A DNA stretch of 42,415 nucleotides from Candidatus Martarchaeota archaeon (GTDB taxonomy: Archaea > Micrarchaeota > Micrarchaeia > Micrarchaeales > Micrarchaeaceae). The notes beneath the pieces are model-generated. The model ran no database searches and was not told the DNA's origin. It was given only the letters and a program-made list of their open reading frames with translations. Within the stretch, counting starts at the first letter, position 1. Each line of letters begins with the position of its first letter. Location of the stretch: positions 24,332-66,746 of the forward strand of contig JAMCZN010000041.1 of assembly GCA_023485505.1 (NCBI GenBank). The letters are read 5' to 3'. Positions 1-42,415 of this stretch are shown here, piece after piece. The position numbers and the translations under genes were made by a program.

Positions 1-158
1 AGCTTTTCCTTGAAATGGACATAAACATGAAGAACCTTGACAAGATGGTGGAAAAGACCGCAGCCGCGCTAAAGGAGCTGGAAAAGCAGGCTGCTGGATT
101 CGATGTCGCTCCGGGTTCCGAGATAGACCTGAGCGGAAGGCCTTCGTACATAAGATAA
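1..158 (+). CDS. C-terminal end of an unrecognised protein (5' truncated)
   Basis: An open frame enters from the left edge and stops with TAA at 156-158, giving the last 51 residues of a gene. The visible part is mostly a charged helix (NLDKMVEKTAAALKELEKQ) followed by a short tail ending in PSYIR. A charged helix with such a tail recalls the end of archaeal PAC2-type proteasome assembly chaperones, but the fragment is too short to name it. The next gene lies on the opposite strand 16 bases away, so the two converge. Confidence 0.6.
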   Translation, partial: LFLEMDINMKNLDKMVEKTAAALKELEKQAAGFDVAPGSEIDLSGRPSYIR

Positions 159-174
159 AGGAAAAGGACAATTC

Positions 175-624
175 CTATCTATCCACTTTCAGTCCCATCA
201 AATAATGCTTGTTATGCCTGAACATGGACAACGTCTTGAAGCCAAACTTTTCCGAGTAAAATCCGGGCTTGTCTGTTGTAAGCAATATCATAGAAGCCGT
301 CTTGTCTAATCCGCGTTTCTTCTTGATGTCGCTTATTATCTTTTGCATTATCTTTGTGCCAACGCCCCTTCCCTGCCATTTCGGTTCTACGTTGATCCAA
401 AATACGTTATATATGTGGTAATCCATCCAGCTTTGCGTATATCCTCCGAGGCCTATTATTTTTCCAGATTCCTCTGCAACTATGTACCTTGGCGGGTCCA
501 CATGGTTGCGCCATTCTGCTCGCATCTCCTTCGCGGCATTGAGCTGGTATCTTCTCGAGTAGTTTTCAAGCACTATCTTCGACGTGCTTCTTATGTCGCT
601 CTTTTTCAATGGCCTGATTTTCAT
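175..624 (-). CDS. GNAT-family N-acetyltransferase
   Basis: A 149-residue protein of typical single-domain GNAT length, expected to move an acetyl group from acetyl-CoA to an amine; the substrate cannot be told. The acetyl-CoA pyrophosphate-binding motif A is clear at residues 84-89 (QGRGVG), after the beta4 strand (VFWINVEPKW). The N-terminal IRPLKKSDI and the later FYSEKFGF are typical family segments. The ATG at 624 has no evident ribosome-binding site, but an AT-rich TATA-like stretch (about 648-660) lies at a distance that fits a short or absent leader. It stands alone, convergent with the gene at the left edge and divergent from the gene starting at 704. Confidence 0.85.
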   Translation of the reverse strand: MKIRPLKKSDIRSTSKIVLENYSRRYQLNAAKEMRAEWRNHVDPPRYIVAEESGKIIGLGGYTQSWMDYHIYNVFWINVEPKWQGRGVGTKIMQKIISDIKKKRGLDKTASMILLTTDKPGFYSEKFGFKTLSMFRHNKHYLMGLKVDR

Positions 625-703
625 GCTAGTGATTGTCTGGTAATAATTAAAGTATATAGCTAGGTTTATATATCAGTTCGGAAATCAACATTAATGTGAT
701 GTG

Positions 704-1180
704 ATGAAGGGCGGCGCGCAAAAACCTATCATGTTTGCCTCTCAAAATCCAAAGTCAGCGGAGCTTCTAAGGATGGCTGAATTGCTGGACAAGGAATCGA
801 GAAGAGTCGGATTGGAAAGCGCTGTCCAGACGACATTGCTTCCTCCGACAGAAGAGGCAAGAGTGCAATCAATGCTGGAGAGGTATAGATGTCTGGCAAG
901 GACAAAGGGCAGCAAATCAAGACAGACTTCCGAAGAGGAGGAACTTGACAGATGGTCCTTTAACGGATTTGGCCTTACTGTGAACCTCGCCGTGGTAAAT
1001 TTCAGGGCTTCTGTAGATTCTGATGCGAGCGGGGAAGAAAACGAGTCTCCTGTAGAAAGCATACACATAAAATATTATTCTGGTGGAGACAAAGTCGTTG
1101 AGTTCTTCGCGGAAAGGGGACCAGGGATGTACTGGGACTCGTCCTGGATCAACACACAATCAGCAGTGGCTCAGAGCTAA
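704..1180 (+). CDS. Hypothetical protein, soluble, 158 aa
   Basis: I do not recognise this protein. The ATG at 704 is chosen over the GTG at 701 because a TATA box (tttatatat, about 665-673) places transcription start just upstream and ATG is the commoner start here; GTG at 701 would add one residue. The first half is charged and helical, with many Glu, Arg and Lys around residues 50-90. The second half looks like beta strands (LTVNLAVVNFRASV, SIHIKYYSGGDKVVEFF). There is no signal peptide or membrane segment. A palindrome and T-run follow the stop directly, so it appears to be monocistronic. Confidence 0.6.
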   Translation: MKGGAQKPIMFASQNPKSAELLRMAELLDKESRRVGLESAVQTTLLPPTEEARVQSMLERYRCLARTKGSKSRQTSEEEELDRWSFNGFGLTVNLAVVNFRASVDSDASGEENESPVESIHIKYYSGGDKVVEFFAERGPGMYWDSSWINTQSAVAQS

Positions 1181-1201
1181 ATAATTTAGTTTCTCTTTTT
1201 T
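1177..1201 (+). terminator. Palindrome plus T-run after the 704-1180 gene
   Basis: The 13-base palindrome CTAAATAATTTAG (1177-1189) overlaps the stop codon and is followed by a pyrimidine, mostly T, tract to 1201. Archaeal termination mainly needs the T-rich tract; the palindrome may be incidental. Confidence 0.45.
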
Positions 1202-1216
1202 CAAGGTTCTATATCT

Positions 1217-1299
1217 GCGCCAATAATCTAGTGGTCAGGATTCGAGCTTCCCAAACAAGGAAAAAGCTCGCAACCCGGGTTCAAATCCCGGTTGGCGCA
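1217..1299 (+). tRNA. tRNA-Gly(CCC) with an 11-base intron
   Basis: The full cloverleaf can be drawn. Acceptor GCGCCAA (1217-1223) pairs with TTGGCGC (1292-1298), with A73 at 1299. The D stem is ATCT/GGAT. The anticodon stem is CGAGC (1243-1247) with GCTCG (1266-1270). The T stem is CCGGG/CCCGG around TTCAAAT. The anticodon is CCC at 1250-1252, so the tRNA is Gly. The region between the anticodon stem strands is 18 bases instead of 7, implying an 11-base intron at the canonical 37/38 position. CCA is not encoded. Confidence 0.93.
1254..1264 (+). other. tRNA-Gly intron (relaxed bulge-helix-bulge)
   Basis: TTCC (1248-1251) pairs with GGAA (1259-1262) to form the central four-base helix. It is flanked by the three-base bulges CAA (1252-1254) and AAA (1263-1265). 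Cutting each bulge between its second and third base removes 1254-1264 and restores a seven-base loop. The inner helix is absent; only a four-base loop (1255-1258) closes it, so the motif is a relaxed form. Confidence 0.85.
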
Positions 1300-1307
1300 T
1301 TTCTTTT

Positions 1308-2129
1308 TCAGGCAGGCATTCCGGAGTAGTGGAATGCAACCACTATGGATTCTGTGACCTTGTTCACCCCCACATAATACTGCGGCGCGGTTGCCGTTGT
1401 GGCGAGGCTTGCCGCGGAAAACGTCCCATAATTGTAGTAATACGGATAGTAGCTGCTGCCTCCAACAGTTATGTTGCCTATGTAAATCTGGGTGTTGTTT
1501 CCGACCAATGCCTTTGCTTCGCTCGTTGCGTTTTGTATTGCATTTTGCAGAGCCTGCTGCCTTAGCGCGCTTATCTGCGCATCCGAAAGGGTGGCGCTGA
1601 CTGCGCCGACGCTAATGCTATTCATCTCGGACAGGTTCTGGAGCAGCATGCCTATGCTTTGCGTTTGTGGCAGCGTCACTTTAAGGTCCTCGCTAGCCAC
1701 GTAATATGGCCTGCTCTCCCGCGCCTCGCTTGAGCATATCGAAGAGTTGCCTATCTGCAACATGCACTTAAGGTACTTTGTGTTGTTCACTGCTGTGGCG
1801 TAGTTTGTGCTGAGGCTGTAGGACTGAGTGCTGATCTTGCTAAGGTTGCCATTGAGATAACGGTAAAGCGTCTGGTTCAGTGTATTGAGCGCAGATGATA
1901 TGTTGGCTGTCGCCATTCCTGCCGTTGTGCCATTTGCGTTCACTTGAAGGGAGACGTCAATCTGTGTTGGCACTGCGCTCGCTGTGCCCGTCGCCGTAAC
2001 AGGTATGGAATATCCTGAACCGAATAAGAACCTATCCTGGCTCACGAACAGCGCAGCCACGCTCAAAATCGCTATTATCCCCAAAATGACAATAGCCGCA
2101 TAAAACGGTCGCGTATTGTTCGCAGCCAT
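1308..2129 (-). CDS. SIMPL-domain (DUF541) membrane-anchored surface protein
   Basis: A 273-residue protein with one N-terminal membrane segment (about residues 8-28) and a SIMPL/DUF541 domain outside. The hallmarks are TGTASAVPTQIDVSLQV after the anchor, then a long helix with LNTLNQTLYRYL, and the C-terminal LRQQALQNAIQNATSEAKALVGN helix followed by strands. The biochemical role of the family is not established; bacterial members are periplasmic. The start is ATG 2129, not the TTG at 2150: GTGAT lies three bases before it, and a TATA-like aatttaaat (about 2157-2166) puts transcription start only a few bases upstream. Several NxT/NxS sequons suggest glycosylation. Confidence 0.85.
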   Translation of the reverse strand: MAANNTRPFYAAIVILGIIAILSVAALFVSQDRFLFGSGYSIPVTATGTASAVPTQIDVSLQVNANGTTAGMATANISSALNTLNQTLYRYLNGNLSKISTQSYSLSTNYATAVNNTKYLKCMLQIGNSSICSSEARESRPYYVASEDLKVTLPQTQSIGMLLQNLSEMNSISVGAVSATLSDAQISALRQQALQNAIQNATSEAKALVGNNTQIYIGNITVGGSSYYPYYYNYGTFSAASLATTATAPQYYVGVNKVTESIVVAFHYSGMPA

Positions 2130-2219
2130 CCAATCACAAGTAACCTTCAAAGTAAGGATTTAAATTGCTTTCATAGCCTTTGCGATGCAGGCAGCGGTAC
2201 AGAATTCGCCAATGTCCTA

Positions 2220-3539
2220 CTATAACTGCCTTAGCGCGTCTATTGGCTCCAGTTTTGAGGCTCTCCATGCTGGATACAGGCCTGCGGCTACGCTTACAAA
2301 AATGGCTACAAACAACGCATCTGCTACCATGAACGGATCAAAGACGGGAGTATAGCTTACTGAAGAGGACGATTGGGCGGACGAACCTCCCGGCCCTCCG
2401 GCAAACACTGCTCCTCCCCTGCCCGCCCCCGCGCCAGTGGGTGGCGATTGTTGGAAACTGCTGGATGCAGCTGTGCTGTTAGATGAGGCGTTCCTGGCAC
2501 CAAGCGTGGATATCAGGGTAGATATGCCATAAGAGGCGCCAACGCCTGCGAATATGCCTATTATGCCTCCTATCAATCCTATGATTAGCGCCTGGAACAA
2601 GAATATCATCAGCACATCCCTGTTCCTGAAGCCAATCGACTTAAAGATGCCTATCTCGTGCGTCCTCTCATATACCGATATGAGCATGATGTTCATTATG
2701 CCTATGGCGGCCACCACCAGGGATATCCCTGCGATTACTCCGAGCAGTAACCCTATCGAGCCTATTATGGATGCCACCGTCTGCGTGAGTTGCTGGGTGC
2801 TTAGGACTCTGGCCTTATTGCCATAGATATCTCCTATCATTGTCGTAACAGATGCGACACTGGATACGCTGTTCGCTTTCACGACTATTTCGCTATACGA
2901 TGGGTGCTGCAATATTGCCTGTGCGGCGCTAAGCGACATGTAAACAGCGCTATCCACCGGTATGAATACGGAAGTTCCGTACGAATTGAATATCCCGTCA
3001 ACTGGGACCGTGTAACTCTCACTGTTTTTCCCATTCACCTTTATGGTTATCGGCTGCCCAACAAACACATACTGCGCGCTTGAAGATGTATAAGGGAATG
3101 CAACCGTGTGCCCCACTACTGAAGCCGGGTTAATGGTATCCTCATAAAGCGATCCCTGGTAAATCGACACGTTTCCAACGAGCTGCACTATGTCCTGTGG
3201 CGGCACTCCCACCAGTGTTGCAGATACGTTCTGTCCGTTCGAATAGATATTTACGTCTCCGGTGACCAGCGGAGTCACCACGCTTACGTTTGGAAGCGAC
3301 GTTAACAGTGCGGTATCTGCCGAGGTGAAACCCGCCTGGCCTGTAGGCATGACTATTATCGATGTTGGTCCCAGGGCGCTGAGCTCTTTCGATATGCTTG
3401 CGCTAAGCCCTGCTGTTTGAGAGACAAGGCCTATTATCGCGGCTACGCCAATGACTACCATCACCACCGTGAGCGCGGTCCTGATCCGTTTTTCGCTCAG
3501 GTCCCTAAAGCTAAGCCAAAATATGTCTTGTATCTTCAT
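2220..3539 (-). CDS. MacB/FtsX-type ABC transporter permease
   Basis: A 439-residue membrane subunit of a MacB/LolC-like exporter. The layout is TM1 (about 20-45) after the cytosolic FRDLSEKRIRTALTVV stretch, an extracytoplasmic MacB-type core domain (about 46-255), then three FtsX-fold membrane helices, the last ending in GLYPAWRASKLEPIDALRQL. The family couples ATP hydrolysis in the cytosol to mechanical movement of the outer domain; the cargo is unknown. The loop before the last helix carries a Ser/Gly/Pro-rich insert of about 55 residues (around 345-400). Its ATG overlaps the stop of the upstream CARDB gene by four bases (ATGA), so the two are probably translationally coupled. Confidence 0.92.
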   Translation of the reverse strand: MKIQDIFWLSFRDLSEKRIRTALTVVMVVIGVAAIIGLVSQTAGLSASISKELSALGPTSIIVMPTGQAGFTSADTALLTSLPNVSVVTPLVTGDVNIYSNGQNVSATLVGVPPQDIVQLVGNVSIYQGSLYEDTINPASVVGHTVAFPYTSSSAQYVFVGQPITIKVNGKNSESYTVPVDGIFNSYGTSVFIPVDSAVYMSLSAAQAILQHPSYSEIVVKANSVSSVASVTTMIGDIYGNKARVLSTQQLTQTVASIIGSIGLLLGVIAGISLVVAAIGIMNIMLISVYERTHEIGIFKSIGFRNRDVLMIFLFQALIIGLIGGIIGIFAGVGASYGISTLISTLGARNASSNSTAASSSFQQSPPTGAGAGRGGAVFAGGPGGSSAQSSSSVSYTPVFDPFMVADALFVAIFVSVAAGLYPAWRASKLEPIDALRQL

Positions 3540-4831
3540 TTTGAATGACGCCCTCGTTTCTCTTTATAGTACAGATACGCAAAGACTACCACGACGACGA
3601 TTAGCACCAAAATCAAAAGGAAGAGGATTCCTCCTCCTCCGTAATACGTGCCGACTTTGGTGACTGGTCCTGCCGCTGCCCCTGCAAGTTTTCCCGCTGC
3701 GGCAACTGTTACAGGTACCGTTATTGTCTCGCTCAGATTATCCCTGAAGTTGTCAAGGTAATTTACTACTATCGGAACGTCATATTGCCCCGGTTTGGTG
3801 TCGTTCTGCACGACGAATGTCAACGTTACCGGCGACTGCCCTTCTGCCGAGAGGCTTCCGACAAACGTTGAGTTTGTCCCAAAAACGCTGAAATCCTTCG
3901 TCGGTTTTGAGTAAACCGATATCGATGATGCGCCGCTGTTTCCGGTGTCCGTAAGCACAAATGATATCGAGAATATGCCTCCTGCGCTTGTGGTTGTCGG
4001 AGACACCGTTACGCTGGATGCGGCAAGGTCTATGGTACCCTGTGCAAGGGCCTCCTTATATGATGCCGCCTGTTCGAATGTGCCATTGTCATAGAAATCC
4101 GCCGTTATGTTGAGCGGAAACGATAGCGACGCGTTTTTGGGCACGTATACAAGGTCGTTGATTACGGCGCTTGCTCCCGGAGCAAGGGACTGGAGCTGCA
4201 TCGGGGTTGTCGTTATCTGTGCCATGTCCGAGGTTGGGGCGGACGCCGTGACCGTGATTGTATTCAATGTTGACGCTCCCGTATTGTGCAGTATTATGCT
4301 AAGGTTTTCTATGTCCCCAGACGCTAGTATTTTTGGGCTCATGTTCAATACGAGCGGCAATTGGCATGAATCTGCGCTGAAGCTCAGGTTCCTTGCCTCG
4401 CTGTCCTCATAGAAAGTGTCAAAGTAATATTTCAAACCAACATCAAGGGTTGCCGTTGTGGATGTGTTCTGCGGCACAAACCACTGCAGGTTTCTGGTAA
4501 CGTTCTGGCTTGGCCCTATCTGTCCTATCGTAATCGTGTAGTTTGACGTGTAATATTCGTTCTTTGTGTTCAATGCCGTAAGCACTATGTTCACCATGGC
4601 TGGCCCAAGCGCATTTGGCGAGCCCGGATTTATTATAGCAGGGTCTCCGTCGTTGTATATGGTCACCGGCACGTAGTTTTCCATGCCCTTGCATACGTTC
4701 GTAATGTTTGTGGTTATGTTGAAGTTCGGGGGTGGCGGTGCGCTTGATACGTTAACAACGCCCGCATTAGCCAACGACACTGCCATTAGCACCGACAAAA
4801 TCAATGTTATGATGGTTACTTTTGCTTTCGT
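3536..4831 (-). CDS. CARDB-like exporter-associated membrane protein, probable ACG start
   Basis: About 431 residues: signal peptide, an array of Ig-like CARDB/S-layer-type domains (COG1361-like), and a C-terminal membrane helix (GILFLLILVLIVVVVVFAYLY) with a basic cytosolic tail. Such proteins often sit between the ATPase and permease of archaeal MacB-like systems and may act as the external partner. No ATG, GTG or TTG lies near the expected start except a TTG at 4804, which would remove the lysines of the signal peptide. ACG 4831-4829 is in frame, lies exactly three bases after GAGGTGAT, and yields MKAKVTIITLILSVLMAVSLANA, a normal signal peptide. The gene then overlaps the ATPase gene by 16 bases. 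Many NxS/NxT sites are present. Confidence 0.8.
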   Translation of the reverse strand, partial: TKAKVTIITLILSVLMAVSLANAGVVNVSSAPPPPNFNITTNITNVCKGMENYVPVTIYNDGDPAIINPGSPNALGPAMVNIVLTALNTKNEYYTSNYTITIGQIGPSQNVTRNLQWFVPQNTSTTATLDVGLKYYFDTFYEDSEARNLSFSADSCQLPLVLNMSPKILASGDIENLSIILHNTGASTLNTITVTASAPTSDMAQITTTPMQLQSLAPGASAVINDLVYVPKNASLSFPLNITADFYDNGTFEQAASYKEALAQGTIDLAASSVTVSPTTTSAGGIFSISFVLTDTGNSGASSISVYSKPTKDFSVFGTNSTFVGSLSAEGQSPVTLTFVVQNDTKPGQYDVPIVVNYLDNFRDNLSETITVPVTVAAAGKLAGAAAGPVTKVGTYYGGGGILFLLILVLIVVVVVFAYLYYKEKRGRHSK

Positions 4832-5520
4832 TTAATCACCTCTATTTTTTCGACTTTACCGTCTCTAATATGAATCACCCTGTCACATTCTTTCGTTATA
4901 TCCTGGTTATGGGTTACCATTACTATTGTAACTTCCTTCTCCTTGCTTATGGTCTTCAATAATTTAACTACATACTCTCCTGATTTGGTATCAAGGTTGC
5001 CTGTCGGCTCATCGGCAAGGATAAGCGTCGGGTCATTAATCAACGCCCTCGCTATGGCAACCCTCTGTTGTTCCCCTCCGCTAAGCTGGTTTGGCCTGAG
5101 CTTTAATCTTTCAGAAAGCCCCAGGTTCGAAAGAAGGCTGTCCGCCTTTCTCCTACGTTCGCCCTCACTCATCGTATTTACCAGGAGCGGCAGTTCCACA
5201 TTCTGTTCGGCATCAAGCCCATTGACCAGGTTGAATGCCTGGAATACGAAGCCCAGTTTTTTATTTCTGAACTCTGCAAGTTTGTTCCCGCTCATTTGCG
5301 AGACGTCTACATCATCTATATACACATGACCGGCAGTAGGCTTGTCTATCGTCCCAAGTATGTTCATTAGTGTTGACTTTCCGCTTCCGGATGGCCCTAC
5401 TATTGCCACAAATTCCCCCGTTTCAAGATCGAATGAAACGTGTTCCAAAGCCCTGACCTCTATGTTGCCGCTCTTGTAGGTTTTGCTTACGTTATTGACT
5501 CTGACAGCTCGATTTGTCAT
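4816..5520 (-). CDS. ABC transporter ATP-binding protein (MacB/LolD type)
   Basis: A 234-residue ATPase powering the exporter encoded by the two following genes. It has Walker A GPSGSGKST (residues 42-50), the Q-loop in FVFQAFNLV (about 91-99), signature LSGGEQQR (146-153) and Walker B ILADEPTGNLD (168-178). An H-loop histidine lies in MVTHNQ. The EPTGNLD form and the length are typical of the MacB/LolD group. It starts with ATG at 5520 and heads a three-gene operon; its promoter TATA (acttatatag, about 5543-5552) faces that of the divergent HTH gene. Confidence 0.95.
   Translation of the reverse strand: MTNRAVRVNNVSKTYKSGNIEVRALEHVSFDLETGEFVAIVGPSGSGKSTLMNILGTIDKPTAGHVYIDDVDVSQMSGNKLAEFRNKKLGFVFQAFNLVNGLDAEQNVELPLLVNTMSEGERRRKADSLLSNLGLSERLKLRPNQLSGGEQQRVAIARALINDPTLILADEPTGNLDTKSGEYVVKLLKTISKEKEVTIVMVTHNQDITKECDRVIHIRDGKVEKIEVIKRKQK
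4835..4842 (-). promoter_or_regulatory. Strong ribosome-binding site ahead of the ACG start
   Basis: GAGGTGAT, an eight-base complement to the archaeal 16S 3' end, lies inside the last codons of the ATPase gene. Three bases (TAA) separate it from ACG at 4831. This is the spacing seen at ordinary starts in the window. Confidence 0.7.
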
Positions 5521-5562
5521 GCACCTATTTGGTTGGTTAAATACTTATATAGCTTTCTTTAC

Positions 5563-5592
5563 ATTTCGCTTTTTAGGAACAAAAAACGAAAT
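5563..5592. promoter_or_regulatory. Inverted repeat between the divergent exporter and regulator promoters
   Basis: ATTTCG (5563-5568) and CGAAAT (5587-5592) form the outer arms. After one C/A mismatch come TTTTT (5570-5574) and AAAAA (5581-5585), leaving AGGAAC as centre. It lies between the leftward TATA (about 5543-5552) and the rightward TATA (atatataa, about 5603-5610). That is the expected place for an operator controlling both transcripts; operator function is inference. Confidence 0.45.
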
Positions 5593-5638
5593 ACTACAAA
5601 AGATATATAATAATAGAAATGAAATGTGTGCTGATACG

Positions 5639-7219
5639 ATGGGAAAGCACGGAGATACAAAATCAGATATACTGCGGTTGATTGCCGGCGGAGACGAAAC
5701 CCTGAGCAGCATATGCAACAAACTAAATCTCGCTCCCTCTACTGTAAGCAAGCACCTGAAAGACCTGAAGGAAAGCGGTGCCATTTACACAAAAGAAAAC
5801 GATCACATAAAGAAATGGAAGTTTTATTCCCTGGATAAAAGGCACGTTAAAGAGCCGTATACGCCAGCTGTTCAAAGGAATCATGCGATAAGCGCAAATC
5901 CCGCAAGCAAGCGAACGATGATTACGGCGGTTACTGTTGTATTCGCAATAATTGCAATATACCTATATTATATTTCAACCTCTCAGGTCGCCGGTAGTGG
6001 TGTGGATGTTGCTGCATTAAGCAACACCACCCACATACCGATCAGCATTACTGATCCGCCGCAGGTGCCTTCAGGTACGCAATCATTGTACATAAATTAC
6101 TCATCTTTGCGCGTTCTGGTCAGTTACGAGAATACGTCGGAATGGATTAGCGTAAATTCAAGCGGAAGATTGAATCTTATGGGCTTGGTCAACAAGTCCC
6201 AAATGATAGGGATCGTAAATATGAAGCCAAATTCCACTATAAACAAAATAAAATTCAATGTGAGCTCCGCAAACATCACGATAAGCAATTCTACATATGG
6301 CGTATACCTTCCGCAAAAGACCATAACGACCACAATAAGCAATCTCACGGAGGTAAACGGCTCTTCCAATCTGCTTATCGATTTTTCGCCAACGATAGCC
6401 ACGATAATCACCCAGAACAGCACTATGTTTGTGCTTGTGCCTTCGCTTAAGGCTATGATTATACCTCACTTGGGCTTAACTAGCAAGTTTGGCCCAAACA
6501 ATAGCGGACAAGCTCCCCTTCCATTACCGAAGTTTGCAGAGGATGCGATTTACAACATGAATGCAAATGTCAGTACTGCAGCCAACCTCCATATTGATGG
6601 AAATAATATTGAATTTAATGCTATACTGGATAACCTTGGCAATGGCAACATAACCATATTTGGCTTGGGTATAGAAGACGGGAACTATCTGCCTATTGGC
6701 GGATTTACCATGCGCATGAATAACGGATATGGCGGCATTTACGAGCATCACTATCTGATCAGCATAAATATGGCAAATTCCAGCCAAGCCAATCAAATCC
6801 GATTCTATCGCCAAATAAATTCAAGTGTTATGATAGACGCACAGGAGATGTATGCAAGCGCAGACCAGAACAACGAATCAATAACCATAGATCTGCAAAA
6901 CCCCGTAAATACAATACGAATATACAATATTAGTTTAATTCAGAAAGAAGGCCCGAATCCTCCGTTCCTTGGTCCGTCTCCGCTTGGAATTCATTTTGTG
7001 GTGAATCAAAACGGTACGCTATCTATACTATCAAAATCCGCGATGCAGGCGTTTATAGCTGGAAACATCGGATATACATTAAAACCACGATCCTCGATAT
7101 CGCTAGGTTACAATGGCTCAATGGAGTATGATAACCAATCCCTTTTCAAAACAAACCACACGTATGGGGTAACGATACTAACTAACGAAGGCTTATTGCA
7201 GACGAACATTACAACTTAA
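5639..7219 (+). CDS. Membrane-anchored HTH regulator with DUF4382-like outer domain
   Basis: A 526-residue protein in three parts. Residues 8-75 are an ArsR/MarR-like winged helix (ILRLIAGGDETLSSICNKLN, then LAPSTVSKHLKDLKESGAIY as recognition helix). Residues 93-113 are one membrane helix. The rest is extracytoplasmic, beginning with a DUF4382-like region (ITDPPQVPSGTQSLYINYSS, NKIKFNVSSANITISNSTYG) and continuing with more beta-rich sequence. This is the layout of a one-component transmembrane regulator: sense outside, bind DNA inside. It is divergent from the MacB-like operon, which is the likely target. ATG 5639 is preferred from the TATA position; ATG 5624 is the alternative and adds five residues. 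The outer half has many NxS/NxT sequons. Confidence 0.8.
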   Translation: MGKHGDTKSDILRLIAGGDETLSSICNKLNLAPSTVSKHLKDLKESGAIYTKENDHIKKWKFYSLDKRHVKEPYTPAVQRNHAISANPASKRTMITAVTVVFAIIAIYLYYISTSQVAGSGVDVAALSNTTHIPISITDPPQVPSGTQSLYINYSSLRVLVSYENTSEWISVNSSGRLNLMGLVNKSQMIGIVNMKPNSTINKIKFNVSSANITISNSTYGVYLPQKTITTTISNLTEVNGSSNLLIDFSPTIATIITQNSTMFVLVPSLKAMIIPHLGLTSKFGPNNSGQAPLPLPKFAEDAIYNMNANVSTAANLHIDGNNIEFNAILDNLGNGNITIFGLGIEDGNYLPIGGFTMRMNNGYGGIYEHHYLISINMANSSQANQIRFYRQINSSVMIDAQEMYASADQNNESITIDLQNPVNTIRIYNISLIQKEGPNPPFLGPSPLGIHFVVNQNGTLSILSKSAMQAFIAGNIGYTLKPRSSISLGYNGSMEYDNQSLFKTNHTYGVTILTNEGLLQTNITT

Positions 7220-7246
7220 TGGAAAGACCCCTATTGAAGAAATAGT

Positions 7247-7262
7247 CTTATCAATTGATAAG
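7247..7262. terminator. 16-base palindrome between convergent genes
   Basis: CTTATCAATTGATAAG is a perfect palindrome occupying the short gap between the stop of the HTH-membrane gene (7219) and the stop of the leftward surface-protein gene (7263). A hairpin here could serve both transcripts. No long T-run accompanies it, so the terminator call is tentative. Confidence 0.35.
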
Positions 7263-8813
7263 TCATCCGCAGATAGTTACGTAGTCCTGGGGCAGCGTAA
7301 GTGTACTCCTGGTATTGGAGTTGATGTTGTACAGCTGTACGTTCCGGCTTCTTGGAGCAACCACATACATGTCTCCAGTTGCAGGAATATCGACATACGC
7401 AAATTTTGTAGTCGGTACTAGGTTGAAAGCCCATTGTACTGTATCATTGTTTACATTTAGTTTTGAAACGCTAAGCGCCGATGAATTAAACCACAGAGCA
7501 GGGATAAGGTAGTATGTTGTACCCAAAATCCCAGAAACCGGATAAATAATATCATAACTATCGCTTACCAGCGTTGAATTTATGATCTGTAAAGAGGTCC
7601 GATTCAGAGCTATAATTGCAGCGCTTGATACATCCCCATTAATAGATGTGTTGAACACCGATATATAGAATTTGTTATTGATGGCAGTTGCAACGCCACC
7701 GATGGCATCCCAAGAAAGTGTAACTGTATGATATGTGTCTGCAGAAGCGTTCAATACATAAACGGCGCTCTTTCCGGATGTCAGGTATCCGACGAACGGT
7801 AACGTATTATTATAGTCAAACTCGTAGTAATCCGACCACACGTAGTTCGGCCATGTTATATTGTCTATTAGCCTGTATGAACTGCTGTTCAGTACGTAAA
7901 GCGTCGAACTTTCAGAAAGTGGGTCCTCAATGTTGGATAATATGAACATCTTAGAACCATTATCATTGAATGCCAATGATTCCCCATACAAAGATGAATT
8001 ATTCGACCCCAGGGTAATATTGTAGATTATCTTCTGTGTGATGGTGTTTACTACGGTAAGCAGGTTCTTAAATGGAATGGAGCTCGAATAGTTGGAAGTT
8101 TGGTTATTGTAGTAGGTGATATACATCCTAGACTGGTTATTACCAAAGCCCACATAAGCCGGGTATCCTGCAAGCGGTATTGTGGTTATATTTTGTGTGC
8201 TGCTGTCTATCGCATACATGATATCTCCAGAATATACATACAATGAACTATTGTCTTGCGTCATTGTATAATTTTTATTCACCATGCTTGGAAGGATGAT
8301 ATTTGATTCCAATTTGAGGTCGATAGGGTTGTACATAGATATGTAGTTGCCTCCTGCAACAAACAGGGTGCTATTATCCCACGCTAATAGGCAGGATTCT
8401 GACCCCGGTGGCAGGGAAATAGAGCCAATTATGTTGTTGCTGCCCCAATAAACAGCGCTTATGTTGCCTATTCCCCGTATTGACAGAATGCTTTGGTTTG
8501 GATTGGAATAAGTTCCACTCGCGAAAAAGTCTTCAGTAAGCGATATGTATGGTATTGTTGTTGTGGATGTTGTAGTGGATGTTGTAGTGGATGTTGTTGT
8601 AGCAGAAGTGGTGCTTGATGATGTGGACGGTGTTGATTTCGATGAATTTGTGGTGGTGTTAGACTGTGTTGATATGGTGGAAGAAACGAGATGTCCGGTA
8701 TGCGACGACAGCACCATTGCAGCTGCGCCCACCAAAACGACCACTATGACTACTATCAACGCAATCAATGGCGTTGCAAGCCCCTTATAAGATGTTTTAT
8801 GTCTATTTGCCAT
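7263..8813 (-). CDS. Surface-anchored beta-propeller-like glycoprotein
   Basis: A 516-residue protein: short basic N-terminus, one membrane helix (about 14-36), a Ser/Thr-rich linker (about 38-88, with repeated STTT), then about 420 residues of strand-turn repeats. The repeats include LFVAGGNYISMYNP, SLYVYSGDIMYAIDSS and DMYVVAPRSRNVQLYNINSN. They resemble YVTN/PQQ-type beta-propeller blades, though I cannot assign a blade count. NxS/NxT sequons are very numerous and the linker is a plausible O-glycosylation stalk. The N-terminus lacks a clear cleavage site, so it is probably a type II-like anchored protein exposed outside the cell. The role is unknown; adhesion or S-layer association are possibilities. 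Confidence 0.8.
   Translation of the reverse strand: MANRHKTSYKGLATPLIALIVVIVVVLVGAAAMVLSSHTGHLVSSTISTQSNTTTNSSKSTPSTSSSTTSATTTSTTTSTTTSTTTIPYISLTEDFFASGTYSNPNQSILSIRGIGNISAVYWGSNNIIGSISLPPGSESCLLAWDNSTLFVAGGNYISMYNPIDLKLESNIILPSMVNKNYTMTQDNSSLYVYSGDIMYAIDSSTQNITTIPLAGYPAYVGFGNNQSRMYITYYNNQTSNYSSSIPFKNLLTVVNTITQKIIYNITLGSNNSSLYGESLAFNDNGSKMFILSNIEDPLSESSTLYVLNSSSYRLIDNITWPNYVWSDYYEFDYNNTLPFVGYLTSGKSAVYVLNASADTYHTVTLSWDAIGGVATAINNKFYISVFNTSINGDVSSAAIIALNRTSLQIINSTLVSDSYDIIYPVSGILGTTYYLIPALWFNSSALSVSKLNVNNDTVQWAFNLVPTTKFAYVDIPATGDMYVVAPRSRNVQLYNINSNTRSTLTLPQDYVTICG
8557..8592 (+). repeat. Three tandem 12-base units in the Thr-rich linker
   Basis: The unit GTTGTAGTGGAT recurs at 8557-8568 (one base different), 8569-8580 and 8581-8592, followed by a degenerate partial copy. 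On the coding (minus) strand it encodes the STTT repeats of the stalk. Slippage could change stalk length. Confidence 0.8.
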
Positions 8814-8907
8814 AGTGCATCATATTTTTGGTTGTCCGCGCTTCTCGAATAAAGTATCAATGGAAACTTATAAATATCAATCAAAACAGAGCATTTGCGA
8901 TGGTTGA

Positions 8908-9483
8908 ATGGTCGATACAAAAGTGACATATAACGAAAAATTCGAAAAAATGATGGAAGAGACACACCAGAAGGTCTCTAAAATAAGGAGTGTTTTCTAC
9001 AAGCAAGAGGAAGAAATACTTGACGTGGCAGGTACAAAGCTGCTTGAAGTGATGTTGGAGGGGGACAGGGCTTCCAAGGATCCGACAGGCAGGAACAGGA
9101 CATATGAGCTTTTCAAAATTTTGAAGGGATTTCACGATTACGATTCCCATGAGGATGAGTTCGATGCATTGCAGATGCTCGGATTAGTCACTATCGGAGG
9201 CAATCATCGCGTAGAATTTACGGAAATTGGCAGAGCGGTATTCAAGGCATGGAATGTTATGATGGAAAGGTCAAAGTTACGAAGGGAGAAAGCAGCCCAA
9301 CCACAACCAACCATGGCTGCAACCTCAGGCGTAAACGTTGAAGCGGCATTAAAGGGGTCTGCCATTGGCGCTGTTTTGCTTAGGCTTACTGGCGGTGAGT
9401 TAAAAGAAGACAATACACAACTATTTGTATTTGATCCACAAGCAATAGTGCCAGAAGAATCCATCTCAAGAACAGACCAGTAA
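8908..9483 (+). CDS. Hypothetical protein, possible winged helix, 191 aa
   Basis: A soluble protein that I do not recognise. The first 45 residues form a charged helix. Residues about 45-110 (KLLEVMLEGDRASKDPTGRN, then LQMLGLVTIGGNHRVEFTEI and a final helix) have the pattern of a winged-helix domain: helices, a hairpin wing and a closing helix. The C-terminal 70 residues are Ala/Gln-rich and less ordered. ATG 8908 is used because ATG 8900 opens only a nine-codon frame. A TATA box TATAAATATCA (8869-8879) sits at the right distance. It is divergent from the surface glycoprotein gene. Confidence 0.6.
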   Translation: MVDTKVTYNEKFEKMMEETHQKVSKIRSVFYKQEEEILDVAGTKLLEVMLEGDRASKDPTGRNRTYELFKILKGFHDYDSHEDEFDALQMLGLVTIGGNHRVEFTEIGRAVFKAWNVMMERSKLRREKAAQPQPTMAATSGVNVEAALKGSAIGAVLLRLTGGELKEDNTQLFVFDPQAIVPEESISRTDQ

Positions 9484-9525
9484 TTAAATTCTTTTAAATG
9501 ATGAACAATCGAACAAGGTGAAGCA

Positions 9526-9822
9526 ATGCCAAACAAATTTAGTGTTACAAGAAAGCTCAGCAGGGGGTCACTAGACACCCACGATGGCGGTCAACAGGTC
9601 AGGGAAAGGACCATAGAGGAGGCCTACAGGGGCATGTCTCTTGGCCATATATGCCATATAGCACAATCCACCCCATATATCAAGCAACAGCTTGCCTTGG
9701 CAACAGATCCGCGTCCCATAGTAAGGGCAAAGCTCAAGCTAAACCCAAGTTTGCGACCAGAGGCAAAATTGGCTCTGGAACAGTACGAAAAAGAGCATGC
9801 AGTAAAGCATCGCACGCTATAA
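9526..9822 (+). CDS. Small hypothetical protein with an LRV-like motif, 98 aa
   Basis: The start ATG 9526 is well supported by GGTGAA three bases upstream. The second half, LALATDPRPIVRAKLKLNPS followed by LRPEAKLALEQYEK, matches the spacing of a leucine-rich-repeat-variant (LRV) or HEAT-like helical unit (LA-DP---VR--L--NP-L). Only one to two units are present, so it may be a small adaptor. It follows the 8908-9483 gene by 42 bases in the same direction and may be cotranscribed. Function unknown. Confidence 0.6.
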   Translation: MPNKFSVTRKLSRGSLDTHDGGQQVRERTIEEAYRGMSLGHICHIAQSTPYIKQQLALATDPRPIVRAKLKLNPSLRPEAKLALEQYEKEHAVKHRTL

Positions 9823-9892
9823 GCCTAAGAAATGGGCAAGAACCATTACCTTTTAAATACCGTATGCTAATTATCCATATCTAGGCGATATT

Positions 9893-10036
9893 ATGACAGA
9901 AGCGTATTGTGTTAAGTGCAAGAAGAAGTGCGAGATGAAGGATCCGAAGGAAGTGACCATGAAGAACGGAAAGAAGGCAGTAACCGGTACATGTCCTGCA
10001 TGCGGCACCAAGATGTTCAAGATTGGAGGTAAGTAA
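9893..10036 (+). CDS. DUF5679-type small zinc-ribbon protein, 47 aa
   Basis: A 47-residue protein, short enough to be easily missed. It carries the pattern YCVKCKKKCEMKDPKEVTMK, then GTCPACGTKMFKIGGK. Four cysteines in two CXXC knuckles (residues 6/9 and 34/37), plus an extra Cys13, should bind one zinc ion. Similar sequences are annotated DUF5679 and are common in archaea; the role is unknown. ATG 9893 lies three bases after GGCGAT, and a TATA box (ttttaaata, about 9851-9859) is suitably placed. A palindrome with T-rich tract follows. Confidence 0.88.
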   Translation: MTEAYCVKCKKKCEMKDPKEVTMKNGKKAVTGTCPACGTKMFKIGGK

Positions 10037-10060
10037 TTACTTCCATTATTTCTTTTTCTG
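10031..10060 (+). terminator. Palindrome and T-rich tract after the DUF5679 gene
   Basis: The 12-base palindrome AAGTAATTACTT (10031-10042) overlaps the stop codon and is followed by a T-rich tract to about 10056. It lies between convergent genes. Confidence 0.45.
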
Positions 10061-10062
10061 TT

Positions 10063-11544
10063 TTATGGGCTGTTAGCGAGAGCCCAGTACCCATACTTCG
10101 GCTGTATTACCGTGCCATCCTCTTTTAGCATATTTAAATGATGTTCAGACAGGCTCTGAAGGCTTATTTTCTTCCCAAGCCTATCCTCTAATCTTTTCGC
10201 CAACTCTTCACGCTTCAGCCCATTTGGACCTGCTTCAGCCAGTAGGTCAATTATGGCATTTTTGACGGGCCTTTTCTTATGCCTCCTCGCATTGCTCTCC
10301 TTGAGATGGGTTCTCAAGAAGCCCGAAATCATCCTTTTGCTGAGTTCTATCTCAAGAACATCTCCCATTATTATCTCGTCAGCTTTCCATCTGTCCTCCC
10401 CGCTCTCCAATGCGCTATAGTACCTGGTCAGGCTCAATGCTGGCCTTATAAGCATGCTATAAACCATATTGGAAAGCACGTTCAAAGAGACGCGTCTAAA
10501 TCCTTTATCGTTTGATTTGGAATCAACCCTGATCAGACCCACTGCCAACAGGTTGTGCACCGCTGTCTTGGCGCCCTCCTTCGCCGTTACCGGTCTGATT
10601 CCATAGCTTTTTTCAAAATCAGTTTCAAGCTCATTTATTTTGAACTTATGGTCTGGATTGTTTGTGAACCTTGCTATGATGTCCGACAGGTAGCGCTCCT
10701 TGAGCCTTGATACTATTTTTCCCTGGCTTCTGATTTTAGGGGCAATCTCCCTGGCGCTCTCGATTATGGCACTTTCGCCCTTTCTCAAGAGCTGCTCATC
10801 CGATAACGCGTATCTGACATTATAATCGCGCTTAGATGCGTCATACGAGACGAAACCTATGTCCCTAAGGTTGACGATGGTTTTCCATACGGAACCTTGG
10901 CTCGCGTTATCCAGGAACCTTGCTATCTGCGGAATCGTGGCTTGTTCGTTTGGCCTTTCAGCCACGTATGTTATCGCTCCTATTGTGTTGTATGGCCTGA
11001 AATGCTCGCCGAAAAGTTTCTGCATGGAACCGACCCCATGCGAGATTCCTGTCTCCTTTAGGGCGTTTACAAAGTTTATCGCATGTGCTGCCAGCGGTTT
11101 TGCTATCGCGCTCCCCTGCTTTGTCAGCGTGTAGGTGGGTGCGCCATGCGCACTCAATTCCCCTGTTCTTTTCACGATTCCACTGCTTACAAGTATGCCA
11201 TCCTTTTTGCTTCCGTCCGGGCATTTTTGCATGAAATAATGGCTTATGTTCTCCCTCGAAATCAACGAAGACAAGCTCTCCGCATTGTTGTCTTTCAGAT
11301 AATCTGTCAAAACGCCGTGGGCTCCGTCTATGGTAAATCTATCGCCCTCTTTAAGGCACAGTATAAGCAGAGCCACAACATCGTTGCTTACCGCCATGAG
11401 GAAAGGCGTTATGGCTGTAATATCCTCCCTCGTTGTCTTTGCCGTTTTCCGTTCTGGCTGTTTTGCCGCTATGGATTGCCCTGCTGTTTCCATATTAGAG
11501 CCAGATCTTGGTTCAGGTTTAGGTACTGTTGATTCTGATGGCAT
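10063..11544 (-). CDS. Putative DNA-binding protein with four winged-helix-like units, 493 aa
   Basis: I do not recognise a named family. After a low-complexity Pro/Lys-rich N-terminus (about 1-40), the protein shows four segments with winged-helix rhythm. They are about 45-165 (DVVALLILCLKEGDRFTIDG, ending YTLTKQGSAIAKPL), about 190-255 (IGAITYVAERPNEQATIPQI, VSYDASKRDYNVRYALS), about 280-355 (IIARFTNNPDHKFKINELET, GFRRVSLN) and about 425-492 (VKNAIIDLLAEAGPNGLKRE, YGYWALANS). The tandem arrangement suggests a DNA-binding or architectural factor. ATG 11544 is chosen: TTGGAG precedes it and the TATA (ctttatatat, about 11571-11580) leaves a short leader. TTG 11553 would lie in the ribosome-binding site itself. 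Confidence 0.65.
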   Translation of the reverse strand: MPSESTVPKPEPRSGSNMETAGQSIAAKQPERKTAKTTREDITAITPFLMAVSNDVVALLILCLKEGDRFTIDGAHGVLTDYLKDNNAESLSSLISRENISHYFMQKCPDGSKKDGILVSSGIVKRTGELSAHGAPTYTLTKQGSAIAKPLAAHAINFVNALKETGISHGVGSMQKLFGEHFRPYNTIGAITYVAERPNEQATIPQIARFLDNASQGSVWKTIVNLRDIGFVSYDASKRDYNVRYALSDEQLLRKGESAIIESAREIAPKIRSQGKIVSRLKERYLSDIIARFTNNPDHKFKINELETDFEKSYGIRPVTAKEGAKTAVHNLLAVGLIRVDSKSNDKGFRRVSLNVLSNMVYSMLIRPALSLTRYYSALESGEDRWKADEIIMGDVLEIELSKRMISGFLRTHLKESNARRHKKRPVKNAIIDLLAEAGPNGLKREELAKRLEDRLGKKISLQSLSEHHLNMLKEDGTVIQPKYGYWALANSP

Positions 11545-11607
11545 TTGCTCCAAAATCCTAAGATATAAGTGATATATAAAGCTTTTTACCGTCCCTTTAT
11601 TATAGGA

Positions 11608-11680
11608 CGCCCCGGGGAGGACTCGAACCTCCGACCTACTGGTTAACAGCCAGTCGCTCTACCTGCTGAGCTACCGAGGC
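11608..11680 (-). tRNA. tRNA-Asn(GTT)
   Basis: A 73-base cloverleaf without intron. Acceptor GCCTCGG pairs with CCGGGGC (one T-G), with G73. The anticodon stem ACTGG/CCAGT holds the loop CTGTTAA, anticodon GTT. The T arm is GGAGG/CCTCC around TTCGAGT. Its first ten bases are also the last ten bases of gatB, including the TAG stop. It therefore looks cotranscribed with gatCAB, the enzyme that in many archaea amidates Asp on this tRNA. Confidence 0.95.
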
Positions 11681-13074
11681 ATCATCTCTGTCAATAGTTT
11701 TGATATCTCATTTGGATTCGATTGTTTCTTTGTTTCCTTGAGCACGAGACCTATGAGGAACTGCAATGACTCTTTTCTTCCGGACCTATAATCCTCTATT
11801 GCCCTGCCGTTTTCTTTAAGCACCTTTGCTATTATATCCCTTAAATCTTCTTCCGATATATTTAATTTTGTTTTGTATAAGAGCTCTCCCGGCGAAACCC
11901 CTGTATCCACATATTCCTTTATCAGTTCCTTCGCGAACCTTTCATTAAGCTTCCCGTTCTCAATAAGCGCCAGGAACTCCACGAAACCCTTCGGCGTGAC
12001 CTTCGAGTCCGAAATCTTTTCGGAACGCCAGTTGAGGCTTTTGAGCAGGTAGTTGACTGCCCATTTGGCCACAATGTCCGGATGTCCGTTTGATCTGCAG
12101 CACTCCTCGTAAAAATCTGCGAATCTCTTGTCTGTGTAAACTATAACGCCGGCATAATATTCTGTCAACCCGTATTGCGATACGAATCTTGCCACCCTCT
12201 GGTCCGGCAACTCCGGCATCAGTCTCTTTATTTTTGCAAGCCATTCGTCATCTATCCTTACCATTGGCAAGTCCGGATCGAAGATATACCCGTAATCGTC
12301 CTCATACTCCTTTTTCCTGAGGCTTTTTGTAGTTGAGGTAGTGGCATCGAAGTGCCTCGTTTCCCTGGCAATCTTCATTTGGGATCTCTTCAGGCTATTC
12401 TGCCTTATTATCTCATAGTTAAGAGCCTTCTCCACGTTTTCGAACCCTGTTATGTTCTTGACCTCCACTCTTTCGCCACCATCTATTGATACGTTGGCAT
12501 CCACCCGTATTGTGGCCTCCTTTCCCGGATCATAAACTCCCGTATGCTCCAGCATGTTCATAAGTTTTTCAAGAAACGCCCTTGTTTGCTTTGGAGATGT
12601 GAAATCTGGTTCAGTGACAATCTCTGCCAACGGCACTCCTGATCTGTTGTAATCCATCAGCGTATATTCGGAGTTTGTTATGTCGCCTCCAACATGGACG
12701 AGCCTTGCAGGATCCTCCTCTATATGGACTCTCCTTATCCTTATCTTCAAGTCCCCCACGGAAAGCAAACCTTCGGTGGCCAAAGGGACCTCATACTGTG
12801 TTATCTGGTAGTTCTTTGACATGTCCGGATAGAAGTAAGTCTTCCTAGAGAAGAACATTGTCCTTGAAATGTTGCAGTTCAGGGCAAGAGCTATTGTCAT
12901 ACCGTGTTCTATCGCCTTCTTGCTGATCTTTGGTTTCGAACCGGGGAAACCAAGGCATATCGGGCATGTGTTCTCGTTCGGCCTCTTTCCCCTATGGTCC
13001 TGGCTGTCGCTGCAGAAGAGCTTGCTGTCCGTGTTCAATTGGCAATGGACCTCTAGTCCTATCATCACTCCCAT
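11671..13074 (-). CDS. gatB: Asp/Glu-tRNA amidotransferase subunit B
   Basis: The 467-residue tRNA-binding kinase-like subunit of GatCAB. It activates the side chain of Asp- or Glu-tRNA with ATP so that ammonia from GatA can make Asn- or Gln-tRNA. Clear family segments are IGLEVHCQLNTDSKLFCSDS near the start, the zinc-type CPICLGFPGS, DYNRSGVPLAEIVTEPD, and the C-terminal YqeY-like tail domain. The start is ATG 13074, just after the gatA stop (TGA-T-ATG), preceded by a GAGTGAT site; the TTG at 13104 lies inside gatA. The last codons CCT CGG TAG overlap the 5' end of tRNA-Asn. Operon order is gatC-gatA-gatB-tRNA-Asn. Confidence 0.95.
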   Translation of the reverse strand: MGVMIGLEVHCQLNTDSKLFCSDSQDHRGKRPNENTCPICLGFPGSKPKISKKAIEHGMTIALALNCNISRTMFFSRKTYFYPDMSKNYQITQYEVPLATEGLLSVGDLKIRIRRVHIEEDPARLVHVGGDITNSEYTLMDYNRSGVPLAEIVTEPDFTSPKQTRAFLEKLMNMLEHTGVYDPGKEATIRVDANVSIDGGERVEVKNITGFENVEKALNYEIIRQNSLKRSQMKIARETRHFDATTSTTKSLRKKEYEDDYGYIFDPDLPMVRIDDEWLAKIKRLMPELPDQRVARFVSQYGLTEYYAGVIVYTDKRFADFYEECCRSNGHPDIVAKWAVNYLLKSLNWRSEKISDSKVTPKGFVEFLALIENGKLNERFAKELIKEYVDTGVSPGELLYKTKLNISEEDLRDIIAKVLKENGRAIEDYRSGRKESLQFLIGLVLKETKKQSNPNEISKLLTEMMPR

Positions 13075-13075
13075 A

Positions 13076-14446
13076 TCACTCACATGCGCTTGCCAATGCG
13101 ACAAGTTTGTTTTCGTTTAAATGGTCCGCTATTAATTGTATGCCGGATGGCAGCCCGTTTATCGTGCCTGCCGGCACCGATATCGTTGGGAACCCGCAGA
13201 GGTTCGGTGCGGTGGTAAGCCTGTCCATGGAATACGTCTGTGCTGGAGTCAAGCTGTTTATTTCGGAGAACTTTGGGGGCAGGATTGGCATTGACGGTGT
13301 TGCAATACTGTCATATCTTTTGAATGCAGCCTTGAATTCGCTTATTATCTTTCCCCTTATCTTCAGCGCCCGTATGTAATACGCATCCCTGTATCCAGAC
13401 ATCCTTGCGTATGTTCCCAGTATTATCCTGCGCTTCGCTTCCGTTCCAAATCCGAGCTCCCGTATGGCGCTGAAATACTCGTCATAGTTGCCGCTTATCT
13501 GTTTCTCAATCCCATACCTGATTCCGCAGAATTTGGCAAGGTTTGTCGAAGCTTCGCTTAGCGCTATTATGTAGTAGGCAGGCGTCGCATATTTTGTCAG
13601 CTTGAGCGAGAATTCCTCATAGGTGGCGCCCATTGATTCAAGAAGCTTTATGCTCTTCCAAACGTTTTCGGTTATGTCCTTGTCAACGCCATCAAAATAT
13701 TCCTTTGGCACACCTATTTTCATCCCCTTGACGTCGTTTCCAATGGACTTCACGTAGTCTGTTGCGCCTCTATTCATGGACGTCGAATCCAACGGGTCAT
13801 ATCCGGAAATGATGGAAAGCCCAAGCGCGGCATCATAACTGCATTTTCCTATTACGCCTATCCTGTCCATGCTGTTTGCATAGTCTATGAGCCCCCATCT
13901 GGATACGAGGCCATAAGTTGGAGTCAATCCTACTGTTCCGGTGAAGGCAGCGGGCGCGGTTATGCTTCCGCCGGTAGACTGCGCGATCGCTATGTGCGGG
14001 AAATCTGCAGCATATGCGACACATGCGGCACCTCCGCTGCTCCCTCCACACACACGTTCCTTGTTGTGCGGGTTTTTCGGCGCGCCATAAGCACAGTTGG
14101 TTGAAAAAGTACCAAAACCAAATTCATCCATTGCCGTTTTGCCTATGACAAAACCGCCAGAAGCCTTTGCTTTGCTTACCGCTGTCGCATCAAATGGCGG
14201 GACATATGTGTCAAGAATCTTTGAACCTGCCGTAGTCCTAATACCCTTAGTGCATATGTTGTCCTTCACAGAAATAGGCAAAATCCCATTTGGCTTATCT
14301 TTAGCCATGGTTATGAAAGCGGAATATTCGTTAGAGATATTTGATGCACTTTGCATTACCTTTTCAATGAACTCTCCATTATCAAAATCCTGCGCCTTTA
14401 CTCTTTCAAGATGCTCCTTCACAAGACTTCGTATTAATGATACCAC
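13076..14446 (-). CDS. gatA: Asp/Glu-tRNA amidotransferase subunit A
   Basis: The 456-residue glutaminase subunit of GatCAB, of the amidase signature family, releasing ammonia from glutamine. The catalytic triad is visible: K61 (ISVKDN), S137 (CGGSSGGA) and nucleophile S161 (STGGSI). The usual GSDTGGSIR box reads AQSTGGSIT here, so the GSD and Arg positions differ from the common form while both catalytic serines remain. The start is uncertain. GTG 14446 follows the gatC stop with no gap (TAG GTG), suggesting coupling; a GTG at 14422 or a later codon is possible. The conserved core is unaffected. Confidence 0.93.
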   Translation of the reverse strand: MVSLIRSLVKEHLERVKAQDFDNGEFIEKVMQSASNISNEYSAFITMAKDKPNGILPISVKDNICTKGIRTTAGSKILDTYVPPFDATAVSKAKASGGFVIGKTAMDEFGFGTFSTNCAYGAPKNPHNKERVCGGSSGGAACVAYAADFPHIAIAQSTGGSITAPAAFTGTVGLTPTYGLVSRWGLIDYANSMDRIGVIGKCSYDAALGLSIISGYDPLDSTSMNRGATDYVKSIGNDVKGMKIGVPKEYFDGVDKDITENVWKSIKLLESMGATYEEFSLKLTKYATPAYYIIALSEASTNLAKFCGIRYGIEKQISGNYDEYFSAIRELGFGTEAKRRIILGTYARMSGYRDAYYIRALKIRGKIISEFKAAFKRYDSIATPSMPILPPKFSEINSLTPAQTYSMDRLTTAPNLCGFPTISVPAGTINGLPSGIQLIADHLNENKLVALASACE

Positions 14447-14746
14447 CTAAATTATTTTTGGGCCTTTGTAGTAGTCTCCTTCCTTGTTTTCCGTCGCAGA
14501 CAAAGGATCCCACGCATTGTCTTTTTCTTTTGACGCTGTATCTTCCCTGAATGCATTTTCCACGCTTAACGGATGGAAAGCCGCGTCTACTCCTGTTATG
14601 TCCACCTCCTCCAATATCCTGAAGCTCTCGAGCACGTCGTTAAGGTCCTTCGAATAACCTGTCATCTCCTCGTTCGTGAGATTTAGTTTTGATATAAGGG
14701 AGATGTGCCTTACCAAATCCTCATCTATTTTCCAATAATCCTTCAT
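14447..14746 (-). CDS. gatC: Asp/Glu-tRNA amidotransferase subunit C
   Basis: A 99-residue GatC, the belt subunit that wraps and stabilises the GatA-GatB interface. Family features are VRHISLISKLNLTNEEMTGY, the helix DLNDVLESFRILEEVDITGV, and the extended tail with FREDTA and the final YYKGPKII. ATG 14746 is preferred over ATG 14773: a TATA box (cttaaataag, about 14776-14785) would put transcription start near 14757, downstream of 14773, and 99 residues is the usual GatC length. It heads the operon gatC-gatA-gatB-tRNA-Asn. Confidence 0.92.
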   Translation of the reverse strand: MKDYWKIDEDLVRHISLISKLNLTNEEMTGYSKDLNDVLESFRILEEVDITGVDAAFHPLSVENAFREDTASKEKDNAWDPLSATENKEGDYYKGPKII

Positions 14747-14957
14747 AATATATCGAGAGTAATTGTTTTGCATACTTATTTAAGAATTGTGTCCATTGAA
14801 GAGTGGATTATAACAAAATTCCGATAAAAGTTCAACCAAAACGGCACGAATTCCAGAATTCTCCCTAAAATTCCACTATAAGGTGCAAACATAAAAATAT
14901 ATAAATTGATTCGATTCAATAATAGTAGCGACTAGCGACGAAAAAACGGTGTTTTTA

Positions 14958-15209
14958 ATGGTGAAATATATATTGGCAAGGCAGCTCGTTGGGAAGAAGG
15001 TAATAACCTTAGATGGATACGATGTTGGTAGGACTGTAGACATTGAGATTAACCCAGTATCTGGAAAGATATTGAATCTCTTGGTTGAGCCCGATATGGA
15101 CAGTGAAATCGCCAACAAGCTCAAAGTTGATGGGGGTCAAGTGAAAATCGCGATAGATTCATTGCATGCCGTCAACAACTATGTGATGGTTGACAGGAAA
15201 AATCTCTGA
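14958..15209 (+). CDS. PRC-barrel domain protein, 83 aa
   Basis: A compact single-domain protein. LARQLVGKKVITLDGYDVGR, TVDIEINPVSGKILNLLVEP and the ending IDSLHAVNNYVMVDR follow the PRC-barrel beta-barrel pattern. Archaeal stand-alone PRC-barrel proteins are linked to RNA processing or, in some groups, to cell division (CdpB type); neither can be claimed here. ATG 14958 follows GGTGTT by four bases, a useful local comparison for the unusual start of the next gene. An AT-rich TATA candidate lies near 14893-14903. rnhB begins 21 bases downstream on the same strand. Confidence 0.85.
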   Translation: MVKYILARQLVGKKVITLDGYDVGRTVDIEINPVSGKILNLLVEPDMDSEIANKLKVDGGQVKIAIDSLHAVNNYVMVDRKNL

Positions 15210-15221
15210 TCTTAAAGCAAC

Positions 15222-15227
15222 GGTGTT
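15222..15227 (+). promoter_or_regulatory. Ribosome-binding site ahead of the ATC start of rnhB
   Basis: GGTGTT, then TGC, then ATC. The same GGTGTT stands four bases before the ordinary ATG of the neighbouring PRC-barrel gene. It differs from the window's commonest GGTGAT at one position. Confidence 0.55.
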
Positions 15228-15230
15228 TGC

Positions 15231-15947
15231 ATCATAATTTGCGGAGGTGATGAGGCTGGCAGGGGTGCCGTACTAGGGCCTCTTGTCATATCCTTGGTCT
15301 CTGTAAAGTCCGGAGGCGAAAAAAGGCTGGCTTCCCTTGGGGTAAGGGACTCGAAGTTGCTTTCCCCAGAGAAAAGGGAATCTCTTTTTGACAAGATACA
15401 CAAGGCATCTAGCGAAGTCCTTGTCGACTTCATATTTCCGGAGGACATAAACAAGGCGATGCAGAGCAACATATCGTTAAACGAACTGGAGGCGGTAAGG
15501 TTCGCCAGGCTGTTCGACAAGGTTAACGAGGACCCAAATGTGCTGTATCTGGATTCGCCAGACGTCATAGCGCATAAGTTTGGCATGCGCGTCAACATAT
15601 ACAGCACGAAAACAACAAACGTTGCCGGCGTGAAGTCCGAGAAGGAGAAGGGCAAGCATTACACTAAGATAGTGGCGGAGCATAAGGCTGATGCAAGATA
15701 TCCTGTAGTATCCGCTGCTAGCATAATTGCAAAGGTCTCAAGGGACAGGGCCATAAAGGAACTGGGGGAATCGCTTGGCTTGTCCATAGGTTCCGGCTAT
15801 CCGTCAGACCAGAAGACAATAGATGTGATAAGGGAGAACTTCAAGAATGAGCAATTCAGAAAGAACGTAAGGGAGTACTGGATAACCATAGATGGCATAA
15901 AGCAGACAAAGATGGGGCTGTTCCTAAATTCATCAAAAGGCAAGTAA
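15231..15947 (+). CDS. rnhB: Ribonuclease HII, probable ATC start
   Basis: Cleaves RNA in RNA/DNA hybrids, removing primers and single ribonucleotides. With ATC 15231 as start the protein is 238 residues. It holds D7-E8 in GGDEAGRGAVLGPL, D108 in YLDSPD and a fourth acidic residue near D154 in EHKADARYPVVSAASIIAKV. There is a basic insert of about 15 residues before EHKAD compared with Thermococcus enzymes. No ATG, GTG or TTG lies in frame between the upstream stop (TAA 15213-15215) and the catalytic DEAGRG. A TTG at 15294 would delete that motif. ATC 15231 lies three bases after GGTGTT and gives MIICGGDEAGRG, the usual length before the first Asp. ATA 15234 and ATT 15237 are alternatives. 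Confidence 0.9.
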   Translation: MIICGGDEAGRGAVLGPLVISLVSVKSGGEKRLASLGVRDSKLLSPEKRESLFDKIHKASSEVLVDFIFPEDINKAMQSNISLNELEAVRFARLFDKVNEDPNVLYLDSPDVIAHKFGMRVNIYSTKTTNVAGVKSEKEKGKHYTKIVAEHKADARYPVVSAASIIAKVSRDRAIKELGESLGLSIGSGYPSDQKTIDVIRENFKNEQFRKNVREYWITIDGIKQTKMGLFLNSSKGK

Positions 15948-15981
15948 TAGCCCTAAATGAGTAATTAGTCCTGGTCGTGGC

Positions 15982-16542
15982 TCATGTGAGGAAGACGTAT
16001 GGCTTGTTTTTATCGGCGGAGTCTATCACGAGCCTTGTCGCGCTATCAAGATCATCTCCTACTGCGAACATTCCATGGTTTTTCAACATAAGTACCGCTA
16101 CTGCTTTGAGATATTCCACTGTGTCATATCCGAGCTCTTCCGTTCCGTAAGGTATCTCCTCTTTTGTAACTGTTATTCCTCTTCCATCCTTTGGACCTGC
16201 ATTGACGTGGGATATCGCCTTTATGTTCTGGATGCTCTGGTATATTATCCAATGGGTTATCGTCTCAGATGATGGCCTTTTTGAACCCGCAAAATAGACA
16301 TTATCCTTCTCCACCGCATACACAAACACGATTTCATCTGGCTTTATGTCGGAGAGTCTTGCACCTGTTGAGGTTATTAGTATGCCCCCCGGAACCCTCA
16401 TGCTGAGATTTCCACCAGTCCCTATGGCTAACCCATTTTTAGCTATCTCCTTGCCATTGGCTATGAACCTTTGCGAATTGTCCTGTATCACTTGCTCGAT
16501 GCTGATTGAATCTGGGCGTTTCACTCCATCTTTTCCTATCAT
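15982..16542 (-). CDS. Class II aldolase/adducin-family protein with altered metal motif
   Basis: A 186-residue single-domain member of the class II aldolase family (fuculose-phosphate aldolase and relatives). Family elements are GTGGNLSMRV (42-50), the acidic catalytic region PSSE (90-93) and the late histidine in LKNHGMFA (H156). The zinc-binding HXH pair reads H112-V-N114, so one usual histidine is Asn; metal binding may be weakened or the activity changed. The substrate is unknown; pentulose-phosphate aldolase or a sugar-modifying role are possible. ATG 16542 lies three bases after GTGAT, which contains the stop codon of the upstream kinase-methyltransferase gene, so the two genes form an operon. 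Confidence 0.85.
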   Translation of the reverse strand: MIGKDGVKRPDSISIEQVIQDNSQRFIANGKEIAKNGLAIGTGGNLSMRVPGGILITSTGARLSDIKPDEIVFVYAVEKDNVYFAGSKRPSSETITHWIIYQSIQNIKAISHVNAGPKDGRGITVTKEEIPYGTEELGYDTVEYLKAVAVLMLKNHGMFAVGDDLDSATRLVIDSADKNKPYVFLT

Positions 16543-16546
16543 AATA

Positions 16547-17803
16547 TCACGCGCTCAGAAGCCTGGATCCAAATGTTATTGGATGCTGTGGATATTCTGT
16601 TTCTACCTTGTATCCAAGCCCCCTTAAAATATTCTCAACCTCTGTGCAGGTCCTTTCTCCCTCTATAATGTGGTAAGATGCAACCGCCAGATTCACATCC
16701 CCCTCAAGGGTTTTGGTTGCACCCCTAAGCGCCTGAAGTTCGGATCCCTCTATGTCCATCTTTATGAAATTGACTTTCTGCACACCGAGCCTCCCAAGTT
16801 CCTCATCTAGCGTGACGGCCTCGACCTCTCTACCGGTCAGCGTACCTCCAAAGAACGAGGATCCAGCAGTATGCTTGTCCGTAAAGAAGAGAATCTTCTT
16901 CTTGTTCCACAGCGCCTTGTTTATCACTGTCACATTGGTCAAGCCATTCAGCTCTATGTTTGCCAGCAGACGCCTGTAGTTGACGGAATCAGGTTCAAAG
17001 ACTATGACCCTGCCTGTTTCTCCAACGGCCTTTGCGGCGTATATGGCGAACGTGCCCTCATAACCACCAGCATCCACCACAACATCCCCTGGCCGCAGTT
17101 CATAATGGCCTAGGTAACCGGGGTTCTCCTCCCGGAATGCGACCTTCCATGGTTTGTACTCCATGTCATATTGCGTAAGCTCACCCTCATTCCAGCTGCA
17201 GAATCGAAGCACATGGCCTCTAAAAATTATTTCGACAAAACCCTCGAGCCACTTTCTCTCCTCCATCACCGGCCTCAATCTATAAAGAAGTTCCTCATCG
17301 GAAAGGTCCGTGTTGTTAACGGTCAGATCGTAATCAAGGCCGAGGATTTCACTTTTTTGATACATGGATGCGATTTCCTCGGATTTCCACCTTACATTGT
17401 CCCCGCCCGTCCTCCTCTGCAGCCTTTGCAAGGTCAGGTCTAGCGGAGCTGAAACGTGTATCATCCTTACATCGGCAATCTTCTGCAACTTCTCCAGTAT
17501 GTCGTGCGCGTAAGGCCTGATCATCGTATTCTCCAAACACATCTTCCCATTCCGTTCAAGGAATTCGAATATTGCGCGTTCTGCCGACGGCTCAGCCCTC
17601 CGCAGGAAATCTTCAGCATTTTCATTCTGCTCCTTTGTGAATATGTTCTCATATTCCAGAAACGGGACTCCGAACTCCCTCTCTATAAGCTTGCCTATCC
17701 TTGTCTTGCCGCTGCCCAGCGGGCCCACAAGCAAGAAAACCTCCTTCATGCTGCTCTTATGTTGCTTCTCCGCTATGCTATGTTGTTGTTGCGCTAAAGA
17801 CAC
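16547..17803 (-). CDS. P-loop kinase fused to FkbM-family methyltransferase
   Basis: A 418-residue two-domain protein. Residues about 19-185 form an AAA/nucleoside-kinase-like P-loop domain with Walker A GPLGSGKT (27-34), LENTMIRPYAHDILEKLQ, a lid-like LQRLQRRTGG and DLTVNNTDLS near its end. Residues about 225-418 are an FkbM-type SAM methyltransferase: VVVDAGGYEGTFAIYAAKAV for SAM binding, VIVFEPDSVNYRRL, and FIKMDIEGSELQALRGA. FkbM enzymes O-methylate small molecules or sugars. The pairing suggests phosphorylation and methylation of one substrate, possibly a glycan, but this is inference. GTG 17803 is used because GGTGAT precedes it by three bases; ATG 17749 has no such site. Confidence 0.85.
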   Translation of the reverse strand: MSLAQQQHSIAEKQHKSSMKEVFLLVGPLGSGKTRIGKLIEREFGVPFLEYENIFTKEQNENAEDFLRRAEPSAERAIFEFLERNGKMCLENTMIRPYAHDILEKLQKIADVRMIHVSAPLDLTLQRLQRRTGGDNVRWKSEEIASMYQKSEILGLDYDLTVNNTDLSDEELLYRLRPVMEERKWLEGFVEIIFRGHVLRFCSWNEGELTQYDMEYKPWKVAFREENPGYLGHYELRPGDVVVDAGGYEGTFAIYAAKAVGETGRVIVFEPDSVNYRRLLANIELNGLTNVTVINKALWNKKKILFFTDKHTAGSSFFGGTLTGREVEAVTLDEELGRLGVQKVNFIKMDIEGSELQALRGATKTLEGDVNLAVASYHIIEGERTCTEVENILRGLGYKVETEYPQHPITFGSRLLSA

Positions 17804-17941
17804 ATCATCACCTTTAATTATTGGGTTAAATGTATACCTTTAAATTAGATTACGGATACTTCGTCTAGTGCCATATACGCCTATAACGAAAAGTAATCGT
17901 TTTGATGGATGGTCCGGATCTGTAATGGAATGCGTAGCGGC

Positions 17942-17970
17942 AGGGCTAAATATATCTTCACTCTAGCCCT
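17942..17970. promoter_or_regulatory. Inverted repeat enclosing the tRNA-Arg TATA box
   Basis: AGGGCTA (17942-17948) and TAGCCCT (17964-17970) are perfect inverted arms separated by 15 bases that contain the TATA-like aaatatat. The tRNA begins six bases after the right arm. The repeat could be an operator, a cruciform-prone element or chance. Confidence 0.4.
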
Positions 17971-17975
17971 ATTAA

Positions 17976-18050
17976 GGATCTGTGGCGCAACTTGGATAGC
18001 GCGCCTGGCTTCGGACCAGGCGGTTGCGGGTTCAAATCCCGCCAGATCCG
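17976..18050 (+). tRNA. tRNA-Arg(TCG)
   Basis: A 75-base cloverleaf without intron. Acceptor GGATCTG (17976-17982) pairs with CAGATCC (18043-18049), with G73 at 18050. The D stem is GCGC/GCGC, the anticodon stem CCTGG/CCAGG with loop CTTCGGA (anticodon TCG), and the T stem GCGGG/CCCGC around TTCAAAT. CCA is not encoded. Confidence 0.96.
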
Positions 18051-18142
18051 TTATGTTGTCTTCTGTTAAACGTATCCTTTTTAAGCAGAAAAGGAATCAA
18101 AACCCTTAAATATCATGTCGGATTTGAGTGGTATGTGGCAAT

Positions 18143-18565
18143 ATGTTCAATCCAAGGCCTTTAGTGCCAGGTATACAACCGTACAAACCAGCCACCGCAA
18201 TATACGTGCCAATGGACATGGATAGGCCAGAGAAGCAGCAGGGGCTTACAAGCCTTGCATTTATGGTAGGCGTAGAGAGGGGAAGGCTGCTTGGCGGCCT
18301 TCTTAGAGGACCACAAAGCAAAGATGATACATCTGAAGATGCACACAGAAGTGTTACCAACCCAATGATGAAAGCTCAGTATGAAAACTCTGCAAAAGGC
18401 GACGTTGTGGATATGTTTAAATGGAGGGCGTTCGGTCTACCAGCTCAGAGCGAGGCATCGAAGACACTTCTGCTGCCGCCATGGTTAATCGACATGCTAT
18501 ATAGGGGCATGCGCCAGGGTGTCTCGGAAATAGTTAAGGATGAGAGCAAGGATTTGCAAATATGA
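18143..18565 (+). CDS. Hypothetical protein, 140 aa
   Basis: Not recognised. A soluble protein with a proline-rich start (FNPRPLVPGIQPYKPATAIY), a glycine-rich segment (ERGRLLGGLLRGPQS) and helical remainder ending acidic (DESKDLQI). No membrane span or metal motif is seen. ATG 18143 is chosen rather than GTG 18128: the TATA box ttaaatatca (about 18105-18114) places transcription start near 18133. The upstream TATA matches the TAAATATCA core shared by several unknown genes of this region. Confidence 0.6.
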   Translation: MFNPRPLVPGIQPYKPATAIYVPMDMDRPEKQQGLTSLAFMVGVERGRLLGGLLRGPQSKDDTSEDAHRSVTNPMMKAQYENSAKGDVVDMFKWRAFGLPAQSEASKTLLLPPWLIDMLYRGMRQGVSEIVKDESKDLQI

Positions 18566-18648
18566 CGCATGCGGTCCAAAACGTGTGGAGCTTGTCCTTT
18601 GCCGCCGCTTTTGATAAGATATAAATAGCCCCATAACGAGGTTTTTAC

Positions 18649-19002
18649 GTGGAAAACATAATATTCAAGCAAAAGCAGGCCAAGATACTGATGGCCATGC
18701 GGAGCACACAGCAGCCATGGTACATCTCCACTTTGGCAAAGGCATGCGATACAACATATGTGCACACGACCAACTTCATAAACAAGTGCGAAAGCCTTGG
18801 GTTGGTGACAAATGTCAAGCATGGCAGGATAAAGGAGATAAAGCTGACGGATAAGGGGGCGCAGGTTGCAGACAAGCTGCTTGACATCAACAATCTGCTT
18901 AATCAGAAACAACCGCAACAGCCACCACAACCTCCGAAACCCCAGATGGAAGCCCCGCCGCAGCCACCACAGCCTCCACAGGAGAAAACCGAAAAGAAGT
19001 GA
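18649..19002 (+). CDS. Winged-helix regulator with Pro/Gln-rich tail, 117 aa
   Basis: A MarR/ArsR-like winged-helix protein. Residues 8-80 contain KILMAMRSTQQPWYISTLAK, the recognition helix region TTYVHTTNFINKCESLGLVT and the wing KHGRIKEIKLTDKG. Residues 88-117 are a proline/glutamine-rich tail (repeats of PQPP), probably disordered and perhaps a protein-contact segment. The start is GTG 18649. The TATA box (gatataaata, about 18618-18627) is about 25 bases upstream, so the transcript is probably leaderless. The epimerase gene begins four bases after its stop, suggesting an operon. Confidence 0.8.
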   Translation: MENIIFKQKQAKILMAMRSTQQPWYISTLAKACDTTYVHTTNFINKCESLGLVTNVKHGRIKEIKLTDKGAQVADKLLDINNLLNQKQPQQPPQPPKPQMEAPPQPPQPPQEKTEKK

Positions 19003-19006
19003 ATGT

Positions 19007-19948
19007 ATGATACTTGTAACTGGAGCATCTGGTCATCTCGGTACGCATCTGGTGAAAAGGCTGGTTTCCGATGAGGAACAAGTGAGGGTTATTGTAAATA
19101 AGCATCCATTCAACATGTCTGGCGTTGAAATAGTACATAGGGACATAACAGATGGCGATTTTGCAAGGCAAGCGCTTGATGGGATAGAAACAGTTTACCA
19201 TCTCGCAGCAATGGTGGATGGCTATGGTGTAATGCCAAAGGATATGGTTTACAAGGTAAATGTGCTTGGCACAAAGAACCTGATAGAAAACTTTAATGGC
19301 AATCGCTTCATCTACATGTCGACAACATCGGTATATGGCTATGATATGAAGGAGAACCCGGCAAAGCCAACAACACAGTACAATCCTCTTTCGTATTACG
19401 CAAAAACGAAGGTAGAGGCTGAGAAGATTGTCCTTGCGCACAACGGGATAGTGATGCGCGCTCCTGTGATACTCGGACCAGGTTTCAACAAGTCATTCGA
19501 TGACCTTCTGAACAGGCTTGCCAAAGGCAAGATGATAGTAATAGGGAATGGAAACAACCACATTCAATGGATACACGTAAACGATTTGATGGATGCGCTA
19601 ATTCTTGCAAAGGAGAAGGGTATTTCTGGAAATGTTTATCTTGTTGCAGGAAAGGATGTCACTACACAAGCCGGGCTTTACGAAAAATTGGCAAGTGCGA
19701 TGGGAGCAGAGTCTCCCAAAAAGCATGTTTCCCTGACTACTGTCAAGATGGCAGCGTCATTCGGTTCATTGAAGTCCAAGTTAACCGGCAAACAACCTAA
19801 ATTAAGGATGGAGTATGTAAACAGACTCGTATCTGATAGACGGTTCGACATATCAAAGGCAGAAACAGATCTTGGATTCAATCCAAAAGTAACATATGAA
19901 AAGTGGGCACAGGAATTGGTATCCAGTTATAAAGATCAAAAACAATAA
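19007..19948 (+). CDS. NAD-dependent epimerase/dehydratase (extended SDR)
   Basis: A 313-residue extended short-chain dehydrogenase. The N-terminal Rossmann motif is GASGHLG (6-12). The catalytic site is visible as S/T in MSTTSVYG (about 105-108) and YAKTK (Y131, K135). LGPGFNKSFDDLL and IQWIHVNDLMDAL are typical of sugar-nucleotide epimerases and related enzymes; the substrate is not determinable. ATG 19007 gives MILVTGASG, the usual start; the open frame upstream overlaps the wHTH gene and is not needed. The stop overlaps the promoter motif of the next gene. Confidence 0.9.
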   Translation: MILVTGASGHLGTHLVKRLVSDEEQVRVIVNKHPFNMSGVEIVHRDITDGDFARQALDGIETVYHLAAMVDGYGVMPKDMVYKVNVLGTKNLIENFNGNRFIYMSTTSVYGYDMKENPAKPTTQYNPLSYYAKTKVEAEKIVLAHNGIVMRAPVILGPGFNKSFDDLLNRLAKGKMIVIGNGNNHIQWIHVNDLMDALILAKEKGISGNVYLVAGKDVTTQAGLYEKLASAMGAESPKKHVSLTTVKMAASFGSLKSKLTGKQPKLRMEYVNRLVSDRRFDISKAETDLGFNPKVTYEKWAQELVSSYKDQKQ

Positions 19949-19957
19949 ATATCAGGA
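19945..19957 (+). promoter_or_regulatory. Shared promoter element ATAAATATCAGGA (copy 1)
   Basis: The TATA-containing 13-mer overlaps the end of the epimerase gene, 23 bases before the ATG at 19981. The same or nearly the same sequence precedes the genes at 21668 and 26861. Confidence 0.65.
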
Positions 19958-19980
19958 AAAGAGCTTAACTAATTGATTTT

Positions 19981-21597
19981 ATGAAGGAGGAAGAGCATTC
20001 TACTGCAAATGAAGATTTATCAACGATAGACCCCGAAGACCATGAAGAAAGGATGCGAGAACAAAGAGGAATAATGGACAGGTTATATGGGCTTGCAGAC
20101 CGTATTTTGAAGGTTACTGAATCCAATATGGAGCTTACTTCTGAGATTAAGGCCGAAATGGATGCACTGCCTCAAAACCAGAAGGATGCGTTAGCTACTA
20201 TCTTAGTCCTTGCTGCTCAAGGCAGTGCGCTAAAGAGAAAGGAGCTTGCAGAGACGAAGTTCGTAGTTGAATTGGCAAGAAGGTCTGCAAAGGAACTAGA
20301 GGAAACCAGAGCCGCAGCCATAAAAGAGCTGAAGGCAAAGCCAAAGCTCACCAAAACACAAGCGGAATACCTAAAAGAGCTCCATAAGGCGGAGAAAGAT
20401 GAGATGTTCGGATGGGATGCGAACCATAATATGGAACATGCATCGGTAAACGTAGATAAACTAACGCTGACCGACTTTGCCATTGTCAATATATTGTATG
20501 GAAAGGAGCTGCTCGCTAGATCGGTAAAGAAAAAGGGCCTTCCATGGCTAGCCAAAGGCGACGCATTGGGCGCTTTTTATGCATTCAAGAGTATTGTAGA
20601 GATAGATTCAAGCGACTGTTATAAGTTCTTTGAGCCAAGTGAAAAAGATACCCCGATACCAAAAGCGCTTGTCGAAGAGGCCACAAGGCTTGCAAACATC
20701 ATCGCAAGGGCGTGGACACGCGGGCAGGCGATGGATTATCTAGACAACAAGATGCACGGCAGGGCCTGCGATTTCGGTTTCCGCGACACTATGAAGAAGG
20801 CCGGAATAGAGAGGTTCTCTTTAGAAGGATTTGAAGCTTTTATATTTGGAAAGAACATGAACGAGAACCAGCCATCCGAGATAGTAAATGCGGATCATGC
20901 TGTGGAATGTCTTGCTGAAACAGGAGAACCTGAAGATATACCTGTATTGAGTGTAATCCACGAGATGTGCTGGGAAGGGTGCATGGAAGGATATTGTTCA
21001 AGTGCAGAGCACGCCATACTTTCAAGGGCAATAGCATCTGTTGCGGTAGAATCCGTAAAAAGCGACATATATGCGCTTGGGATAAGCTACGATGTTGACA
21101 TCAAAACACTGGTGCGCAATGTTGGGATAATGATAGACAGCCTTGGTTATTCAGAATTATTCTTTACGTTTGGTGGGCTTAGTGATTTCGCCGAATTGCC
21201 GCAAAATCCGACAGACAGGGAAATCGCACTGATAAAGATTAAAGCGGCAAAGGAGGAGCAGCTTGATCAAAAACTCACGAAGGAATTGGATCCGACAGTA
21301 AAGAATCGCTTCACTAGAGCAGTAATGGAATTTGGAATCAAGTATGGCCTTCTTGAAGAGGCATCAAACGAGAGCGGCCCATATGCTGAATGCAAGCTAA
21401 CGGAAAAGGGCAAGCAACTGATTACGCTTGTTCTAAAGCAGGCTCCAAGACTTGAAATCAAGCACAGCGACGATGGAATGGTTACGATAATCCATCACGT
21501 GAACCCAAAACAAGAAGCCCCGCAGCTGCCTCTTCCTTCGTTAAGGGAAGGGCCAACCGCATCAACAGCAAAGGAACCGCTTAGGAGCAAATCATAA
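19981..21597 (+). CDS. Hypothetical protein, 538 aa, mostly helical
   Basis: Not recognised. An acidic N-terminus is followed by a long charged helical region (about 30-165, possible coiled coil around ELARRSAKELEETRAAAIKE). A more globular middle (about 170-430) contains several cysteines (MCWEGCMEGYCSSAE), which could bind metal. A possible winged-helix-like end (about 435-500: VKNRFTRAVMEFGIKYGLLE, CKLTEKGKQLITLV) precedes a disordered tail. No membrane segment. The ATG follows TTGAT by three bases. It probably starts its own transcript, and the 21668 gene follows with a similar promoter. Confidence 0.65.
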   Translation: MKEEEHSTANEDLSTIDPEDHEERMREQRGIMDRLYGLADRILKVTESNMELTSEIKAEMDALPQNQKDALATILVLAAQGSALKRKELAETKFVVELARRSAKELEETRAAAIKELKAKPKLTKTQAEYLKELHKAEKDEMFGWDANHNMEHASVNVDKLTLTDFAIVNILYGKELLARSVKKKGLPWLAKGDALGAFYAFKSIVEIDSSDCYKFFEPSEKDTPIPKALVEEATRLANIIARAWTRGQAMDYLDNKMHGRACDFGFRDTMKKAGIERFSLEGFEAFIFGKNMNENQPSEIVNADHAVECLAETGEPEDIPVLSVIHEMCWEGCMEGYCSSAEHAILSRAIASVAVESVKSDIYALGISYDVDIKTLVRNVGIMIDSLGYSELFFTFGGLSDFAELPQNPTDREIALIKIKAAKEEQLDQKLTKELDPTVKNRFTRAVMEFGIKYGLLEEASNESGPYAECKLTEKGKQLITLVLKQAPRLEIKHSDDGMVTIIHHVNPKQEAPQLPLPSLREGPTASTAKEPLRSKS

Positions 21598-21628
21598 AAT
21601 TAGTCCAATATCAAATATGCTGTAAGGC

Positions 21629-21641
21629 ATAAATATCAGGA
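21629..21641 (+). promoter_or_regulatory. Shared promoter element ATAAATATCAGGA (copy 2)
   Basis: Identical over 13 bases to the copy at 19945, and 26 bases before the ATG at 21668. Confidence 0.65.
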
Positions 21642-21667
21642 TAGTCTTAATAACATATTAGAGAACG

Positions 21668-22765
21668 ATGAGAACCCACCAACAGGAAGCGAGCGACCGC
21701 TTGCCTGCAAATAACCTAAGGGAAAATATACTAAGGGTACTGCAGCCATCACAGGAGAATGTGCCCGTTTCAAACAAACCAGCAGAGTTCAGGACGATGG
21801 GTCCGAAGTCAAGGCTCTTTACGTATGGCATGCTGCAAAATCCGGTATTTAACGAATTCATGCACACATTCGTAAAGGACCCGGACGGCACAAAATGGGG
21901 CATATCGCTGCAGTCGTTTGAACTGTACAAGAGCAATCCGAAACTCTTCATGGAGCTGTTTCCAAGCGTGCTTGCAATAAGGGTAGCCGAAGACAGGTTC
22001 GGAGTGAGCGCCAAAGTCAACGTAGATTCCCAGAGATTCCATGGTTATGCATATAGGGGCGAACATCCGATCACGGAGAAACCTACAGCGTCAAGGATAC
22101 TGGAGATACCAAAGTTTGGAAAGCTCCAACCAAAAGAAAACGCAAGAACCAATCTTTACGAGGGGCTGGCATCATCAATGAATCCTTTGGTGCCGTTTGC
22201 CGATGAAATAAAATACACAATAACAGTCACAAAATCCGCAGCGCAGCCATTCACGATTAAAGAGGATGGAAGGATACCGTACGCGACTCCAGACGGCAGC
22301 GTATTCGTGATAGATTTCGAGAAAGTCAGGAATGGAAGCATACCTGTGGTGAATCCCTCAATAGAGGCTAACTATTCGGAGTTGCAATGGCTTGATCAGG
22401 TGGACATATTGGCTGGGTTGCCACAGGGAACAGTAAAAGGCATCTATGTAAGCAGGCAGACGGCTCTGGAAGCCCTTAAGAGCGCCACAAGCACGGCCGA
22501 AAGGGAATGGCTTATTAACACCTTAATAGTGCACGGATACTCCACGCTTGATGCATTCAGGATGCTGGGCCCTATTGATATAATGTATTTGATAAATCAC
22601 GATACCTCGCTCATGGAGCCCAGGTTTTCCCAAGTGACAAGCGATTCCGTGCAAAGGGTCAGCAACGTAGTATCAAGGCTGGAAAGGACGGACCTTGAGC
22701 TAGACGAGCAGAAAGAGATGGGGGAAGAGCTGACGGGCTTCCTAAGAAAGTTCGAAGAGAACTGA
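21668..22765 (+). CDS. Hypothetical protein, 365 aa
   Basis: Not recognised. A soluble protein with no signal or membrane span. Segments such as LFTYGMLQNPVFNEFMHTFV, FGVSAKVNVDSQRFHGYAYR and VFVIDFEKVRNGSIPVVNPS suggest a mixed alpha/beta fold. The LFTYGMLQNP and YAY(R)GEHP elements faintly recall gamma-glutamylcyclotransferase-like (GGCT/AIG2) proteins, but the match is too weak to name it. The C-terminus is a charged helix. The ATG has no clear ribosome-binding site. It converges on the next, leftward gene with a 15-base gap. Confidence 0.6.
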   Translation: MRTHQQEASDRLPANNLRENILRVLQPSQENVPVSNKPAEFRTMGPKSRLFTYGMLQNPVFNEFMHTFVKDPDGTKWGISLQSFELYKSNPKLFMELFPSVLAIRVAEDRFGVSAKVNVDSQRFHGYAYRGEHPITEKPTASRILEIPKFGKLQPKENARTNLYEGLASSMNPLVPFADEIKYTITVTKSAAQPFTIKEDGRIPYATPDGSVFVIDFEKVRNGSIPVVNPSIEANYSELQWLDQVDILAGLPQGTVKGIYVSRQTALEALKSATSTAEREWLINTLIVHGYSTLDAFRMLGPIDIMYLINHDTSLMEPRFSQVTSDSVQRVSNVVSRLERTDLELDEQKEMGEELTGFLRKFEEN

Positions 22766-22780
22766 AACAAAAATAGATAT

Positions 22781-23197
22781 TCAGACTACGTCTACTGTTA
22801 CCTTCTTCTTTACCGCATTCAGTATGTGGCCATAATCCCTGTAATGCGCCATTGCGGTAAGGCTAAGCGTGTATTCCCCCGCATCAGAATTCAATCCCGA
22901 AAATACCTCCATCTTCACCTCCTTCTCTTCGTTTGGGGCAAGCTCACCGACTCTTACCTCCCTTTCCTTTGAAAGGCCTATCCCTTCAAATCCAAGCTGC
23001 GATGGAAGCTGTGCGACGACCGATGTCAGCAACGGCTCCTTTGTTATGTTCCTTATCTTCACGTAAAGAGTAGACGAACTTTTCTTCTTTGCATAAAGCT
23101 TGTAAGGTATCCATTCTGTCGAAACAATAAACGGAGAGTTCTTTGTAAGCTCCGCTGCCACGTTCTTTTTTCCAAAAAGATTGCTGAAGATTCCCAT
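22781..23197 (-). CDS. Small beta-sandwich (CARDB/arrestin-like) protein, 138 aa
   Basis: After an amphipathic start (MGIFSNLFGKKN), the remainder reads as an Ig-like beta sandwich: STLYVKIRNITKEPLLTSVV, LSKEREVRVGELAPNEEKEV, EYTLSLTAMAHYRDYGHILN. This is the pattern of CARDB or arrestin-like domains, here without a signal peptide, so probably cytosolic and perhaps membrane-associated through the N-terminus. ATG 23197 is chosen because GGCGAT lies three bases upstream; the longer frame from 23248 starts before the likely transcription start. A TATA (ctatataag, about 23252-23260) lies back to back with the promoter of the 23339 gene. Confidence 0.65.
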   Translation of the reverse strand: MGIFSNLFGKKNVAAELTKNSPFIVSTEWIPYKLYAKKKSSSTLYVKIRNITKEPLLTSVVAQLPSQLGFEGIGLSKEREVRVGELAPNEEKEVKMEVFSGLNSDAGEYTLSLTAMAHYRDYGHILNAVKKKVTVDVV

Positions 23198-23297
23198 GAA
23201 ATCGCCTTTAGCTAATACTATGTTAGCAATATGTTTCTGTATAATCACGCTTATATAGTTTGTCCTTCAATTTATATATAGAGAAGTGAACTCCTAG

Positions 23298-23325
23298 GGG
23301 AGAATAACCAGGCGGTTATACTCCC
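23298..23325 (+). promoter_or_regulatory. Stable hairpin in the 5' leader of the 23339 gene
   Basis: GGGAG (23298-23302) pairs with CTCCC (23321-23325). After one A-A mismatch, ATAACC (23304-23309) pairs with GGTTAT (23314-23319) around the tetraloop AGGC. The TATA (tttatatata, about 23270-23279) implies the hairpin is transcribed. It ends about six bases before the GGCGAG ribosome-binding site. An alternative stem, CTCC (23291-23294) with GGAG (23299-23302), competes for the same bases. Confidence 0.6.
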
Positions 23326-23338
23326 ATATGGCGAGCCA

Positions 23339-23779
23339 ATGCCGATAAAGTATAATCTGACAAAGTACGACATGTTAATGGGAAAAGTGAAAAAAATCGC
23401 GACCGCAAAGAAAGAACAGAAAGCAATGACGCCAGAAGAACTCATGAACATGTACAAGGCAATCATAGTGGCATCTTTCGCTTCCGGGCACTCCTGGAAG
23501 ACGTACAAGATACTTACGTCCCAGCCGCAACCTACTGCTATGAACAATCCCGATGTTAAAAACGAGCACGTCGAAGCGAGGAACACCAAGTGGAAGCAGA
23601 TAAGCCCGTTCGACATAGGCGAAATAGCAAAGCTCAGCGTCCAAGACTCGACGTTTTCCGAATGGCTCTTCTATAACGTTGAGCAAGAGCACCACGATGG
23701 GTATAAAAAAGCCTGGATGTCTCTCAATGTGGAATTCAACGAGGCATGTGACGATGTAGAAAGGGAAGAGGCCCGCTAA
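23339..23779 (+). CDS. Hypothetical protein, 146 aa
   Basis: Not recognised. A basic N-terminal half (KYNLTKYDMLMGKVKKIATA, KKEQKAMTPEELMNMYKAII) is followed by a more acidic C-terminus (FNEACDDVEREEAR); all is soluble and probably helical. GGCGAG lies four bases before the ATG. The leader is about 40 bases and holds the hairpin at 23298-23325. That leader is long compared with most genes here and hints at post-transcriptional control. Confidence 0.6.
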   Translation: MPIKYNLTKYDMLMGKVKKIATAKKEQKAMTPEELMNMYKAIIVASFASGHSWKTYKILTSQPQPTAMNNPDVKNEHVEARNTKWKQISPFDIGEIAKLSVQDSTFSEWLFYNVEQEHHDGYKKAWMSLNVEFNEACDDVEREEAR

Positions 23780-23889
23780 AATGCATTTTCTTGTAGTGCA
23801 ATATCTCATTTTGTAGCAAAATAAAATTTAGCCGCAATCCCCCTATTTAAATGTTGATTGTTCAATTACTTTGGTGAAAGGCGATTAGC

Positions 23890-26184
23890 ATGGAAACTCA
23901 AAACACTAATCCTAAATTTGTGATTAAGAGGGACAAATCTAAGGTCCAATTCAACAGTGCGAAGGTCGAGCACGCGATAAATGCTGCGTACGGCGACATT
24001 TACCTGGAAAAGGACAAGGATGAAATGGCCGATTCTGCAAGGAGCGTTACCAGGCAAGTGGTGGAGGAGCTCAGAAAGGTAAACAAGGAGGAGATAAGCG
24101 TCGAAGAGGTGCAGGACATCGTAGAGATGGTCCTGATGAAGACCGATCCTAACGTAGCAAAATCATACATACTATACAGGAACAAGCACGCGGAGATGAG
24201 GGCGTTCAGGCTTTCCCTGGGGATACCTCAGGATGACCTTAAGATACCGTTGAATTCCCTTATAGTGCTTGCCGCAAGGTACCTGCTAAAGGATGAAAAT
24301 GGAAAGATCGTCGAGACCCCGAAGCAGCTGTTCGAGAGAGTCGCAAAGGCGATATCTGCCTCTGAGCTCAAGTACGGAAAGACAGAAGACGAGGCAAAAT
24401 CCATAGAGAAGGAATTCTTCGAGGCAATGACCAATTTCAAGTTCATGCCAAATTCGCCAACTCTTATGAATGCTGGAACAAAGGGTGGCCAGCTTAGCGC
24501 ATGTTTTGTCCTTCCTGTAGGAGACTCGATAGAAGAAATATACGATGCCCTGAAATATCAGGCGCTCGTTCACAAGACGGGAGGCGGCACCGGATTCTCA
24601 TTTTCAAGGCTCAGGCCAAGGAACGATTTCGTCAAAAGCACAAGCGGAGTTGCCTCAGGTCCAATATCATTCATGAAGATATTCGATGCAAGCACAGAGG
24701 AGATAAAACAGGGAGGCAAGCGCAGGGGCGCGAACATGGGAATACTTAGCATAATGCATCCTGACGTGCTTGATTTCATAGTCCTAAAGGAAAAGGAGGG
24801 CACTCTCAGGAACTTCAACATTTCCGTAGGCGTGACCGACGAATTCATGAAAGCGTTAAAGGAGAACAAGGACTACAGCTTGAGGCATCCAAAAGACGGA
24901 AAGCCGGTGGCGAAGCTCAACGCAAGGGCGGTCTGGAACCTTATAGTCACCATGGCATGGAAGACAGGGGATCCGGGACTCATATTCCTTGACAGGATGA
25001 ACTCCAGCTACTCGAATCCGGTTCCAAAGCTTGGCCCGATAGAGTCGACAAATCCATGCGGTGAGGTCCCGTTGTATCCGTTCGATTCGTGCAACCTCGG
25101 TTCAATAAACCTGGTTAAGATGGTAAAGAAGACGGACCACCATTACGAGGTGGACTGGGACGAGCTGAGAAGATACACAAGACTCGCGACAAGGTTCCTT
25201 GACGACGTGGTTGATGCAAATTCATATCCATTGCCACAGATAGACCAGGTGAGCAGGCAGATAAGAAGGCTAGGACTTGGGGTAATGGGCTGGGCAGATC
25301 TATTGATAAAGCTTGGAATAAGATATGACAGCAACGAGGCTCTCGCGCTTGCGGAGAAGGTTATGCAGTTCATAACGGAGAATGCAAGGAAGATGAGCGA
25401 GGAGCTCGCGGAGGAGCGAGGTCCATTCCCTCTGTTCAAGGACAGCATATGGGCAAGGCTCGGCTACAAGCCATTGAGGAATGCCACTGTCACAACCGTG
25501 GCACCAACAGGCACGATAAGCATAATAAGCGGAGGCTGCTCACAGGGCATAGAGCCGATATTCTCAGTGGTATACCTAAGGAACGTTAGGGACACAATAG
25601 GATCTAACCTGATAGAGGTAAACAACGAGTTCGAATCTTATTCGCTTGAGCATAACTTCTACAGCGAAGAACTGATGCAAAAGCTGGCCAACAAGGTCTC
25701 AATACAGGATGTTGATGAGGTTCCGGAGAAAGTAAGGAGGGTATTTGTCACGGCATTCGACATATCCCCGGAATGGCATGTCAAGATGCAGGCCGCATTC
25801 CAGAAATACACCGATAACGGAGTATCAAAGACGATAAACTTCCCAAGCTGGGCAACGCCTCAGGACATAGAGCGGGCTTATGAGCTTGCGTGGGACCTCA
25901 ACTGCAAGGGCATCACAGTATACAGGGACTCATCAAAGACCATACAGGTGCTGCAAGCGGTGAAGAGCGAAAGCGCACAGCGCGGCCTTGATTCGATAAA
26001 GCAGGCTCACGAAAAGAAAAACGAAGCAGCAAAAGCGGTCAGCATGGCAACGATAATGAGTTCTGCGCAGACATATACCCTTACTACCGATGAACAGGTC
26101 AGGTGCCCAGAATGCGGTACCGGCATGATATCTGGTGGAGGATGCTTCACCTGCCCAAAATGCGCTTATAGCAAGTGCGCCTAA
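23890..26184 (+). CDS. nrdJ: Class II (adenosylcobalamin-dependent) ribonucleotide reductase
   Basis: A 764-residue enzyme making deoxyribonucleotides from ribonucleoside diphosphates, using a B12-generated thiyl radical. Residues 8-95 are an ATP-cone (FVIKRDKSKVQFNSAKVEHA). The catalytic core has redox C205 (LSACFVLPV) and C401 (DSCNLGSINL), the thiyl/acid-base motif N388-P-C390-G-E392, and VAPTGTISIISGGCSQGIEP. The C-terminus ends in a cysteine-rich zinc ribbon (CPECGTGM ... CPKCAYSKCA), typical of class II enzymes. No NrdB-type gene is nearby. ATG 23890 is preceded by two ribosome-binding-like sequences (GGTGAA and GGCGAT). A TATA (tatttaaatg) lies near 23850. Its end overlaps the convergent next gene. 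Confidence 0.96.
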   Translation: METQNTNPKFVIKRDKSKVQFNSAKVEHAINAAYGDIYLEKDKDEMADSARSVTRQVVEELRKVNKEEISVEEVQDIVEMVLMKTDPNVAKSYILYRNKHAEMRAFRLSLGIPQDDLKIPLNSLIVLAARYLLKDENGKIVETPKQLFERVAKAISASELKYGKTEDEAKSIEKEFFEAMTNFKFMPNSPTLMNAGTKGGQLSACFVLPVGDSIEEIYDALKYQALVHKTGGGTGFSFSRLRPRNDFVKSTSGVASGPISFMKIFDASTEEIKQGGKRRGANMGILSIMHPDVLDFIVLKEKEGTLRNFNISVGVTDEFMKALKENKDYSLRHPKDGKPVAKLNARAVWNLIVTMAWKTGDPGLIFLDRMNSSYSNPVPKLGPIESTNPCGEVPLYPFDSCNLGSINLVKMVKKTDHHYEVDWDELRRYTRLATRFLDDVVDANSYPLPQIDQVSRQIRRLGLGVMGWADLLIKLGIRYDSNEALALAEKVMQFITENARKMSEELAEERGPFPLFKDSIWARLGYKPLRNATVTTVAPTGTISIISGGCSQGIEPIFSVVYLRNVRDTIGSNLIEVNNEFESYSLEHNFYSEELMQKLANKVSIQDVDEVPEKVRRVFVTAFDISPEWHVKMQAAFQKYTDNGVSKTINFPSWATPQDIERAYELAWDLNCKGITVYRDSSKTIQVLQAVKSESAQRGLDSIKQAHEKKNEAAKAVSMATIMSSAQTYTLTTDEQVRCPECGTGMISGGGCFTCPKCAYSKCA

Positions 26185-26861
26185 GGCTCGTGGTGGCCAA
26201 TATCATTGGATATTATCTCCAAATGGGCTTCTACAGCGGCAATGGTAATAGAACTTTTCATTACATTTAGTATCAGTTCTAGCGTGTTGTAGACATCATC
26301 AGGATATGCATTCCTTTCGATCAATGTTTTTAGTATGTTATCAATGCTCTTAAAGATCCTTACGCTTCCATCCTTTGCCTCTGTTTTGCTTAGCTTAGTG
26401 CCCATCGCAAAACTATCATACTCTTTAAGTATGTCTGCAACGTCTTTAATCACGCTGGTCCTTTCACCGATATTTTCAAAACCCATCACGGTCTCAAGCA
26501 GCTGCGCCACCACGGACCCACCAAAGAAATCAACCCTCTTCGGCTCTTTTTCTGTCCTTATCATTTCCACAGGTGCGCTGGAATCGGAATGTGGTTCTGC
26601 GCTTTGCGGTTTCGTTTCTGTTTCCAGTTCCCATCTGTTTATTCCGGATGTGCTCGCGTAAATAGTTTTAAGCGCGTCAACGCATTCCGGAACTGCAAGC
26701 GCATTCTCATCCCCGTATACCTCTCCAAACACGTCAAGGAACTTCTGCGAAATGTCACTTCCAAACAGTTTTAGGAATCCAGCAGAGCTTCTGCTAGTGT
26801 TATTAAACAGCTGTGCTAGATTGCCTCTAAGAGCTTCGTTGTCTATTGATGCAGTTGCCAT
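26181..26861 (-). CDS. Hypothetical protein, 226 aa
   Basis: Not recognised. An all-helical N-terminal part (LAQLFNNTSRSSAGFLKLFG, ISQKFLDVFGEVYGDENALA) and a helical C-terminal part (IFKSIDNILKTLIERNAYPD, VYNTLELILNVMKSSITIAA) flank a Pro/Glu-rich linker (about 80-108). It may be an adaptor or scaffold; no catalytic motif is visible. Its stop overlaps the stop of nrdJ by four bases on the opposite strand. The promoter carries TTAAATATCAGGA at 26886-26898. Confidence 0.6.
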   Translation of the reverse strand: MATASIDNEALRGNLAQLFNNTSRSSAGFLKLFGSDISQKFLDVFGEVYGDENALAVPECVDALKTIYASTSGINRWELETETKPQSAEPHSDSSAPVEMIRTEKEPKRVDFFGGSVVAQLLETVMGFENIGERTSVIKDVADILKEYDSFAMGTKLSKTEAKDGSVRIFKSIDNILKTLIERNAYPDDVYNTLELILNVMKSSITIAAVEAHLEIISNDIGHHEP

Positions 26862-26885
26862 AGTTCCACGAATAACCCTAAGTTA

Positions 26886-26898
26886 TCCTGATATTTAA
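26886..26898 (-). promoter_or_regulatory. Shared promoter element TTAAATATCAGGA (copy 3)
   Basis: Twelve of 13 bases match the copies at 19945 and 21629, on the minus strand, 24 bases before the ATG at 26861. Confidence 0.65.
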
Positions 26899-26908
26899 AG
26901 GTGCATGC

Positions 26909-27802
26909 CTACTTGGTAAGCACTTCGCAGCCATCCTTTGTGACCAGCACTTCCGCCTCTGCCTGGGTAATCATACCGGAGCCAACGAGCATCGGATACT
27001 GCTGTATTGAACCGCTTCTAAGAAGATCCCTTATGGCAAGATAAAGCTTGAACTTGTCGCTTATCACGTTTGAAAGCCATCTCACTGCAAAAGGTTCGCT
27101 TCCATATTTTTCAGATATCTCCTTGAGGACCTTTCTTGAATCTGGGGAACGGACCAATCCCTCACCAGCGAATCCGTAGATCTCGCAGACATCGCTTTCC
27201 ACTATCAGGTCTCTGTTTCCGCTGGTCGCGAATGGCTCTATGGCAACCGTCATGCCCTCTTCAAGCACCGTATCGTCCCCATTGTAATAATTTGGTACAA
27301 ATATGTCCGAATGCAGTTCATGGACCTTTACCAGATGGCCGCCAAGGTTCCTTATAGGGCTGAATCCCATGCTCTCTATCGTATCCTCTATAACTTTTCC
27401 TATTTCCTTTACCGCAACCCCGTGTCTTATTGTCGCGATTGCATTTTCAAGTGCCTTTTTCGATGCGTCTACCAGCTTTGCATTCTCTTCCGAAAGGTCT
27501 ACCGTGACTGCGCAATCTCCAAGGATTCCATCCTTTGCAACGCCAAAGTCGACCTTTACGATATCATTCTCCCCAAAAACCTTCTCATCTGACAGTGTTG
27601 GCGTATAGTGCGCGGCCTCCTCATTTACCGAAAGATTAATTGGAAAAGCGCATCCGAAACCGTTGTCCTTTACAAAAGATTCGACCTTCTGCGCGACATC
27701 CAAGAGCTTTGCTCCCGGCTTCACCATGTCTCTGGCCATAAGCAGTGCCTTGTAGGAGAAGCTCCCGACCTCTCTTGTCGTTTTTATGTCAATTTCCTCC
27801 AT
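26909..27802 (-). CDS. map: Methionine aminopeptidase, type II
   Basis: A 297-residue enzyme removing the initiator methionine from new proteins. The dimetal ligands are visible: D85 (VKVDFG), D96 (LGDCAV), H156 (LGGHLVKVHELHS), E189 (VAIEPFAT), and a C-terminal Glu in the AEAEVLVTKDG segment. The substrate histidine is H65 (EEAAHYTPT). The insert of about 60 residues between HELHS/IEPF and the final Glu region is the type II helical subdomain, as expected in archaea. It is transcribed in the same direction as, and 19 bases after, the pilin-like LamG gene. Confidence 0.95.
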   Translation of the reverse strand: MEEIDIKTTREVGSFSYKALLMARDMVKPGAKLLDVAQKVESFVKDNGFGCAFPINLSVNEEAAHYTPTLSDEKVFGENDIVKVDFGVAKDGILGDCAVTVDLSEENAKLVDASKKALENAIATIRHGVAVKEIGKVIEDTIESMGFSPIRNLGGHLVKVHELHSDIFVPNYYNGDDTVLEEGMTVAIEPFATSGNRDLIVESDVCEIYGFAGEGLVRSPDSRKVLKEISEKYGSEPFAVRWLSNVISDKFKLYLAIRDLLRSGSIQQYPMLVGSGMITQAEAEVLVTKDGCEVLTK

Positions 27803-27821
27803 GCAATCGCTCTAAAGTGCC

Positions 27822-28682
27822 TTAAGGTGTAGAATATCCGTTTGTCCAGGAACCCGTGTATATCACGTTGTTCGGCGTTCCGTTGTTTCCATTTCCGCTG
27901 TAATCGTCGGCATTTCCATTAAGCGGCCACCACCCCACCAGGTACTGGAGGTTTATCGGAGCCGCGCCTATGCCTGCCGCATACTGGTTGGTTATCTCCT
28001 GTTGTGAAAGTGTTATATTGTAAACCTGTATGTTGGCCATTAACCCATCAACATTGTACTGGTTGCCGGTATAATCTCCAAAATCGAGAGTTTCGCTGCT
28101 TGAGCCCCATGGCGCCACGGTTATCGGAGCTGGGCTGTCTCCGAGCGCGCCTCCGTTTACTGAAATGAAGCCATTGCTCCCGACTGTGCCTTCTACCGCT
28201 ATGAAGCTCCATTGGTTTTGCGTTGTCGGTGTTCCATATATCCATCCCAATCCATTTGGCGAGTATTCGGTGGCCCATCCTATCTGGAATGCCTGTACTG
28301 GTGTCGTTGTTAAAGCGACCCCCAGCCAATTAGTGCTGGCTGTCGGCTCAAACCACATCGTTATAGTATAACTGTTGCCTGTTGCCGGTGCAACGGCTGG
28401 AACAGAAGCCATGATGTTTGATGAGGCAGATGCGCTGAACTGTGCGACATATTGGGGCAGTTCCCCATTGCAGCTTCCCTCAAGGCTTTTTATTGCGCCG
28501 TTCTGAACAACTTTGCACGAGCCCGGCTGCGCCTTTGGGGCAAACGTATTTGGATTGAAGACTCCCAATTCAAAAAGCATGAAAAGCACCAACCCTATTA
28601 TAAGAATCGCCCAGCTATAGCTCATCAGGTATTCCATTGCGCTCTGGGATTTGTGTTTTTTATCAGTTCTGCTCCTGGTCAT
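27822..28682 (-). CDS. Class III signal peptide (pilin-like) protein with LamG-type domain
   Basis: A 286-residue exported protein. The N-terminus has a basic leader followed by QSAMEYLMSYSWAILIIGLV, a class III (type IV pilin-like) signal: cleavage before Q, E at +5, then a hydrophobic assembly helix. The rest is a LamG/concanavalin-like beta sandwich: ITMWFEPTAS, QWSFIAVEGTVGSNGFISVN, VDGLMANIQVYNITLSQQEI, VGWWPLNGNADDYSGNGNNG. Such proteins bind glycans or form surface filaments. A type IV pilin-like glycan-binding structure on the cell surface is the best guess. Similar signals are widespread in Micrarchaeota, which supports the assignment of the organism. Confidence 0.88.
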   Translation of the reverse strand: MTRSRTDKKHKSQSAMEYLMSYSWAILIIGLVLFMLFELGVFNPNTFAPKAQPGSCKVVQNGAIKSLEGSCNGELPQYVAQFSASASSNIMASVPAVAPATGNSYTITMWFEPTASTNWLGVALTTTPVQAFQIGWATEYSPNGLGWIYGTPTTQNQWSFIAVEGTVGSNGFISVNGGALGDSPAPITVAPWGSSSETLDFGDYTGNQYNVDGLMANIQVYNITLSQQEITNQYAAGIGAAPINLQYLVGWWPLNGNADDYSGNGNNGTPNNVIYTGSWTNGYSTP

Positions 28683-28888
28683 CAGTAGCTATTGAAAAGC
28701 AAGGTTTAAAGGGATTAGCGAAAATGGCGTTAAGAACCGCGTTATCCATATGCCTCTTATAGGTCTTTGATGAGTCGGACAGTTATCGATCCTTCTAAAA
28801 TGGAATGATCCGATTGCGAACCTTCCAAGGAAAAACCATCCCATTGAGACCAGCGCATCCATTCCCGCCCATTTTCAGATATTTAGCG

Positions 28889-31327
28889 CTATAACCTGCT
28901 CTGCTTGCCCTTGTTCTTCAGTTCCTCTTCGGTGAAGTCGAGCTCCTTCAGTATCCTCATCGTAGCCGGAAGGACCTGGTGATTTATGTAATAGTCCGGA
29001 TCGTAATCCTTTGCAAACTCCTCGAGTTCCGCCCTTTCGGATACCGATGTGCCATGCCTTGTCACGACATAACCTATGAGCGAATGCTCCACTTCATCCC
29101 TTGTCTTCTGGCCCCGTTGCACCGCCTTTTTTGCAGCTGCGACCTCCGGGGACATTGTGTCGTATGAATCTATCCCCTTTCTGAGCTGCGTGTTTATCAC
29201 CAGCTCGCTTATCGGCACCTTTCCCTCGCGCAATTCGTCTATGACATTCCTGACTATCGCAGCGGCGCTGTCCTTTGAGCCCTCTTTCAATATGGTTTCA
29301 AGAACCCTCCTCTGTGTCTCCCTTGCTATCTTTGACCAGTCCCTTCTTACGAGTTCAAATCCGCGTATCTTGATCCTTCCCGATTCTGCTATGAGCGCAT
29401 ACTTCTTCTTCGCTCCTGCAACTCCCTTTTCCGTCTTTTTGCCAACAAATACTCCTCTTGTGTAGAAGTCCTCAAGCTCCAGCTCCATGCTTTCCGGCAG
29501 TTTCTTGTTTTCCCCTTTCATGAACTCTATTGCTTCGTCTTTTGTGTGGTTTTCCAGAAGCACCACTATTGAATCGGTATCGCTGTACAGGACCCTGAGC
29601 CCGAAAGCCTCAGAATCGGCTATGGTCTGCTGTATGTACTGCCTTCCATATGCGGTAACGCTTGCTGCGCAGTCCCTGGAGTAATATCTTGACCTTGCAT
29701 AACCCAGATAGCCATAGAAGGAGTTGGACACTATCTTGAGCGCAGTCGTCCTTGCGCCAAGCTCTATGTTGCCCGGGTCCTTCTTGAACAGCTTCTTTAC
29801 CACTGACCTTTGGTCTATCAGCAGCTTTAGCACCACGGGCATAACGCTTTTCCTTTTTTTGTCGAATTTCGTCCCTATTGGGGATTCATAGTACTCTTCA
29901 CATTCGGCGCATATGGAAGACGGGTCTATGTTGTGGGATATGATTATCGAGGGATACATGCCCCTAAAGTCGAATATCGCAAGATTGCTGTATATTCCCG
30001 GATCTGGCGTCTTCACGTACGCGCCCTCTATCGGGTTTGCTTCGCGGACCTTCATCTCCATCTCATTTGGCTTGTTCGGGATTATTTCATTGAACTCCTG
30101 CGCATATCTCATAAGCGTAAACTCCACGAGTTGCCCCGGCGTAGAGACCGCGACATCAGTAAGCATGTCTCCCGTGACCTTTGAAAGCTCTATCACTATC
30201 GGGGTTACGGTATTGTAGACCTCCATTAGCGCATCTGAATCGTTTAGGTTGTACGTTGCAAGTTCCTCCAGTTCCTTGGAACTGCCGTCCCATAACTTCC
30301 AGATGAACTTCTTTTCAACCGTTACCTTCTTTCCCGGGCTTATCGCCTCATATACATTCTTCAGCGTATAGCTGTTGAGCTTTAGTATCCGTTCAGAAGC
30401 GCCCACAGTGGCAACGAACCTTGTGACGAGATAAGCGTCAACGTGCACCCTTCCGGATATCTTTACCCTATCAACCAGGCCATGCCTCTCTATCCTCGTT
30501 CCCCCGACAAACCTGCCAAGGTCAAACTCTAGGCCCAGCCTTCTTGACCTGTCTGAAAGATACCTGATATCGAAGTTTGCGGAGTTGTAGCCCGTGATTA
30601 TGTCTATGTCAAGATCGTTTACGATCTGCACAAACCTCTTTATCATGGCTTTTTCGTTTTCAACCACCTCGACGAATTCCTTCTCTATGTTCTTGTAAGT
30701 TATGACTCCCTTCCCTGTTTTTCCGTTTGCGACATAGGAATAACTTATCATTATCACAGGATCCGTGTCCGGCCTCGTGATGACCAGCGGGTTGTAAACC
30801 TCTATATCAAAGCACAGAAGATTTGTGTCGATCTTTGGTTTCTTTTCCTCATCAATCTTCTTTATAGAAACTAAAGAAAGCCTTCCGTTGTCATCCTTGA
30901 ACTGTATCGAGTATGGCGTAAATGGAAACAGCCCGGAATTGAGCATATACCTCTTTGCGAACGGTATGTCATATTCGTAACAATTTCCAAACTTTAGCAA
31001 TGAGTCTGCGAGCTTTGGCACTTGTATCGGCGCCCTCGTATAAACCTTGTAGGAATTTGCTTTTTTCCCGAACAGCGTGAGCTCGCCCCCCTCAACGTTT
31101 GTCGGCTTTATGACAGATGAGCCGTCAAATGCGGTAAGCTCCATCATCTCCTCTTTTTTCATTTCCTTGCTTGGGACAAAAACGAAGTACGGCTTGAAGT
31201 CAGCATCGAATATGTCATATGCCTTCCCGTCAGAGCCCTTCACGGTAAGCCTTATCTGTGCCGTGTCTCCCGTGGACAAGTAATCAACGTCTAGTATAAT
31301 TCCGTCTATGCTGGAAATGCTGCTAAT
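28889..31327 (-). CDS. polB: Family B DNA polymerase, probable ATT start
   Basis: A replicative-type archaeal DNA polymerase with proofreading; 812 residues from the ATT at 31327. The exonuclease motifs are FDIEVYNP (about 173-180), NSANFDIRYL and YNLNDSDALME. Polymerase motif A is DFRGMYPSIIISHNIDPSSI, B is KIVSNSFYGYLGYARSRYYS, and C is LYSDTDSIV. KKKYALIAESG also matches the family. The only standard start, TTG 31279, would cut off GIILDVDYLSTGD, which aligns with the conserved first strand (ILDTDYIT in Thermococcus). ATT 31327 lies three bases after GGGTGAT and follows a TATA (gatatatcat, about 31359-31368) at leader distance. TTG 31279 has a weaker GTTGAT. Confidence 0.95.
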   Translation of the reverse strand: MSSISSIDGIILDVDYLSTGDTAQIRLTVKGSDGKAYDIFDADFKPYFVFVPSKEMKKEEMMELTAFDGSSVIKPTNVEGGELTLFGKKANSYKVYTRAPIQVPKLADSLLKFGNCYEYDIPFAKRYMLNSGLFPFTPYSIQFKDDNGRLSLVSIKKIDEEKKPKIDTNLLCFDIEVYNPLVITRPDTDPVIMISYSYVANGKTGKGVITYKNIEKEFVEVVENEKAMIKRFVQIVNDLDIDIITGYNSANFDIRYLSDRSRRLGLEFDLGRFVGGTRIERHGLVDRVKISGRVHVDAYLVTRFVATVGASERILKLNSYTLKNVYEAISPGKKVTVEKKFIWKLWDGSSKELEELATYNLNDSDALMEVYNTVTPIVIELSKVTGDMLTDVAVSTPGQLVEFTLMRYAQEFNEIIPNKPNEMEMKVREANPIEGAYVKTPDPGIYSNLAIFDFRGMYPSIIISHNIDPSSICAECEEYYESPIGTKFDKKRKSVMPVVLKLLIDQRSVVKKLFKKDPGNIELGARTTALKIVSNSFYGYLGYARSRYYSRDCAASVTAYGRQYIQQTIADSEAFGLRVLYSDTDSIVVLLENHTKDEAIEFMKGENKKLPESMELELEDFYTRGVFVGKKTEKGVAGAKKKYALIAESGRIKIRGFELVRRDWSKIARETQRRVLETILKEGSKDSAAAIVRNVIDELREGKVPISELVINTQLRKGIDSYDTMSPEVAAAKKAVQRGQKTRDEVEHSLIGYVVTRHGTSVSERAELEEFAKDYDPDYYINHQVLPATMRILKELDFTEEELKNKGKQSRL

Positions 31328-31330
31328 CTT

Positions 31331-31337
31331 ATCACCC
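31331..31337 (-). promoter_or_regulatory. Ribosome-binding site ahead of the ATT start of polB
   Basis: GGGTGAT is followed by AAG and then ATT (31327-31325), the standard three-base spacing. It lies about 25-30 bases downstream of the TATA-like gatatatcat. Confidence 0.7.
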
Positions 31338-31429
31338 GTGCCCAGAGAAAAGGCTATGATATATCTCTATTGGCAAAATATTAAAGAGAAGGGTTAAAAC
31401 GGAAAAATAGAAGAAAAAGGGCCGTAATT

Positions 31430-31867
31430 TTAGCCCTCCTGTATCTTTGTCGTGCTTATTACCAGAGGCGGTATAAGGCCAAGGGCATATGCGACAAGCG
31501 TTCCAGTTGCGCTGCACCTGAAGTTGAGGCCGTTTATTATTTCCTCTGCAACATCAACTGGCAATGTCTTCTTGTCGTTCCAGCTCTTCATTATGGCGCT
31601 TACCTTGTCCTTTGAGTCAGTAAGCTCTACCGTGCCTCCAAGCTTCAACGTACCTACGTTCTTCGCGTCTTTTGCGTCTCCCTCGTGGTAATCCGCAAGG
31701 AACGTGTATCCTATCTTCACCTTAGTGCCATCTACATTGACCGTATCAAGGCTTATATTGAGTTTTGGAAACCTCTGCTTTGCTAAAGACTCTGTAGACG
31801 TTATCTTTCCTTCTACGCTGGATATTGTGAATCCCGTTATCATTGTATCACTCGCTTTGTTTGCCAT
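31430..31867 (-). CDS. SecB-like protein, 145 aa
   Basis: A small soluble protein. FPKLNISLDTVNVDGTKVKI, the acidic ADYHEGDAKDAK turn, LKLGGTVELTDSKDKVSAIM and the long final helices (PVDVAEEIINGLNFRCSATG, LVAYALGLIPPLVIST) follow the strand-strand-helix order of SecB-like chaperones. SecB-like proteins are known in some archaea (for example MJ0357). A role holding unfolded proteins is inferred from fold pattern only. The TATA box (gtatttaaag, about 31888-31897) lies about 25 bases from ATG 31867, so the transcript is probably leaderless. Confidence 0.55.
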   Translation of the reverse strand: MANKASDTMITGFTISSVEGKITSTESLAKQRFPKLNISLDTVNVDGTKVKIGYTFLADYHEGDAKDAKNVGTLKLGGTVELTDSKDKVSAIMKSWNDKKTLPVDVAEEIINGLNFRCSATGTLVAYALGLIPPLVISTTKIQEG

Positions 31868-31998
31868 ACTAATTACTCAAGAAGCTTTAAATACCTCTCG
31901 AATTAGCGGATTTCTAAAAGAATTTTAGAGACAATGGTATACAATCCAAAACCTATTAATATGAGATGGGGCTTCATCTTTTCACTTGTGTGTGTTTT

Positions 31999-32688
31999 AT
32001 GAAAAAAGGTTCAAGGGAAGGCCCAAGGGGAACGCCAAAGGTCGAAACCATAGATATCCATGAAGTGTTTTCCTCAATAGCGGATGAGGTAGTAGCCCGG
32101 CTTGAGACACCATTGCAGAGAACTGAGGAAACTGGGCACATTATGCCAATGGATTATACTGAAATAAAGCGCATGATAAATGCGGAACCCGATGTGATGG
32201 ACGAATCACAGGGCATACCTGATAACTTCCATTCTGTGACTCTCAATATGCTTTCAAACAAGGCTTCGGAATTATCTGACTTGGCCACCGATGCTCCCGG
32301 ACCGTTCAGGCACGCGCTCTACAAAGAGCTGTGGGAATGGATGAAAACGGATGAGGAAAAGATGATATCCATACCAATAGCCGATCCGGAATATCAAAAA
32401 AGGTTCAGGGAGGCTTGGACAACGTTGATGATTGCGCACAAGGTAAGGATGGAATACACCTTAGATTCAAAAATAGCAAAGCTTAAGTCCCTTGGGAAAT
32501 ACGTTGACAAGGAAAGGATGGAATGGATAGACGATTTTGCCAAAAATTACGTGGAGAATGGAGGGGAGAACATGTCCGACGACGATGAAGATGACGACGG
32601 CACGGGTCCCGATGTATCTGTGCACTTCCCAGATGCGACTCCGGAAGGGCCAAAAAAGAGCGATAGGATACCATCGATATACGGTTAA
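31999..32688 (+). CDS. Hypothetical acidic protein, 229 aa
   Basis: Not recognised. Mostly helical and soluble (IHEVFSSIADEVVARLETPL, FREAWTTLMIAHKVRMEYTL), with a very acidic low-complexity stretch (MSDDDEDDDGTG, about 190-202) and a Pro-rich end. ATG 31999 is preferred over ATG 31966: the TATA-like attaatatg (about 31954-31962) puts transcription start downstream of 31966. The long open frame and start context make it a likely real gene. Its stop is three bases from the stop of the convergent membrane-protein gene. Confidence 0.6.
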   Translation: MKKGSREGPRGTPKVETIDIHEVFSSIADEVVARLETPLQRTEETGHIMPMDYTEIKRMINAEPDVMDESQGIPDNFHSVTLNMLSNKASELSDLATDAPGPFRHALYKELWEWMKTDEEKMISIPIADPEYQKRFREAWTTLMIAHKVRMEYTLDSKIAKLKSLGKYVDKERMEWIDDFAKNYVENGGENMSDDDEDDDGTGPDVSVHFPDATPEGPKKSDRIPSIYG

Positions 32689-32691
32689 GTC

Positions 32692-33333
32692 CTAGTCTCT
32701 TCTTGTGCTTTCGTATATCTCTGCGGCCCCTCTGAGCAATATGTTGAATACCAGTATGGCAATGAACACGTATCCTATCCAAAGCGGCCATCCGTATATG
32801 TAGACAAAAGGGAGGTAGCCAAACGCAAGCACCTTTGGCACATTGATGATGAACCTTCCCAAATTGGATGAATACACTATCCTTGCAAACCTGCTCCTGA
32901 TTTTTGAACCTGTGCCCTTGCTTCCCATTAGCGCGTCAACAAAGGAATGCCTTATTATGACTATTATGAACACGAACAACGGTACGAGGGACAGATAGCT
33001 GAAAACCGCCCAGAATATGTATTCTACCGCCCTGTCTCCCGCTATGTCAAACCTGGCTCCATGCGGTGCAGTTTTTCTAAGTATCTCATTATATTTGCTT
33101 ATGAGCTTCTTTGCCTGCGGGTTTCCGAATACCGCACCGTTGACATATGTCCAGAACCCGAATGTCCCTCTGCTGGCTTCCCTTCTCGCGAAGTAACCAT
33201 CCAGCGCGTCTATTATGCGTTCGGCTATTATGAGAGCGAGTATTATGAACGGGTTTAGCTTTATGAGTACGAGATAGACCACAAGCACAGCTATCAATAC
33301 CCTTAAAATTGTCGCGGCATCAGCTGATCTCAT
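32692..33333 (-). CDS. CDP-alcohol phosphotransferase-like membrane protein with split motif
   Basis: A 213-residue protein with several membrane helices. The CDP-alcohol phosphotransferase signature is present in two pieces. D42-X2-D45-G-X2-A-R50 (DALDGYFAR) is followed, after 41 residues instead of the usual eight or nine, by G92-X3-D96-X3-D100 (GARFDIAGD). All catalytic aspartates are therefore kept, with a soluble insert (REASRGTFGF ... EILRKTAP) between them. The family joins CDP-activated lipids to alcohols, as in archaeal phospholipid head-group synthesis; the acceptor is unknown. ATG 33333 is chosen over TTG 33348 because GTGGT lies three bases before it. Confidence 0.78.
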   Translation of the reverse strand: MRSADAATILRVLIAVLVVYLVLIKLNPFIILALIIAERIIDALDGYFARREASRGTFGFWTYVNGAVFGNPQAKKLISKYNEILRKTAPHGARFDIAGDRAVEYIFWAVFSYLSLVPLFVFIIVIIRHSFVDALMGSKGTGSKIRSRFARIVYSSNLGRFIINVPKVLAFGYLPFVYIYGWPLWIGYVFIAILVFNILLRGAAEIYESTRRD

Positions 33334-33435
33334 AGTACCACATATCAAGTGCTAATATTAAAACACTATCAAACATATCCAATAACATCAAAAACAATAA
33401 ATAATAAGTTTTGCGAACAATATTCAGAAATACGC

Positions 33436-33508
33436 AGTCCCATCGTCTAGTGGCCAAGGACCGCGGGCTTTGGACCCGTGTACACCGGTTCGAATCCGGT
33501 TGGGACTA
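33436..33508 (+). tRNA. tRNA-Gln(TTG)
   Basis: A 73-base cloverleaf without intron. Acceptor AGTCCCA (33436-33442) pairs with TGGGACT (33501-33507), with A73 at 33508. The D stem is GTCT/GGAC. The anticodon stem GCGGG/CCCGT holds the loop CTTTGGA, anticodon TTG at 33470-33472. The T stem is ACCGG/CCGGT around TTCGAAT. CCA is not encoded. The EamA gene begins 18 bases downstream and could share the transcript. Confidence 0.95.
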
Positions 33509-33526
33509 TTTTGTTTGTGATCAAGC

Positions 33527-34393
33527 ATGATCGTATGGTATGATTTGGTGATTCTTGCCGCAATACTGAGCGGTGCGAGCCAGGTCATAGAGAAAAAGCT
33601 CCTCAAATACGAGCATGCATTGGCATTCACCCTGACGGTTAACGGGGGAGCTGCCCTCCTATCGCTATCACTGATACCATTTGCGGACTTCCACGTCTCA
33701 TTGCTGCAATGGATAATGATACTGATTTTCAGCATAACCCTTTCCTCAAGCTATTGGATATTGGCGAGACTGTTCAGGCATGGGCAACTGTCCATTGCAG
33801 GACCTGTATATAATGTGCTTCCAATAATGATCGTAGTGGCCATAGCTGCAATAATATTCGGCGAATTTTTATCGATAACCAAGTATGTCGCGATAGTCAT
33901 CATAATAATAGCAACATATCTGGTAATGCTCGGCGTAAAGAAAGCGCATATTGCGAGGAGCAAGGTGCGACTTTACAATCACATGGTTGTTACCGCATCC
34001 GTATTATCCGCAATAAACTACCTGATACTGAAATATGCTATGACTTCAATGAACGTATTTACCTTTTTCATTATTTCAGGCATAATGACCACGATATTGC
34101 TTTCATTTGAGATGCTTGGCAGAAGCGCAGCATATAGGAGATCAGCCGTAAAGGCGGTCACGCAGAACATGGGTCTGTTGATCGTTATGGCAATATTCAC
34201 CGTGGGATACAGGCTGCTGTTCTATAGCGCGGTAATAACCGGTGCGATAAGCCTTGCAGTACCACTGAACAGCGCAATAGTCGTATCGATAGCTGTAATA
34301 TCCGGAGGGGTGTTCTTTGGTGAGAAAAACATCAGGACGAAGCTGCTTCTTTCTGTGCTTATGATTGTATCGCTGTACTTCCTTGTTGCATGA
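33527..34393 (+). CDS. EamA/DMT-family transporter
   Basis: A 288-residue integral membrane protein with about ten hydrophobic helices in two repeated halves, the EamA (drug/metabolite transporter) layout. Typical segments are AAILSGASQVIEKKLLKYEH at the start, LPIMIVVAIAAIIFGEFLSI at the end of the first half, and SLAVPLNSAIVVSIAVISGG and VFFGEKNIRTKLLLSVLMIV at the end of the second. The substrate cannot be predicted. GTGAT stands five bases before the ATG. Confidence 0.88.
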   Translation: MIVWYDLVILAAILSGASQVIEKKLLKYEHALAFTLTVNGGAALLSLSLIPFADFHVSLLQWIMILIFSITLSSSYWILARLFRHGQLSIAGPVYNVLPIMIVVAIAAIIFGEFLSITKYVAIVIIIIATYLVMLGVKKAHIARSKVRLYNHMVVTASVLSAINYLILKYAMTSMNVFTFFIISGIMTTILLSFEMLGRSAAYRRSAVKAVTQNMGLLIVMAIFTVGYRLLFYSAVITGAISLAVPLNSAIVVSIAVISGGVFFGEKNIRTKLLLSVLMIVSLYFLVA

Positions 34394-34429
34394 GAAGCTT
34401 TATATCTGAAATGCCAAATAGCTATCGTG

Positions 34430-34480
34430 ATGACTCACGAGGTATTTCTGATATGTGATGAAAAGAGAGTCGCTGATTAA
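34430..34480 (+). CDS. Possible 16-codon leaderless ORF ahead of the DUF192 gene
   Basis: ATG 34430 to TAA 34480 encodes MTHEVFLICDEKRVAD. The TATA box tttatat (about 34400-34406) lies about 25 bases upstream, so this ATG would be at or near the 5' end of the transcript that also covers the DUF192 gene starting 11 bases downstream. A small hairpin (CGTGA/TCACG, 34426-34439) overlaps the start. It could be a leader peptide or chance. Confidence 0.25.
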   Translation: MTHEVFLICDEKRVAD

Positions 34481-34491
34481 TCAATGAGTGC

Positions 34492-34968
34492 ATGAGAAAC
34501 AAAAAGCCCATTATAATGGCCATTATTGCGGCACTGGCACTCTCCGCAATAGCGCTTATTGTATTAAACCAGAATTCTCTGGATGGAACATTTTCTGTAG
34601 AGAATATAACGATAATCCGTTCTGGCATGATGGGCAATTTCTCCGTGTACGTGGCTACAACAACACCCCAACAGACGAGGGGTTACATGTACCAAAAAGC
34701 GATAGGGGACTGTGATGGCCTTAAGGGCTGTATCGGCATGATATTCGTGTTTCCCGGGCAGTCTACCGAGTGCTTCTGGATGGAAAACACCATAATGCCG
34801 CTAAGGCAGTCGTGGATAAGCAACAACGGAGTGGTGGGATTGGTATACAATGCGACTCCCTACTCAACCAACAGCATATGCAGTGCCGGGAGAATGGTGC
34901 TTGAAACGCTGCAAAACTTCTCGATAAGCCCTGGCGATGAAGTGATTATGCACTCCATAGGGACCTAA
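34492..34968 (+). CDS. DUF192 protein, membrane-anchored
   Basis: A 158-residue protein with an N-terminal membrane anchor or uncleaved signal (IIMAIIAALALSAIALIVL, about 8-26) and a DUF192 domain outside. Family hallmarks are TRGYMYQKAI (usually RGLMYR), GMIFVFPG, CFWMENTIMPLRQSWISNNG and the end RMVLETLQNFSISPGDEVIM. Four cysteines in the domain (CDGLKGC, ECFW, SICS) could form disulfides. The function of DUF192 is not established. ATG 34492 is used; ATG 34484 opens only a three-codon frame. It converges on the CDGSH gene with a seven-base gap. Confidence 0.88.
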   Translation: MRNKKPIIMAIIAALALSAIALIVLNQNSLDGTFSVENITIIRSGMMGNFSVYVATTTPQQTRGYMYQKAIGDCDGLKGCIGMIFVFPGQSTECFWMENTIMPLRQSWISNNGVVGLVYNATPYSTNSICSAGRMVLETLQNFSISPGDEVIMHSIGT

Positions 34969-34975
34969 TAGCGCA

Positions 34976-35149
34976 TCACAGTATCTTTGTTTCCTTTTCA
35001 TCGGCATGGAAACCGACTTTTTTGTGGGTGCCGTCGCACATCGGCTTATGTTCGGAATGTCCGCATCTGCAAAATGCAAATTTCACCTGTCCCTCTACTA
35101 GGACAAGATCGGGCCCGTCCTTCGAGGATTTAATTACTACGTCAGTCAT
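34976..35149 (-). CDS. CDGSH iron-sulfur domain protein, 57 aa
   Basis: A short gene on the minus strand. The protein holds CRCGHSEHKPMCDGTHKKVG, the CDGSH cluster motif C-X-C-X(n)-P-X-C-D-G-T-H, which binds one [2Fe-2S] cluster with three Cys (27, 29, 38) and one His (42). The family moves or stores clusters or electrons. ATG 35149 lies three bases after GTGAT. It sits 57 bases after sufU in the same direction. It may be the tail of the SUF operon or have its own promoter (tatataatt, about 35168-35176). Confidence 0.93.
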   Translation of the reverse strand: MTDVVIKSSKDGPDLVLVEGQVKFAFCRCGHSEHKPMCDGTHKKVGFHADEKETKIL

Positions 35150-35206
35150 GGGATCACGATTGTATAAAATTATATACCATTAAGTAATAAAATACCTTCC
35201 AATAGC

Positions 35207-35605
35207 CTACAGGTCCTTTGAGACGGACGAAGCATCCTTCTTTTCATATACAAAGATGGCTTTTTGCGTTGCCTTCAGTGAAAGCGTTGCACACTTGAGC
35301 CTAGTCGGGCCCGGATCTATCCCAAGCATCCCTATTATGTCCTTTGGGCCCATTTTCTCCACATCGCCAACCTTCTTTCCTTTGAGCAAATCGGTAAGCA
35401 TGCTTGCGCTTCCAACGCTTATGGCGCATCCAGTGCCGTCAAAGCTGGCTGATTTTACAATTCCCCCCTCTATCTTCAGATAAATGGTTATGTCATCTCC
35501 GCACAACGGATTATATTCGTGATAGTTTGTGTTTGCGTCCCTAGGTTTTCCCTTGTTGTGCGGATGTTCGTAATGTGACACTATCTCTTCGGCATACAAG
35601 TCCAT
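35207..35605 (-). CDS. sufU: SufU/IscU-type Fe-S scaffold or sulfur acceptor
   Basis: A 132-residue U-type protein. It has C35 with D37 (NPLCGDD), C60 (FDGTGCAISVGSASM) and C105 (TRLKCATL), the conserved ligands that bind zinc or a nascent cluster. In SUF systems without SufE, SufU takes persulfide sulfur from SufS, matching its position directly after sufS. ATG 35605 lies three bases after GTGAT, which contains the sufS stop, so translation is coupled. It is the last core gene of the operon. Confidence 0.95.
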   Translation of the reverse strand: MDLYAEEIVSHYEHPHNKGKPRDANTNYHEYNPLCGDDITIYLKIEGGIVKSASFDGTGCAISVGSASMLTDLLKGKKVGDVEKMGPKDIIGMLGIDPGPTRLKCATLSLKATQKAIFVYEKKDASSVSKDL

Positions 35606-35609
35606 ATTA

Positions 35610-36857
35610 TCACTGTATCTTGAATATACTTTTGGCTTTATTTATGGCGGCAACCGCCGCATCAACATCTCTTTCGTTGTTATACAAATAGAAACTAATC
35701 CTGGAAAGGGCAGGTTCCTTCAGTATTTCAACAACCAATGGCATGGCGCAGTGATGCCCTGCCCGTATCGCTATCCCTTCGCTGTCAAATATCGTAGCCA
35801 CGTCATGCGGATGTATCCCGTTTATGGCAAAAGGGACTACTCCTCCTCTTGACTCTATCCTTTCCACGGGAAGGCCGAACAAGTTCACTTTATCTATTCC
35901 GGACAGTTTTTCCAGCGCATATCTTGTAAGCATCTTCTCGTGTTCCCTTATCGATCCCATACCTATTTTTCTTAGGTAGTCCACGGCCACTCCGAGCGCA
36001 ATCCCTCCTTCTATGTTCGGCGTGCCCGCTTCAAACTTCCATGGCACGTCGTTAGGAGTGAAATCCTGACGCTCTACAGTCTTTATCATATCTCCGCCGC
36101 CAAGGAACGGCTGCGATTCCTCAAGTATGTCGTGTTTTGCATAAAGGACCCCTATGCCTGTTGGTCCAAGCATCTTGTGACCGGAGAAAGCGAGAAAATC
36201 ACATCCTATGTCCGCTATATCTACTGGCATGTGCGGAACCGACTGCGCACCATCAACGAGCACCTTCGCTCCGGTCTGGTGGGCCTTTCTGGTTATTGAT
36301 TTTACATCCACAATCGTGCCAAGCACGTTTGAGCAGTGCGTTATCGCCAGCAGCTTTGGGTTTTTCGCAAGCTGTGTCTCTATGCTTTCTTCATCGAGCT
36401 CGCTGTGTTCATTGTTTAAGCTTATATAATCGAGAATGGCCCCCTTCCTTTTGGCAAGCATCTGCCATGGCACTATGTTGCTGTGGTGCTCCATGTCTGT
36501 GACAAGGATGTGGTCTCCGGAGCCAACGTTCTGCTCGGCCCAGGTGTATGACACCATGTTTATTGATTCGGTTGTGTTCCTTGTGTAAACTAGGTTTTCG
36601 CCAGAGTCCGCATTTACCAACTTCGCCACTTTCTTTTTGGACTTTATGTATTCCTCCGTGGCCTGCTCTGCAATCTTGTAGACTCCTCTATGTATGTTGG
36701 CATTGTACCTCTTGTAGTACTTGGATATCGCATTTATCACTTTTCTCGGTTTTTGCGACGTGGCCGCACTGTCGAGATATACCAGCGGTTTGCCTCCCAC
36801 CTTTATATCAAAGATTGGGAAATCATTTTTCACTTTTTCTACATCAATAGCTGCCAT
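35610..36857 (-). CDS. sufS: Cysteine desulfurase SufS
   Basis: A 415-residue PLP enzyme that takes sulfur from cysteine for Fe-S clusters. Key sites are the PLP lysine K228 (FSGHKMLGPTG), D202 and Q205 near the cofactor (VDGAQSVPH), H124 (MEHHSN) and the persulfide cysteine C370 (RAGHHCAMP) on the group II loop. The N-terminal YLDSAATSQKP is typical of SufS. It lies between sufC and sufU with small gaps in the SUF operon. The RAGHHC loop form is that of group II enzymes working with SufU or SufE. Confidence 0.96.
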   Translation of the reverse strand: MAAIDVEKVKNDFPIFDIKVGGKPLVYLDSAATSQKPRKVINAISKYYKRYNANIHRGVYKIAEQATEEYIKSKKKVAKLVNADSGENLVYTRNTTESINMVSYTWAEQNVGSGDHILVTDMEHHSNIVPWQMLAKRKGAILDYISLNNEHSELDEESIETQLAKNPKLLAITHCSNVLGTIVDVKSITRKAHQTGAKVLVDGAQSVPHMPVDIADIGCDFLAFSGHKMLGPTGIGVLYAKHDILEESQPFLGGGDMIKTVERQDFTPNDVPWKFEAGTPNIEGGIALGVAVDYLRKIGMGSIREHEKMLTRYALEKLSGIDKVNLFGLPVERIESRGGVVPFAINGIHPHDVATIFDSEGIAIRAGHHCAMPLVVEILKEPALSRISFYLYNNERDVDAAVAAINKAKSIFKIQ

Positions 36858-36862
36858 TTCAA

Positions 36863-37609
36863 TTACTCTTTGTCTTTTATCACTGACTCGTAACCGTCTT
36901 TCTCAAGCTTTAGTATTAATTCCTTTCCTCCCTCTGCAACTATCTTTCCATCATGCATCACATGGACACGTTGCGGCTTCATGTAAGAAAGAATCCGGCT
37001 GTAGTGTGTTATGACTATTGCGCCCATTCCATGGTCCTTCATTATGTCATTTACGTTAGAGGCTACGACCTTTATCGCATCTATGTCAAGCCCAGAGTCC
37101 GGCTCATCAAGTATGGATATGGCTGGCCTTAGCACTGCCATCTGGAGTATCTCTCCCTTCTTCTTCTCTCCGCCTGAGAACCCATGGTTGAGCGTCCTGC
37201 CAACTATCCCGTTGGTTATCGCCAGCTTTTCCGTATAGCTCCTGACCTCTCCCATAAACTGCTTTATATCTACGGTATTGTCCGTTATTGATTCGCGTGC
37301 TGCCCTAAGGAAGTTTACGAATCCGACCCCCTCTATCTCAACGGGATTTTGGAACTGTAAAAATAATCCCAGTTTTGCCCTTTTGTCTGGGGTGAGAGAG
37401 GTTATGCTTTTTCCATCAACAAATATGTTTCCCTTGGTAATCTTGAAGCCCGGGTGCCCCATTATCGCCTTTGCAAGCGTTGTCTTGCCAGAGCCGTTCG
37501 GCCCCATTATCACATGGAATTCCCCGCTTTTTACCTTCAGGTTGACTCCCTTTACTATCTCCTTACCATCTACCGTGGCGACATGAAGATCCTTGATATC
37601 CAATTCCAT
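36863..37609 (-). CDS. sufC: Fe-S assembly ATPase SufC
   Basis: A 248-residue ABC-type ATPase that drives SufB-SufD scaffold movements. Walker A is GPNGSGKTT (36-44), the signature GFSGGEKKKGEILQM and Walker B ILDEPDSGLDIDAI, with the KKK and DSGLDID forms typical of SufC. GTGAT lies three bases before the ATG. An unusual point is that the HTH regulator gene sits between it and sufD. Confidence 0.96.
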   Translation of the reverse strand: MELDIKDLHVATVDGKEIVKGVNLKVKSGEFHVIMGPNGSGKTTLAKAIMGHPGFKITKGNIFVDGKSITSLTPDKRAKLGLFLQFQNPVEIEGVGFVNFLRAARESITDNTVDIKQFMGEVRSYTEKLAITNGIVGRTLNHGFSGGEKKKGEILQMAVLRPAISILDEPDSGLDIDAIKVVASNVNDIMKDHGMGAIVITHYSRILSYMKPQRVHVMHDGKIVAEGGKELILKLEKDGYESVIKDKE

Positions 37610-37624
37610 AAAATCACTAAAGCA

Positions 37625-37942
37625 TCACTTAATCATAAGGCTGCATCTAAAGCTAAGGTTCCTGGAGCACATCATGCATATCTTTTTTTGTGCGTCATAT
37701 GTCTTGTGTGAAAGAATATTGCTGACAAAGCTCCTGACATCATCTTTATTGAAAGAACGTTCGAAGTCCTTTATTCTTGCAGAATATTTGCCATTTAGGT
37801 ATTTGCTCACTGCCGCCTGCGTGACCTCAAGCATTGAAGCGATCTTCATTTGGTTAAGTTTGTATTCGGAATACATCATCCTCGCTGCGCTGGCCCTCAA
37901 TGCGGGCAAGAATTCCTTTAGCATGTTTTCATATTCAGTCAT
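37625..37942 (-). CDS. XRE-like HTH regulator with CX2CX7C cluster, in the SUF operon
   Basis: A 105-residue protein. An N-terminal helical part leads into a helix-turn-helix at about 27-52 (YKLNQMKIASMLEVTQAAVS, then KYLNGK). The form is like the XRE-type regulators of COG2522. After a helical linker, C89-X2-C92-X7-C100 lies near the end, suited to an Fe-S cluster or zinc. The ATG overlaps the sufD stop (ATGA), so it is translated with the SUF proteins. By analogy with IscR and bacterial SufR it could sense cluster status and repress this operon, but it is unrelated to them in sequence as far as I can see. A palindrome fit to be its operator lies before sufB. Confidence 0.8.
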   Translation of the reverse strand: MTEYENMLKEFLPALRASAARMMYSEYKLNQMKIASMLEVTQAAVSKYLNGKYSARIKDFERSFNKDDVRSFVSNILSHKTYDAQKKICMMCSRNLSFRCSLMIK

Positions 37943-39252
37943 TCGATTACCATTTTCCTGTCTCTATACTTATAATGTCCCTCAAACATGTCTCCTCCAT
38001 AAGAGTGGCCTATCCAAAGCGCACTCGTATCCAGTTTTGGTATGTTTCCAAATGTCCCCGTATTAATTTTTTCGCACATCAATGATGAAGCCACCTCCCT
38101 AACTAACGGGTTTGATATCTTTGCTATGCTGCCTGCAAAGAAACCGGCCACCAGGAGCCTTTTTGCAGTTATCGCATCAGTGCCCCTTGACATCATATAA
38201 AACATCGAATCTTCATCTACTGGCGCAGTGGCTGACGAATGTGTGGCCTTGACATTAGCATTGTTTATCGACATTCCAGGTATGGATATTATATAAGCGC
38301 TTTTGTCCAGCAGCAACCCGCGTTCGTTTACAAATGATTTTGAGTTGCGTGCGTTGTCTCCAACATTGGCGAAGCCTTTCAGTATGCTTCCCGAGTTATT
38401 GGATCCGGATGCTTTTGACTCCAAATCCGAGACGGTACCCTCTCCGGTGTTTGTAATTACGGTATTTATGTCGAACTTCTGCTCCCTGGAACCCATAATC
38501 ATCTCTATGATTCTAGAATTTGCGGAGTATCCGAACGCATCAAACTCGTTTTTGGCGCGAGAGTTGCAGCCACCATTATACACATAATTTGCATTCAGTA
38601 CTGAGTTGTCATTTAACTTTCCCTTTGTATGGTTCAATAACCACGTATTGTTATCCTCATTATGCACTATGTTGACGTCCGCCTTTGAATGGCTTTCAAG
38701 CCTGATCTCATGCATAACCCCAAGGAGTGACTGCGACTTTGTCTTTGAGGCATTCCATTCGAACAGGTCAAGCGTAGCGCCCCTGCCCACATTTATCAGA
38801 ACCTGTGCCGTTAGCGGAGCATCTATGTTTGCAAACAAAAGATTGACATGGGCCGTTTCCCCTTCCGGCACCTCTATGAAAACAAAGTGCCTTGAATATG
38901 CGTGCATGAAAGCAACAAGCCTGTCCTCGTTGCTGTTGTGCATCTTTCCAAGCAGGTGGTCTTCTGTCACGTCTTTGAGGTTTATCACCTTGACATGTTT
39001 TGTCCTGTTTTGTGAGACAGTTACTGTACTGCCTATCAGGATATCACTTTTTACTCCGAGTTTTTTATCAAGCACGTTTGATAACTCCCTTAACTCTTCA
39101 ACTTCGTGGGGATTCTCCCCTGTTTTAATTTCCTTTATGAACCTGTCAAGCGGAATGGGGACGAAGTGCTTCTTGTAAAGCTCGTTCTGCTCCTCTGGCA
39201 GAGTGTTTACTAGCTCCAAAGCCTCAGTGCTCATCGAGTTGTATTGTTTCAT
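37939..39252 (-). CDS. sufD: Fe-S assembly protein SufD
   Basis: A 437-residue SufB/SufD-family protein. It shows the beta-helix core with DLFEWNASKTKSQSLLGVMH, VVSDLESKASG-like turns, and the C-terminal ATHSSATAPVDEDSMFYMMS and RGTDAITAKRLLVAGFFA region that contacts SufC. It is assigned as SufD rather than SufB because the following, larger gene has the SufB-specific N-terminus and CTAPIY segment. It forms the SufBC2D scaffold. It is overlapped at its end by the regulator gene and starts five bases after the sufB stop. Confidence 0.93.
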   Translation of the reverse strand: MKQYNSMSTEALELVNTLPEEQNELYKKHFVPIPLDRFIKEIKTGENPHEVEELRELSNVLDKKLGVKSDILIGSTVTVSQNRTKHVKVINLKDVTEDHLLGKMHNSNEDRLVAFMHAYSRHFVFIEVPEGETAHVNLLFANIDAPLTAQVLINVGRGATLDLFEWNASKTKSQSLLGVMHEIRLESHSKADVNIVHNEDNNTWLLNHTKGKLNDNSVLNANYVYNGGCNSRAKNEFDAFGYSANSRIIEMIMGSREQKFDINTVITNTGEGTVSDLESKASGSNNSGSILKGFANVGDNARNSKSFVNERGLLLDKSAYIISIPGMSINNANVKATHSSATAPVDEDSMFYMMSRGTDAITAKRLLVAGFFAGSIAKISNPLVREVASSLMCEKINTGTFGNIPKLDTSALWIGHSYGGDMFEGHYKYRDRKMVIE

Positions 39253-39257
39253 ACTAC

Positions 39258-41756
39258 CTAACCTACGGAGTTTGATGTGTCCAGTTTAATCAGCCTTTTA
39301 AGCTCAAGCGAGTATTCAAGCGGCAACGTCTTTGCAAAGGAATCTATGAAACCCAGCACTATTGTCGCTATCGCATCCTCCTCGCTCATTCCCCTGGACA
39401 TAAGATAAAAGAGCTGCTCTTCGCCAATCTTTCCTACCGATGCTTCATGCGTTATGTTCGCATCCTCCCTATAGACCTGCATGTATGGATAAGTGTTGGT
39501 CTTTGATTTTTCATCAAGAAGCAATGCATCGCATCTGACGGTGGATTTGGCGTTAGCCGCTTCCTTTCCGACATAAAGGAGCCCCCTATACGAGGCGACC
39601 CCCGTTCCTTTTGATATGCTTTTTGATATTATTTTTGATGATGTATTTGGTGCAAGATGGTAAACCTTTCCACCCGAATCCTGTATTTGCCCGTCGCCGG
39701 CAACCGCAACGGAAAGTATCTCCCCCTTTGCCCCTTCCTCCTTCAAATACGTGCTCGGGTACTTCATATTTATCCTGCTGCCGATATTACCGTCAATCCA
39801 TTCCACACACGCGTCCCTGTAAACGAACGCTCTTTGTGTGACAAGGTTGTATACGTTCTTTGACCAGTTCTGTATTGTAACATACCTTATGTGTGCATCC
39901 TTATGTGCCACAAGCTCTACGACTGCTGCATGTAACGATGAGCTCATGTAAATTGGCGCAGTACAGTTATGGACTGCAAATCCCTTTACAAGGTAAGATT
40001 CATCTTTATCTACGCCAAAATTATATACAAAATCGTTAAATTGGTGCTTCTTTATTTGTTTGATAGGCACATAAAAACAATTATTTTTTCTCCTTACTTC
40101 ACCCATCTTCCGTTCATCAGTATATTCGATTATATATTGATCACTTCTCACAATTTTTCTACCTAGAATTACATCTTCAGAACCCGGCCGCACATTCAAA
40201 TTCGCAAAAACTCCGTTTCTTGCCATAATCTCCTGTATCTGATAAGAAAGGAATTTACTTGCAGTAGAAGCACGCATTAGTTTCTTCCCATATCTCAAAT
40301 AAATATTGCCATCTCCCTTCCAATAATAATCAATCAGAAGTTTTTGTTTTAATGGTGGTAACATCATTAGTTTTTGTGATAGTAATTTTGTTTTAGCTCC
40401 CTTCCCACAATTCGTCTCACATAGTTCTATCAAATCCTTTGCATAAGAGCTGACGACGTAGTAACCTCCCTTAGTTCTACAAGTAGTTGACTTCCATCCT
40501 TTCTTATGGATTAATGAATTGACCTCATTTGCAAGAGCTTCCTCCTTTTTACTTTTTCCAAAACTAAAAGCAATATTCCTAATTCCACCAAGTGCTTTGT
40601 TTGAAGTTATTGAACCTTCTGCAAGATATAAACCAAGTATCTTGAGTTCTATTGGTCCAAAAGTTGGGTCATCTTCTATCGATGTTGGTGCAACGTAAAC
40701 GATAAAGTCTCCCTCTTCAAGATTTTCAGCTTTTACAAACTCTGGATTTTGTTCAAGTAGCGCCTTGGTAGATACCTCTGGATTCCAGTTAATCCTTTGT
40801 TTTCTCTTTGTGAGCACTCTATTTCGTTTTATGCATAAAACGGGATGTTCACCAGTTAGTCTGAATCCGTTACCTTTTGATTGTGGTACGATCTCAAACA
40901 TTATTCCATTATGTTTGTGCACGAATTTTTTATTTACTTTCTGTATTTTTCCAGTATGGGTTGCTACTTTATCTCCCTTCTTGATCGATCCAATCATTTG
41001 GAAACTATCACCCTTGCTAACCAGTTCTTCTGCAGGTAAGCAACCCTCAATATATGTTACATCGGCACCTTCATCTGCGATAATTAATGTTCTTTCAAAC
41101 TGTCCTGCTTTCTCCGCGTTTATCCTGAAATAAGCCTGCAATGGCAAAGCGACCTTTACGCCTTTTGGCACGTAGATGAAGCTGCCACCTGAAAATACTG
41201 CTGTATTAAGGGCAGCGAACTTGTTGTCTGTTGGTGGAATGACGGTGCCAAAATATTTCTTCACCATTTCCGGATATTTCTTAATGGCGTTGTCCATGTC
41301 TGTAAAGATCACACCTTGCTTTTCAAGATCCTTCCTGACCTTTCCATATACTACCTCGGAATCGTATTGGATTTCTGCCCCTGCAAAGAACTTCCTTTCC
41401 GCTTCGGGTATCCCGAGCTTGTCAAATGTCCTCTTTATCTCCTCCGGAACCTTGTCCCATGCGTCTGCCTTCGGCTTGTCCGAAGGCTTTAGGTAATAGT
41501 ATACGTCATTGAAGTCTATACCGCTAAGGTCTGGTCCCCATTTTGGCAATGGCTTGCTTGTAAAGACCCTATAGCCGGCAAGCCTCTTTTCTGTCATCCA
41601 TTCTGGCTCTTTTTTTATCTTTGAGATTTCCCTGACTATCTTCTCTGAAAGTCCCTTGTCCGTCTTGAAGTCATAATCAATGTCGTCACTAAACCCATAC
41701 ATATCTCTGTATTCGCTGTTCTGCTGTTCCAGGATTGCCTTTAGGTCTTCAGCCAT
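39258..41756 (-). CDS. sufB: Fe-S assembly scaffold SufB, interrupted by an intein
   Basis: An 832-residue precursor that should splice to a SufB of 473 residues, the usual length. N-extein residues 1-238 contain FAALNTAVFSGGSFIYVPKG and ADVTYIEG. C-extein residues 598-832 begin CTAPIYMSSSLHAAVVELVA and include NIGSRINMKYPSTYLKEEGA and GMSEEDAIATIVLGFIDSFA. SufB is the main scaffold on which the cluster is built; the cysteine at the splice junction (+1 Cys, start of CTAPIY) is a conserved SufB residue, so splicing is needed for function. It is the first gene of the operon. The ATG follows GTGAT by four bases, next to a 19-base palindrome. Confidence 0.96.
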   Translation of the reverse strand: MAEDLKAILEQQNSEYRDMYGFSDDIDYDFKTDKGLSEKIVREISKIKKEPEWMTEKRLAGYRVFTSKPLPKWGPDLSGIDFNDVYYYLKPSDKPKADAWDKVPEEIKRTFDKLGIPEAERKFFAGAEIQYDSEVVYGKVRKDLEKQGVIFTDMDNAIKKYPEMVKKYFGTVIPPTDNKFAALNTAVFSGGSFIYVPKGVKVALPLQAYFRINAEKAGQFERTLIIADEGADVTYIEGCLPAEELVSKGDSFQMIGSIKKGDKVATHTGKIQKVNKKFVHKHNGIMFEIVPQSKGNGFRLTGEHPVLCIKRNRVLTKRKQRINWNPEVSTKALLEQNPEFVKAENLEEGDFIVYVAPTSIEDDPTFGPIELKILGLYLAEGSITSNKALGGIRNIAFSFGKSKKEEALANEVNSLIHKKGWKSTTCRTKGGYYVVSSYAKDLIELCETNCGKGAKTKLLSQKLMMLPPLKQKLLIDYYWKGDGNIYLRYGKKLMRASTASKFLSYQIQEIMARNGVFANLNVRPGSEDVILGRKIVRSDQYIIEYTDERKMGEVRRKNNCFYVPIKQIKKHQFNDFVYNFGVDKDESYLVKGFAVHNCTAPIYMSSSLHAAVVELVAHKDAHIRYVTIQNWSKNVYNLVTQRAFVYRDACVEWIDGNIGSRINMKYPSTYLKEEGAKGEILSVAVAGDGQIQDSGGKVYHLAPNTSSKIISKSISKGTGVASYRGLLYVGKEAANAKSTVRCDALLLDEKSKTNTYPYMQVYREDANITHEASVGKIGEEQLFYLMSRGMSEEDAIATIVLGFIDSFAKTLPLEYSLELKRLIKLDTSNSVG
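39966..41042 (-). mobile_element. SufB intein with LAGLIDADG homing endonuclease (359 aa)
   Basis: Residues 239-597 of the precursor. Block A starts with the nucleophile Cys (CLPAEELVSKGD). Block B is RLTGEHPVLC with its His. The C-terminal blocks F/G read ESYLVKGFAVHN, followed by +1 Cys, so all splicing residues are present. Two LAGLIDADG-like helices are visible: ILGLYLAEGSI (about 135-145 of the intein) and LLIDYYWKGDGNI (about 235-247), so the endonuclease may be active or recently active. The DNA is visibly more AT-rich than the flanking exteins, which fits later acquisition. The YIEG/CTAP site is a conserved SufB position; inteins in SufB are known from mycobacteria and other lineages. 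Confidence 0.95.
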
Positions 41757-41765
41757 TTAAATCAC

Positions 41766-41784
41766 ATTATAACTGAGTTATAAT
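41766..41784. promoter_or_regulatory. 19-base palindrome, probable operator of the SUF operon
   Basis: ATTATAACTGAGTTATAAT is a perfect inverted repeat (nine-base arms around one base). It lies between the TATA box and the ribosome-binding site of sufB, touching GTGAT. A regulator bound here would block transcription initiation. In RNA it could also form a hairpin beside the ribosome-binding site. Confidence 0.6.
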
Positions 41785-41796
41785 TATATATACCTT
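41785..41796 (-). promoter_or_regulatory. TATA box of the SUF operon
   Basis: On the minus strand the sequence reads GGTATATATAA, about 30 bases before sufB ATG 41756. Predicted transcription start is about 41765. The palindrome begins immediately downstream. Confidence 0.6.
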
Positions 41797-41863
41797 ATCT
41801 ATGTGGATATGTTTAAAAAGGCACATACCTTTCCAGGGTATGCAACTCCAAAAATTGGATGGT

Positions 41864-42415
41864 CTAAAATGACCTCATAAATTCGGTAACTATTTTATCG
41901 AAATTGTCGGGAAACTGGTGCCCTTTTGGAGACATTACCAATTTACACTGAATACCATTCTCTATCATATAATCATAGAGCCTTTTTCCTTTCTCTTTCC
42001 AGAAGACATCATGTTCTCCTACTATTATTATACCCTTGACACTCCTCCTCTTCGCTTTTTCCAATAACTTTGATAATTCTGCAAAGTCGCCGTCTTTTAC
42101 CGCTGGGACTATGGCTATGAAACCGACAGCTGGTATCTCCCCTCCATCAAGGGCGTATTCAATCGCAAAGGGAGCCCCCTGGGAGAAACCAGACATAACT
42201 ATCGGATTATCCCAGAGCTTATGTTCACTTCTAAGCCTATTAAACGAAATCATTATATCCTTCTTGGCTTTCTTTTCATCGTCCCAGCAGAAGCTGCTGT
42301 TGCCTAAGGGCTGTGATGATTCCGGGAATGCAAGTATATATCTTGATGACAAGTCATTTGAGTCGTACACTTTTGAAAAAGTATTTACGTTCCAATTCTG
42401 TCCGTCTATTGGCGA
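41864..42415 (-). CDS. Alpha/beta hydrolase (carboxylesterase/phospholipase type), 5' truncated
   Basis: The frame is open to the right edge of the window, so the true start lies outside; at least 183 residues are visible. GTG 42370 lies within the frame and need not be the start. The hydrolase triad is recognisable: nucleophile Ser in MSGFSQGAPFAIEYALDGG, Asp in IIVGEHDVFW and His in SPKGHQFPD. The short strand-helix spacing is typical of the carboxylesterase/dienelactone hydrolase group acting on small esters. It is read toward the SUF promoter region, with a gap of about 105 bases before sufB in the same direction. Confidence 0.88.
   Translation of the reverse strand, partial: SPIDGQNWNVNTFSKVYDSNDLSSRYILAFPESSQPLGNSSFCWDDEKKAKKDIMISFNRLRSEHKLWDNPIVMSGFSQGAPFAIEYALDGGEIPAVGFIAIVPAVKDGDFAELSKLLEKAKRRSVKGIIIVGEHDVFWKEKGKRLYDYMIENGIQCKLVMSPKGHQFPDNFDKIVTEFMRSF

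Follow-up and report, generated by a model that had tools for sequence, protein, structure and literature searches.

A DNA polymerase B gene of a Micrarchaeota genome probably starts at ATT, one of several likely near-cognate starts in its lineage

The closest described systems in which translation starts at AUA, AUC or AUU (AUH) are bacterial. The infC gene starts with AUU in E. coli, AUC in Streptomyces and AUA, with an extended Shine-Dalgarno (SD) sequence, in S. aureus, and its AUU start mediates autocontrol of its product, IF3 (PMC5472188). The S. aureus genes ccpN (AUA), cvfC1 (AUU) and citZ (AUA) also combine an AUH codon with a strong nearby SD and were overlooked by annotation, and AUU and AUA starts with extended SDs in this organism reach about 10-30% of the yield obtained with AUG (PMC13009471). 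Streptomyces sigR, misannotated by software, has a non-canonical start as well, although this is GTC rather than AUH and is under bacterial IF3 control (PMC5472188). Archaea lack IF3. Their factor aIF1 discriminates against non-canonical starts (PMC6237735).

The gene described here encodes a family-B DNA polymerase (PolB) and has a probable start that standard gene finders would miss. It lies at positions 28889-31327, minus strand, of a 42,415-nucleotide stretch of DNA (the window) from a Candidatus Martarchaeota archaeon, the source genome being a 751-kb MAG of 43 contigs that is 73% complete. From ATT to the stop at 28889 the gene has 812 codons plus the stop. Pfam matches to DNA_pol_B (4e-58, 197.7 bits) and to the exonuclease domain exo1 (2e-30, 106.5 bits) far exceed the curated cut-offs of 23 and place the protein in family B; a match was present in 57 of 60 relatives, and the AlphaFold2 model has a mean pLDDT of 87.4. 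With archaeal PolB of the Pfu/KOD/Thermococcus type the protein shares homology over its full length and the N-terminal strand ILDVDY, but it differs from them in the ATT start and in an N-terminal extension of about 8 residues. Adjoining PolB upstream is a conserved gene for a 145-aa protein (31430-31867, minus strand) to which no family was assigned; a similar C-terminus (PPLVISTTKIQE) is found upstream of PolB in several relatives.

Read from the upstream in-frame stop (31367-31369, minus strand), the PolB frame is TAG AGA TAT ATC ATA GCC TTT TCT CTG GGC ACG GGT GAT AAG ATT AGC AGC ATT TCC AGC ATA GAC GGA ATT ATA CTA GAC GTT GAT TAC TTG. The first-pass annotation had claimed that no standard start precedes the conserved GIILDVDY motif, and both the sequence and an ORF check bear this out: there is no ATG, GTG or TTG in frame between the TAG and the motif, and the first is TTG 31279 (31277-31279, minus strand), which lies past the motif, corresponds to residue 17 of the proposed protein and would drop residues 1-16. 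The ATT at 31325-31327, 48 nt from this TTG, is the sole candidate upstream of the first strand with an SD at the canonical spacing. The SD is GGGTGAT (31331-31337, minus strand), which pairs with the genome's own 16S tail ...AGATCACCTCG; the 16S gene ends ...GGATAGATCACCTCG, hence GGTGAT (31336-31331) is a perfect SD core, and it stands 3 nt before the ATT. The calculated SD duplex is -9.8 kcal/mol for ATT 31327 versus -3.5 kcal/mol for TTG 31279. That three bases is the ordinary spacing in this organism, as had been proposed from the window alone, holds genome-wide: alignment to a relative anchored 243 starts, 140 of them with an SD match of 4 nt or longer, and in this group spacing 3 was much the most frequent, with 53 cases. 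The exact arrangement GGTGAT-N3-ATH occurs at only 11 sites across the two strands (1.5 Mb in total), a frequency of 7.3e-6 per position; among these sites are PolB, a CYTH-domain gene (ATT) and an HD_3 gene (ATA). The TATA box, also cited earlier in favour of ATT, does not easily tell apart two starts separated by 48 nt.

Several lines of evidence argue that the region upstream of the TTG is translated. In the AlphaFold2 model the first β-strand comprises residues 4-19 (codons 31271-31318, minus strand; GIILDVDY is 9-16) with a pLDDT of 85-89, and its ILDVDY aligns with residues 2-7 of a solved archaeal PolB, 3a2f. As the strand spans residues 4-19, a start at TTG would remove most of it, in agreement with the original claim; the N-terminal domain is complete, first strand included, provided that translation begins at or above the ATT. 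When PolB sequences of relatives were aligned and their start codons compared, as had been suggested, 39 of 40 distinct 5' ends had a standard start upstream of the strand, the window being the sole exception. Asp15 and Tyr16, both upstream of the TTG, were invariant over 38 sequences, and codons 9-16 showed 134 synonymous and 94 nonsynonymous changes relative to the relatives.

PolB is not the only gene of this genome without a standard start. The others are RNase HII (ATC), NMD3 (ATA), an AbrB-like gene (ATA), DUF460 (ATA, at spacing 4) and the CYTH-domain gene (ATT). The RNase HII gene (15231-15947, plus strand; Pfam RNase_HII 1.4e-40) has a proposed ATC start at 15231-15233, three nucleotides after the SD GGTGTT at 15222-15227 (GGTGTT-TGC-ATC). 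Residues 3-10 of the product are ICGGDEAG, and a protein begun at the next standard start, which lies 21 codons further on, would lack the catalytic DEAGRG motif. A sister genome or species (G009) has GGTGTTTGC-ATG at this place, while the present genome has the identical GGTGTTTGC followed by ATC. The NMD3 start reads GGTGTT-CAC-ATA here and GGTGAT-GAC-ATA, GGTGTT-CTT-ATC, GGTGAT-CCC-ATC or GGTGTT-TTT-ATA in relatives. The start of the AbrB-like gene (L093:728-1588, minus strand; orthologs L179-L208 and L309-L328), whose product has a weak MazE/AbrB domain match, reads GGTGGT-TGT-ATA here, GGTGAT-ACG-ATC, GGTGAT-GCG-ATT, GGTGGT-TGG-ATC or GGTGGT-AAC-ATA in relatives, and GGTGTT-TCC-ATA in a second family of the order (f2).

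Further observations were made elsewhere in the genome. In the CYTH-domain gene (L073:4177-4749, minus strand, contig C26) the ATT directly follows a TGA (GGTGAT-TGA-ATT), and the next standard start would drop the N-terminal EIEIR stretch. The gene for an HD_3/YfbR-like protein (L055:10554-11162, minus strand, contig C8) has GGTGAT-AAG-ATA 14 codons before its first ATG and is probably a further case. A single-repeat TBP-like protein of 120 aa (L072:16977-17336, minus strand, contig C25; Pfam TBP 3e-24) has GGTGAT-TCA-ACG upstream, and the TBP-like gene of the closed relative G020 has GGTGAT-AAA-ACG at the equivalent place, with an internal ATG present too; judging from these sequences, an ACG start may be conserved between the two genomes. 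A tRNA-Ile with anticodon UAU was predicted both on contig C17 (L064:4597-4672, minus strand) and in G020 (L112:10558-10634, plus strand). In archaea, AUA is usually decoded by a modified CAU tRNA.

Orthologs were compared with G020 (405 non-overlapping reciprocal best hits). In this single genome pair the SD enrichment per codon gave too weak a signal to stand alone, so testing was shifted to single genes over many genomes, about 60 relatives per gene; a contig-edge PHP-domain ORF (C32) and ORFs in rRNA regions were set aside. A nearby standard start was lacking in 11 of 70 NMD3, 18 of 50 AbrB-like, 11 of 30 RNase HII (this genome's gene included), 3 of 30 DUF460 and 1 of 40 PolB orthologs; in RNase HII its place was taken by ATA, ATC or ACG. 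Taking NMD3, AbrB-like and RNase HII together, 37 of the 40 5' ends without a standard start had GGTG at exactly spacing 3 before ATA, ATC, ATT or ACG. By our own tally over the five genes, GGTGNN-N3-codon was found in 38 of 44 such ends (ATA 20, ATC 12, ATT 3, ACG 3), each of these codons being one base from ATG. Orthologs of the same gene served as a control: GGTG at spacing 3 was present in 10/11 NMD3 genes without a standard start versus 6/59 with one, and in 17/18 versus 4/32 AbrB-like genes. The corresponding figure was 4/39 for PolB orthologs with standard starts and 25/243 for standard-start genes generally. Fisher's test on an earlier set of 31 gave p = 3e-16, a value that is indicative only, as related sequences are not independent. 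The genes had been chosen by homology alone before their SDs were inspected, except RNase HII, which was found in this genome through its SD; this genome's row is therefore not independent for that gene, while the ortholog rows are. In other families of the class, each of about 22 NMD3 genes had a standard start, which indicates that the habit is found mainly in families f1 and f2.

From these results we consider, with a probability of about 0.88, that PolB is translated from ATT 31327, as one case of a habit of AUH and ACG starts in the lineage. The strong GGGUGAU SD at the preferred 3-nt spacing would position the 30S subunit on the mRNA, and the initiator Met-tRNA would read AUU by near-cognate pairing with a third-position mismatch, giving Met-SSISSIDGIILDVDY....

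The competing explanations are all improbable to us, though not equally so. That the true codon at 31327 is ATG, masked by a mistake in the assembly or consensus or by a minor strain variant, is the least improbable of them: the PolB ATT occurs in a single genome, a MAG, its relatives use ATG, GTG or TTG, and one base change would make it a standard start. However, NMD3, AbrB-like and RNase HII genes show GGTG followed by AUH at fixed spacing in many further assemblies, G033, G029 and G021 being examples with few contigs, and random errors in ATG would yield AAG, AGG or CTG starts too. Since the pattern recurs in many independent assemblies, the worry about an ATG-to-ATT error is much reduced, although some of it remains. 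Translation from TTG 31279, which would give a 796-residue PolB without the first strand, seems to us less probable again. This TTG is the sole standard in-frame start, and the DVDY codons provide a 5/6 SD-like match (GTTGAT) 3 nt before it; against this stand the loss of invariant Asp15 and Tyr16 with most of the strand, the standard start upstream of the strand in every relative whose N-terminus is available, and the weak duplex. We give the least credence to another non-standard route. A CTG and an ACG do lie in frame between the TAG and the ATT, but neither is preceded by an SD at a usable distance, where the ATT has an optimal one, and in the lineage set AUH starts are commoner than those at CTG or ACG; the alternative of an out-of-frame GTG within GGGTGAT combined with a frameshift has no supporting feature.

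A separate proposal, compatible with initiation at ATT 31327 and adding a purpose to it, is that the codon keeps PolB at a low, regulated level in the manner of infC. The reduced yield of AUU and AUA starts in S. aureus and the autocontrol of infC speak for it. Yet the infC start is bacterial, conserved at that one gene and under IF3 control, whereas here the gene is archaeal and the near-cognate start is sporadic at PolB (1/40) and recurrent elsewhere, so that the conservation of the codon seen in infC-type control is missing. PolB, in contrast to the infC product, has no known role in translation initiation. The non-standard starts of RNase HII and the AbrB-like gene recur far more strongly, interspersed with standard ones, which makes these two the better candidates for regulation; for the AbrB-like gene, whose proportion of 18/50 is among the highest examined, a regulated start is possible. 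Thus, of the first-pass annotation, homology, SD pairing and the recurrence at other genes and in relatives strongly support initiation at a near-cognate codon, while the low-dose purpose found no direct support because the ATT is not conserved at PolB, and we regard it as unlikely.

The cause of such starts was also sought in aIF1. Its absence was rejected as an explanation, the aIF1 gene being present in this genome; the presence of this factor counts against initiation at ATT. The SUI1 profile score of aIF1 has a median of 51.9 bits in family f1, and of 60.9 bits across the remaining families of the class; the divergence of the f1 factor is a possible but unproven cause of relaxed starts. 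However, AUH starts are also used by f2 members and by genus g18, where aIF1 scores are ordinary; the divergence thus does not track AUH use cleanly, and we do not claim it as the cause.

We lean, with less assurance than for PolB itself, towards a wider reading in which families f1 and f2 take AUA, AUC, AUU and ACG as regular starts, given a strong SD about 3 nt upstream, in approximately 1-2% of genes and in as many as a third of the orthologs of individual conserved genes (AbrB-like, RNase HII, NMD3); genes would often switch between these codons and AUG, and start discrimination would be relaxed or re-tuned. In each genome a few conserved genes would start in this way, the strong SD at exact spacing offsetting the weak codon: by holding the 30S subunit it would allow a third-position mismatch (AUH) to be tolerated and, more rarely, a second-position one (ACG). 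From the S. aureus figures, a lower yield than from AUG would be expected at AUH starts in Micrarchaeota as well. The S. aureus set comprises four sites in one bacterium (PMC13009471), whereas the starts proposed here concern several genes in each genome and, for single genes, as many as about a third of the orthologs across two archaeal families. The pattern looks like an archaeal variant of a phenomenon known in bacteria, and its frequency and the genes concerned look new for archaea; a search of open-licence papers returned nothing on point about near-cognate or alternative starts in archaea, Micrarchaeota or DPANN.

For annotation, gene finders restricted to ATG, GTG and TTG truncate or misplace PolB, RNase HII (with loss of the catalytic motif) and NMD3 (with loss of part of the first zinc knuckle). 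Natural ATG/ATH ortholog pairs, such as RNase HII of G009 and of the present genome, suit the study of how initiation factors police the start codon. If the wider reading is true, this archaeal lineage would trade start-codon strength against SD strength far more freely than has been assumed.
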